From Phycisphaerales bacterium (GTDB taxonomy: Bacteria > Planctomycetota > Phycisphaerae > Phycisphaerales > SM1A02): a stretch of DNA of 49,182 bases. Positions 1 to 49,182 of this stretch are shown one piece after another. The stretch covers positions 1 to 49,182 of the forward strand of contig JAKVBX010000006.1 of NCBI GenBank assembly GCA_022446795.1, read 5' to 3'. The translations under genes and the position numbers were made by a program. Position 1 is the first letter of the stretch. Each line of letters opens with the position of its first letter. Below the pieces are notes generated by a model. The model was given only the letters and a program-made list of their open reading frames with translations, ran no database searches and was not told the origin of the DNA.

Positions 1-225
1 TCGAAACGGATTCACTTCACCTGCTCGGCGACAGCCGACCGCGTGGAGATGACCGTCCAGGATGAGGGGCCGGGTTTCGATCCCGGTACCGTGCCCGACC
101 CGACAGCCGAGGAGAACCTGACGATTGCCAGTGGGCGGGGCCTGGCCCTGATCCGGGCGTTCATGACACAGGTTGATATCCCTCGCCCGGGGAACCAACT
201 GCGGCTGGTGTACGAGCGGTCCTGA
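1..225 (+). CDS. RsbW-like anti-sigma/serine kinase ATPase, 3' part
   Basis: The reading frame is open from the first base, so the N-terminus lies outside the window. The 74 visible residues hold the ATP-binding half of a GHKL (HATPase_c) fold: DEGPGFDP is the G1 box and GRGLALIRAFM the G2 box. This short form, ending just after the last strand, is typical of RsbW/SpoIIAB-type anti-sigma factors and of stand-alone regulatory ATPases that phosphorylate an anti-sigma antagonist, rather than of full histidine kinases. The N box is cut off and no partner gene is visible. A hairpin with a T-run follows the stop. The ATPase fold is clear; the exact role is inferred. Confidence 0.72.
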   Translation, partial: SKRIHFTCSATADRVEMTVQDEGPGFDPGTVPDPTAEENLTIASGRGLALIRAFMTQVDIPRPGNQLRLVYERS

Positions 226-228
226 CAA

Positions 229-270
229 CTCCCCGGGACCGTCGATGACGGCCCCGGGAGCAGGAATTTT
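229..270 (+). terminator. Rho-independent terminator after the RsbW-like gene
   Basis: An imperfect GC-rich inverted repeat (arms 229-243 and 247-260, loop GAT) begins a few bases after the stop codon and is followed by AATTTT at 265-270. It separates the first gene from the convergent gene ending at 276. Confidence 0.5.
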
Positions 271-275
271 GCTGG

Positions 276-1076
276 TCAGGGTGAGCAGGGGCCCCAGCCG
301 TCGATGACCATCAGCAGGTCATTGACCGTGACCCAGCCGTTGTCGTCGACATCTTCGGGGCAGCCGGGGCAGTAGCCCCAGGCATCGATGATGGCCAGGA
401 CATCCGATACATCGACCTGGGCATCGCCATTGGTATCGGCGTCGCAATTGACGATCTCGGTTCCGCGGATCTCCACGTCATCGATGTTCCAGCCGGAGTA
501 GGCCCAGGCTTGAGCCGCGACTTCATAGCTCCACTTGATGTAGACCGTGTCGTGTCCATCCGCGATCGCGGAGATGTCGTAGGTCTGCAGGCTCCACTCG
601 TCTTCGACGATCTCGCCTTGCGGACCGACTCGCCACAATTCGGTCCAGTAGATGCCATCATTGCTGACGTGGATATAGGAGAAGACCCACGGTTCCCAGT
701 CGATGTTCAGCCACCGATGGAAACGCAGCTCCGTGCCGACGATGTTGGAGCAGTCGATGGCATCTGTCACCACGTACCACGGACCACCGATCTCGATGGA
801 GTAGTCCCCGGCATGGTTCATGCCCAGGGCGTTGTAGCCGGTATGACCGCCGACGGGATCAGGGAGTCCGAAGGAAACGCCGCCGCCGCCGAGTGGCTGG
901 CCATGTTCCCATTCACCGGTTCGCTCCCAGCCGGGATCGACATCCATGTTCCAGGAGTGGATGACCTGGGGCGTTCCGGCCTGGGTTGCAGCCGGGCTCG
1001 TGGCCAACAGCATCGTGGCTGCGAAGCCCATGACGGAGCACGTGAGGAAGCGGGGAAGCAGGGGGGCATGAAACAT
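276..1076 (-). CDS. Exported protein with dockerin-like C-terminal tail
   Basis: 266 residues. The start at 1076 is chosen over a longer frame because it gives a normal signal peptide (Lys/Arg-poor n-region, hydrophobic core, Ala-rich cleavage site near residue 30) and has AGGAG 7 nt upstream. The middle (about residues 35-205) is rich in Trp and beta-strand patterns, with GWNIDDVEIRG at its end, like MAM/concanavalin-type jelly-roll domains that follow bacterial metalloproteases. The last 55 residues carry two calcium-loop repeats (DADTNGDAQVDVSDVL, DVDDNGWVTVNDLL), each followed by a short helix ending in WG. The same kind of tail is on the proteins at 41710 and 45988. Probably a surface or secreted binding protein; no catalytic motif is seen. 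Confidence 0.75.
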   Translation of the reverse strand: MFHAPLLPRFLTCSVMGFAATMLLATSPAATQAGTPQVIHSWNMDVDPGWERTGEWEHGQPLGGGGVSFGLPDPVGGHTGYNALGMNHAGDYSIEIGGPWYVVTDAIDCSNIVGTELRFHRWLNIDWEPWVFSYIHVSNDGIYWTELWRVGPQGEIVEDEWSLQTYDISAIADGHDTVYIKWSYEVAAQAWAYSGWNIDDVEIRGTEIVNCDADTNGDAQVDVSDVLAIIDAWGYCPGCPEDVDDNGWVTVNDLLMVIDGWGPCSP

Positions 1077-1242
1077 GCGCTGACTCCTGGAATGGTTGGC
1101 TTCCCTCCGCGCTCCCAACGCGGTGTCACTTGGAATGGGATCTACCTTAATGGTCGCGGCGTCATCGTCAACGGGGTGGAGGCCGACTTGGCTTGAAAGG
1201 CCATCGAAACGACCGTTGCAACCCCTACAGACGGACCTGGGA

Positions 1243-1248
1243 TACCAT
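1243..1248 (+). promoter_or_regulatory. -10 box of a leaderless promoter (GNAT gene)
   Basis: TACCAT lies 6 nt before the ATG at 1255, and no Shine-Dalgarno is present. Transcription would begin at or next to the start codon. TTGCAA at 1216-1221 is 21 nt upstream, too far for a standard -35. Confidence 0.5.
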
Positions 1249-1254
1249 CCTGCC

Positions 1255-1698
1255 ATGGTCGATGACCTCCCGGGAATCCGATTTCAGCAGTCGATCGAGG
1301 GCATCGATGCCAGCCAGTTGTCCACCGGCGTGGACGGATTCTTTGATGGTTGGCCGAATCCACCAACCGCCGAGACCCACCTGGAGATCCTCCGTGGCAG
1401 TTGGGCGGTGTGCCTGGCGATTGACACGGAATCCAACCAGGTCGTGGGGTTCATCAATGCCGTATCCGATGGCGTGCTGTCGGCCTACATCCCCTTGCTG
1501 GAAGTCCTGCGGTCATACCGCGGTCGCGGGATCGGTTCCGAGTTGGTTCGTCGCCTGCTGGAGTCCCTGGCGGACTTCTACATGATCGACCTGAGCTGTG
1601 ACGAGGATGTCGTGCCGTTCTACCGGAGCTTCGGAATGACGCCGGGGATCTCGCTGATGTCCCGAAACTACCCGAAGCAGTCCGGCCGGTTAGGCTAG
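1255..1698 (+). CDS. GNAT-family N-acetyltransferase
   Basis: 147 residues, a usual size for a single-domain GNAT enzyme, which transfers an acetyl group from acetyl-CoA to an amine. The acetyl-CoA pyrophosphate loop is visible as YRGRGIGSELVRRLL (about residues 85-100), after the strand VLSAYIPLLEVL. The C-terminal strand and helix VVPFYRSFGM match the family's last motif. ATG 1255 is chosen because the upstream 53 codons of the frame overlap the divergent gene's promoter side and have no homology-like pattern, and because a TANNNT box sits 6 nt before it. The substrate cannot be told from sequence. Confidence 0.8.
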   Translation: MVDDLPGIRFQQSIEGIDASQLSTGVDGFFDGWPNPPTAETHLEILRGSWAVCLAIDTESNQVVGFINAVSDGVLSAYIPLLEVLRSYRGRGIGSELVRRLLESLADFYMIDLSCDEDVVPFYRSFGMTPGISLMSRNYPKQSGRLG

Positions 1699-1738
1699 GC
1701 GTGCCTGGTCTCCAGGCGACTGTCAGGAGGAGTGACGC

Positions 1739-1975
1739 ATGAACAAGTCACAGGTACTCATCGGGCTGATCGCCCTCAACGTGGTGATCTTCATCGGCGC
1801 CTGGGTCGTCCTCTGGCTGATGCCGGAACCGTGGTATCAGCCGCTGAAGGATGGACTGGCGGGCAAGACCAGCACATGGTGGATCCCATTCGCCATCCTG
1901 GCGGGGACGGCCTTGCTCTCCTTCGTGGGCTGGATCATCTTTGCCGGAAAGCGTAGTTCCGGAACCGGATCCTGA
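1739..1975 (+). CDS. Small two-helix membrane protein
   Basis: 78 residues with two predicted transmembrane helices (about 6-28 and 48-68) joined by a loop containing Trp, Pro and Lys. A strong AGGAGG lies 8 nt before the ATG, so translation is well supported despite the size. The C-terminus is short and basic (GKRSSG). No family is recognised. It follows the GNAT gene by 40 nt and could share its transcript. Confidence 0.65.
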   Translation: MNKSQVLIGLIALNVVIFIGAWVVLWLMPEPWYQPLKDGLAGKTSTWWIPFAILAGTALLSFVGWIIFAGKRSSGTGS

Positions 1976-1994
1976 TCCACGACTCGTAGTGACT

Positions 1995-2031
1995 TAAAAG
2001 AAACAAGGCCGCTCCCTGGGGAGCGGCCTTG
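1995..2031 (-). terminator. Terminator of the pseudo-subtilase gene
   Basis: A perfect 12-bp stem (CAAGGCCGCTCC/GGAGCGGCCTTG, 2004-2031) with a 4-nt loop is followed, reading leftward, by TTTCTTTTA. The T-run is on the minus-strand side only, so it mainly ends the leftward gene at 2057. It also lies downstream of the convergent small membrane protein. Confidence 0.85.
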
Positions 2032-2056
2032 TGGGCGTTCATCATGCGTGGGGAGA

Positions 2057-5000
2057 TCAACCGTCGTCGTCTCCACCTCCGCCACCGGTGATGCCGGTCG
2101 GTACGAAGTCGACGTAGTCATACCGGATCAGGAAGCTCTGGATCGTGCCCGGGCCACCATTGCCACCGGACAGGCCGGTGTTGGTCACCATCCGAAGGTG
2201 GAAGAACCCGTCGTCTCCGAAGAACTGTGCCGGATAGAGGGACTCGAAGGTCCAGAGCGGATCGTCGCCGGGGGCCGTGATCGGGGCACCAACGATGACC
2301 CATCGCTCGGAGGTATAGCTGTACATCCGAGCGACGTTGTTCGAGCCCGGCGGGGCGTCGATCACGGCGAGCACCTGCATCGCGCCGAGGATCTCCCGGT
2401 CGGCGGGCTCGAAGCCCTGGATGTAGAGATCCGTGTACTGGCCGGTGATGATGTAGGTCACCTCACCCGCGGGGATCACGAAATTAGGCGTGTATGATCC
2501 TCGTTCAGTCTGCTCCGACAGGGCAATCAGGTAGTTGCCGTCTGGTTCCTCGAGCGAGGTGAGCATGCCGAACTGCTGCAGGCCACGGATGAATGCGAAG
2601 TTGTACAGGTACTCCGACGCATCCAGTGCGAAGTCGGGATCAATGACCATGGCGACGCCAGCTGCGGCGGGGTTCATGGGACCACCAACAGAGGGACTGA
2701 GTTCAGCACTGTTGTCCAGGTCAAACCCGAACGCGGGGTCGCCATAGTTGTTGCCAAAGGCGGGTGTCAGTACATCCCCACGATTGGTCGCGGCAAAGAG
2801 CGCCTTGACCTGGTCTGGCGGCTGGGGAATCCCGTAGTACTGGAGGGAGAAGCCCTGCAGGCAGGCGGCCACGCCGGCCACCTGGGCGGCAGCGGCCTTT
2901 GATCCATCGAACTGAACACCGAAGCTGTTGGTGTAGGAGCGACGCTGCATGTCACGTGAGATGTAGCCGGGGGGATCAGTGGCCGTATCCGGGACCGTGT
3001 TGATCGCCATCCGGGTCAGGTTGCAGTCGCCACCAGTGGTGGTGATCGGGGCCATTCCTGCGGAGGTGATGGCGCCCTCGGTATCCACGTAGTTGCTGCT
3101 CCAGTATCGGCGGGCCTGGTCGGTCGGCAAACTGCCGCCGGCGACAATGGTGCTGCCGACTTCGTCAAGGGCACCTTCCAGGCTCTGGCCGCGATCGCCG
3201 GCTGGGATCACGACGCTGATGCCATTGCCCTCGGCAACCGCGATCAACTGGGCGATCTCGGGATCAAGGAGGAGGCACTCGGAGCCGTTGTTCCCGGGGT
3301 AGGTCGCAACCATGATGTCGCCGAACCCGAGGCTCTCGATGGCATGGACCCAGGCGTCGGTCTCCCGGAGACCCGTGTCAGCGGATGCCACCGGGAAGAA
3401 CATCATGGCGGCCTGGGGCGAGATGCCGTTGACGCCGTAGCTGTTGGCACCAGCACCGATGGTGCCGAGGACAGCGGTTCCTCGCTGGGGCTGGGTCACG
3501 AAGGCATCAAAGAGCATTCGAACCGGGGGATAGCCGAGGGCAGGACCCTCGAGGTAGACGTTGCCGAGATCCTCGTGGATCGCCCCCTGGAGAATGCCGG
3601 AGTCATCGATGTACTCCTGGATCCAGGCGGCATAGTCCAGCACGGCGACTCGAATGCCGGCGCCCGCCGTGCCGTTGACGTATGGGCCCCACGGGTGATG
3701 GCCCGGGGTCAGGGTGGAGAGGAACTCGCCCCAGGAGTAGAGGCCGAAGCTCGGTGACAGGTAGGACGGGTCCACTGGCCATCCCGTGCCTGGCTCGTTG
3801 CCATACAGGGTCAGGCCATTGCCGGTCCACCACAGGGGCGGACTTGAGGGGGGATTGCCGGTGAAGAACTGCCCGGGGCCACCAGGGCCTCCGACCGCCG
3901 GGAGAACCTCGCCGGTCTTGGATTCGAATCTCAGGGTGACGTCCAGGACGCTGGGTGAGGCCCAGGATGTTACCGAGGCGACTGCAGCCGGCGTGGGGTT
4001 CAGTTGCCACTGGACCTGGTGAACGCTCTGGAGCCAGTTGTCCGGCGTGGTGTCGGGTTGGCCAGGCACGGGGCTGACGACCGACGGCGGAAGCATCGGG
4101 GCGGCAGCCAATCGTCGCAACGGAACTGGGATCGGGCTTGGTCCGCGGCCGACTCGCTCGCTGAGGTGGAACTGCAGCGGGACGAAGTTGGGTGTCTGGT
4201 TGTAGAGGACACCGTTCTGCCGCAGGTAGCAGATCTCCTGGGCCTTGTCGACGCATTCCTGTGTCCAGGAGTCCGTGCAACAGGTTCGGTAGTTGAAGCC
4301 GGTTACCGGGTCCGGCTCGACGATCGAGCAGATGATGTGGCAGCACTGGAAGTCGGCGCAGCCACCGGAATTGTCAGTCGGGCTGTACGAGCCCAGTGCC
4401 ATGCTGGGTTGGTAGGGCGAGAAGTATGGCGTCGTGCACTGGTTCTGCACCCCGTAGTTGATCATGCACTTGGCCGGCGGTGGAAGAATGTCCGGGACAA
4501 GGCCATCGCCGTTGAAATCGGTGAAGTCAACCTCGCCCGTCAGCGTTCGGGGCGTGGGCGACACGAGTCGCAGTGGGTTGTACTCCGGGAACGGACCGCC
4601 GAGCTTGAGGGCCTGGTCGAAGTCCGTGTAGTAGGCATCCGCGACCACGTCTTCGTTTTGTGCCGCCAGGTCGGAGCAGATGAAGCTCCAGCCGAAGTAA
4701 TCGCTGTAGCTGCCGTCCTCGCAGATGTCGAAGTCGCAGCAGATCGGGGCCGTCGCACAGACGGTGTCGCTGATCGTCTCGGTCTCGCAGTACGGATCGC
4801 AACTGCCTTCACCACCGTAGCACTCTTCTCCCTGCAGTTGCAGGCCACCGACCTGGTTGATCAGCATCGTCGGGTACTGCGTATGACTGAAGAAGCAATC
4901 ACCACGAAGGATGTCCGCCCCTTCGATCGGCTCATAGGTCTCGACTTCGCAGCCGAACGCCGGTGGGCAGCAGATGCCGCCGGCGGGATCGAAGTAATCG

Positions 5001-7105
5001 ATGAACCAGATCGGATCCTGTGCGGGAACATCGTTCTCGGTCTGGCATCCGGCCATCAGCGGCTGGTTCGGGAAGTTCAGGACGAGGTCCTGGAAGAGTG
5101 AACCGGACGGGTTGAAGTCAGACAGCGTGGACCGAAGGTACATCTGGTTGCAGCCGGACTCCGTGACGTAGTTGCCGCACAGCGGATTCGAGGTTGGTAT
5201 CTGGAGGCTTGTCGCGGGAATCGGTGAATTGGCATCGGTCGTGACACTCGAGGTGATGGTGAGCGGCCCGCACGGCGGCTCCCAGCACGAGATCGCGCAG
5301 ATACCGAACTCGCATGGACTGATTCCGCCTGAAGTGAAGCAGGCCAGGTTCATGTTGGGGTCGAACAGCAGTCCGCTTCCGTTGGTCTGTGAGCCAAGCG
5401 TGAAGCCACCAGAGATCAGGAACGGATTCCAGGACGGGGGACCGGACAACGGCGGTGGCGCATTGCCATAGGCGGGCTCGAGGACCCTCTTGCCGTTCTG
5501 GTTCGTGACACGCATGTCGATCAGGCCGCGTCGGTAGCTGCCCGGGGTGAAGTTCGTGACATTGTCGTTGAAGTTGTCGTTGCCCGGCTCAAAGAGAATC
5601 CGGTTGTTCATGGCGTCGGGGTAGATGACACCGAAGGGTGTTCGCAGTGGAATGCCCGAGTAGTACGAGAAGGTCGTGTTGGAGTTCGCAATGTCGACCA
5701 GGTCGTCAGGCGTCTGTGGATTCGATGCCAGGACGAAGTTGGTCATTCCGTAGGTCGTTGCCAGGAGCTGCGGGTTGATGTTGGGATTGAGCGCGGGGGA
5801 TGTCGCATTGACTGACGACGACTGGTACCGCTGCATGAAGGTCGGCAGCCAGATGCCGCCCGAAGTCAGGCACTCGCTGAGAACGACGACATCGCAATCG
5901 CCCGCAGCACAGCAGGCACCGGTGGGTTCCCACCCGGCAAACAGGACGTCAGGATTGGCACTGCAGTTCAGGAACGGGCTGGCCGGGTCCGGAGCAGTGA
6001 CGTCACTGCATTGGTTGAGCCAGACGAAGATACCGTCGAGGTCCAGGCAGACAGTGGCGTTGATGTTGGCTGTTGCATCATTCGGGTTTCGATCCGTGCA
6101 CATGCGGACCACGACCGGATTGGTCGGGCCGAAATCCTGCAGCGGGTTCATCAGGCCAATAGCCGCTTCGTCCTCGAGGAGACAGCAGGCACCACGCGTG
6201 CAGTCCGTGTCGGCACAACTCGTGGCATTGCCCTGCCAGGTTCCGCCGAAGTTGGCGCAATCGTCCTGCGAGAGCTGTTGGCATTCGTAGCTCGGCGTCA
6301 GGGGCGGGCTGAAACAGCAGGCGCCATTGGTGGCCCGGACGCTTGCGACATACTCGTTTTCGAAGTTCGTATCCCAGCGGGCGGTGAAACTGGCGTCGTT
6401 ATCGAAGTCCTGGTCGAGTTCCGGAAGTCCCTTCGCATCGAACTGTTCGTAGCTCGTGGCGACCGGTGGCTCGACCTTGGCCGGTGCGGCCTTGGCGGCT
6501 TCGGCCTGTCGCTGGATGACCTGGGTTCGCGGATCAACCGGAACAGACTTGAGTTGGGCCCATTCCACGCGTGGATCATGAAGCAGGATCATCGATGCGG
6601 CTTCGACGGAGACCGGGTCGCCGCGAACGATGTAGGTGCCCTCGAGATCGGGCTGTGCCTTACCGGAGAACATCTCGGCGCGATTGATGATGCCCTGCAA
6701 CTTGGCCGGTTCGACCTTGTATACCCGCTCAAGCGAGACTTCCAGGTCGTCCAGGATCTGGATCAGTGAGTCGATGTTCTCGCCGGAACTCGAGATCGGT
6801 CGCCCAGCACCGTCGAGACGGATGCGGAGGTTGTCGTTGAACTTGACGAGGAGGTCAACGGGCTCGTTGCCGGTGGGCCAGTCGATCATCGCGGGCTTGG
6901 GTGCGATGTTCCGTGGCTTCAGGCCACTGATGGGCTTGGCTTGTCGTGGATTGACACCATGCCAGAGGGCGGTCTTTGCGACCGCGGCGTTCACTGAAGG
7001 CGCAGCTTCGGTAGGCGACACAGTGGTAGACGCTTGAACCAGTCCGGCAATCACCATGCCCAAGGCAGTGAGGATCATCAGGACGGCGAGGTTCGTTCGG
7101 ATCAT
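2057..7105 (-). CDS. Giant exported subtilase-fold protein, predicted inactive
   Basis: 1682 residues. Start 7105 gives a clean signal peptide (MIRTNLAVL..., cleavage near 26) and has TTGGAG 6 nt upstream; the longer frame adds 63 residues with no signal. Residues about 40-240 form an alpha/beta pro-region. Two or three Cys-rich segments beginning with GACC lie at about 258-310 and 390-420, and a long Cys-rich middle follows. The subtilase (S8) core is at about 1145-1440. VAVLD keeps the Asp (D1157), but the HGTHVAG motif reads QRGTAVLG (His to Arg, R1208), GTSMA reads GSKAA (Ser to Lys, K1403), and the oxyanion Asn of AAGN is Asp (PAGD). By S8 chemistry this cannot work as a normal protease, so a structural or binding role is inferred. 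The C-terminus ends in a Gly/Asp-rich run. Confidence 0.85.
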   Translation of the reverse strand: MIRTNLAVLMILTALGMVIAGLVQASTTVSPTEAAPSVNAAVAKTALWHGVNPRQAKPISGLKPRNIAPKPAMIDWPTGNEPVDLLVKFNDNLRIRLDGAGRPISSSGENIDSLIQILDDLEVSLERVYKVEPAKLQGIINRAEMFSGKAQPDLEGTYIVRGDPVSVEAASMILLHDPRVEWAQLKSVPVDPRTQVIQRQAEAAKAAPAKVEPPVATSYEQFDAKGLPELDQDFDNDASFTARWDTNFENEYVASVRATNGACCFSPPLTPSYECQQLSQDDCANFGGTWQGNATSCADTDCTRGACCLLEDEAAIGLMNPLQDFGPTNPVVVRMCTDRNPNDATANINATVCLDLDGIFVWLNQCSDVTAPDPASPFLNCSANPDVLFAGWEPTGACCAAGDCDVVVLSECLTSGGIWLPTFMQRYQSSSVNATSPALNPNINPQLLATTYGMTNFVLASNPQTPDDLVDIANSNTTFSYYSGIPLRTPFGVIYPDAMNNRILFEPGNDNFNDNVTNFTPGSYRRGLIDMRVTNQNGKRVLEPAYGNAPPPLSGPPSWNPFLISGGFTLGSQTNGSGLLFDPNMNLACFTSGGISPCEFGICAISCWEPPCGPLTITSSVTTDANSPIPATSLQIPTSNPLCGNYVTESGCNQMYLRSTLSDFNPSGSLFQDLVLNFPNQPLMAGCQTENDVPAQDPIWFIDYFDPAGGICCPPAFGCEVETYEPIEGADILRGDCFFSHTQYPTMLINQVGGLQLQGEECYGGEGSCDPYCETETISDTVCATAPICCDFDICEDGSYSDYFGWSFICSDLAAQNEDVVADAYYTDFDQALKLGGPFPEYNPLRLVSPTPRTLTGEVDFTDFNGDGLVPDILPPPAKCMINYGVQNQCTTPYFSPYQPSMALGSYSPTDNSGGCADFQCCHIICSIVEPDPVTGFNYRTCCTDSWTQECVDKAQEICYLRQNGVLYNQTPNFVPLQFHLSERVGRGPSPIPVPLRRLAAAPMLPPSVVSPVPGQPDTTPDNWLQSVHQVQWQLNPTPAAVASVTSWASPSVLDVTLRFESKTGEVLPAVGGPGGPGQFFTGNPPSSPPLWWTGNGLTLYGNEPGTGWPVDPSYLSPSFGLYSWGEFLSTLTPGHHPWGPYVNGTAGAGIRVAVLDYAAWIQEYIDDSGILQGAIHEDLGNVYLEGPALGYPPVRMLFDAFVTQPQRGTAVLGTIGAGANSYGVNGISPQAAMMFFPVASADTGLRETDAWVHAIESLGFGDIMVATYPGNNGSECLLLDPEIAQLIAVAEGNGISVVIPAGDRGQSLEGALDEVGSTIVAGGSLPTDQARRYWSSNYVDTEGAITSAGMAPITTTGGDCNLTRMAINTVPDTATDPPGYISRDMQRRSYTNSFGVQFDGSKAAAAQVAGVAACLQGFSLQYYGIPQPPDQVKALFAATNRGDVLTPAFGNNYGDPAFGFDLDNSAELSPSVGGPMNPAAAGVAMVIDPDFALDASEYLYNFAFIRGLQQFGMLTSLEEPDGNYLIALSEQTERGSYTPNFVIPAGEVTYIITGQYTDLYIQGFEPADREILGAMQVLAVIDAPPGSNNVARMYSYTSERWVIVGAPITAPGDDPLWTFESLYPAQFFGDDGFFHLRMVTNTGLSGGNGGPGTIQSFLIRYDYVDFVPTGITGGGGGDDDG

Positions 7106-7302
7106 CGGAAACTCCAAGAACGCAAACTGGGGAGAACAGTCCTTCACTCTCGTGAGGCCTGCGAGAACATCAACTCCACCGGAACGGGTTCCTTCCCCGC
7201 CTGCGGTGGTCGCGCAGACCTCGACTACTACATGGCAACGAAAATCCGCCTTCCCAAGCCCGAGAACGGGGGGCAGACGCCTTGCCGATGCCATGAGGCC
7301 CT

Positions 7303-7335
7303 ATCCTAGCATGGGGTCCGGGGTTCCGTCGTCAA
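7303..7335 (-). promoter_or_regulatory. Candidate promoter for the pseudo-subtilase gene
   Basis: Reading leftward, TGCTAGGAT is an extended -10 (TAGGAT at 7303-7308). TTGACG at 7330-7335 is 21 nt upstream, longer than the usual spacer. The implied leader to the ATG at 7105 is about 190 nt. It contains small inverted repeats (a CCACCG/CGGTGG pair) but no riboswitch class that I recognise. Confidence 0.4.
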
Positions 7336-7379
7336 TGAGCAGAAGGGCTGTGGCCAGATTTCTCGCCCTGGGAGCCATG

Positions 7380-7402
7380 AAAAAACCCCCCTTGAAGGGG
7401 GG
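7380..7402 (-). terminator. Terminator of the rplK-rpoC operon
   Basis: On the minus strand a perfect CCCCCCTT-CAAGGGGGG hairpin (7386-7402) is followed by TTTTTT, 47 nt after the rpoC stop codon. This is a textbook intrinsic terminator and shows that rpsL/rpsG do not follow rpoC here. Confidence 0.93.
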
Positions 7403-7448
7403 CTGGTGAAACGTGGATTGGCATGGCCCGGGGCCATGCGGGAGGGGC

Positions 7449-10400
7449 CTAGTCAAGCTCCAGATCAGACGCCTTGGGGCCCTCAAGGGCCTCCAGGGCC
7501 TCTGCGACGGTCTCCAGGGCGGGGGCCTCTTCGGCGAGCGGATCTGCTGGGACCTCGACCATCGGCGGCTGGGCCCCACGGGCCTCGGCCTCGACGCTGG
7601 CAGCGGCATGCAGGGCAGCCTGATTGTCCTCCTCGGTGTTGAGCGGCTCGCCCGTCTTGAGGACCCGCATCTGGGTGTAGGACTTGAAGCCGGTGCCGGC
7701 CGGGATCAGGTGGCCCAGCAGGACGTTCTCCTTGAGGCCTCTCAGGTCATCGACGGCACCCTTGAGGGAGGCCTCGGTGAGGACCTTGGTGGTTTCCTGG
7801 AAGGAGGCACCCGACAGGAAGGATTCGGACTGCAGCGAGGCCTTGGTGATGCCCAGCAGCAGGGTTTGGCCATTGGCGGGCTGGCCCCGCTTGCTCTTGG
7901 CCGGTGCCCGTCCCTCCGCGTCAGCGAGGGCATTGGCTTCCTTCACGGCCTCCTTGTCGACCAGGTCACCGACGACGAACTTGGTATCGCCAGCATCCGA
8001 GATCCGCACCATCCGACCAATCTGGTTGTTGCACATCCTGAAGGAGTGGCGGTCGACCACCTCTTCCGGAAGCAGGTTGGTGTCGCCGGGCTTCTTGACC
8101 ATCATCTTGCTGAGCATGCAGGCCAGGATGACCTCGATGTGCTTGTCCGAGATGGGTACGCCCTGGGCGCGGTAGACATTCTGGATCTCATCCAGCATGT
8201 AGGTGAAGACGGCTTCCTCGCCCTGGATCTCCAGGATCTCCTGGGGAACAAGGGGGCCCTCGGTCAGGGGATCGCCGGCATCAACCCAGTCACCGCGGTG
8301 CACCAGGAGGTGCTTGGACTGGGCAATGTGATGATCCGTTTCGTGGCCGGTGTCCGACACGATCCGGACCGTCATGCGGCCCTTGCGAAGGTCATCGTGC
8401 AACTCGATGCGGCCGGAGACCGTGGCCATGATGGCCGGGTCCTTGGGCATCCGGGCTTCGAAGATCTCGGTGACTCGCGGCAGACCACCGACGATGTCGG
8501 CCGAGCCGGCGACGTCCTTGGGCTGTCGGGCGAGCATCTCGCCTTGCAGGATTTCCTGTCCTTCCGCGACCTCGATGCGGGCCTTCGCCGGCAGGTGGTG
8601 GAAGTCGAGGATCTTGCCATCCTTGTCCTCGATGAGGATCTGCGGGTGCATCTCCCCGGTGTGCTCGATGACGATGAGTTCCTTCTTGTGACCGCCCTTG
8701 ACGGTTTCCTCGCGGATCGTCTTGCCGATCTCGATGTCCTTGAAGCGGATCTTGCCCGACTGCTCGGCGAGGATGGGCGTTCGGTGGGGATCCCACTCGA
8801 CCAGCGTCTGGCCCTTGCGGACCTTCTCGCCCGAGCGAATCCGGATGAGGCCGCCGTAGGGGACCTTCTCCTTCTGGAGCTCGCGGTTCTTGGCATCCAG
8901 CACGACCACCTCACCGTTTCGCTTCAGGGCGATCAAGTAGGTGTTGCCTTCGAGTTCGACCTCGACTTCGCTGCAGTCACGCAGTTCGATCGTGCCGCCG
9001 TGAGCAGCCTTGTAGCTGGTCTCGACGAGACCACGCGAAGCAATGCCGCCGGTATGGAACGTCCGCATGGTCAGCTGCGTTCCCGGCTCACCGATGGACT
9101 GCGCGGCGATGGTGCCGACGGCCAGGCCGCCCTCGACCGGCATGCCCGTGGACATGTCCATGCCGTAGCACCGCTGGCAGACACCCATGGCCGACTCGCA
9201 GGCCAGCGGGCTTCGAACGTGTACGGAGTCGATGCCGAGCCGCTCGATCTTCGCGGCGATCTCGGCCGTGATCATCTGGTCCTTGCCCACGATGGTCTCG
9301 TCGGTCAACGGGTTGATGATCGTCTGGTGGCTGGTTCGGCCGAGGATGACCTCCCGCAGGGGAACGTCGACTTCCTCGCCCTTGTACAAAGCTCGCTTGG
9401 CGATGCCACGCTTGGTGCCGCACTCGTACTCGGTGATCACCACGGACTGAGCCACGTCGTAGAGCTTCCGGGTCAGGTACCCCGAGTCAGCCGTCTTGAG
9501 CGCGGTATCGGCCAGGCCCTTCCGGGCGCCGTGCGTCGAGGAGAAGTACTCCAGCACGTTCAGACCTTCGCGGAAGTTGGCCCGGATCGGCGTCTCGATG
9601 ATCTCGCCGCTGGGCTTGGCCATCAGGCCACGCATGCCGGCCAGCTGCTGCAGCTGACTGACATTGCCTCGGGCGCCGGAGGTCGACATCAGGTAGACCG
9701 GGTTGAGGTAGCGCTGGGCCTCGGCATCGTCGATACTCAGTTCGTCGAAGGTGCTGAGGTTCCGCCGGTCGTTCTTCAGCGTGGCCACCAGTTCCCGCGT
9801 GAGTTCCTCACGGCAGTGGGCCCAGATGTCCAGCAGCTGGTTATGGCGTTCCCGCTCGGTGATGGCACCGGCGTCAAAGGCCCGCTCGATGCCGTCGACC
9901 TTCTTCTGGGCCGCGTCGAGCAGTTCGGGCTTGCGGGACGGGATGCGGAGATCCGTGATCGCGATCGACAGGCCCGAGGACGTCGCCGTCTTGAACCCGA
10001 TCTCCTTGAGGTCGTCCAGCAGGGTCAGCGTTGCCGGCCGACCGCAGTACTTGAACGTATCGTCGATGACGAGGCTGCAGCCCTTCTTGCCCAACGTGAA
10101 GTTGTAGTAGGGCATGCCCTTGGGCAGGATGCCGCTGAAGCGGAGGCGGCCGACGGTGGTCACCAGGCGGCGGTTCGCCGGCATGGCCTCGGGCGCGGCG
10201 CCCTGCTTCGTCACGACCTGCTCGAAGTCCGACAGGCGGACCGCGATGGGCTCGTGGAGCGAGATCTGGCCGTGGTCCAGTGCCAGCAGGGCCTCGGCCA
10301 CGTCCCGGAAGGCTCGCAACTCGTGGTCGGGACGCAGGGCATCCTCGTTCATGTGCGTCAGGAAGTAGACGCCCATGATGATGTCCTGCGATGGCGACAC

Positions 10401-11933
10401 GATCGGGTTGCCGTTGGCCGGCGAGAAGATGTTGTGCGTCGAGAGCATCAGCAGGTGCGCCTCGACCTGGGCCTCGATGGACAGTGGCAGGTGGACCGCC
10501 ATCTGGTCGCCATCGAAGTCGGCGTTGTAGCCGGTGCAGACCAGCGGATGCAGCGTGATGGCGTTGCCTTCGACGAGAACCGGTTCGAAGGCCTGGATGC
10601 CCATGCGGTGGAGCGTCGGGGCGCGGTTCAGGAGTACCGGGTGCTGGTAGATCACCTGCTCCAGGACGTCCCAGACCTCCGGGTCGCGGCGTTCGAGCAT
10701 CCGCTTGGCCGACTTGATGGTGTCGGCGAGGCCGTGCTCCTTGAGCTTCCGGATGATGAACGGCTGGTAGAGCTCCAGGGCGATCTTCTTGGGAAGGCCG
10801 CACTGGTGGAGCTTGAGTTCCGGGCCCACCACGATGACCGAGCGGGCGGAGTAGTCGACTCGCTTGCCCAGCAGGTTCTCGCGGAAGCGACCCTGCTTGC
10901 CCTTGATCATGTCGGTCAGGGACTTGAGCGGGCGGTTGCTGGAACCGAGGACCGGTCGGCGGCAGCGGCCATTGTCGAAGAGGGCATCGACGGCCTGCTG
11001 CAGCATCCGCTTCTCATTGCGAATGATGACCTCGGGTGCGTTGAGGTCCATCAGCTTCTTGAGACGGTTGTTCCGGTTGATGATCCGGCGGTACAGGTCG
11101 TTCAGGTCAGATGTGGCGAAGTTGCCCGATTCCAGCAGGACCAGCGGGCGCAGGTCTGGCGGAATGACGGGAATCACGTCGAGGATCATCCAGGCGGGAT
11201 CGTTGCCACTCTGGCGGAGTTGCTCCACCAGCTTCAGCCGCTTGGCGAAGTCCTTGATCTTCTGCTTGGACCGGGTCTTCGTCAGCTCGTCACGGATCTC
11301 CGCGGCGACCTCATGCAGGTCGAGGCGGGAGAGCAGTTCGGAGACGGCGTCGGCACCCATCAGGGCCTTGAAGGCCGAGAGACCGTGGGTCTGGACGGCG
11401 GCGCGATACTCGTCCTCGTCCATGACCTGCTTCATTTCCAGGTCGGTATCACCGGGATCGATGATCACGTAGTCCTGGAAGTAGATGACCTTCTCCAGGT
11501 CGGCGGTCTTCATCTGCAGCAGGGTGCCCAGTCGGCTGGGCAGCGCCTTGAAGAACCAGATATGCACGACGGGCGCCGCGAGGTTGATATGCCCCATTCG
11601 CTTGCGGCGAACGCGGGAGTGCGTCACCTTCACGCCGCAGCGATCACAGATGATGCCCTTGTATTTGGTGCCCTTGTACTTTCCGCAACCACACTCGTAA
11701 TCCCGCTCGGGTCCGAAGATCCGTTCGCAGAAGAGCCCGTCCTTTTCTGGACGGTAGGTGCGATAGTTGATCGTCTCTGGCTTCTTGACCTCGCCAAAGC
11801 TCCAGCTCCGGATGTCATTGGGGCTGGCAAGCGTGATACGCACGGAGGCGTAATCGTTGACACGATCAAAGACGCCTTCTGAGACGTCAGAGGCACGTTG
11901 AAAGAGGCCGGTCGTACCGATGCGCTGTTCCAC
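7449..11933 (-). CDS. rpoC: DNA-directed RNA polymerase subunit beta'
   Basis: 1494 residues. It forms the catalytic half of RNA polymerase together with RpoB. The N-terminal zinc site has Cys at 81, 83, 96 and 99. The Mg-binding catalytic loop [10 protein letters not shown] is at 470-479. A second Cys cluster ([13 protein letters not shown]) lies near 910-925, followed by the trigger-loop region ([13 protein letters not shown]). The C-terminus ends in an acidic, Ala/Glu-rich tail of about 45 residues. The start is a GTG with GGAGG 6 nt upstream, 16 nt after the rpoB stop, so the two are co-transcribed. A 1489-codon open frame on the opposite strand is a shadow. Confidence 0.98.
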
Positions 11934-11949
11934 AGGGAACCTCCGGGGT

Positions 11950-15735
<3,786 letters not shown>

Positions 15736-15837
15736 GTAGTTACCTCAGTAGGGGCATGTGGCATTTCGCCAGAACCACTGCATCCGGGTGGGTCGGAAAG
15801 AGAATTCAAGTTGTCGGGTTACGCCGCCGAGCCACGG

Positions 15838-15866
15838 AGTGTACGACAGTCCCTGCTGGCCCTCAA
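15838..15866 (-). promoter_or_regulatory. Internal promoter for rpoB-rpoC
   Basis: TTGAGG (15861-15866), a 17-nt spacer and TACACT (15838-15843) lie on the minus strand. The predicted start is about 95 nt before the rpoB ATG. Both boxes and the spacing fit a housekeeping sigma-70 promoter. Confidence 0.6.
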
Positions 15867-15952
15867 GGGGGGGTGAGCAAAAACAATGCCGGATCCGGCT
15901 CGAACACCTAACACAACCCAAACACGATATCGAAGGTCCCGGGCGACCGGCA

Positions 15953-15968
15953 GGGGGCCGCAGCCCCC
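15953..15968 (-). promoter_or_regulatory. Hairpin (attenuator or processing site) between rplL and rpoB
   Basis: GGGGGC-N4-GCCCCC begins about 24 nt after the rplL stop, within flanking GGCCGG/CCGG sequence that can extend the stem. There is no T-run, so it is not a full intrinsic terminator. A partial terminator or an RNA-processing site is usual at this place in bacteria, where ribosomal-protein mRNA is made in excess of polymerase mRNA. Confidence 0.55.
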
Positions 15969-15991
15969 GGCCGATCGCCGGGTCACGTGGC

Positions 15992-16417
15992 CTACTTGAG
16001 CTCGACGGTGCCGCCGGCCTCTTCGAGCTTGGCCTTCAGTTCGTCGGCCTCTTCCTTGGAAGCCTTCTCCTTGATGGCCTTGGGGGCGCCATCGACGAGT
16101 TCCTTGGCTTCCTTGAGGCCCAGGCCGGTCGCCTCGCGGACGACCTTGATGACCGCGATCTTCTTGTCGCCAGCCGAGGACAGGACGACGTCGAACTCGG
16201 TCTGCTCGTCGTCGCCGCCACCGTCGCCGCCACCGGCGGCCGGGCCGGCCATGACAACACCGCCGCCGGCAGCCGGCTCGATGTCATAGGTGTCCTTCAT
16301 GTAATCAGCCAGGTCCACGGCCTCCTTGAGGGTCAGGCCGGCCATCTCGTCTCCGAGCTTGCTGATCTTGGCGTCGAATGACTTGGGTTCTGTTGCTGTT
16401 GCGGTCTCTTCAGACAT
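15992..16417 (-). CDS. rplL: Ribosomal protein L7/L12
   Basis: 141 residues, somewhat longer than the usual 120-130. The N-terminal dimerisation helix region is at about 12-48, followed by an unusually Gly-rich hinge (AAGGGVV...GGGDGGGDD, about 49-70) and the conserved C-terminal domain ([18 protein letters not shown] through the [11 protein letters not shown] helix). It forms the ribosomal stalk that recruits translation GTPases, anchored on L10, whose gene is directly upstream. A GAGAGA sequence precedes the ATG. The gap to rplJ is 115 nt and holds a small hairpin. Confidence 0.97.
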
Positions 16418-16532
16418 GGTTCTCTCTCGTATCTTCGGTATGACGAGCAGTCCAGAGGAGCCGTCGCACGGCTTTTAACCCCGAGGGGCCAGTGGTCTGC
16501 GGATGTCCAGTATCAGGTCGAACAGGCCTTGA

Positions 16533-17078
16533 TCAGCCTGCTTTTTCGATGGTCTTGCCGTCCTCCAGGCGATCCTGGATCTCCTTGACGATGGCCAGCA
16601 GATTGGCACCAGGGGCCAGTGCACCGCCGACCAGGTTGCTGGCGGGGCTCAGGATCAGCTGGACCACCTTGGCCTGTGCTTCCTCGCGGGTCGGGAACTT
16701 GCTGAGTTCCTTGACGCCTGCGTCCCCATCGAAGTACTGGCCGTCCAGGATCGCGCCCTTCAGGTCCAGTTCCTTGATCTTCTTGGCCCAGTCCACCAGC
16801 TCACGGGCGGTGTCCACGACGGAGGTTCCGCCGTAACAAAGGGCCGAGGGGCCGGAAAGGCCCGGTTCCAGGCCTTCCAGGCCAGTTCCAGCGAAGGCAT
16901 CGCGGGCCAGCGTGTTCCGAATGACGGTCACGCGGATGTCCTTCTTCAGCAGTCCCAGGCGAAGCTCGTTGTTCTCGTTCGCGGGGATGCCACGGATGTC
17001 CACCAGGAGGGCATCACTGACGCCATCAAAGCGTCGCTGGTACTCCTGGACGATCATGTTCTTGACTGGGCGACTCAT
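16533..17078 (-). CDS. rplJ: Ribosomal protein L10
   Basis: 181 residues. It anchors the L7/L12 stalk on 23S rRNA; in many bacteria the L10-L12 complex also represses this operon by binding its own mRNA. Start 17078 (MSRPVKNMIVQEY) is chosen because GGAGGTGG precedes it and its ATG overlaps the rplA TGA as ATGA, giving translational coupling. The longer frame would overlap rplA by 52 nt. The conserved LRVTVIRNTL-like strand appears as IRVTVIRNTLA at about 48-58. The C-terminal helix that binds L12 is present (NLLAIVKEIQDRL). Confidence 0.96.
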   Translation of the reverse strand: MSRPVKNMIVQEYQRRFDGVSDALLVDIRGIPANENNELRLGLLKKDIRVTVIRNTLARDAFAGTGLEGLEPGLSGPSALCYGGTSVVDTARELVDWAKKIKELDLKGAILDGQYFDGDAGVKELSKFPTREEAQAKVVQLILSPASNLVGGALAPGANLLAIVKEIQDRLEDGKTIEKAG

Positions 17079-17887
17079 GAGACTGCCACCTCCACCCCGG
17101 GGGTCATCGTGCCGGAGATCACGCACTTCTTCAGGTAGGTGCCCTTGGCCGAGGCCGGGCGAATCTTGTCGATGGTGTCCAGGAAGTACTGGAGGTTCTC
17201 GGTGAGATCCTCCTCCGAGAAGCTCATCTTCCCGATTACCGCATGGATGTTGCCGCCGTCGTCGTTGCGATACTCGGCCTTGCCGGCGGCAAAGTCGGAG
17301 ACCGCGGATTCGACGTCAGGCGTGACGGTTCCGGCCTTGGGCGAGGGCATCAGGCCCTTGGGACCCAGCACGCGGCCGAGCTTGCCCACGACCTTCATCA
17401 TGTCTGGCGACGCGATGGCGACATCGAACTCGAACCAGCCGCCGGTGATCTTGTCAGCGAGGTCATCCCCGCCGGCCTCGGTCGCACCGGCCGCCTTGAC
17501 GGCGTCGATCTTGTCGTCACCGCAGAAGCACACGACGCGGGCCGTCTTGCCGATGCCCTTGGGCATCGTGAGGGCCCCGCGGAGCTGCTGATCCGCCTGC
17601 CGCGGGTCGATCCCGAGGTGGACGCAGCATTCGACAGTCTGGTCGAACTTGGTCTTCTTGAAGCTCTTGAGGACCTTGACGGCCTCTGGAACTTGTTTGC
17701 CACCAGCAGCTTCCAGGCCCATCTTCCGGTTGTCAGCCCGCCGCTTGGACGCCTGTCGACGCCGGCGGCGATGAAGCCGGGCCGGATAGATGCTGTCAGA
17801 CGGGGCGGTCTTGCCTGCCTTTGCCGGGGTTTCCGTGGCCTGCTCGGCCGTCTCTTCGACTGGGGTTGGGGTGGTTTCTTCAGCCAT
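17075..17887 (-). CDS. rplA: Ribosomal protein L1 with N-terminal extension
   Basis: 270 residues against about 230 in most bacteria. The first 55 residues are an added Thr/Glu/Pro-rich segment followed by a very basic patch (HRRRRRQASKRR), not part of the L1 fold. The fold follows, with the signature KLGRVLGPKGLMPSPKAGTV near 175-195. L1 forms the mobile stalk at the E site and represses rplK-rplA in other bacteria. The ATG lies 3 nt after the rplK stop, with GGAGGG 7 nt upstream. The basic patch could add RNA contacts; that is inference. Confidence 0.96.
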   Translation of the reverse strand: MAEETTPTPVEETAEQATETPAKAGKTAPSDSIYPARLHRRRRRQASKRRADNRKMGLEAAGGKQVPEAVKVLKSFKKTKFDQTVECCVHLGIDPRQADQQLRGALTMPKGIGKTARVVCFCGDDKIDAVKAAGATEAGGDDLADKITGGWFEFDVAIASPDMMKVVGKLGRVLGPKGLMPSPKAGTVTPDVESAVSDFAAGKAEYRNDDGGNIHAVIGKMSFSEEDLTENLQYFLDTIDKIRPASAKGTYLKKCVISGTMTPGVEVAVS

Positions 17888-17890
17888 GAA

Positions 17891-18316
17891 TCAGCCCTCC
17901 ACCGTGATGCCCATGGATCGGGCAGTGCCTTCGATCACCCGCATGGCCGAGTCGACCGTGCCGGAGTTCAGATCTTCCATTTTCTCCTCCGCGATGGCTC
18001 GGACCTGGTCCTTGGTGACGCTGCCCACCTTTTCGGTGTGGGGAACGCCGGAGCCCTTCTCGATGCCCGCGGCCACCTTGAGCAGTTCGGCGGCTGGCGA
18101 GGACTTGATCTCGAAGTCGAAGGACCGATCCTTGTAGAGCGTCACGACGCAGCCGACGACCTTGCCATTGAGGTCCTTGGTCCGCTCGTTGAACGCCTGG
18201 ATGAACTGCCCCGGGTTGATGCCGTTGGCACCCAGGGCAGGACCCAGCGGTGGCGCGGGAGTGGCTTGCCCTCCCGGTGCCGTGATCTTGAAGCTCTTTT
18301 CAATCTGCTTGGCCAT
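17891..18316 (-). CDS. rplK: Ribosomal protein L11
   Basis: 141 residues, the standard length. The N-terminal domain has the Pro-rich loop PAPPLGPALGANGINPGQF that contacts the GTPase centre and thiostrepton-type antibiotics. The C-terminal domain binds 23S rRNA. AGGAGG lies 4 nt before the ATG. It is the first gene of the leftward operon. secE and nusG, the usual upstream neighbours, are absent: a divergent FHA-domain gene is there instead. Confidence 0.98.
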   Translation of the reverse strand: MAKQIEKSFKITAPGGQATPAPPLGPALGANGINPGQFIQAFNERTKDLNGKVVGCVVTLYKDRSFDFEIKSSPAAELLKVAAGIEKGSGVPHTEKVGSVTKDQVRAIAEEKMEDLNSGTVDSAMRVIEGTARSMGITVEG

Positions 18317-18456
18317 GATTCCTCCTGCCTTCCACCCCCCGGGGGTTCAATCCGTCGGAGCCCGGCCAAGGTCTCCGCGGGGAGTGGTGTATCGGCGCAA
18401 GTTGTGTGCCCGGTCCGGTGCCCATGCCTGGGGCCGATCCGGGATTCGAATCCGGG

Positions 18457-18484
18457 ATTGTAGGCGAATTCGGGAAAATCACAA
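18457..18484 (-). promoter_or_regulatory. rplKp: Promoter of the rplK-rplA-rplJ-rplL-rpoB-rpoC operon
   Basis: On the minus strand TTGTGA (18479-18484), a 16-nt spacer and TACAAT (18457-18462). The leader to the rplK ATG would be about 135 nt. The segment 18437-18459 is a 10-bp direct repeat (AATCCCGGAT twice, 3 nt apart) covering the predicted start of transcription. Confidence 0.7.
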
Positions 18485-18561
18485 CCCCCTCGTGGCCTGG
18501 ATCGGACCGCCCCGGGGGCTTCTCCTGATATCCTGAAGGGCTACCAAGGAGTTTCGCTGCC

Positions 18562-19008
18562 ATGGCATCTCTCATCATCATTGCGGGCCCCAACGAGGGT
18601 GAGTTCTTCTCGATCCAGGACGAGGTCACGGTCATCGGCCGGGGCGAGGACTGCCAGGTTCAGCTGGCTGATGAACGGGCCTCTCGGAACCACTCCCAGG
18701 TGACGCTGGATACCTCTGCAATGGTTCCCGGGACGTCCATTCCCCTGAAGCGGTTCGTCCTTGAGGATCTCGGCAGTTCCAATGGCACCAGCCTCAACGG
18801 GACGATCCTGGAGGCTGGAACCGTGATGGATGATGGCCAGGTGATCGGGATCGGCGGCACCCGCGTGCTGTTCACGCTCCGTGACTTCAATTCCGCGGAT
18901 GAGGCCCTGAAGGAAATCACTCGGATCGGGCAGGGCACCCTGGCCGATGCAGCCTCCTTCTGGCCGATGAACGACGCCTGGCAGGATGAACGCACGTTGA
19001 CCGACTAG
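18562..19008 (+). CDS. FHA-domain protein
   Basis: 148 residues. A forkhead-associated fold binds phosphothreonine peptides. The signature residues are present: GR at 26-27, SRNHSQV at 41-47 and GSSNGTSLNG near 73-82. About 35 further residues after the domain are acidic and unrecognised. AAGGAG lies 11 nt before the ATG, and TATCCT at about 18528 could be its -10. No Ser/Thr kinase is in the window, so the phosphorylated partner is unknown. It is divergent from rplK and followed 60 nt later by tsaD. Confidence 0.88.
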   Translation: MASLIIIAGPNEGEFFSIQDEVTVIGRGEDCQVQLADERASRNHSQVTLDTSAMVPGTSIPLKRFVLEDLGSSNGTSLNGTILEAGTVMDDGQVIGIGGTRVLFTLRDFNSADEALKEITRIGQGTLADAASFWPMNDAWQDERTLTD

Positions 19009-19068
19009 CGGTACCGGCTGGTCCCGCTTCTCTGGACCGCCATGGGGGCGGGGACAGGTGGTCGTCGC

Positions 19069-20118
19069 ATGGCACTGATCCTGGGCATTGAAAGCAGTTG
19101 CGATGAAACTGCGGCCGCGGTGGTCAGCGATGGCTGCGTGGTGCGGTCCAGCATCGTCGCCACCCAGCATGATCTTCATGAGCGATATGCGGGAGTGGTG
19201 CCGGAGATCGCTTCCCGGGCTCACCTGGAACGGATCCTGCCGGTCGTGGAGGAGGCCATCCGTGAGGCGGGTGTGGCACTCGATGACATCGATGCCATCG
19301 CCGTGGGCCATGAGCCGGGCCTGATCGGCTCTTTGCTCGTGGGCCTGGGGGCGGCCAAGGCGTTGGCCTGGTCACGCTCGATCCCGCTGATTGGTGTCAA
19401 TCACATCCATGCCCACCTCTGGTCGCCGTGCCTGGATGCGGAGCCGATCGAGTACCCGGCCCTCGGCCTGGTCGCATCGGGTGGCCACACCACGATCTTC
19501 CTGGTCACCAGTCCGACGGAGATCTCACCGCTGGGCGCCAGCATCGATGACGCCGTGGGCGAGGCCTTTGACAAGGCCGCGACCATCCTCGAGGCGGGCT
19601 ACCCCGGTGGTCCGGCCATCGAGGCCCTGGCCCGGGACGGTGATGATCGATCCCTGAAGTTGCCCGTCGCGCGGCTGGGCGACACCCTCGACTTTTCCTA
19701 CAGCGGCCTGAAGACGGCGTTGCTCTACGCGGTCCGTGGTCAGCCGGTGGGACGTGGTCGGGAGGTCACGTATCCGCGGTCCGCCGGTGACCTGGATCAC
19801 CAGGCCCGGGCCGATGCGGCCGCGTCATTCCAACGAGCGGCCATCGGTGCCCTGGTGCGAAACATGGATCGTGCCCTGGAGCAGCATGAGGTCACTGGAG
19901 TCCTCGTGGGAGGTGGCGTCACGGCCAACGGATGTCTTCGGCGGGAACTGGCCGCGATCTGTGAATCCCGGTCACTTCCGCTGCGACTGGCCCGGCCGGA
20001 ATACTGCCTCGACAACGCGGCCATGATCGCGGGCCTGGCGGCGCCGTTGCTGGCCGCCGATCTCACTCACGGCATGGATCTGGCGGCGGCGGCCCGCGTG
20101 CCCGTCAAGTCGGCATAG
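19069..20118 (+). CDS. tsaD: tRNA A37 threonylcarbamoyltransferase TsaD
   Basis: 349 residues, normal length. TsaD transfers threonylcarbamoyl from TC-AMP to A37 of ANN-decoding tRNAs, together with TsaB and TsaE. The N-terminal GIESSCDET signature, the metal ligands of NHIHAH (H112, H116), the SGGHT loop and the C-terminal CLDNAAMIAG (metal Asp) are all present. ATG 19069 is chosen because the family begins almost directly at this point and AGGTGG lies 7 nt upstream; an ATG at 19042 would add nine residues of low complexity. Its TAG stop codon forms part of the -10 box of the next gene. Confidence 0.97.
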   Translation: MALILGIESSCDETAAAVVSDGCVVRSSIVATQHDLHERYAGVVPEIASRAHLERILPVVEEAIREAGVALDDIDAIAVGHEPGLIGSLLVGLGAAKALAWSRSIPLIGVNHIHAHLWSPCLDAEPIEYPALGLVASGGHTTIFLVTSPTEISPLGASIDDAVGEAFDKAATILEAGYPGGPAIEALARDGDDRSLKLPVARLGDTLDFSYSGLKTALLYAVRGQPVGRGREVTYPRSAGDLDHQARADAAASFQRAAIGALVRNMDRALEQHEVTGVLVGGGVTANGCLRRELAAICESRSLPLRLARPEYCLDNAAMIAGLAAPLLAADLTHGMDLAAAARVPVKSA

Positions 20119-20121
20119 GAT
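20116..20121 (+). promoter_or_regulatory. -10 box of a leaderless promoter (GGQ protein gene)
   Basis: TAGGAT lies 7 nt before the ATG at 20129, with no Shine-Dalgarno between. The first three bases are the tsaD stop codon. Confidence 0.5.
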
Positions 20122-20128
20122 CCGCGCC

Positions 20129-20650
20129 ATGGAACCAATTCCCGGCCCACATCCCGCGACCCTGGACGACGAGGTTCTCCTGAAGGACTGCGATGTCCAG
20201 TTCGGGCGGGCGACGGGACCCGGTGGCCAGAATCGCAACCGGCGTGACACGGCGACGACCATCGAGCACCGGCCGACCGGGATCATCGCTGCAGCGACGG
20301 AGCGACGATCGCAGGCCCAGAACCGAGCCCGTGCGCTCTTTCGCCTGCGGGTCAAGTTGGCGACGGATGTCCGAACCAGGACCCATCATGAACGGCACAA
20401 GGCCAGCGAACTCTGGCGGCAGCGTCGCCAGGGGCGGAGCATTTCCGTCAACCCCATGCATCGAGACTATCCCGCGCTGCTGGCAGAGGCGATCGATGTC
20501 GTGGCGGCGCGTCGATGGGACGTGGCGGGCGCCGCGGGCGTGCTGGACGTGAGCATGTCTCAACTGGCCAAGCTCATCCGACACAACAAGCGGGCCTTCG
20601 CCCAGGTGAATCGTGGGCGTGAGGCGCAGGGCTTGCCTCGATTGAAGTAG
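20129..20650 (+). CDS. Release-factor-like peptidyl-tRNA hydrolase (GGQ domain only)
   Basis: 173 residues. It holds the class I release-factor catalytic domain: RATGPGGQNRN at about 27-37, whose GGQ triggers peptidyl-tRNA hydrolysis, then HRPTGI and the RSQAQNRARAL helix. The stop-codon-reading domains of RF1/RF2 are missing. That layout matches ArfB/YaeJ-type ribosome-rescue factors and related short RF-like proteins. The C-terminal 60 residues differ from ArfB: a helical segment (WDVAGAAGVLDVSMSQLAKLIRHN) resembling a DNA/RNA-binding helix-turn-helix, then a basic end. It could act in rescue of stalled ribosomes; direct evidence is only the GGQ domain. Convergent with the M20 gene, 16 nt away. 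Confidence 0.85.
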   Translation: MEPIPGPHPATLDDEVLLKDCDVQFGRATGPGGQNRNRRDTATTIEHRPTGIIAAATERRSQAQNRARALFRLRVKLATDVRTRTHHERHKASELWRQRRQGRSISVNPMHRDYPALLAEAIDVVAARRWDVAGAAGVLDVSMSQLAKLIRHNKRAFAQVNRGREAQGLPRLK

Positions 20651-20666
20651 GCCGCGGTCCTGCTGC

Positions 20667-21875
20667 TCAGGACAGGGCGAGTCGGCAGAACAGTTCGACG
20701 CCGGTGGCGATCGTCCGGTCGTTGAAGTCGAAGTTCGGATGGTGCAGCCCGGGGATCTCGTCCTGGTCGGTCGGGCAGAGACCCAGTCCGAAGAAGCAGG
20801 CCGGGACGATCTCGCAGTAGTACGAGAAGTCCTCGGCACCCATGACCGGGAACTCCAGCGGCTGGACGTTCGAGTCGCCGAGGGTTTCGCGGGCGATGTC
20901 GTGGAAGTGCGCCGTCATGGCTTCATCATTGCGCGTTACGGGGTAGCCCTCGTTGTAGGTCACCGTGGCGGTGCAGCCGAGGGCCTCCGCAATGCGGCCG
21001 GGGATGTCACAGACGGATGATCGGAGAATCTCATGCGCTTCGGCGTGAAGCGCACGGACGGTTCCCTGCAGCGTGCAGGTCTCCGGAATCACGTTGAACG
21101 CGGAGCCCGCGTTGATCATCGTGACGGAGATCACACCACCCATCACGGGATCGACGTGGCGGGAGACCACCTGCTGCAGGGTCGTGATGACGCTTGCGGC
21201 GGCCGCGACGGGATCACGGGTCGTGTGGGGCATGGCGGCATGACCGCCTCTTCCGTGGATCTCGATGCAGAAGCGGTCCGCAGCGGCCAGCATCGGACCG
21301 GGACGCGACCCCACGGCGCCCTCGGGCAGCATGGGCCAACCGTGAAGGCCGAAGAGCCGTTCCATCGGGGGGCCGATCACCCGGCCATCGAGGCAGCCAT
21401 CTTCCACCATCCGGAGACCACCGGCGCCACCTTCCTCGGCGGGCTGGAACATGAAGCTGACGGGATGGGGGAGGTCCCCTTCGGCCGCCAGCGTGGCCAG
21501 CACTCTCGCGGCGCCGATGAGAATCGTCGTATGGCCGTCGTGGCCACAGGCGTGCATCTTGCCGTCAATCGTCGAGGCCCACTCCAGCCCGGTCGTCTCG
21601 TGAATCGGGAGCGCGTCCATGTCTGCGCGGAATCCGGTGGCCTGTTCAGACTGCCCCGGCAGGTGACCGAGCACGCCGGTGCCACCGGCGAGGTCGGCGA
21701 CGAATGAGACCCCGGCCTGCTTGAGCTGGTCCTGGACGACACCGCTGGTGCGATGTTCTTCGTACATCAGTTCCGGATGCCGATGCAGGTCGTGTCGGAT
21801 GGCAACGAGATCGGGGAGGATCTCCGCGATGCAGTCACGGAGTCGTGTCGTCACGCCGGGCGTATCCGTAGCCAT
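20667..21875 (-). CDS. M20-family amidohydrolase (aminoacylase/hippurate hydrolase type)
   Basis: 402 residues. The zinc-binding motifs of the M20D group are clear: HACGHDGH (Cys and His ligands), FQPAEEGGAGG with the catalytic Glu, and the late His of the MGAEDFSYY region. The inserted dimerisation domain contains GRGGHAAMPH. Such enzymes cleave N-acyl groups from amino acids or indole-amino-acid conjugates. Start 21875 has GGAGGA upstream; the longer frame adds 18 residues that overlap the end of the S41 gene's spacer. It lies 25 nt after the S41 protease gene on the same strand, so the two probably form an operon. No signal peptide: cytoplasmic. Confidence 0.92.
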   Translation of the reverse strand: MATDTPGVTTRLRDCIAEILPDLVAIRHDLHRHPELMYEEHRTSGVVQDQLKQAGVSFVADLAGGTGVLGHLPGQSEQATGFRADMDALPIHETTGLEWASTIDGKMHACGHDGHTTILIGAARVLATLAAEGDLPHPVSFMFQPAEEGGAGGLRMVEDGCLDGRVIGPPMERLFGLHGWPMLPEGAVGSRPGPMLAAADRFCIEIHGRGGHAAMPHTTRDPVAAAASVITTLQQVVSRHVDPVMGGVISVTMINAGSAFNVIPETCTLQGTVRALHAEAHEILRSSVCDIPGRIAEALGCTATVTYNEGYPVTRNDEAMTAHFHDIARETLGDSNVQPLEFPVMGAEDFSYYCEIVPACFFGLGLCPTDQDEIPGLHHPNFDFNDRTIATGVELFCRLALS

Positions 21876-21900
21876 GGGGCGGTCCTCCGATGGGGTGGAT

Positions 21901-23595
21901 TCACTCGAGCTCCTGCTCGGTGGAATCATCCGATTCGGTCGTGTCGGTTTGATCCTGTCGGAACAGTTCCACGGCGGACAGCGAACTGTTCAGGTCATCA
22001 TCGGCGCCCACTTTCCAACGACCGATGAGGTTTCCGTCGTTGTCGTAGATGGCGATGACGGGTTCCTTGAGTTCCTGGTCATCATCCAGGCCCAGTCCAC
22101 GATCAGGTGTGCCGGCGATGCCCTCCAGGCGATTGATCTCATCATCGAGCTCGGTCATCGCCTTCACGTACTCCTCTCGCCGGTCCATCAGGGTTTCCAG
22201 TTGAACCATGGTGGAACTGAAGGCGGGGTCCTCATCTTCTTCCAGGGCGGGCCACTGGCCATCCGTGATCCGCTGCCGCATGAGCGTGACGGCCTCGCCC
22301 AGCGGCGCGTCCTTCAGGGTTTCAACCACCCAGGCTTCGTCGACGACATCAGGTCCCGTCAGGTATTCACCGCCGACGGCCTCGTAGGGGCGACGCACCC
22401 GAATGCGTTCACGGGCCGCAGTGATGTCCTCGGGAACCACGCAGCCGCGGGACGGGTCCACGCCCCAGGCCTCATCGCTGGCCAGTCGCGGACGCTGGAT
22501 GTGCCGGCCACTGGGCAGGAAGTAGTAGCGGGTGGTGATCTTCAGCAGGCCATTGTCACCTTCGATCGGACGAAGTTCCTGGACGGAGCCCTTTCCGAAT
22601 GATCGTTCACCGATGACCCGGGCGCGGTCATGGTCGGCCAGGGCGCCCGCGACGATCTCGCTGGCGGAGGCCGAGTCGTTGTTGATCAGCACGATCAGGG
22701 GGAGATCCTCCCAACTGCTGTTGGGCTTGGCCTCGTATTTCCGACCCGGGTCCTCCTTGTCCTCCCGCGGAGAGCGGATGTTGACGATGTCGCCCTGTCG
22801 TAGGAAGAGGTCTGTCATGCCCACGGCCGCCGGAAGGGCGCCGCCGGGATTCTCACGCAGGTCGAGGATGAGACCCTTGAGGGTGCCGTTCTGCTCGATC
22901 TCCTGGAGTTGTCGGGCCAGGTCGGGCACGGTGCGGTCCGTGAACTGGTCGACCCGGACGTAGGCCATGCCGGAATCATCGAGGTTGAACCGCCAGCCAT
23001 CCTCGGTGGTCATCAGGCCGTAGATGTTCGACGTCAGGATCCGGTTCCGGATGATGACGGTGTCTTCCTCGGTGCCATCGGTATGACGCAGTCGTACGGA
23101 GACCTCGGTGCCGGGGGGGCCCAGGAGGCGATCGATGCACTCGTTGTCGGGATGGCCCGTGGTTTCCCAGCCATCGATCGTGAGGACCTGGTCCCCGGGG
23201 CGGACACCCGCGGCCAATGCCGGCGAGCCTCGCATCGGCGTGACGATCTCCAGGGGCTTCGTCTCGTAGTCGCCGCCGCGATTGCTGATTCGGGCGCCGA
23301 TGCCGGCGTAGTCACCGCTCAGGTCCTTCGTGAAGTCCTCCTCCAGTTGCGGGGGGACGTACTCGGTATAGCGGTCGTCCAGCGATTCGATCATCGCCTT
23401 GAGGACCGCCTGCTGCATGGCCTGGCGGTTGGCGTTCTTGACGAAATCATCGACGATGATGCCGTGGACATCGACCACGGGGTCGAACCAGCGGTAGCCG
23501 TCCACCCGGCTGGCAATCGCGCGGGGCAATTCCAGCAGCAGCAGGGCGGTGAGGACGACGAGAAGGACGGATGCGGTCGTTCGCCGAATATTCAT
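21901..23595 (-). CDS. S41 carboxy-terminal processing protease
   Basis: 564 residues. An N-terminal hydrophobic helix (about 8-24) exports or anchors it. A PDZ domain at about 95-180 (GSPALAAGVRPGDQVLTIDG) selects C-terminal substrates. The S41 core has the serine in NNDSASASE (S310, the middle serine) and the lysine 25 residues later in RSFGKGSVQ (K335), the Ser-Lys dyad of Tsp/CtpA. The last 190 residues are acidic and unrecognised, ending in Asp/Glu/Thr-rich sequence. GAGG precedes the ATG by 10 nt. Divergent from hflX, with a large palindrome between them. Confidence 0.93.
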   Translation of the reverse strand: MNIRRTTASVLLVVLTALLLLELPRAIASRVDGYRWFDPVVDVHGIIVDDFVKNANRQAMQQAVLKAMIESLDDRYTEYVPPQLEEDFTKDLSGDYAGIGARISNRGGDYETKPLEIVTPMRGSPALAAGVRPGDQVLTIDGWETTGHPDNECIDRLLGPPGTEVSVRLRHTDGTEEDTVIIRNRILTSNIYGLMTTEDGWRFNLDDSGMAYVRVDQFTDRTVPDLARQLQEIEQNGTLKGLILDLRENPGGALPAAVGMTDLFLRQGDIVNIRSPREDKEDPGRKYEAKPNSSWEDLPLIVLINNDSASASEIVAGALADHDRARVIGERSFGKGSVQELRPIEGDNGLLKITTRYYFLPSGRHIQRPRLASDEAWGVDPSRGCVVPEDITAARERIRVRRPYEAVGGEYLTGPDVVDEAWVVETLKDAPLGEAVTLMRQRITDGQWPALEEDEDPAFSSTMVQLETLMDRREEYVKAMTELDDEINRLEGIAGTPDRGLGLDDDQELKEPVIAIYDNDGNLIGRWKVGADDDLNSSLSAVELFRQDQTDTTESDDSTEQELE

Positions 23596-23640
23596 GGATC
23601 ACGGGCCTCGTCAGGGGACCTGGACAGGTACGATCAGGAT

Positions 23641-23681
23641 GCCGGTGGGGTTCGGTGACATGACCGAACCCGGGCACCGGC
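23641..23681. repeat. Long palindrome between ctp-type protease and hflX
   Basis: A perfect inverted repeat GGGTTCGGT-N6-ACCGAACCC (23648-23656 and 23663-23671) is nested inside GCCGGTG/CACCGGC arms (23641-23647, 23675-23681). Both flanking genes point away from it, so it is not a terminator. It could be an operator for both promoters. Confidence 0.7.
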
Positions 23682-23727
23682 GCGTTCCGATCAAGTGTAC
23701 TGCACCCACGAGGACTGACAGGGGCAC

Positions 23728-25155
23728 ATGAGCCAGATCCACCGCGAGGAATTGAAGGTCGCTCGAGAACGAGCTGTCCTGGTCGCCGTGGAATTTCCCA
23801 GGCCCACGCTCTCGATGGATGATCGGCTCCGGGAACTCGACGCGCTGGTCGACACCGCCGGCGCGGAGGTCGTGGGTCACCTGTACCAGCGACGACGGCT
23901 GCCGAGCGGTCGCAGTTTCATCGGCAAGGGCAAGCTCGAGGAGTTGCGTGGCCTGATCGAGATGGTGAAGGCCACCATCGTGATCTTCGATCACGATCTG
24001 ACGCCGGCCCAGATCCGGAACATCGAACGCGAAACCTCGTGCAAGATCATCGATCGCAGTGAGCTGATCCTGGACATCTTCGCCCGCCGGGCCACGACCC
24101 ATGCCGCGAAGCTCCAGGTCGAGATCGCCCAGTTGGAATACACCTATCCGAGGCTGCGTGCCATGTGGGATCACCTCGGCCAGGTCACCGGTGGTGCGCC
24201 CATCGGCATCGGTACCCGCGGCCCGGGTGAGCAGCAGTTGGAGATCGACCGCCGGCTGGTGCAGCGGCGTCTCAAGCAACTCCGTTCCGAGCTGGAGAGC
24301 ATTCTCCGCCGCAAGGAACGGGAGGTGGCGTCACGAAACGAGGACCACTTCACCGTCGGCCTGGTCGGGTACACCAATGCGGGCAAGTCCACCATCTTCA
24401 ATCGAGTGAGCGAGGGCGGGGGGGCCTTCTCCAACGACAAGCTCTTCGCCACGCTGTCCAGTCGCGTGGAACGGTGGCCGCTGGGTGGCGGCGCCGAGGT
24501 GATGGTCAGCGATACCGTCGGGTTCATCCGGGATCTGCCGCACCACCTCATCGCTTCCTTCCGCTCGACACTGGAGGAGACGGTCCACGGGCAGTTGCTG
24601 CTTCTCGTGGTGGATGTCGGCGATCCCACGGCGCTGCAACAACTGCAGACGGTCGAGGGCACGCTCGATGCGATCGGGGCGACGCAGCAGCCTCGCCTGC
24701 TGGTTCTGAACCAGGTGGATCGACTGGAGCACCAGGATGATCTGCTGCCGTGGCTGCGGGCCTATCCCGCGGCGATCCCGATCAGCGCCCGGACCGGCGA
24801 GGGGCTGGATGTCCTGAAGGAACACGTGCTGGAGATCATGCTCGGGCCGCAGCGTGAAGTGACCATCGAGGTGCGACTGGCCAATGGCCGGACGGTCGAC
24901 TTCATCGAGCGCCGAACCGAGATCCTGGACCGGGACTACGAGGACGACCGTGGGCGGTATCGCGTTCGGATCGGTCGTCGCCAGATCGAACAGCTCCTGG
25001 CGCGAGGTGGTGAAGCGATGATCGACGGGGCGCCGTTGCGCGAGGCCATCGAGACGTTGTTCCCGGCCCGGGCCTGGGCCGCGTCTCCGATCAATGGGCG
25101 AGATGGTGTCATCGACGAGGTGCCCGCGGATACCACGCGCGGGGGTGGTTCTTGA
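23728..25155 (+). CDS. hflX: GTPase HflX
   Basis: 475 residues. HflX binds ribosomes and splits stalled or heat-damaged 70S particles. The N-terminal HflX domain includes the glycine-rich stretch IGIGTRGPGEQQLEIDRR at about 155-175. The GTPase motifs are G1 GYTNAGKST (214-222), G3 DTVGFIRDLP, G4 NQVD and G5 SART. A coiled-coil-like Arg/Glu-rich linker sits just before G1. The last 90 residues after the GTPase domain include a DRDYEDDRGRYRVRI segment. AGGGG lies close to the ATG. The TGA stop overlaps the TTG start of the next gene as TTGA. Confidence 0.95.
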   Translation: MSQIHREELKVARERAVLVAVEFPRPTLSMDDRLRELDALVDTAGAEVVGHLYQRRRLPSGRSFIGKGKLEELRGLIEMVKATIVIFDHDLTPAQIRNIERETSCKIIDRSELILDIFARRATTHAAKLQVEIAQLEYTYPRLRAMWDHLGQVTGGAPIGIGTRGPGEQQLEIDRRLVQRRLKQLRSELESILRRKEREVASRNEDHFTVGLVGYTNAGKSTIFNRVSEGGGAFSNDKLFATLSSRVERWPLGGGAEVMVSDTVGFIRDLPHHLIASFRSTLEETVHGQLLLLVVDVGDPTALQQLQTVEGTLDAIGATQQPRLLVLNQVDRLEHQDDLLPWLRAYPAAIPISARTGEGLDVLKEHVLEIMLGPQREVTIEVRLANGRTVDFIERRTEILDRDYEDDRGRYRVRIGRRQIEQLLARGGEAMIDGAPLREAIETLFPARAWAASPINGRDGVIDEVPADTTRGGGS

Positions 25156-26111
25156 CGTCCCATCCGGGTGTCGAGGGTGACGGACTGGATCGCTACCAGC
25201 ATGAGTTGCACCCGGCGTTCGTGGAGCGCGTGACCAGCTGGGTGGATCGTGATGATCTGCATGGACTGCTGGATCGACTTCGAGGACATGTGCAGCGTCG
25301 ACCATTCATGGATGCCTGTGCGGAGGCCATCGTCGCTGATCAGTTCGACCGCCAGGGGTGTGAACTGGCGGTCGAGGTTCCGACGCCCAACGGCAAGAGC
25401 TGCGATCTTCGCGTGCGTCGAGACGGACTGGAGTTCTTCGTTCACATCAAGCGACTGCATTCGGCGCGGCGGTCTCGCCGTATTCGGATCTCGCCGCGTC
25501 TTCGTGTCCTGGAGGGCATTCGCCGCCCGTGGCTGGTTCGCGTGCGATGGGCCGATGGTCTCAGTGATGCCGACATGCAGGAACTGGTCGTGCGGTGCTC
25601 GGACTTTCTTCACCACGCCCGCGTCGGTGACGAACTGACGGTGCGATCGGAGCAGGGGCGGGAACTGGGTGGCATTCGAGTGGTGGCGCCGTGGGAAGGC
25701 AAGACGGTCTCGCTGGCCATCGGTCTTCCCGAGGGGTTCCAGGAACGGGGTGAGCGTATTCGTCGCTTGATGGACCGTGCCACGCGGCAGTTCATGCCCA
25801 AGTCCACGAACATCGTCCTGGTGGCGACACCCTATGCCGATGACCTGGCGGACTTCGACAGTGCCTTGCTGGGAAGCAACGTCGAGCAATGGGACGCGGC
25901 CCGGGCCCCGGGCCAGCGGGTCAACTGGGGCCGGGCCGAGGACGGGTTCTGGCAAGGACGGGCCCGGGAGATGTCGCGGGTCATGGGCTGGTTCCGCTTC
26001 CGGCCGCTGGCGGAGGGACTGCAGTGCACGCTTCGCTTTCGGGACGAGAAGGACTCGCCGCTTCGCAGCCTCCTGTTAGCATGCCTCGCCTCACCCGGGA
26101 GCACCGAGTGA
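25152..26111 (+). CDS. Unknown protein, possible PD-(D/E)XK-like fold
   Basis: 319 residues, TTG start overlapping the hflX stop, with GGTGG 3 nt upstream; there is no in-frame ATG before about codon 53, so the TTG is probably real. No named family is recognised. Residues about 58-100 follow the pattern of the PD-(D/E)XK nuclease core: a helix with Glu (AEAIVADQF), a strand, then CDLRV and EFFVHIKRL, where D and K fit but the usual E/Q is His. The rest is Arg-rich, with a second domain containing a Trp-rich stretch near 260-285. Coupling to hflX suggests a linked role in ribosome or stress response; that is inference. Confidence 0.7.
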   Translation: MTSHPGVEGDGLDRYQHELHPAFVERVTSWVDRDDLHGLLDRLRGHVQRRPFMDACAEAIVADQFDRQGCELAVEVPTPNGKSCDLRVRRDGLEFFVHIKRLHSARRSRRIRISPRLRVLEGIRRPWLVRVRWADGLSDADMQELVVRCSDFLHHARVGDELTVRSEQGRELGGIRVVAPWEGKTVSLAIGLPEGFQERGERIRRLMDRATRQFMPKSTNIVLVATPYADDLADFDSALLGSNVEQWDAARAPGQRVNWGRAEDGFWQGRAREMSRVMGWFRFRPLAEGLQCTLRFRDEKDSPLRSLLLACLASPGSTE

Positions 26112-26130
26112 CAGGAGGAGTGCTGCTGCC

Positions 26131-27255
26131 ATGCATGACCCACGGGAAACCAAACTGGCCGAACTGCTTGTGAATCACTCCACCCGGATGCAGCCGGGGG
26201 AGCACATTCTCATCGAGGGGTTCGACGTTCCGACGTCCATGATCATCGAGGCCGCTCGGGCAGCTCGACGGGCGGGGGCACATCCTCACGTGGTCCATCG
26301 AGAGACCCGCGTCATGGCGGCCCTGATCCAGGAGGCCGACGACGAGCAGTTCACCGCCTGGGCGGATCATGATCGGCATCGCATGAAGGGCATGGATGCC
26401 TACCTCGGTCTCCGGGGTGGGTTCAACATCAATGAGCAGTCCGAGGTCCCGCGGGAGCGGATGAAGGCCTGGGGCAAGCTCTACATGCAGCCGGTTCACA
26501 TGCAGGAGCGAGTCAAGAACACGCGGTGGTGCGTCCTGCGATGGCCGACCCCGAGCATGGCCCAGTTGGCCGGCATGGGGACCGAGGCTTTCGAGAAGTT
26601 CTACTTCGATGTCTGCACGCTGGACTACGCGGGCATGGAGACGGCGGCGACCGCGCTGCGTGATCGCATGAATGCGACGGACAAGGTCCAGTTGGTGGGC
26701 CCGGGTGATACCGACCTGGTGTTCTCGATCAAGGACATCCCCGCGGTTCCCTGCTGTGGCACGCACAACATCCCGGACGGCGAGTGCTTCACCTCACCGG
26801 TGCGTGACTCCGTCAACGGGGTGATCCACTTCAATACCCCCACGATCTACAACGGCATCAGCTTCAAGAACATCCGCCTGACCTTCCGGGACGGGCAGGT
26901 GGTCGAGGCGACGGCCGATCAGAACGGCGAGTCACTGGCCTCGATCCTGGATACCGACGAGGGCGCCCGCTACGTGGGTGAATTCGCGATCGGTTTCAAC
27001 CCGTACGTCCGCGAGCCGATGATGGACATTCTCTTTGACGAGAAGATCGCCGGCTCGCTGCACTTCACGCCTGGGCAGGCCTACGAGGATGCCGACAACG
27101 GCAATCGCAGTGACATCCACTGGGACCTCGTGCTCATCCAGCGAGCGGACTACGGCGGCGGCGAGATCCGGTTCGACGACGAGACGATCCGTCGCGACGG
27201 CGAGTTCGTCACCGATGACCTGCTGGCCCTCAATGCCGAGGCGTTGGCTGGGTAG
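26131..27255 (+). CDS. M29-family aminopeptidase
   Basis: 374 residues. The M29 (AmpS/AmpT) metal ligands are readable: E218 in NIPDGECF, E284 in GEFAIGFNP, H311 in LHFTPGQAY, and H330/D332 in IHWDL. Spacing between the two glutamates (66) matches the family. These are cytoplasmic two-metal peptidases that remove N-terminal residues. AGGAGG lies about 12 nt before the ATG, 19 nt after the preceding gene, so it is the third gene of the hflX transcript. Convergent with the MshEN gene, 2 nt apart. Confidence 0.93.
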   Translation: MHDPRETKLAELLVNHSTRMQPGEHILIEGFDVPTSMIIEAARAARRAGAHPHVVHRETRVMAALIQEADDEQFTAWADHDRHRMKGMDAYLGLRGGFNINEQSEVPRERMKAWGKLYMQPVHMQERVKNTRWCVLRWPTPSMAQLAGMGTEAFEKFYFDVCTLDYAGMETAATALRDRMNATDKVQLVGPGDTDLVFSIKDIPAVPCCGTHNIPDGECFTSPVRDSVNGVIHFNTPTIYNGISFKNIRLTFRDGQVVEATADQNGESLASILDTDEGARYVGEFAIGFNPYVREPMMDILFDEKIAGSLHFTPGQAYEDADNGNRSDIHWDLVLIQRADYGGGEIRFDDETIRRDGEFVTDDLLALNAEALAG

Positions 27256-27257
27256 GG

Positions 27258-27737
27258 TCAGGCGGCCTGGTTTGGAACGGCGTCCATGCCCGGCAGGGGG
27301 TAGTACTGCTGCAGCGCCTCGTCCAGGGCCGTGCTGCTGGTCATCACGAAGAAGACCGAGCGATCAATGACATTGGTCGCGAAGCGAAGCGCGCGGCACA
27401 GGTCGTTGGGTGTCGTGGCGAGTGTCAGTTCCTCGCCATCCCATGAGACGGGCATGACACGGAACTGCCAGGCCTGTCGGCGCGTGACCAGGTCAAGTGC
27501 CGCAGGGTCCGGGTCGACCGTCGTGAAGTCGACCGTCTCGACCAGCCCGGCGTACTGCTGGGCCCAGGCGGATTCGATCGTGGACGGCGCGACGCCGAAC
27601 AGTCGTTCACACAGCAGGCCGAAGGGCTCGCCGCTGCGTTGCTGTGCGACCAACACACGCTGAACCTGGTCCTCGGTCAGGATGCCTCGGTGGACCAGGA
27701 TGGTCCCCAGTCGAATCGTTCTCGTTTGAACGGTCAT
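27258..27737 (-). CDS. Stand-alone MshEN-type (GspE N-terminal) domain protein
   Basis: 159 residues. The sequence IRLGTILVHRGILTEDQVQRVLVAQQ matches the first half of the MshEN motif (RLGxxLxxxGxI...LxxALxxQ), which in MshE binds cyclic di-GMP. The second half (GEPFGLLCERLFGV) follows. The remainder continues as in the N-terminal domains of GspE/PilB, but the protein stops before any ATPase domain. Start 27737 has GGGGGA upstream; the longer frame adds 16 residues with no supporting signal. It may be a free-standing c-di-GMP sensor or a remnant of a PilB-like ATPase. Confidence 0.8.
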   Translation of the reverse strand: MTVQTRTIRLGTILVHRGILTEDQVQRVLVAQQRSGEPFGLLCERLFGVAPSTIESAWAQQYAGLVETVDFTTVDPDPAALDLVTRRQAWQFRVMPVSWDGEELTLATTPNDLCRALRFATNVIDRSVFFVMTSSTALDEALQQYYPLPGMDAVPNQAA

Positions 27738-27893
27738 GCTCGTGTATCCCCCACGTGGGTTGTGCTTCCGTGCCGGAGCGATCACCGTGTTGACCGCTCC
27801 CCTCCAGCACCTAGGTCGACCAGTTCAGCCCGTGAATGGGCTTGCAGTGGTCAGAAGGGCGTGATCCGTGGCCTTGCGATCCGCCTGTGCGGG

Positions 27894-28595
27894 TTACGCC
27901 GCGGATCCGGTAGTTCGCCGGCGACGACGATGACCGGTGATCACGGCCAGTCCCAGCAATGCCACGGCGCCCGGTGCCGGAACGAATCCCAGGGCGCCAC
28001 CGAAGACGACCGAATCGCCGGCGCTCAATGAGAACGCGTAGCGGATGGTCATGGTGTCGCCGCCGTTCCAGTCGAGCGAACCACTGAGCCACTCTTCCGC
28101 GGCGGTCGTGCCGAGTCCGGTGGTGGTGAGTTCAAAGGGGTCCAACAGCATCGTGCCCAGGAGCGTGCCCCCGACGCTTGCGGCCCAGATCGGCTCGCCA
28201 GCCAGCGAGCGTACGGTGCCGTCAATACCGGTCAGGGCCGCGGTTACAGAGGCGGCCCAATTGACGAACCCCGGTTCGAAGTCGTCCAGTGGCATGACGA
28301 AGCCGATGACGAACTCGATGTCATTGGCGGACGCATTGGCGACCTGCAGGCTGCCACCCAGGACTCCGTTGGACGGTTCACCCAGGTAGTTCGCCGCGAC
28401 CGTGAAGTCGTCGTCGGCGACCTGGTGGCTGAACAGGACGCCATCTTCCGTGACGTCGATGCCCGCGACATTGATCGTGTCGAAGAACCCCGTGCTCGAG
28501 GAGATATCAAGCAGTCCATAGGTTTCCGCTGAAGCGGTGCCGGCAGCCAGCATGGACAGGGCCAGTGCGAATCGGGTGAGTCGGGTGCATGTCAT
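27894..28595 (-). CDS. Exported PEP-CTERM-like protein (second of a pair)
   Basis: 233 residues. A signal peptide (cleavage after TASA, about residue 23) precedes a beta-rich domain. The C-terminus has the PEP-CTERM layout: VPAPGA (about 208), a hydrophobic helix (LLGLAVITG) and an Arg cluster (HRRRRR). In other bacteria such tails are recognised by an exosortase, which removes them at the membrane. Its ATG overlaps the stop of the upstream gene as ATGA, so the two are translationally coupled. Function of the beta domain is unknown. Confidence 0.82.
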   Translation of the reverse strand: MTCTRLTRFALALSMLAAGTASAETYGLLDISSSTGFFDTINVAGIDVTEDGVLFSHQVADDDFTVAANYLGEPSNGVLGGSLQVANASANDIEFVIGFVMPLDDFEPGFVNWAASVTAALTGIDGTVRSLAGEPIWAASVGGTLLGTMLLDPFELTTTGLGTTAAEEWLSGSLDWNGGDTMTIRYAFSLSAGDSVVFGGALGFVPAPGAVALLGLAVITGHRRRRRTTGSAA

Positions 28596-29341
28596 GGTGC
28601 ATTCTCGTCTTGAGCGGGGGCTCGACGGCGTCGCGTTCTGCCGGAGGCGGCGGCCAACAGGAGCAGGGCGATGGCGCCCGGCGCCGGTACCGGCGAGACC
28701 TCCAGGACGTATGTCATGGTCACGAGGTCACCCGGGCTGAGCGTGAAGGACGTCAGCAGCCCGATGGTCGCCATCGGATCGGCGAGCGCCTGCATGGCGG
28801 CGCTGTCAACGGCTGATCCAAACGGACCGAGCGCCTCGAGCGCATAGGCCGGTTCAAAGAGGCTGGCGATGGTCGCGGAGTCTGCCCGGCCCTCGATGAT
28901 CGGAGCGTCACCGGTCGTGCCAAGGCTGGCACCACCGGTCCACTGGAGATTCGTGACCGCGATGCTGGCGGCCAGGTCGAACAGCGCCGTGTCCCCGAAC
29001 GGGTTCGGGACATCGAGCGTGGTTTCCAGTGAAAAGGACTGGTCATCAGTCGTGGACAGGTTGATGATGGACAGGACACCGTCGAGATAGCTGCCGCTGG
29101 CATCGGATCGGGCCCGGGTCGTCCAGGCGAGATCCCAGGTGTCACCCAGGAGTGATCCCGTGAAGATGGTGGAGCCGTCATCGCCTGGAACGTGGTCACC
29201 GACGTCGGCAGGATTGAATGAAATCGGGGTAGAGGGATCGCCCGAGGCCAACCAGTCCATGTTCAGGACCGGCTCGTCCGCCCCGGCAATCGCCGGTGAG
29301 GCCAGCAGCATCACCACCCACGCTCTTCCCTTTAGAGGCAA
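28592..29341 (-). CDS. Exported PEP-CTERM-like protein (first of a pair)
   Basis: 249 residues, starting at a TTG with GGGGAG 8 nt upstream. The TTG start gives a complete signal peptide (Lys/Arg then WVVMLLASPAIAGA); the next in-frame ATG would leave only a truncated one. The C-terminus has VSPVPAPGA, a Leu/Ala helix and RTRRRR, like the downstream gene. Both share a beta-rich exported domain with SFTLSPGD/AFSLSAGD and ITYxL-type strands near the C-terminal end, suggesting old paralogues. The domain has no recognised activity. Confidence 0.8.
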   Translation of the reverse strand: MPLKGRAWVVMLLASPAIAGADEPVLNMDWLASGDPSTPISFNPADVGDHVPGDDGSTIFTGSLLGDTWDLAWTTRARSDASGSYLDGVLSIINLSTTDDQSFSLETTLDVPNPFGDTALFDLAASIAVTNLQWTGGASLGTTGDAPIIEGRADSATIASLFEPAYALEALGPFGSAVDSAAMQALADPMATIGLLTSFTLSPGDLVTMTYVLEVSPVPAPGAIALLLLAAASGRTRRRRAPAQDENAP

Positions 29342-29547
29342 CTTGCAATCTCCCCCCGGGGGCTTGGAGCCCGCCCCGGGTACCAGGCAACAGTGACGTA
29401 TCGGCGTACACCGACAACGACTGTGTTCCGGGTACCGGAAGGATGAACGAAAAGCGCAGTGGCCAATCAGCGCAGGCAGTCAGCCTGGTACAGACCGCAC
29501 AGACGGAAGTGGTCTCCCGTTGCAGGGGCCCTGGGGATGGGGCTGGT

Positions 29548-30969
29548 TCAGGATTGGGGCTGTCGTGGGGCCAGTCGGCTCCAGGCGCCATAGCCGCCGG
29601 CAATGTTGACCGGCCGGTAACCATGCAGCCTGAGGTACGTCACGGCCATGGCCGAACGCAGCCCACCCTGGCAATGCACGAGCAGTGGTTCATCGCCCGG
29701 GGGAGGCAATTGGTCCAGGTGCGCGGCCAGCCGAGTCCAGGGGACGTGGCCGGCGCCGGGAACGGCGCCCCGGTCATGTTCATCTGCGCTGCGGACATCG
29801 AGGATCCGATCGGTCCCGGATTCGATGGCGGCCTGGAACTCGGCTGCATCGATCTCGTCGGCTGACTGCGTCTCCATGGCACTCGCCGCCTCGGAAAAGA
29901 CGGACGGGGTGATGAGCGCCACGATGCGATCCAGTCCGATGCGGAGCAGGATGCGGAAGTACGTCTCCGCGAAGTCCTCTTCGATCAGCAGTGCAATGGC
30001 CTGACCAGGGTCCAGGTAGGAACCCGTCGACGCCGGGAACCACGCGCCGGGTGCGGCCCAGATCGCATTGCGGGCATGCTTCGCCTTGAACTGGGTCCAC
30101 GGGCGGACGTCCACGATCGTGACCTGGTCCAGGTCCAGGGCGGCGCAGCCGGCGGCATCGAGGAACGCCGGTGACGGCGGGGGATCGAGGGCCGGTACCC
30201 CATCGCGGTTCTGCTGCTTCATGCGGGCGAAGTACAGCGGGGGATCGGGCTGGCCGGCGAGGATCTCCTCGACGAAGGCGTTCTCGTTACCGACATGCGC
30301 CAGCAGCGGGTTGGCGCGTCGTTCGTATCCCACGGTTGACTGGGGAACGGCGCCCAGCGCCTTGCCGCAGGCGCTTCCGGAACCATGAGCGGGCCACACC
30401 TGGAGGAAGTCAGGCATGTTCATGAATCGCTGCGCGGAATCATGCAGTTGGCGGGCACTCTGCTCGCGGGCGCCGGTGACGCCCAGTTCCGTCTCCAGGA
30501 GATCCGGTCGTCCCAGGCTGCCGACGAAGACGAAGTCACCGGTGATCAGGCCGAGTGATTCATCGGCGGTCGGGCAGTCGATGACTTCGTAGATCATGTG
30601 TTCCGGCGTGTGACCGGGCGTGTGAATCGCGCGGAAGCGGATACCACCAAGTTCGAAGGTGTCGCCATCCTTCAGGACCGTGTGCGGAAAGGGATCCAAC
30701 CATTGGTATTGCCAGTCCGGTCCACCTTCACCCGAGACGTACACGTGCGCACCCGTTCGGCGGGCCAGTTCACCACAGCCGGACAGGAAGTCGGCGTGGA
30801 TGTGAGTCTCGGCCGTGGCCGTGATACGCATTCCATGGGCGGACGCCATGTCGATGTATCGATCAACATCCCGGGCCGGATCGAAGACGATCGCCTGCCC
30901 GGTTCGTTGGCAGCCGATGAAGTAGGAGGCGTGGGCGAGGCCCTCGTCGTAAACCAGTCGAAACAGCAT
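29548..30969 (-). CDS. Persulfide dioxygenase-type MBL with two rhodanese domains
   Basis: 473 residues. The N-terminal metallo-beta-lactamase domain (1-235) has THIHAD (H56, H58, D60), HTPGHTPEH and GSLGRPDL, as in ETHE1-type enzymes that oxidise glutathione persulfide to sulfite. Two rhodanese-like domains follow. The first (about 280-360) keeps the DVRPW fold marker but has no active-site Cys. The second (about 375-470) has the active-site loop LLVHCQGGLRSAM with C433. This layout matches PDO-rhodanese fusions used in sulfide detoxification. Start 30969 has GGAG 8 nt upstream. tRNA-Phe is directly upstream on the same strand. Confidence 0.92.
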   Translation of the reverse strand: MLFRLVYDEGLAHASYFIGCQRTGQAIVFDPARDVDRYIDMASAHGMRITATAETHIHADFLSGCGELARRTGAHVYVSGEGGPDWQYQWLDPFPHTVLKDGDTFELGGIRFRAIHTPGHTPEHMIYEVIDCPTADESLGLITGDFVFVGSLGRPDLLETELGVTGAREQSARQLHDSAQRFMNMPDFLQVWPAHGSGSACGKALGAVPQSTVGYERRANPLLAHVGNENAFVEEILAGQPDPPLYFARMKQQNRDGVPALDPPPSPAFLDAAGCAALDLDQVTIVDVRPWTQFKAKHARNAIWAAPGAWFPASTGSYLDPGQAIALLIEEDFAETYFRILLRIGLDRIVALITPSVFSEAASAMETQSADEIDAAEFQAAIESGTDRILDVRSADEHDRGAVPGAGHVPWTRLAAHLDQLPPPGDEPLLVHCQGGLRSAMAVTYLRLHGYRPVNIAGGYGAWSRLAPRQPQS

Positions 30970-31020
30970 GATGGGTGCTCCGTCGCGCCGCCTCAGCGGG
31001 GGGCCCGAGGGGACGGGAAA

Positions 31021-31093
31021 TGGCGAGACCCGGACTTGAACCGGGGACACCGGCATTTTCAATGCCGTGCTCTACCAACTGAGCTACCTCGCC
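31021..31093 (-). tRNA. tRNA-Phe (GAA)
   Basis: Complete cloverleaf on the minus strand: acceptor GGCGAGG/TCTCGCC, D-arm AGCTCAGTTGGTAGAGC, anticodon stem CGGCA/TGCCG with loop TTGAAAA (anticodon GAA), T-loop TTCAAGT, discriminator A. The 3' CCA is not encoded. Confidence 0.97.
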
Positions 31094-31105
31094 GTCGGTC
31101 TGCAC

Positions 31106-31134
31106 AGCGTAAATGGCCCTTGGCCCAACGGCAA
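31106..31134 (-). promoter_or_regulatory. Promoter of tRNA-Phe
   Basis: TTGCCG (31129-31134), a 17-nt spacer and TACGCT (31106-31111), 12 nt before the tRNA 5' end. The -10 is identical to that of tRNA-His. Confidence 0.55.
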
Positions 31135-31184
31135 GGCAGTCAATGGCAAGGTGGCTGAAATCGGTTCCAGGGGAGGGGTCGGGT

Positions 31185-31976
31185 TCAGTGGCGGATGACG
31201 TCGATGGACCCCAGGAACTCGGGCCTGATGTCATCCAGGCATCGGAACTCGGCTCGCCATGCTCGAGTGGACTCCGGATCGACCTCCGCGGTGAGCATCT
31301 CGTCCGCCTCGCCGCCCCGGGCCACGACCTCTCCGTGTGGCGTGACGATGAGCGACCCGCCCACGTAGTCCAGGTGCGGATCCCGCCCGGTCCGATTGAC
31401 CGCGATGACCCAGGCCTGGTTCTCGATGGCCCGGGCGATGGCCAGGTCTCGCCAATGCGATGCCCGCTTGGCTGGCCAACTGGCGCAGACCGTGAAGAGT
31501 TCGGCGCCCGCGATGGTCGCGAGGCGCCACAACTCGGGGAATCGCAGGTCGTAGCACACCAGTGGGCACACGATGATTCCGCCGATGTCGACCAGGTGGA
31601 TCGCGCGGCCCGGTTCGTAGGACCTCTGCTCGTGGCCGGGGGAGAAGAGGAAGATCTTCTGGTACCGCGCCACGACCGAACCATCCGGACGCACGATCGC
31701 GGCGGTGTTTCGGCCTCGGTCTTCGCCGGCGTCACGCTCGACCCAGTTGTGCTGGACCCAGCACTCGTACCGCCGGGCGACTCCGCTGGCCCAGGCGAGG
31801 GACTGATCATCGACCAGGGCATCGATGTTGAGGCTGAACCCGACGTCGCCCAGTTCCGGCGTCACCAGGAGGCTGCCCGGTTCCGGAGGCGTGGCGGCGA
31901 TCAACGCATCCATCCGGGCCTGGCTGACCGGCTTGTCCTCCCAGGCGATGTCGTATTGCAGGGCATGCACACGCAT
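31185..31976 (-). CDS. Nitrilase-family amidase (omega-amidase/YafV type)
   Basis: 263 residues. The catalytic triad of the carbon-nitrogen hydrolase fold is present: E41 (TPELGDVGFS), K107 (YQKIFLF) and C141 (VCYDLRFPEL). These local motifs and the short length resemble Nit2/YafV enzymes, which deaminate alpha-ketoglutaramate-type amides, more than long nitrilases. The ATG has no Shine-Dalgarno; TAGAAT lies 6 nt upstream, a leaderless promoter facing that of the divergent membrane protein. Confidence 0.9.
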   Translation of the reverse strand: MRVHALQYDIAWEDKPVSQARMDALIAATPPEPGSLLVTPELGDVGFSLNIDALVDDQSLAWASGVARRYECWVQHNWVERDAGEDRGRNTAAIVRPDGSVVARYQKIFLFSPGHEQRSYEPGRAIHLVDIGGIIVCPLVCYDLRFPELWRLATIAGAELFTVCASWPAKRASHWRDLAIARAIENQAWVIAVNRTGRDPHLDYVGGSLIVTPHGEVVARGGEADEMLTAEVDPESTRAWRAEFRCLDDIRPEFLGSIDVIRH

Positions 31977-31982
31977 GGCGGC

Positions 31983-31988
31983 ATTCTA
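31983..31988 (-). promoter_or_regulatory. -10 box of a leaderless promoter (amidase gene)
   Basis: On the minus strand TAGAAT lies 6 nt before the ATG at 31976, with no Shine-Dalgarno. The opposite-facing TATGGT is 25 bp away. Confidence 0.55.
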
Positions 31989-32013
31989 CGGGCCCCCTGC
32001 AGGTGCCCGGTGG

Positions 32014-32019
32014 TATGGT
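32014..32019 (+). promoter_or_regulatory. -10 box of a leaderless promoter (zinc-ribbon membrane protein)
   Basis: TATGGT lies 7 nt before the ATG at 32027, with no Shine-Dalgarno. This supports the third of three possible in-frame starts. Confidence 0.55.
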
Positions 32020-32026
32020 GCCCGGC

Positions 32027-32917
32027 ATGACGCGAATCCGTCGCTGGTTGCTGCTGGCCCTGATCGGCGTGGCCTGGATCCTGCTGACGATCACGTTCGG
32101 CTACTGCGGCGTGATGCTCGTCATGGCGTCAATCGACTTCAACGGTCCTCCCGGGTCCGCTTGGGTGGCGACCTACATCGATCGGCTGGCCAGTCCCCTG
32201 GACGACTGGGAGACCTGGATGCTGCTGGGTGTGAATGCCGTGATCATCTCGGTGTCCCAGGTGCTGTTCCTCCTGCCGGTCTTTCGTTTCAAGCCGGAAC
32301 TGGGAGGTCGCAAGTCGCTTCGCTTGAGCATGGTCGTTGCCGGCTTGGGGGCTGCGATCCTGTCCACTGGCTTGTTGATGGGCCTCATGAGCCTCGGGCA
32401 GTTGATCACCGGAACAGTCAAGTCCTTCCCCCAGACGCTGTACCTGGACGCCCAGACCGCGATCATGGGTCAGGTACTCGTCAGTGAAAAGGAGGCGTTG
32501 CCGACCCTGATCGCCGCTGGAGTCCTGGTGGCCAGTTGGGTGCTCTGGTCAATCGTCCTGGTCCTGTTCGTCAAGCGAAAGACGGTGCCCGAGGCCATCC
32601 GTCGCATCACCGGACTGCTCTTCGCCGGGACGGTGCTGGAGATCCTGCTGGTCATTCCCCTGGACGCGATGGTCCGGCGTCGAGCAGAATGCGAGTGTGC
32701 GACCGGGTCCTTCCAGATGCTGCTGGGGGCGGTGGCCGCCGCCACCTGGCTCCTGGGGCCGGGGCTGTTTGCCCTGGTGGTCCTGCGGCGACCGGCCTAC
32801 TGGGGTCGGTACTGCCCGGGCTGTGGGCACGCCAAGGGGCCTCGTGGCAAGGACGCACCGACCACCTGCCCCGAGTGCGGGCGGGCCTGGATCGAGGGTG
32901 ATGGGCCTGCTGGCTGA
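32027..32917 (+). CDS. Six-helix membrane protein with C-terminal zinc ribbon
   Basis: 296 residues. Six hydrophobic segments are predicted at about 6-30, 63-86, 98-126, 163-185, 194-215 and 226-252. The C-terminal 40 residues form a rubredoxin-like zinc ribbon: CPGCGH, then a basic loop, then CPECGRAW. No named family is recognised. The ribbon is short and would lie in the cytoplasm if the basic loops follow the positive-inside rule. Start 32027 is favoured by the TATGGT box 7 nt upstream. tRNA-His follows. Confidence 0.75.
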   Translation: MTRIRRWLLLALIGVAWILLTITFGYCGVMLVMASIDFNGPPGSAWVATYIDRLASPLDDWETWMLLGVNAVIISVSQVLFLLPVFRFKPELGGRKSLRLSMVVAGLGAAILSTGLLMGLMSLGQLITGTVKSFPQTLYLDAQTAIMGQVLVSEKEALPTLIAAGVLVASWVLWSIVLVLFVKRKTVPEAIRRITGLLFAGTVLEILLVIPLDAMVRRRAECECATGSFQMLLGAVAAATWLLGPGLFALVVLRRPAYWGRYCPGCGHAKGPRGKDAPTTCPECGRAWIEGDGPAG

Positions 32918-32934
32918 GTTGCGGGGCCGGGACG

Positions 32935-32964
32935 TTGACCGTCCTGACAGCCTGCGGGTACGCT
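32935..32964 (+). promoter_or_regulatory. Promoter of tRNA-His
   Basis: TTGACC (32935-32940), an 18-nt spacer and TACGCT (32959-32964), 12 nt before the tRNA. Confidence 0.7.
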
Positions 32965-32976
32965 TTTGCATTCTCT

Positions 32977-33050
32977 GGCGATCGTAGCTCAGTTGGTAGA
33001 GCACCTGGTTGTGGTCCAGGACGTCGCGGGTTCAAGTCCCGTCGGTCGCC
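32977..33050 (+). tRNA. tRNA-His (GTG)
   Basis: Complete cloverleaf with the extra G(-1) paired to C73, a hallmark of tRNA-His. Acceptor GCGATCG/CGGTCGC, D-arm AGCTCAGTTGGTAGAGC, anticodon stem CCTGG/CCAGG with loop TTGTGGT (anticodon GTG), T-loop TTCAAGT. CCA is not encoded. Confidence 0.97.
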
Positions 33051-33060
33051 CTTTCGCCGC

Positions 33061-33085
33061 TGGCCTCCCGCCCCCCGGGAGGCCA
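33061..33085 (+). terminator. Hairpin after tRNA-His
   Basis: A 10-bp perfect stem TGGCCTCCCG/CGGGAGGCCA with a C5 loop, 10 nt after the tRNA, without a T-run. The same TGGCCTCCC/GGGAGGCCA arms recur after pckA. Confidence 0.5.
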
Positions 33086-33168
33086 CGGATCGTGGTTCCA
33101 AAAGCCGTATCAAGTTGTCCGTGCCGGGATTCCGATCATTGGCTGTAGGCGATCGGCCCGTCCGCCAG

Positions 33169-33174
33169 TACACT
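33169..33174 (+). promoter_or_regulatory. -10 box of pckA
   Basis: TACACT lies about 30 nt before the ATG at 33204; no clear -35 is seen. The short leader includes GGAGG. Confidence 0.4.
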
Positions 33175-33203
33175 GCTCCGTTTTGATCCGGAGGGCGGGC
33201 TTC

Positions 33204-34802
33204 ATGGAGGAACCGGACATGGCAACCGCTGCGGGTACCCACGGGGTGGACTTCGATACGAACGTGCAACGCAACTGCTCGTTCGCCCATCTTGTCGAGG
33301 AAGCGATTCGACGTGGTGAGGGCGAGTTGGCTGCCAACGGCGCCCTGTGCTGCATGACCGGGGACCGGACCGGACGGAGCCCCAAGGACAAGTTCCTTGA
33401 GGACACCCCCGGGATCCACGACTCGATCGACTGGGGCAAGGTCAATCGACCGATCTCACCAGAGCACTTCGCGGCACTGGAAGAGCGGGCCCGGGCTCAC
33501 CTGGACTCCCGCGAAACCCTGTACCGGTTCGATGGCTTCTGTGGTGCTGACCAGCGGCATCGCCTGAAGGTCACGGTCGTCACCGAGAAGGCCTGGCACT
33601 GTCTCTTCGCTCGCACGTTGTTCATCGAGTCCGATGCTGACGAGCAGGCGAGTTGGGATCCGGACTGGGTCGTGCTCAATGCCTGTGACCTCATCCTCGA
33701 TGATCCCTCCGCCTACGGGCTGGACAGTCACATCGGCGTCATCCAGTCGCTGGAACAGAAGAAGGTCATCATCGTCGGCACGCAGTACGCCGGTGAGATG
33801 AAGAAGTCCATCTTCTACGCGATGAACTATGACATGCCTGACTCGGACGTGTTCCCGATGCACTGCTCGGCGAACGTGGCCGCTGACGATTCTTCCAATG
33901 TCGCCCTGTTCTTCGGGCTCTCCGGAACGGGGAAGACCACGCTTTCCGCTGATCCTGATCGTCCGCTCATCGGCGACGATGAACACGGCTGGTCCGAGCA
34001 TGGCGTCTTCAATTTCGAGGGCGGCTGCTACGCCAAGTGCATCCGCCTCTCCCGCGAGGGGGAGCCCCAGATCTGGGATGCCATCCGATTCGGATCCGTC
34101 CTGGAGAACGTGGTCCTCGACGAGGCCACCCGAGTGCCGGATTATGACTCGGACAAGCACACCGAGAACACGCGGGTGACCTACCCGGTGGACTACATCC
34201 CCGGGGCCGTGATTCCCTCGGTGGGGGCCCATCCTCGGAACGTGATCTTCCTCGCCGCCGACGCCTTCGGCGTCCTGCCTCCGGTGGCTCGCCTGAGCCG
34301 CGAGCAGGCGATGTACTACTTCATCAACGGATACACCTCCAAACTGGCCGGGACCGAGGCGGGCGTCACCGAACCCACCCCGAATTTCAGCCCCTGCTTT
34401 GGCGGTCCCTTCCTGCCCCGGCCCCCGATGGTCTACGCCCAGTGGCTGGCCCGTCGGATCGAAGAGCATGACTCCCATGTCTGGCTGCTCAATACCGGCT
34501 GGACCGGTGGTCCCTATGGCCAGGGCAATCGTTTCGAACTGAAGTACACCCGGGCCTTCGTCACCGCGATCCTCGATGGGTCACTGTCCAAGGCGGAATT
34601 CCAGACCGAGCCTGCCTTCGGACTGTCCATCCCCACGGCCGTGGCGGGGGTTCCCGACAAGGTCCTGCAGCCTCGCCAGACCTGGTCGGATCCGGCGGCC
34701 TATGACGCCAAGGCCAGCGAACTGGCAGGCCTCTTCCGTCAGAACGACGCCACTTTCGAGATCAGCGATGCGGTTCGCAGCGCGGGGCCCACGGGCGGCT
34801 GA
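33204..34802 (+). CDS. pckA: Phosphoenolpyruvate carboxykinase (ATP)
   Basis: 532 residues, normal for the ATP-dependent enzyme. It converts oxaloacetate and ATP to PEP, CO2 and ADP, the first step of gluconeogenesis. The P-loop GLSGTGKTT is at 238-246, followed by DPDRPLIGDDEHGW, which carries the metal-binding Asp. DRTGRSPKDKF near the N-terminus is the substrate-binding RxxRSP segment, and ENTRVTYPV contains the conserved Arg. Two ATGs 15 nt apart each have GGAGG upstream; 33204 is used here and 33219 is equally possible. A frame open further upstream overlaps tRNA-His and is not coding. Confidence 0.96.
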   Translation: MEEPDMATAAGTHGVDFDTNVQRNCSFAHLVEEAIRRGEGELAANGALCCMTGDRTGRSPKDKFLEDTPGIHDSIDWGKVNRPISPEHFAALEERARAHLDSRETLYRFDGFCGADQRHRLKVTVVTEKAWHCLFARTLFIESDADEQASWDPDWVVLNACDLILDDPSAYGLDSHIGVIQSLEQKKVIIVGTQYAGEMKKSIFYAMNYDMPDSDVFPMHCSANVAADDSSNVALFFGLSGTGKTTLSADPDRPLIGDDEHGWSEHGVFNFEGGCYAKCIRLSREGEPQIWDAIRFGSVLENVVLDEATRVPDYDSDKHTENTRVTYPVDYIPGAVIPSVGAHPRNVIFLAADAFGVLPPVARLSREQAMYYFINGYTSKLAGTEAGVTEPTPNFSPCFGGPFLPRPPMVYAQWLARRIEEHDSHVWLLNTGWTGGPYGQGNRFELKYTRAFVTAILDGSLSKAEFQTEPAFGLSIPTAVAGVPDKVLQPRQTWSDPAAYDAKASELAGLFRQNDATFEISDAVRSAGPTGG

Positions 34803-34833
34803 TCCCAGCCCATTCCAGCGGTTCTTGAATTCC

Positions 34834-34856
34834 GGGAGGCCAGGGCATGGCCTCCC
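34834..34856 (+). terminator. Hairpin after pckA
   Basis: A 9-bp stem GGGAGGCCA/TGGCCTCCC with a GGGCA loop, 31 nt after the stop codon. No T-run follows; the 3' arm can instead pair with the next GGGAGGCC. Confidence 0.5.
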
Positions 34857-34968
34857 CGGGAGGCCGCTGCGCCTGGCGGGCAAGCTGTTGCCGATGACCG
34901 TCTTACGAGCCCCGGATTTGGCCAAAGCCCGGTAACAAAGGCATCGGAAGGGGTCCGGAACCTCACTC

Positions 34969-35000
34969 TTGTCACATTTCTCGCAAATGCGCGAAATATT
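34969..35000 (+). promoter_or_regulatory. Candidate promoter with palindromic operator (HTH-receiver gene)
   Basis: TTGTCA (34969-34974) and GAAATA (34993-34998) are 18 nt apart. The spacer and -10 are covered by the imperfect palindrome ATTTCTCGC-AAAT-GCGCGAAAT (34976-34997, one mismatched pair). A DNA-binding protein sitting here would block transcription. Confidence 0.4.
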
Positions 35001-35119
35001 CCGGTGCCCAACTGGACTGTCCCCTTGAACGATCCGATTTCAACCGGGTCCGAGGGAGCAGCCTCGGATGACCCGTATCGGTTCCTGAATCCAACTCAGG
35101 CAGTGAGGTATTTCCAGCA

Positions 35120-35701
35120 ATGAAGTTTCTTGACAAGGACGTTCTGACAACGGGTGAGGTGGCGAAGATCTGTAACGTCGCCGCCCGTACGGTCAGCAAG
35201 TGGTTTGATTCCGGCCAGATCCAGGGCTACCGGATTCCCGGTTCCAAGGACCGACGGATTCCCGTGGCGAGCCTCATGAAGTTCATGAAGGACCATGGCA
35301 TCCCCTTCGACGGGTTGATGACCGGCTCGACGCGTGTCCTGATCGTTGACAGTGATTCCGAGGTCTGTTCGACCCTGCAGCGGATCCTCTCCGAGGAGAC
35401 GAACTACGAGGTCCGGACGGCCAACTCGACGTTCTGCGCCGGCATGGAGTGCGAGCGATTTCGTCCGCACGTCATGCTCATCGATGTGCACATGGAGGAC
35501 TTCGATCCTCGCAGCCTGTGCAACTGGCTCCGGAGCAACGAGGAACTGACGGGGACCCGCGCGGTCGCCATGAGCAGCACCTTGACCGACGGCCAGAGTG
35601 CGGCGCTGATGCAGCAGGGCTATGACTCCACGCTGCACAAGCCCTTCACGGTCCGGCAGTTGATCGACTGCATCGAGACCACGCACGCCGTGGCCTGCTG
35701 A
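35120..35701 (+). CDS. HTH DNA-binding protein fused to a receiver domain
   Basis: 193 residues. Residues 8-58 form a MerR/excisionase-type helix-turn-helix (LTTGEVAKICNVAARTVSKWFDSG, then the wing RIPGSKDRRIPV). Residues 71-190 are a CheY-like receiver: acidic pair D77/D79, phosphoacceptor D122 (MLIDVHM), the Ser/Thr switch near 152 and K174 (HKPF). The order is the reverse of usual response regulators, which carry the receiver first. GAGGT precedes the ATG. No histidine kinase is adjacent, so it is an orphan. A strong terminator follows. Confidence 0.9.
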   Translation: MKFLDKDVLTTGEVAKICNVAARTVSKWFDSGQIQGYRIPGSKDRRIPVASLMKFMKDHGIPFDGLMTGSTRVLIVDSDSEVCSTLQRILSEETNYEVRTANSTFCAGMECERFRPHVMLIDVHMEDFDPRSLCNWLRSNEELTGTRAVAMSSTLTDGQSAALMQQGYDSTLHKPFTVRQLIDCIETTHAVAC

Positions 35702-35747
35702 CCAACCAAGCTCTCTCCTCCTGTTTGTCTGACAGGGATCCATGACG

Positions 35748-35774
35748 CCGCCGCGGAAAACCGCGGCGGTTGTC
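35748..35774 (+). terminator. Terminator after the HTH-receiver gene
   Basis: CCGCCGCGG-AAAA-CCGCGGCGG (35748-35769), a perfect 9-bp stem, followed by TTGTC. The T-run is weak. Confidence 0.65.
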
Positions 35775-35859
35775 ACATCGGTTCCGGTCGGGTCCGGGCC
35801 GGGACTCCCGTGGTGATGCCCGGAACCGGGTCCTGCAGCCCCTGCGGCAGCGGCCCTGC

Positions 35860-35865
35860 TATCGT
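35860..35865 (+). promoter_or_regulatory. -10 box of a leaderless promoter (nadE)
   Basis: TATCGT lies 9 nt before the ATG at 35875; there is no Shine-Dalgarno. Confidence 0.5.
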
Positions 35866-35874
35866 TTCCCACAG

Positions 35875-37584
35875 ATGAAGATTGCGCTTCCAGCACTGGA
35901 CGCCCGGGTCGGCGACATCGAGGCCAATGCGAGCGGTATCGCATCGGCCCTGGCGTCACGGCCGGCCTGTGATGTCCTCGTGACCCCGGAACTGGCCATG
36001 TGCGGGTATCCGCCGCGAGACCTCTTGTTGAGGGATGGCGTCATCCCGCAATGCGAGGAAGCGGTTCGGACCCTGGCCACCAACATGCCCGCGGGCGTAC
36101 TGGTCCTGCTGGGGACGCCCTGGAGTACGGCGGAATCATCCAGCCGATGCGCCAACGCCCTGGTGGCCTGCCGTGATGGGGAGGTCGTCGCGTGTGCCGC
36201 GAAGCGTCTGCTGCCGGGTTATGACGTCTTCGATGATGACCGCTACTTCCGGCCCGGGGACGCTCCGGCATGGGTGGATCATGCCGGGCATCGGATCGGC
36301 CTGCTGGTCTGCGAGGACCTCTGGCAGGCTGGTGATGTTCGTGAGCGAACCGACTACCAGGCTGATCCAGTGGCCGAACTGGTCGAGGCCGGATGCGATG
36401 TGCTGGTGGCGGCCAGTGCCAGTCCGTTCGTGGTGGGCAAGCATGACCGGCAACGGGAGACGGTTGTTCGCCTGGCGCGTACGCACGGCGTGACCATCGT
36501 GACCGTGAACCGAGCGGGCGCCGAGGACGACCTGGTCTTCGATGGCACCGCGATGGTGGTCGATCCTGACGGCACGCTTCGATTTCATCGAGCCCCCTTC
36601 GCGGCCGACGATGGGGGGGTCGTGGACCTGGCGGCACCCATTGGTCATATCGCGGTTGATGAGCAGGACCCGCGTGAGCAGCGATTCCGGGCGCTGGTGA
36701 GCGGCGTTCGCGGGTACGTCAACAAGACCGGCAACACGGAGGTTCTCGTGGGACTCAGTGGTGGCATCGACTCCGCCGTGACGGCGGCCATCGCTGCTGC
36801 TGCGGTCGGTGGGGCGCATGTCACGGGCGTGCTGATGCCCTCGCGTCATTCCTCCGATCACTCGGTGGCGGATGCCCGCGAACTGGCCCGTTGCCTGGAG
36901 ATGGGAGGGTGTCTCGAGGTCTCCATCGAGTCCATTCATGATGCGGTTCTCAGCACGCTTGCTCGTGCCGAGTCGGACGGTGGCCCACCGGTGGCCGAGG
37001 GTTCCCTGGCGGATCAGAATGTCCAGGCCCGGGCCCGCGGGATCCTGCTGATGGCGATCTCCAACGCCCGTGGTGGGCTGGTGCTGTCGACCGGGAACAA
37101 GTCCGAGATGGCGGCGGGCTACGCGACGCTCTATGGCGACATGTGTGGTGCGCTCGCGGTCCTCGGTGATGTTCTCAAGATGGATGTCTACGGGCTCGCC
37201 GAGTGGATGAATGCCAACCACGAGATCGCGGGATTCCGCGAACCGCCCATCCCCGTGTCCTCCATCACCAAGCCGCCGTCGGCGGAATTGCGACCGGATC
37301 AACTCGACCAGGATTCGCTGCCGCCCTATGACGTCCTGGACGAGATCGTCCGCCGATGGATCGAGGAAGAAGAGTCCGCCGGACGGATCGTCGACGAGAC
37401 GGGGTTCGACCCGGAGCTGGTGGGCGGCATCCTGCGGATGATTGATGCGGCCCAGTTCAAGCGGGACCAGGCGGCCATCATCCCCAAGGTGTCCCGGCGG
37501 GCCTTCGGACGGGGTCGTCCATGGCCGGTGATCGGCCGACCGGGGGCCGCCCCGGTGTGGATACCCGCCACGAGTTCCAGCTGA
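35875..37584 (+). CDS. nadE: Glutamine-dependent NAD+ synthetase
   Basis: 569 residues. The N-terminal nitrilase-fold glutaminase has E39 (VTPELAMCGYP), K110 (AKRLLPGYDVF) and C146 (LLVCEDLW). The C-terminal synthetase has the ATP pyrophosphatase loop SGGIDSA from 295 and STGNKSEMAAGYATLYGDM. It makes NAD+ from deamido-NAD+, ATP and glutamine. Start 35875 is the natural beginning of the glutaminase fold (MKIALPALD) and has a TANNNT box 9 nt upstream. The last 30 residues after the conserved RRAFGRGRPWP are short and variable. mutL follows 38 nt later with its own promoter. Confidence 0.97.
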   Translation: MKIALPALDARVGDIEANASGIASALASRPACDVLVTPELAMCGYPPRDLLLRDGVIPQCEEAVRTLATNMPAGVLVLLGTPWSTAESSSRCANALVACRDGEVVACAAKRLLPGYDVFDDDRYFRPGDAPAWVDHAGHRIGLLVCEDLWQAGDVRERTDYQADPVAELVEAGCDVLVAASASPFVVGKHDRQRETVVRLARTHGVTIVTVNRAGAEDDLVFDGTAMVVDPDGTLRFHRAPFAADDGGVVDLAAPIGHIAVDEQDPREQRFRALVSGVRGYVNKTGNTEVLVGLSGGIDSAVTAAIAAAAVGGAHVTGVLMPSRHSSDHSVADARELARCLEMGGCLEVSIESIHDAVLSTLARAESDGGPPVAEGSLADQNVQARARGILLMAISNARGGLVLSTGNKSEMAAGYATLYGDMCGALAVLGDVLKMDVYGLAEWMNANHEIAGFREPPIPVSSITKPPSAELRPDQLDQDSLPPYDVLDEIVRRWIEEEESAGRIVDETGFDPELVGGILRMIDAAQFKRDQAAIIPKVSRRAFGRGRPWPVIGRPGAAPVWIPATSSS

Positions 37585-37609
37585 TCTCGTGAGGTCGAGC
37601 TTCGGGCTC

Positions 37610-37615
37610 TATACT
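37610..37615 (+). promoter_or_regulatory. -10 box of a leaderless promoter (mutL)
   Basis: TATACT lies 7 nt before the ATG at 37623; there is no Shine-Dalgarno. Confidence 0.6.
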
Positions 37616-37622
37616 TCGCGCC

Positions 37623-39407
37623 ATGCCCATTCGACGCCTTCCAGCGCTCCTGGTGAACCAGATTGCCGCCGGCGAGGTCGTGGAGCGCCCCGCCAGCGTC
37701 ATCAAGGAACTGATCGAGAACGCGATCGACGCCGAGGCGAATCACATCGAGGTGGCGATTGATCGAGGTGGAATCGAGCGCATCCAGGTCGTCGACGATG
37801 GCTGCGGCATTCCCACCGACGAGTTGGAACTGGCCCTCGCGGCGCATGCCACGAGCAAGATCACGGCGCCGGACGACCTGGACGGGGTCTCGACCATGGG
37901 ATTCCGGGGCGAGGCCCTGGCGTCCATCACATCCGTGGCCCGGGTCGAGATCCGAAGCCGGACGCCCGGGGCCGAGTGCGCCTCGGTCATCGAAGGCGAG
38001 GGTGATCGTCGCGATGGTCCCCGGCCCGTGGCCGGTCCATTGGGAACGACCGTCAGCGTGCACCAGCTTTTCGGACACGTGCCCGCTCGTCGCAAGTTCC
38101 TGAAGTCCGAGGTGGCCGAAGCGAGGCGGATCTCCCGGATCGTGCAGCGCTTGGCGATGTCCCATCCGGACGTGAGCTTCAGCCTCCAGTCCAACGGCCG
38201 CACGACGCTTGATCTGCCTCGTCGCGACACCTCGCGCCGACGCATTCTCGATGTGATGGGGCCGGAACTCGACGAGCAGATGCTGGACCTCGACGTGGAA
38301 CGCGAGGGCATCCGCCTGTGGGGACTCGTGGGTCGACCCGAGGTGGCCCGACCCACCAGCCAGCACCAGCAGTTCTATCTCAATGGCCGACCCATCACGG
38401 ATCGCTCGCTCTCGCATGCGCTTCGCGAGGCATACCGCGGCCTGATCGAACCAGCCCGCTATCCCACGGCGATCATCTTCATCCAGATGGACCCGTCCCG
38501 GGTGGACGTCAACGTGCACCCGGCCAAGACGGAAGTCCGCTTCCGGGATGATCGACTGCTGCACTCGACCATCCGTCGTGGCATCGTCGAGTGCCTGCAG
38601 GCCGCGGACCTGACGCCGAGCCTGGCACTTCCATCAGGTGAACCCTCGACCACCCGACCAGCCTTGTTCGGGTCCGGTGGGGGACGGATGCCGTCATCGT
38701 CATCACCACCGCGTTCCTCCGCCTCGCCCGCGACGCCATCGGGTCCCCGGGGCTTTGCCATCGAAGAGGTCCGCCGGATCTCCGAGGACGTGTCCCGCAT
38801 TCCTGCGGCCGCACCCATTCCCCGGCCATTGCCCATGGGGACGGCACTGCAGGTGCACAAGACCTTCGTGGTGACCGAGGACGCGGATGGTCTCGTCATC
38901 ATCGATCAGCACGCCCTGCATGAGCGGGTCATGTTCGAGCGGTTGCTGGAGCGGGCTTCTTCCGGTCCCCTGCCCTCGCAACGGCTGCTCGTGCCCGAGA
39001 CCATCGATGCCGTTGAGACGCACTTCGACGGATTGGAACGCCTGAAACCACTACTGGAACGGCTCGGTCTTGATGCCACGCCATCGGGCCCCCGGAGCAT
39101 CGCGATTCATGCCGTGCCCGCGCTCCTGTTGGAGCGGAAGGTCTCGGTACCGCCCTTCGTCAGTGATCTGCTGGAGCGGGCCGCCGATCTCAACGTCGCC
39201 GACGAGGAAGAAGCCCTGCGTGAAGTCCTCGACATGATGGCCTGCAAGGCGGCGATCAAGGCCGGCGATCACCTGACGGACCAGGAACTGGCGGACCTGC
39301 TGGAGATGCGGGAGGCCGTCGAGCGGTCCAGCAACTGTCCGCATGGTCGTCCCACCTCGCTGCGGCTGAGCATGGAACATCTCGAGCGACAGTTCGGTCG
39401 TCGGTGA
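37623..39407 (+). CDS. mutL: DNA mismatch repair protein MutL (endonuclease type)
   Basis: 594 residues. The GHKL ATPase N-terminus has IAAGEVVERPASVIKEL, DDGCGI and GFRGEALASI. A Ser/Pro-rich linker (about 340-390) connects to the C-terminal domain. That domain keeps the metal-dependent nicking motif DQHALHE-x4-E (428-439), the ACKAAIKAGD element and CPHGRP. Together these show MutL that nicks DNA itself, as in bacteria without MutH. mutS is not in the window. It is convergent with moaD, with 8 nt between. Confidence 0.97.
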   Translation: MPIRRLPALLVNQIAAGEVVERPASVIKELIENAIDAEANHIEVAIDRGGIERIQVVDDGCGIPTDELELALAAHATSKITAPDDLDGVSTMGFRGEALASITSVARVEIRSRTPGAECASVIEGEGDRRDGPRPVAGPLGTTVSVHQLFGHVPARRKFLKSEVAEARRISRIVQRLAMSHPDVSFSLQSNGRTTLDLPRRDTSRRRILDVMGPELDEQMLDLDVEREGIRLWGLVGRPEVARPTSQHQQFYLNGRPITDRSLSHALREAYRGLIEPARYPTAIIFIQMDPSRVDVNVHPAKTEVRFRDDRLLHSTIRRGIVECLQAADLTPSLALPSGEPSTTRPALFGSGGGRMPSSSSPPRSSASPATPSGPRGFAIEEVRRISEDVSRIPAAAPIPRPLPMGTALQVHKTFVVTEDADGLVIIDQHALHERVMFERLLERASSGPLPSQRLLVPETIDAVETHFDGLERLKPLLERLGLDATPSGPRSIAIHAVPALLLERKVSVPPFVSDLLERAADLNVADEEEALREVLDMMACKAAIKAGDHLTDQELADLLEMREAVERSSNCPHGRPTSLRLSMEHLERQFGRR

Positions 39408-39415
39408 GCGACTGG

Positions 39416-39673
39416 TCAACCACCGCTGACCGGTGGAAGCAACGCAAGCGTATCCCCGTCCGAGAGCGTGGTCTGTCGATTCACGATGCGGTCGTTGCAG
39501 GCGAAGGCGATGGTGTCCTGCAGCGCGACCAGGTCCGGGTAGGACTGGACCAGTGCATTCCAGGCATCGCTCACGGTGGAACCGTCATCGATGGTGATCG
39601 AGGTTGATTCACGCCCCATGGCATCGGTGACCGCCGCAAACGGCTGGATGCAGATGGTGATCGAGTCGCTCAT
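39416..39673 (-). CDS. moaD: MoaD-like sulfur carrier (molybdopterin synthase small subunit)
   Basis: 85 residues with a ubiquitin-like pattern and the C-terminal Gly-Gly (PPVSGG) that becomes a thiocarboxylate and donates sulfur to precursor Z. Its ATG overlaps the moeA stop as ATGA, so the two are translated together. The pairing with moeA makes molybdenum-cofactor synthesis more likely than ThiS-type thiazole synthesis. The large subunit gene moaE is not in the window. Confidence 0.88.
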   Translation of the reverse strand: MSDSITICIQPFAAVTDAMGRESTSITIDDGSTVSDAWNALVQSYPDLVALQDTIAFACNDRIVNRQTTLSDGDTLALLPPVSGG

Positions 39674-40866
39674 GGCCAGGGCATCCAGGTGACTTCGGTC
39701 CCGGCGGTGATCGCATCGGCGCCAGCCGCCAGGTCAACCAGTCCAATGGTGCCGGCGGCGTGGGCCAGGTCACCGGAGCCCTGCCACGTCGGAACATGCA
39801 GGTGTCCCTCGGAATCACGCGTGACTGGTCGGAAGCGTCGCCGTCGTGCATTGCGGGCGGCATCACTGCCAAGGACACCACGTGTCCAGGGCAGTTGCGG
39901 TGGGGCCCCCTGCAGCATCAGGAACAACGGCCAGGCGAACAGGCAGGCGGTGCACAGGGCGGACACCGGGTTGCCCGGCAGGGACAGGATCGGTCGTTCC
40001 TCGCCGACAGCGCCGATCGACGCCACCTGGATGGGGCGGCCGGGTTGGATCGCGGCGCCCCGGAGCACGATGGACGCGTCCATGGCATCGATGGCATCAC
40101 GAAAGGCATCACGAGCACCGGCACTGATTCCGCCGATGGTCACGATCACGTCGCTCGTGGCGTTCTGCAGGACGTCACGCGTGTGATCCGGATCATCCGG
40201 CAGCAGCGCGGACTCGACGACCCGGGCGCCCATGCGAGCCAGCAGATCAGTCACCATCGGCAGGTTGCTGTTGCGGACCTGGTGGGGCTCTGGCAGGACC
40301 TCGATCGGAATGATCTCATCCCCGGAAGAGAGAATCGTCACCGTGGGTTGTGTCCTCACAACGACCGTCGATTGACCCACGGCAGCGGCCAGTCCGATCT
40401 CCGCGGCGCCCAGTCGGGTTCCCTCGTGAACCAGTTCGGCGCCCTCGGCAGCATCGCTGCCTCGCCGGTGAATGGACTGGCCCGGCACCGGGTGCTCATG
40501 AAAGGTGACGGGGTCCCCCCGGTCGGTCCACTCGTGAGGGACCACGGCATCGAGTGATGCCGGGACCGGCGCGCCGGTGGCGATTCCGATGCAGGAGCCC
40601 TCGGGGACATCCGGCATCGAGGGATCACCGGCGGCAATGAAGCCCACGCTGGGCAGCGGTGTTCCGGCGTCCAGGTCGGCAGTGCGAAGGGCATAGCCAT
40701 CCATGGCGGCCCGATCGAAGGGAGGCAGGTCACGGTCAGCGGTGATCGTCCCGGCCAGGATGCGATCACTCGCCTGGTCCAGGCAGATTCGTTCGGTACT
40801 GGTGGGATGCCAGGGACCGTTGCACAGCGCGGCCAGGGCCTCGGGATAGTCCGGCAGGGGTGCCAT
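39670..40866 (-). CDS. moeA: Molybdopterin molybdotransferase MoeA
   Basis: 398 residues. It inserts molybdate into adenylylated molybdopterin. The conserved N-terminal PPFDRAAMDGYA, the TGAPVPASLDAVV segment, SSGDEI, GGISAGARD and LPGNPVSA loops are all present, in the family's order. A TAGGGT box lies 9 nt before the ATG, with no Shine-Dalgarno, so it is transcribed apart from the pseudopilin gene ending 28 nt upstream. Coupled to moaD downstream. Confidence 0.95.
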   Translation of the reverse strand: MAPLPDYPEALAALCNGPWHPTSTERICLDQASDRILAGTITADRDLPPFDRAAMDGYALRTADLDAGTPLPSVGFIAAGDPSMPDVPEGSCIGIATGAPVPASLDAVVPHEWTDRGDPVTFHEHPVPGQSIHRRGSDAAEGAELVHEGTRLGAAEIGLAAAVGQSTVVVRTQPTVTILSSGDEIIPIEVLPEPHQVRNSNLPMVTDLLARMGARVVESALLPDDPDHTRDVLQNATSDVIVTIGGISAGARDAFRDAIDAMDASIVLRGAAIQPGRPIQVASIGAVGEERPILSLPGNPVSALCTACLFAWPLFLMLQGAPPQLPWTRGVLGSDAARNARRRRFRPVTRDSEGHLHVPTWQGSGDLAHAAGTIGLVDLAAGADAITAGTEVTWMPWP

Positions 40867-40875
40867 CGGGGTCCC

Positions 40876-40881
40876 ACCCTA
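40876..40881 (-). promoter_or_regulatory. -10 box of a leaderless promoter (moeA)
   Basis: On the minus strand TAGGGT lies 9 nt before the ATG at 40866, between the pseudopilin stop and moeA. Confidence 0.45.
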
Positions 40882-40894
40882 CTCGCAAAGTCAA

Positions 40895-41713
40895 TCAGCG
40901 GGGGTCGTAGCGGGCGGCATCATCGGAGAGGAATCCGTTGCGTGGCCAGTCCATTGCGGACGTCATCCAATCGGGCAGTTCATCGAAGTGTTGCCCCTGG
41001 AAGGGGGTCGCGGAACGCTCCACGTGGCCGTCGATGCAGGCGAATGTCGTCGAGCCGGCGTAGTGGAATCCCTGGCATCCGGCATAGGCCGTGGACGCAT
41101 CCTGTGGAGAGGCATTCACCGGAGATCGCATGAACTTGTTGGCCCCGTTCCGCCAACTGCCTACGCCGAACAGGGCCGTCGTTCCGCTCCGTCGGCACTG
41201 GGCCAGCGTGAGCGAGACCCCGCCGTCGAGGTTGTCCTTCTCGACCAGGAAGTCCCAACTGCCACCAGGTTGTCCCCAGGGCAGTCGGCCCTCGGCGGCA
41301 ATGAACGCCACGTTGTAGTTGTATCCAGTGAACGGATCACCTTCCCAGTTCGATGGCCCGGTGAACCCGGGGCACTGCAGAACCTCGCCGGGATGATCCG
41401 TGTAGGTCCACAGCAGGCCAGGGACCACGGTTCCATCGGGTTGGCGCCAGTAGTCCCATGCCCGGACGTCGCCGCTGTTGGCATCATCATTGGTGCCATG
41501 CAGCAACGCTGGTGGGAAGTGGCCGCGATGGTGGGTGGCGTACACGATCGCCGCCCGGGCCATGACCCGGAGGTTGCTTCGACAACGGGTCTGGCGAGCG
41601 TGGTCGTCGAGATGGCCGAGCGCGGGCACCAGTCCACCGATGAGCAGGGCGATGATCGCGATCACGACCACAAGTTCGATGAGGCTGAAGCCACGGGTGG
41701 ATCGGTTGGTCAC
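40895..41713 (-). CDS. Type II pseudopilin-like protein (H-X9-DG family-like)
   Basis: 272 residues. GFSLIELVVVIAIIALL at 8-24 is the class III signal: prepilin peptidase would cut after G8, leaving F1 and the conserved E5. The C-terminal domain has FHYAGSTTFACIDGHVE, close to the H-X9-DG motif of planctomycete prepilin-like proteins, with one extra residue between His and Asp-Gly. The GTG start at 41713 overlaps the upstream TGA as GTGA and has AAGGAG 8 nt before it; a GTG at 41722 is less well placed. It is the second gene of the cobalamin-riboswitch operon. Confidence 0.87.
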   Translation of the reverse strand: MTNRSTRGFSLIELVVVIAIIALLIGGLVPALGHLDDHARQTRCRSNLRVMARAAIVYATHHRGHFPPALLHGTNDDANSGDVRAWDYWRQPDGTVVPGLLWTYTDHPGEVLQCPGFTGPSNWEGDPFTGYNYNVAFIAAEGRLPWGQPGGSWDFLVEKDNLDGGVSLTLAQCRRSGTTALFGVGSWRNGANKFMRSPVNASPQDASTAYAGCQGFHYAGSTTFACIDGHVERSATPFQGQHFDELPDWMTSAMDWPRNGFLSDDAARYDPR

Positions 41714-42627
41714 GAGCTCCACTCCTTCAGCAGGGACAGCAGGTCGTTGACATCCACGGTGCCATCCTCGTTCACATCACCAGGGTCACCCGGGTCGACC
41801 GGACCCCAGGCCTCCAGCATGAGGAGCAGGTCATTGACGCCGACGGTGCCGTCGCCATCAAGATCGGCGGCCAGTCGCGGAGGGATGTCGACGATGGCAT
41901 CGATCTCGGGCGTGAGCAGTGCGTCTACTGCGACATCGATCCGGACGAACCGCACCTGGTCGATCGACACCGAGGCCAGGTCGATGCCGACACCTCCGGC
42001 CGATTGCCCATAGGCGGATAGCACGTCTTCCCAGCCTGCACCGACCAGGTCGGCCCAGTCCAGTGCAGGATCCATCGGCATCAGCGGATCGGCGGCGTCC
42101 TGTCCGGGCTCCACGGCGTAGGGGTCGACGTCGCGCCACGCGAGCGTCGGCCAGGCGTGGTCGGCAAGGCAATCCGGCACGGACATCCAGGTGATCCCGT
42201 CCACGCTCAGCGAGATGTCACCACCATCGGCCCCGAAGAGACCAGCGACGACCCCGGCGGGATAGGCACCGTCAATGAAGCCCGCGTTGCCGAAGATGAC
42301 CAGGTCGATGCCGAAGGGATTGTCTGGGTGATCTTCGATCGGTTCGTCAAAGGCCAACACGAGGTGACCCCCGGCGCCAATGGAAACCAGTTCGACCGGC
42401 GTCCAGGCCGGCTGGAACGGTGAGACGACACCTGGGTCGACGCCCTCGCCGGAGTATTGCTCCGGTGGGCCAAGGGTGGTCGCGGGGTTGTCATAGCCCG
42501 GCGCGCCACCGATGCCTGGGTCATGGGAAATGACCTCGTCAGCCCAGGGGTCGGGGACGCCCGAGGCTGCTGGGCCAGCCAGCGCCGCGATCGCTGTGGT
42601 CAGGACAAACGTGTTCAAGGCCTTCAT
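41710..42627 (-). CDS. Exported dockerin-tailed protein under B12 riboswitch control
   Basis: 305 residues. A signal peptide (cleavage near 22) is followed by a beta-rich domain of about 220 residues with PGYDNPATTLGPP, IGAGGHLVLAFDEPI and FGIDLVIFGNAGFID, a pattern I have seen only as 'cell surface protein'. The final 55 residues are a dockerin-like pair (DLDGDGTVGVNDLL, DVNEDGTVDVNDLL). Start 42627 is supported by AAGGAGGG 10 nt upstream; the longer frame runs into the riboswitch. A complete cobalamin riboswitch lies in its leader, so expression should fall when B12 is plentiful. A role in B12 capture at the surface is inferred from this. Confidence 0.85.
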   Translation of the reverse strand: MKALNTFVLTTAIAALAGPAASGVPDPWADEVISHDPGIGGAPGYDNPATTLGPPEQYSGEGVDPGVVSPFQPAWTPVELVSIGAGGHLVLAFDEPIEDHPDNPFGIDLVIFGNAGFIDGAYPAGVVAGLFGADGGDISLSVDGITWMSVPDCLADHAWPTLAWRDVDPYAVEPGQDAADPLMPMDPALDWADLVGAGWEDVLSAYGQSAGGVGIDLASVSIDQVRFVRIDVAVDALLTPEIDAIVDIPPRLAADLDGDGTVGVNDLLLMLEAWGPVDPGDPGDVNEDGTVDVNDLLSLLKEWSS

Positions 42628-42784
42628 GGCCGCTGCACCCTCCTTGGGCCCCGATGCGCGCGGGGCGGACTCGCTGGGCGGTCCCGGGCGGGGGTGGCAG
42701 GGGAGCAGGCGGCGAGCACACCACCTTCGTGGAGGCTCGATGCCCAATACCCGTTTACGGTCCCGCGCGGGCTCGGACAAATCA

Positions 42785-42987
42785 GGCGAGGGCAGGTCTT
42801 CCGGCTCCGGGCAGCGTGCCAGCCTTCCCACCCGAGTCGGGCAGTGGCGATTTGGCACGGTGCGGGTCCTGCGATCGAGGTCCCGCGTATCCCGTTACGG
42901 CGGCGCGTCCGCGGCGGCTTTTCACCGCCTTCCCTCAGGATGGTCGAGGCGGGGTCCGGTCTTGGACCCTTCGTCGACACCCTCGCC
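42785..42987 (-). promoter_or_regulatory. Cobalamin riboswitch aptamer
   Basis: On the minus strand the hallmark elements of the cobalamin riboswitch occur in order. P1 is GGCGAGGG (42980-42987) paired with CCCTCGCC (42785-42792). Then come a GGGTCC/GGACCC hairpin, the core GGGAAGGCGGTGAAAAGCC, the GCGGACGCGCC segment, the GCCACTG box and the B12 box AGCCGGAAGACCTGCC. The 158-nt segment from here to the ATG has no T-run after a hairpin, so control is probably at translation. Confidence 0.95.
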
Positions 42988-42993
42988 GGGGGG

Positions 42994-42999
42994 AGTATA
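42994..42999 (-). promoter_or_regulatory. -10 box of the B12-riboswitch operon
   Basis: TATACT lies 6 nt before the first base of the riboswitch P1 stem, so transcription would start at the aptamer itself. No TTG-type -35 is visible at the right distance. The further stretch to 43186 holds nothing that I recognise. Confidence 0.6.
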
Positions 43000-43186
43000 T
43001 CCCCCCCTGGGACACCCTTGGGACTGATGAGGGCAGCAGGGGCGGATCAGGGGTGGCGGATGGCGGTCGCAGAGCCCGATATCGAGGGCCGATTCACGGG
43101 TTCAAGCGGGTGCGGTCGGTCGTGGTGGAGCCGCCCCGAGCAGGGCCCTGAATCGGGCCTGGAGGCCACGAAACGGGGGTGGTTCA

Positions 43187-43216
43187 TTGACACTGCAAGT
43201 GGCTCCGGGATAGCAT
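43187..43216 (+). promoter_or_regulatory. Promoter of the HEAT-repeat protein gene
   Basis: A consensus TTGACA (43187-43192), an 18-nt spacer and TAGCAT (43211-43216). The leader is about 80 nt. Confidence 0.7.
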
Positions 43217-43301
43217 CGCCGGACTCCCCGGAGGTCGTTGTCAGGCCTGTCCGTTGTCACCACTGACCAATCGAGTTGTGAACGCTCGAGGAGCGCTCTT
43301 G

Positions 43302-45470
43302 ATGGGCATCATTTCCCCGATTCGGAACCTGAGTCTGCAACTGGTCGCCATCCTTCTGGTGGTGCTTTCGAGCACCGTCCCGGCGGCTGCGCAGGAGAAT
43401 GATCCCGCGACCAACCTCGAGGACTTCGTCCACTACGCCCTCGTCGCGAACGTGCAGATGGCCGAGGCACACGCCCAGGCACTGCTCAACAGCGTCACCG
43501 ACGAACAACTGGCGGAACTCGTGGACGACCAGCCAGCGCTTCGTGATCGGCTGGCCCGGGCCCTGGACTGGGGCCGACGCGTTCCCGAGATGGAACAGAC
43601 CGTCAGTGAACTGGCCCATCGCATCGAGGCCGGCCGGCTGGCCCTGGGGCACAGCCCCAAGCGGATCGCCGAGGCCATCAAGATGCTCGGGGGAACCAAC
43701 CGTGATCAATTGGTCGCCCGCGGGCGACTGGTGGCGGCCGGTGAATACGCCGTGCCGGATCTCATCCAGGTAATCGCCGACGACAAGACGGACGAACGCG
43801 TTCGCTGGAATGCTGAGCAGATCGTCCAGGAAATCGGCCGGGAGGCCGTGACCCCGGTCACCGTCGCCATTCCGCGTGTCGGCCCGGAAGACCAGCGTCG
43901 ACTGATCGAGATCCTTGATCGAATCGGCTATCTGCACGCGGCGCCTGCCCTGGCGGATGTTGCCGCGGACGAGTCCAACCCATCATCGACTCGCGAGGCG
44001 GCTCGCCGGGCCCTGGATCGCCTGGGTGTTTCACCCGACGCGTCCTCGGGCGAACTGTATTCCGAACTCTCTCGGATGTACTTTGACGAGCGTGACGAGT
44101 TGATCGCCCGTCCCCTGAATTCCGTGAACAACATCTGGGTCTGGGATGATCATGGCGGGTTGATGACCCAGCCGGTTCCCACGCGGCTGTATGCCCCGAT
44201 CATGGCGATGCGGTCCGCTCAGCATGCCCTCAGCCATGAGCCCTCCGACCAGTCCGCCCTGGCGATCTACGTGGCGTCCAACCTTCGCCGCGAGAATCGT
44301 CTCAATGGTCAGGAAGATCCGTACTTCGGAGACATGACCTACTCCCCGCAGTTCCATGCGACCGTGCACGGACCTGGCATCGGCCAGGACGTCCTGGTGC
44401 TGGGACTCGACAGTGGTGACACCCCGTTGGTCCGCGACGCCCTGTCCGGCCTCGCGGCGACATCGGGTCAGTCCAACCTGTTCGGCCGATACGCCGGGCG
44501 GGAACCGTTGGTAGACGCCCTCCAGTACCCCGATCGTCGTGTGCAGTTCGACTCGGCCCTCATTCTGGCCCGCGCCCTGCCCGATCAGCCGTTCGCGGCA
44601 TCCAACCGCGTGATCCCGCTGCTGGCTTCGGCCGTGCGGACCGGTGGTGAGGAGTACGCGATCGTCGTCGCCAATTCGCCCGAGGATCGTGAAGTTGCCT
44701 TCAAGCGACTGGAGTCCATGGGCTTCACCGTCGTGGGCAGCGATCGATCGGTCGCTCGCCTCGCCGATGCCATCAGCCAGGCCCCGGGCATCGACCTGGC
44801 CTACGTGCAGCCTGGCACCATGGCTGGCGCCGAATCCACGCTCGAGGCCATGCGGACGACTTCCGGCACGGTCAACACGCCGGTTCTCTTCGCCGTTCCC
44901 ACGGTGGATCTTCCTGCGTACCACACGCAGTTCGATCGCGACGTCCGCGTCGGTCTGATGCGAGCGGGTGCCTCCGATCAGGCGGTCACCGCCTCCGTTG
45001 ATTCCCTGCTCAAGGATGCTGCTGGCGGCCGGATGACCGGTGTCGATGCTGACATCTACGCCATCGAGTCCCTGGATGCCTTGAAGGGGATCGCGACGGT
45101 GCGACCAAAGGCCTATTCCATCGCCGATGCCGAGCCGGCCTTGATCGAGGCCCTCGCGGAGCGGCAGGACGCGAGTCGACTGATGGTCGCCGAGATCCTG
45201 GCGCACATCGATTCGCCCGATGCCCAGCGAGCCATCTTCAATGCGGCGTTGTCCTCCACGGCGGGGGACGACCGCGTACCTCTCCTGGACTACACGGCGG
45301 CGTCCATCCGTCGGTTCGGTGATCATGCGACGGACGCCCAGGCCGCGGAACTGAAGCAGATGATTGCTTCGGCCACCGGGGAAGAGGCTGATGCCGCAGC
45401 CCGCGTCATGGGTGCCCTGAACCGTCCGGATACACACGTCAGTCACCTGTCCGCGGGATCGGGGTCCTGA
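43302..45470 (+). CDS. Exported HEAT-repeat protein
   Basis: 722 residues. Start 43302 gives a signal peptide (cleavage after AAAQ, near 30) and has GGAG 8 nt upstream; a TTG at 43254 would add 16 residues. Residues about 130-260 carry HEAT-like helical repeats (VPDLIQVIADDKTDERVRWNA, AAPALADVAADES...). Later HEAT-like helices appear near 360-460 and 620-700. Between them, about 465-560, an alpha/beta segment (FTVVGSDRSVARLADAI...TPVLFAVPT) resembles a degenerate receiver/Rossmann fold without clear phosphoacceptor residues. Such proteins act as scaffolds; the partner is unknown. tRNA-Thr follows 15 nt later. Confidence 0.78.
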   Translation: MGIISPIRNLSLQLVAILLVVLSSTVPAAAQENDPATNLEDFVHYALVANVQMAEAHAQALLNSVTDEQLAELVDDQPALRDRLARALDWGRRVPEMEQTVSELAHRIEAGRLALGHSPKRIAEAIKMLGGTNRDQLVARGRLVAAGEYAVPDLIQVIADDKTDERVRWNAEQIVQEIGREAVTPVTVAIPRVGPEDQRRLIEILDRIGYLHAAPALADVAADESNPSSTREAARRALDRLGVSPDASSGELYSELSRMYFDERDELIARPLNSVNNIWVWDDHGGLMTQPVPTRLYAPIMAMRSAQHALSHEPSDQSALAIYVASNLRRENRLNGQEDPYFGDMTYSPQFHATVHGPGIGQDVLVLGLDSGDTPLVRDALSGLAATSGQSNLFGRYAGREPLVDALQYPDRRVQFDSALILARALPDQPFAASNRVIPLLASAVRTGGEEYAIVVANSPEDREVAFKRLESMGFTVVGSDRSVARLADAISQAPGIDLAYVQPGTMAGAESTLEAMRTTSGTVNTPVLFAVPTVDLPAYHTQFDRDVRVGLMRAGASDQAVTASVDSLLKDAAGGRMTGVDADIYAIESLDALKGIATVRPKAYSIADAEPALIEALAERQDASRLMVAEILAHIDSPDAQRAIFNAALSSTAGDDRVPLLDYTAASIRRFGDHATDAQAAELKQMIASATGEEADAAARVMGALNRPDTHVSHLSAGSGS

Positions 45471-45485
45471 TTCGTCCAAATCTAC

Positions 45486-45558
45486 GCCGCCCTAGCTCAG
45501 TTGGTAGAGCGGAGCTTTCGTAAAGCTCAGGTCAGCGGTTCGAGTCCGCTGGGCGGCT
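45486..45558 (+). tRNA. tRNA-Thr (CGT)
   Basis: Complete cloverleaf: acceptor GCCGCCC/GGGCGGC, D-arm AGCTCAGTTGGTAGAGC, anticodon stem GAGCT/AGCTC with loop TTCGTAA (anticodon CGT, reading ACG), T-stem AGCGG/CCGCT with loop TTCGAGT, discriminator T. CCA is not encoded. No separate promoter is obvious, so it may be read through from the HEAT gene. Confidence 0.96.
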
Positions 45559-45568
45559 TTTCCGGTCC

Positions 45569-45594
45569 AACGCCGTGCTGCACCGCACGGCGTT
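45569..45594 (+). terminator. Terminator after tRNA-Thr
   Basis: A perfect 10-bp stem AACGCCGTGC/GCACGGCGTT with a 6-nt loop, starting 10 nt after the tRNA, followed by GTTCATTGT (weak T-run). Confidence 0.7.
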
Positions 45595-45665
45595 GTTCAT
45601 TGTGGGGGCGCCTCCCGGGGGAGGTGACAGGCCCGGCTCAACCGGACACGTGGAATGGGGCGGTC

Positions 45666-45671
45666 TACAAT
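45666..45671 (+). promoter_or_regulatory. -10 box of a leaderless promoter (DUF3817 gene)
   Basis: TACAAT lies 8 nt before the ATG at 45680; there is no Shine-Dalgarno. Confidence 0.55.
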
Positions 45672-45679
45672 GCCACGCC

Positions 45680-46009
45680 ATGACTGCAGTCAACCGGTCC
45701 TATCTCAAGTGGTTGATCATCCTCGGGATCGTCGAGGGGATCTCCACCCTTGTCCTGTTCTTCGTCGCCATGCCCCTGAAGTACTACGGCGGGCAGCCGA
45801 TGGCCGTCACGATTGCCGGTGGGATCCACGGTGTGCTCTTCATCGCCCTGGTCGCGATGTTCATCGTTGGGGCGAGCGCCGTGCCGCTGTCGACCCGCAT
45901 GGTGTGGTACGGGATCATCGGCGCGATCGTGCCCTTCGGACCGTTCGTGGTCGACGTGCCGCTCTACCGGATGCTCAAGGCGGCCGATCAGGGACAGGCT
46001 TCTCCGTAG
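45680..46009 (+). CDS. DUF3817-family membrane protein
   Basis: 109 residues with three predicted transmembrane helices. The conserved pattern EGISTLVLFFVAMPLKYYGGQP...GGIHGVLF identifies DUF3817, a family of small integral membrane proteins of unknown function often seen near transporters or as a domain of fusion proteins. Start 45680 is chosen because the frame upstream runs through the tRNA terminator and TACAAT lies 8 nt before the ATG. Its 3' end overlaps the convergent cytochrome gene by 22 nt. Confidence 0.88.
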   Translation: MTAVNRSYLKWLIILGIVEGISTLVLFFVAMPLKYYGGQPMAVTIAGGIHGVLFIALVAMFIVGASAVPLSTRMVWYGIIGAIVPFGPFVVDVPLYRMLKAADQGQASP

Positions 46010-48723
46010 TGGGCCAGCAGCACCAGGACATCATCTGAGTCGACCGTACCGTCGCCGTCGATGTCACCCGGCCCCGGGCTGCCCCAGGCATCCAGGAGAA
46101 CCAGGATGTCATTGACGCCGGCCACGCCGTCACCATCAAGATCCCACGGGCATTCCGGGAGGTCGTCGTCGTGGAAGATGGGATCGTCGAACGGGTAGGC
46201 GACGTAGGCGAGCAGTTCTGCCCGCTCGGTCGCGGACATGGCCAGTACCGCCTGGCGTGACGACTCGGCTTCACCGCCATGCCAGAGAATGGCCTCCATG
46301 AGCGAGCGGGCGCGGCCGTCATGCAGGAAGTTCGGTGTCGTCCCACCCGACGTGGGATCTTCACAGGTCTCCGGCAGGCCCAGCGCATGCTGGACGTAGG
46401 CGAGCGCCCACAGCGGAGGTGTCCGCCACTCACTTCCGGAAGCCTCGAAGTGCGGGCGGTTGTCAGCCAGGCCCGGACCCATGTCATGCAGCAGCAGATC
46501 GGTGAACGGCTCGATGGTGATGTCGTGATAGGCCGCAACGGGGTGACTTGATCCGGTCTGCAGCCGAGGCGTGTGACACGCCTGGCAGTTGGCGGCCTTG
46601 AAGAGATGCAGGCCGGCGATGGCCATCGGGTCGTCGTAATTGCCCCGTGGCGGCAGGGCCAGGCCCTGGATATAGGCGACGACATCGTTGAGTTCCTGGG
46701 TCGAGAGTTCCGGGAGCATGTCGCCTGGTTCGCAGTCCTCCTGCAACGGACCACAGTCATGCGTGGGCCGGGCCTCGGTCGTGATGCCCAGGTCACGTTG
46801 GAAGGCCTCGGCCGTCTGTTGCTGCAGGTTGGGTTGGTTGGCTTTCCAACCGAATCGTCCCAGCACGGTCGATCGGGATTGCGGATCCCAGACCTGGTTG
46901 GCTCGGCCGGAGATGCCATCCCCGTCCTGGTCGTCGGGATCCTCCAGTGACAGGATGGTCGCCGCGCTGATGGCTTCGAGCAGTCCGAGGCCCGGCAGCA
47001 TGGGCGCAATGCGGGGAGAGAACTCGGCCAGTCCGCCGTAGCCCGGGGTGCCGTCGGTGTCGGGGAGATTCGTTCCCAGAGAGCCATAGGCCATGTCGAG
47101 GAAGTGGTACGACGGCTTCCGCAGGGTGTATGGCGTGCCGTCGTTGAAGGTGCCGGTGATCTCCTCGTAGGTCACCTGGAGCCGCCCCTCGATCGTGACC
47201 TCGCCCTCGGCGGACCCGTCGACCTGGTTGCCGTAGAGCGGATGGGGGATCGGTTCTCCGAAAGCGCCCTGTCCCGGGATGCTCGTGTGCGCAATGAGCC
47301 CCACGAGATCCTGGCCAGGCTGTGGCGTGGGCGCGCGACCATCCATGACATGGCATTGGATGCAGGATGCGGCGGCATACCGCGGCCCGAGCATGTCGGG
47401 TTGGAACGCCGGACTGCTGACGATCGGTTGGCCGATGGGACCCGAGCAGCAGTCGAAGTGGGTGCTGAAGTTCAACAGATCTGATGTCTCGAAGTCCGTC
47501 TCGAAGATGACCTTGCCCTCCACGAACGCATTGAGGTCCTGCAGGGCCAGGGAGGGAACGTGCTGGGCGAAGCCGAAGCGGGGGCTGTACACGTGCGCGA
47601 TCGTGGCCCCTTCGGCGGCCGTCATCCTGGGGTTGGACTCATGGGGGCCGAAGGTCCCCATGCCGACCCGGTAGTAGAAGAACTCGGAGTAGTACTGCAG
47701 TCCTGGTGTCGGCAGTTCAATGAAGGTCAGGTCGAAATCGATGATCGTCCCCGGGGTCACATCCTCGATCGCATGCGTGAAGTGGTTCTGTCCACCGGAC
47801 ATGATCTGGTTGATCAGGGTTTCCGGTCGCGAGCAGGTGCCGGTGAACGGGTCATTCCAGGTGAAGTAGCGGAAGTCCACGCGGTTGACGGGGAGGCTGT
47901 CGTCGACCACCAGGTCGACATCGACTCGATTTCCCCAGTCGACGAGGGTCAGTTCGTAGGTCTTGCCGACGCCGTACTCCTCGACGTAGTTGTCGAATCG
48001 CCACTCGTTGGGATGCCGGTGTCGGAATCGCCCGGTCTGTCGGGTGACGATGGGCCAGTCCGGTTCCGGGAGGACCTCGCCCAGGATGCGGCTGAATCGA
48101 CCGGTGTCCTGTGGTTGCAGGCCGATCTGCTGGGCGAACCAGTACTCGATGGTCTGCCCGATCGACGCATCGGGAATGATCGCTTCCCACGTCCAGGGTT
48201 CGACCTGCAGGAGTGGTATCGACAGGATGTCGGAACCCTGGAGGCGGTAGCGGAAGGTGACGGCCGTGGTTTCGCCCATGTTGTACGCGTTGGCACCCGA
48301 CTCGAATCGAACCAGGATGTCCTCGGCCTGCGTGACGAATTCATGACGCGAGCCGCGAGGCGGTGGTGGGGTGACATCATCGCGTTGGAACGCGAGACAG
48401 TCTTCCGTGACCAGGAACTCGTGTTCCGGGAACTGGTACTGCTGCGGATTCTGAATGATCAGGTGAAAGGAGAACGGGTCGCCGGGGGCGACCCCGGTGA
48501 CCACGTGACTGAACAGGCCGGGCGCCTCCTGGGTCATGACCCACCCGCCGTTGTTCCCCGGCGGTGTCGGGAAGATGATGGCGAGGGTGACGTCCGTTTC
48601 AACGTTGAGCGTGATCCGGACCCCGTCGTCCGTCGAGCACACGGTACCGCTGTAGTCGGGCATCGCGGCGGCAGCGGCAGCGGTCATCGCCAGGCTGCCA
48701 CCCAGCATGGTGAGGGTATGCAT
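45988..48723 (-). CDS. Exported di-heme oxidoreductase (DHOR family) with dockerin-like tail
   Basis: 911 residues. The start at 48723 gives a signal peptide (Ala-rich core, cleavage near 20) and has GGAG 8 nt upstream. Residues about 20-410 are beta-rich, with Trp- and Asp-rich strands like carbohydrate-binding or fibronectin-type modules. From about 430 the DHOR/DUF1111 region carries two c-type heme sites, CIQCH (454-458) and CQACH (713-717), with the segment GFGWKANQPNLQQQTAEAFQRD between them. The C-terminal 55 residues are a paired dockerin-like tail (DLDGDGVAGVNDIL, DIDGDGTVDSDDVL). It is probably a periplasmic or surface redox enzyme; the substrate is unknown. Confidence 0.9.
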   Translation of the reverse strand: MHTLTMLGGSLAMTAAAAAAMPDYSGTVCSTDDGVRITLNVETDVTLAIIFPTPPGNNGGWVMTQEAPGLFSHVVTGVAPGDPFSFHLIIQNPQQYQFPEHEFLVTEDCLAFQRDDVTPPPPRGSRHEFVTQAEDILVRFESGANAYNMGETTAVTFRYRLQGSDILSIPLLQVEPWTWEAIIPDASIGQTIEYWFAQQIGLQPQDTGRFSRILGEVLPEPDWPIVTRQTGRFRHRHPNEWRFDNYVEEYGVGKTYELTLVDWGNRVDVDLVVDDSLPVNRVDFRYFTWNDPFTGTCSRPETLINQIMSGGQNHFTHAIEDVTPGTIIDFDLTFIELPTPGLQYYSEFFYYRVGMGTFGPHESNPRMTAAEGATIAHVYSPRFGFAQHVPSLALQDLNAFVEGKVIFETDFETSDLLNFSTHFDCCSGPIGQPIVSSPAFQPDMLGPRYAAASCIQCHVMDGRAPTPQPGQDLVGLIAHTSIPGQGAFGEPIPHPLYGNQVDGSAEGEVTIEGRLQVTYEEITGTFNDGTPYTLRKPSYHFLDMAYGSLGTNLPDTDGTPGYGGLAEFSPRIAPMLPGLGLLEAISAATILSLEDPDDQDGDGISGRANQVWDPQSRSTVLGRFGWKANQPNLQQQTAEAFQRDLGITTEARPTHDCGPLQEDCEPGDMLPELSTQELNDVVAYIQGLALPPRGNYDDPMAIAGLHLFKAANCQACHTPRLQTGSSHPVAAYHDITIEPFTDLLLHDMGPGLADNRPHFEASGSEWRTPPLWALAYVQHALGLPETCEDPTSGGTTPNFLHDGRARSLMEAILWHGGEAESSRQAVLAMSATERAELLAYVAYPFDDPIFHDDDLPECPWDLDGDGVAGVNDILVLLDAWGSPGPGDIDGDGTVDSDDVLVLLAHYGEACP

Positions 48724-49165
48724 ATGTTGGTCTCCGTCTCCCCGGGCCCTCCCTGGCCCGGATGTTGAGCGTACGAATGACGGCAGGTGTCCACGAATGA
48801 ACACGCTGGTCACGACGCAAGTGCCAGCCATCCTGGTGGTATGACCGGAACGAACCTGCCTGGACCATACGTCGGTGCGATGGCCTGCTCGGGAGACGTT
48901 GCCTTTTCGGCGGTCCCTGGAATCCTCCATGGAATGTTGGATCTGGCTGGCGGCCAGAGTCATCCTGCCAGCCGATACGACCCGCCTGGAGTCCCCCATG
49001 GGCGTTCGATGGACGGCCGGGGCCGGTTGGTCAGGAGTCGCCAGGGGCCCCTTGGGGGGCCAAGTGGTGATTCGGGCATGGATTCGACCTCGGCCAGCCG
49101 ATAGGATCGGTCCCCCGGGGGTGGTCGTAGATGGCCATGCCCGTGCTTCAGAAGGACTCCACCGC
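48724..49165. other. Intergenic region without a supported gene
   Basis: 442 nt upstream of the cytochrome gene. An open frame of 105 codons exists on the plus strand (48787-49104) but has no start signal and no protein-like pattern. TAGGAT at 49102-49107 may be a -10 for the gene starting at 49166. Nothing else is recognised. Confidence 0.5.
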
Positions 49166-49182
49166 ATGATCCACGGAATGTT
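49166..49182 (+). CDS. Possible 5' end of a gene cut by the window
   Basis: ATG at 49166 with GAAGGA 9 nt upstream; only MIHGM can be read before the window ends. TAGGAT lies about 60 nt upstream. Function unknown; the start itself is only plausible. Confidence 0.3.

Follow-up and report, generated by a model that had tools for sequence, protein, structure and literature searches.

How could B12 cross the outer membrane of a bacterium that lacks BtuB? This question is posed by a locus in a 49,182-nucleotide stretch of DNA from a Phycisphaerales bacterium (the window), which belongs to contig C56 of a 3.5-Mb genome that is 96% complete. The locus combines a cobalamin riboswitch with genes for an exported protein and a type IV prepilin-like protein (Table 1), and it names candidate genes for such a passage. 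Our analyses suggest that the locus is a new variant of riboswitch-controlled B12 scavenging. We consider it probable that the two genes form a module that captures cobamides and is repressed by B12, similar to the scheme of Bacteroides but lacking a TonB receptor; B12 binding, surface location, and the direction of regulation are all inferred. The RNA, the order of the genes and its conservation, a predicted fold, and the lack of detectable TonB plug and CobS domains are the observations on which this reading is built.

Table 1. Features of the riboswitch locus, with positions in the window
Feature	Position	Strand	Basis or remark
Type IV prepilin-like protein	40895-41722	-	PF07963; start GTG 41722 or GTG 41713
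Exported protein, 305 aa: signal peptide, BtuH-like domain, dockerin-like tail	41710-42627	-	ORF, AlphaFold, structure matches
Dockerin-like EF-hand pair, residues 250-305	41713-41880	-	2y3n_B Z 9.1
BtuH-like beta-sandwich domain, residues 25-248	41884-42555	-	7BIZ Z 13.4, 8BLW_B Z 12.9; contains invariant Asn114
Likely ribosome-binding site AAGGAGGG of exported protein	42638-42645	-	Read from sequence
Cobalamin riboswitch aptamer RF00174	42774-42999	-	66.2 bits, gathering 31.5, model positions 1-189
P1 helix, 8 bp	5' strand 42980-42987, 3' strand 42785-42792	-	Read from sequence
TATACT, possible -10 element	42994-42999	-	Sequence; 6 nt from P1
HEAT-repeat protein, conserved divergent neighbour, marks locus in relatives, outside operon	43254-45470	+	PF13646

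The riboswitch and the two genes behind it

The riboswitch and the gene order were confirmed as first described. RF00174 matched with a complete core, and its covariance-model score exceeded the curated threshold (E 3e-14 when searched in the window; Table 1), which bears out the claim of a complete riboswitch, and the 8-bp P1 helix and the boxes GCCACTG and AGCCGGAAGACCTGCC were all read from the sequence where the preliminary description had placed them. Its further claim of a -10 element upstream of P1 held only in part: TATACT is present, but no -35 hexamer was paired with it and a consensus scan of 40700-43300 detected no minus-strand promoter, so the promoter is only half supported. An intrinsic terminator as the expression platform gained no support, as the same scan revealed none. 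Sequestration of the Shine-Dalgarno sequence likewise gained no support, as the leader folds no better than its shuffled versions (z -0.2, with 81 of 200 shuffles equally stable), leaving no clear expression platform from leader folding. That B12 represses this locus is inferred from the usual behavior of this riboswitch class, without expression or cobamide-binding data.

The exported protein may start at an ATG (42627), with the listed open frame beginning further upstream, and its sequence opens with a readable Sec-type signal peptide. The GTGA overlap proposed to join it to the prepilin gene is possible (41713-41710), with GTG 41722 as an alternative start. Scores for the N-terminal cleavage and methylation motif of prepilins exceeded the cut-offs of both PF07963 (31.0 versus 21.2 bits) and TIGR02532 (25.2 versus 16.3), upholding the prepilin-like label.

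The dockerin label given to the C-terminal tail of the exported protein was supported by structure but not by sequence scores. PF00404 (19.5 versus 22.9) and NF041540 (21.5 versus 29) both fell under their cut-offs, whereas the tail of the predicted model matched the dockerin-like chain 2y3n_B closely (1.6 Å over 56 residues; Table 1). At least 38 matches to the exported protein were found in its own genome and, among the matches listed, most were to this tail, which looks like a general module of the genome that stands outside the B12 logic. We ruled out the dockerin as a sign of a cellulosome-like or B12-specific function, as such tails are common in the genome. One relative (L077) has a PEP-CTERM-like end in place of the tail.

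Conservation of the riboswitch link

A first set of 61 genomes, consisting of that of the window and 60 relatives, contained 40 near-full-length homologues of the exported protein among the matches listed, with shorter matches from families f3 to f6 excluded from this count. Upstream of 35 of the 40, on the same strand, RF00174 scored above its cut-off, at 70 to 332 nt from the matched stretch except in G035 (868 nt) and G040 (940 nt). The five remaining homologues include one at a contig end (G041), one with a match of 25.5 bits that is below the cut-off but retains the box motifs (G031), one with the box motifs only and no RF00174 match above the cut-off (G032), and two with no convincing trace of a riboswitch upstream (G010 and G027). 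Relatives that lacked the riboswitch and had a different conserved context would have refuted the preliminary description. We found no such case among the 34 genomes of the family with the gene, as G010, G027, G031, and G032, the four below the Rfam cut-off, all retain the prepilin and HEAT-repeat neighbors.

A second set was drawn from named genome records and comprised the loci of the best 80 of 194 confirmed relatives. The riboswitch was at or above the cut-off upstream of 74 of these 80 loci, and in three of the six misses the sequence ahead of the gene was shorter than 400 nt. Some genomes belong to both sets, with several contigs appearing to be the same, and the two counts are not independent. 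The relatives are mostly metagenome assemblies of Phycisphaerales, Phycisphaerae, or Planctomycetota, along with a few unrelated names that are probably mis-binned. Our searches of the available literature found no paper joining cobalamin riboswitches and planctomycetes or BtuH and planctomycetes, and, as judged by title, none on a cobalamin riboswitch and a pilin. The HEAT-repeat neighbor accompanies the locus in family f4 as well (L052, L053, and L060).

Predicted fold of the exported protein and its probable relation to BtuH

No Pfam or NCBIfam model matched the main domain of the exported protein (~224 residues) above its cut-off. An AlphaFold2 model based on 47 homologues had a mean pLDDT of 93.6 and a pTM of 0.85, and the sole match to this model in the PDB at E ≤ 0.001 by Foldseek was 8BLW_B, which is BtuG1 with a BtuH domain (6.4e-6), in a superposition that was poor overall (TMq 0.33, rmsd 14.8). 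After VIA re-alignment of 991 chains, the first was 7BIZ_A (residues 315-592, 2.7 Å over 141 residues, 21% identity), which is Bacteroides thetaiotaomicron BtuH2 with bound B12 (PMC8941943), and the second was 8BLW_B (residues 388-660, 3.5 Å over 151 residues; Table 1). The next chains were PAPP-A and sugar-binding modules with Z up to 10.8, and F5/8-type carbohydrate-binding modules have the same fold (Z ~9-10.8). Considering that Z values near 10 are frequent in the list of 991 chains, the margin counts more than the value.

BtuH was not retrieved by sequence profiles of the window subfamily, neither with the alignment of 47 sequences (A2), though it includes seven intermediates, nor with the closer 19 of those 47 (A3). 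The seven intermediates, which come from families f2 to f5 (alignment A5), reached E values of 2.9e-31 against 8BLW_B and 9.4e-23 against 7BIZ_A, with 0.33 for the next match. They are tied to the window protein by tblastn, at E values from 3.7e-11 for the best (L052) to 4.8e-6, and a profile of the family made without them aligns to them along its entire extent (probability 99.7, E 9e-26). In L052, L053, and L060, which are among the seven, the gene has the same divergent HEAT-repeat neighbor as in the window. Another subfamily (A4, with 28 of 32 references; L197, L198, and L200 were left out and L061 repeats L189) also had 8BLW_B as its best PDB match (0.0055), followed by the hemophore HasA (0.046). 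The proposed link between the window subfamily and BtuH depends on a predicted model and on sequence intermediates, without a direct profile match. The exported protein probably works like BtuH, of which it would be a distant relative, but we have no binding data. Its operon, its anchoring, and several of its contact residues are unlike those of BtuH, and for this reason we did not classify it under that name.

Contacts of BtuH2 to B12 are reported for Gln333, Asn399, Phe401, His476, Tyr510, Trp511, Trp577, and Leu578, with Asn399 contacting the B12 phosphate (PMC8941943). Adding 100 to the chain index of 7BIZ_A gave the published numbering, and all eight residues fell on the right letters. 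In our alignment, Asn399 corresponds to Asn114 of the exported protein, which is invariant in all 47 sequences. The Gln333 and Trp577/Leu578 contacts are absent from the alignment of the window subfamily, in which the Trp577 loop is shortened; Gln333 is present in six of the seven intermediates. The loop with His476, Tyr510, and Trp511 could not be confidently aligned in the window family. The missing contacts weaken the prediction of B12 binding, yet do not remove it.

Comparison with Bacteroides BtuH

The exported protein resembles BtuH and the H-domain of BtuG1 of B. thetaiotaomicron (7BIZ and 8BLW) in a predicted exported, B12-binding-type fold, a riboswitch in front of the gene, and a conserved Asn399 (PMC8941943, PMC10404256). 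In addition, a propeller-like gene lies beside the BtuH-like gene in several other families of the order, which recalls the BtuG-BtuH fusion. In contrast to Bacteroides BtuH, we found in the window protein no lipobox cysteine and no PKD domain but a dockerin-like tail; its operon has a prepilin partner and no btuB, and its genome gave no match to a TonB plug. Unlike BtuH2, the window protein is without Gln333 and the Trp577 loop. More than 80% of gut BtuH homologues are reported to be in an operon with btuB (PMC8941943). BtuH of gut Bacteroidetes is presented in the papers available to us as an accessory to BtuB. Its fold is here predicted for a conserved riboswitch target across a planctomycete family, with a pseudopilin as the coupled partner, and many of the genomes concerned gave no sign of a TonB receptor. 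One of the propeller-like neighbors, that in L053, was considered as a relative of BtuG and dropped for lack of a sequence match.

The nearest family model to the main domain was that of the Leptospira lipoprotein family LIC_13355, which eight of the 47 homologues matched weakly (best E 5e-6) and at scores well short of the 120 bits required. A link of this family to B12 was considered and set aside, as no such statement was found in the accessible portions of the literature on the family.

Apparent need for B12 and possible routes of transport

The genome of the window contains three B12-binding domains, one of which is in a 1,243-residue frame that, judged by a sequence motif, begins like a cobalamin-dependent methionine synthase. 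The genome likely encodes a B12-dependent methionine synthase. A domain search of the genome gave no match to CobS and, considering the B12-binding domains and the methionine-synthase-like frame as well, the bacterium seems to need external B12. The genome also contains three BtuF-like domains, and one of them adjoins what are presumably, by similarity, a FecCD-type permease and an ATPase.

The preliminary description had stated that neither product of the locus is of the BtuB type. This was correct: no btuB is located beside the gene for the exported protein, and BtuB as a member of the operon is ruled out, with no plug domain found in either product. Furthermore, a search for TonB-receptor plug domains, which among the control genomes was positive in E. 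coli, Caulobacter, and Bacteroides, found no match in the 96% complete genome of the window. The same search gave no plug in any of the 6 genomes examined from the genus, in any of the 6 from family f2, or in 26 of the 37 from the window's own family, the other 11 of which did have one. It detected plugs in all 13 genomes from families f3 to f5 and in 3 of 5 from f6. The unit of riboswitch, binder, and pseudopilin persists where plugs were not found. The bacterium is apparently without the usual outer-membrane B12 transporter. One of the f2 genomes without a plug match consists of a single contig and is listed as 99% complete.

The prepilin-like gene as a constant partner

The prepilin-like gene was downstream of the gene for the exported protein in all 34 genomes of the family with a near-full-length homologue of the latter (tblastn, E ≤ 1.4e-24 for the prepilin); three further genomes of the family (72-80% complete) had no such homologue. 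Among the named records (best 80 of 194 relatives), it followed in 71 of the 75 loci with enough sequence. We also examined 18 riboswitch loci from other families of the order, two of which run off the contig; 15 of the remaining 16 had a prepilin-like gene behind the riboswitch, as called by eye from the N-terminal motif or, for L063 and L066, by tblastn. The genes between riboswitch and prepilin vary in these families; their products are BtuH-like, propeller-like, small and exported, or fused to DUF4465. In G048, the exception, the riboswitch is followed by a BtuB-like frame that contains a TonB plug domain. As the prepilin is kept despite the varying genes in between, no other partner at these loci is as constant as the pseudopilin. 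Three secretins were matched in the genome of the window, one of which lies within ~6 kb of two frames with apparent prepilin motifs. Every role of the pseudopilin, whether as an anchor, as part of a secretion machine, or as an import fiber, is inference.

A second riboswitch target and a link to DUF4465

The sole other cobalamin riboswitch found in the genome (C67:728-919) precedes a gene for a 193-residue exported protein. The survey that provided this riboswitch and the completeness of the genome scored 150 of 277 candidates. The model of the 193-residue protein (pLDDT 88.2) matched the beta-domain of transcobalamin, intrinsic factor, and haptocorrin in its first 14 rows (Z 12.3-11.1), followed by 3u7z (10.8) and a fall to 5.9. 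Foldseek gave no match to this model at E ≤ 0.001 (best 0.012), and Pfam analysis of its family (alignment A6, with 26 of 34 sequences; L228, L229, and L252 are repeats, L233 has an insert, and L246, L248, L249, and L253 matched the sorting signal only) revealed little beyond sorting signals. The models of both riboswitch targets thus point to B12 binders, even though the fold searches were blind to B12. These comparisons suggest a likely function for an exported domain without a Pfam model and for a second family with a transcobalamin-like model. The product of the second riboswitch shares its predicted fold with transcobalamin-like SLBB domains, to which the window protein does not belong. 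A clade of such domains was placed in planctomycetes already in 2007, and in the available text of that report we found no riboswitch link or binding test for its bacterial members (PMC1796856).

One relative (G049) encodes, behind the riboswitch, a 718-residue protein in which an N-terminal domain of the A4 subfamily, itself a relative of the BtuH-like domain, is fused to a C-terminal DUF4465 (3.5e-33). This fusion is a likeness to the DUF4465/BtuJ group (PF14717), described as exported jelly-roll B12 binders that in B. thetaiotaomicron are at riboswitch-controlled loci (PMC13398666, PMC12751083). Binding of B12 has been reported for eight proteins with DUF4465, including one from Mucisphaera calidilacus of the Phycisphaerales (PMC13398666). 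Among the 61 genomes, DUF4465 was present only in G049. Membership of the window protein itself in DUF4465 was ruled out, with no Pfam match in the protein or in its genome.

A proposed capture module and alternative explanations

In the proposed model, an empty riboswitch would permit expression of both genes when B12 is scarce, and plentiful B12 would shut them off. The exported first product would hold cobamides with its BtuH-type domain, either on the cell surface or within the periplasm, and the dockerin-like tail, or the PEP-CTERM-like end of the one relative, may act as its anchor. The prepilin-like protein, produced alongside the binder, would be processed and either incorporated into or anchored to a pseudopilus resembling those of type II secretion or type IV pili. 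Captured cobamide might then pass to a BtuFCD-like ABC transporter and on to methionine synthase. The earlier proposal of a surface apparatus for catching cobalamin gains support from the BtuH-type fold, the conserved riboswitch link, and the apparent need for external B12, still without binding data.

Pseudopilins normally serve type II secretion, and the one encoded here may stand outside capture and import altogether, as a dedicated secretion pseudopilin that exports or places the binder via a type II-like machine. We regard this as possible while leaning somewhat against it: three secretins in the genome, one of them near prepilin-motif frames, and retention of the prepilin whichever gene stands before it favor such a role, but the binder bears an ordinary Sec-type signal peptide. 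The bolder alternative, that in planctomycetes which have lost all TonB receptors the binder sits on or beside a B12-regulated pseudopilus whose machine moves cobamides across the outer membrane independently of TonB, as competence pili move DNA, would fit the constant prepilin, but a secretion role explains the gene order equally well, and we consider this route unlikely. It is similarly doubtful, in our estimation, that a BtuB-type receptor was missed, through the incompleteness of the genome or a diverged plug, and that the two genes are merely accessory, as in Bacteroides. The genome is not entirely complete, plugs occur in families f3 to f6 and in part of the window's own family, and the riboswitch of G048 precedes a BtuB-like frame with a plug domain; set against these points is the failure to detect any plug in the six genomes of the genus and the six of family f2, its single-contig genome included.

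The exported domain could instead be a carbohydrate-binding or adhesion module under the control of B12, which would then be a signal of habitat or of algal partners. Consistent with this explanation, F5/8-type modules share the fold, most of the corrin contacts of BtuH2 are not kept, and the weakly matched LIC_13355 family has a member that reportedly binds laminin and plasminogen (PMC11891782). However, two B12-binding domains outrank the sugar-binding ones structurally, the sequence intermediates match only 8BLW_B and 7BIZ_A, a relative is fused to DUF4465, and the product of the second riboswitch likewise has a model resembling B12 carriers. We rate a carbohydrate or adhesion function as the least probable of these explanations.

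Fibers of a pilus-like kind are known from the crateriform structures of Planctopirus and Gemmata, which are another group of planctomycetes, and the available text of that study yielded no pilin, B12, or TonB (PMC5394234). According to that study, the fibers bind dextran, a macromolecule from outside the cell, and some of the particles seem to be internalized.

Genes at cobalamin riboswitch loci in the same assembly and in relatives

A second cobalamin riboswitch in the assembly precedes another exported-protein gene, whose relatives, belonging to several families, also lie behind riboswitches. The predicted model of this protein resembled the transcobalamin beta-domain (Z 12.3, dropping to 5.9 past row 15).

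At L061, a locus of a related genome, an A4-type (second-subfamily) BtuH-like domain, dockerin-like repeats, and the B12-binding domain DUF4465 are joined in one chain. Exported proteins judged propeller-like by eye adjoin the BtuH-like gene at six loci, lying ahead of it in L052, L053, L063, L065, and L068 and behind it in L067, a pairing reminiscent of a BtuG-BtuH fusion. The L053 propeller-like protein did not match solved BtuG by sequence. In genome G048 (L058), by contrast, the frame behind the cobalamin riboswitch is BtuB-like and carries a TonB plug domain.

Table. Coordinates of additional features
Feature	Location	Strand	Remark
Second cobalamin riboswitch	L001:728-919 (contig C67, same assembly)		Upstream of exported-protein gene
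Exported protein, 193 aa	L001:108-686 (contig C67, same assembly)	-	Behind second cobalamin riboswitch
Fusion protein, 718 aa	L061:1701-3854	+	Cobalamin riboswitch in front
Di-haem oxidoreductase	Window 45988-48720	-	PF06537, 7.4e-69

Distant likenesses and side observations

The Leptospira lipoprotein family LIC_13355 was weakly matched by 8 of the 47 homologues of the window's exported protein (best 5e-6, far under the family cut-off); it is possibly a distant BtuH-like domain.

Records under the names Caulobacteraceae, Limnohabitans, Bacteroidia, and Leptolyngbya (L107, L108, L135, and L164) also contained the planctomycete locus and are probably mis-binned contigs.

The window's di-haem oxidoreductase has a tail resembling dockerin_GC, with a score under the cut-off.
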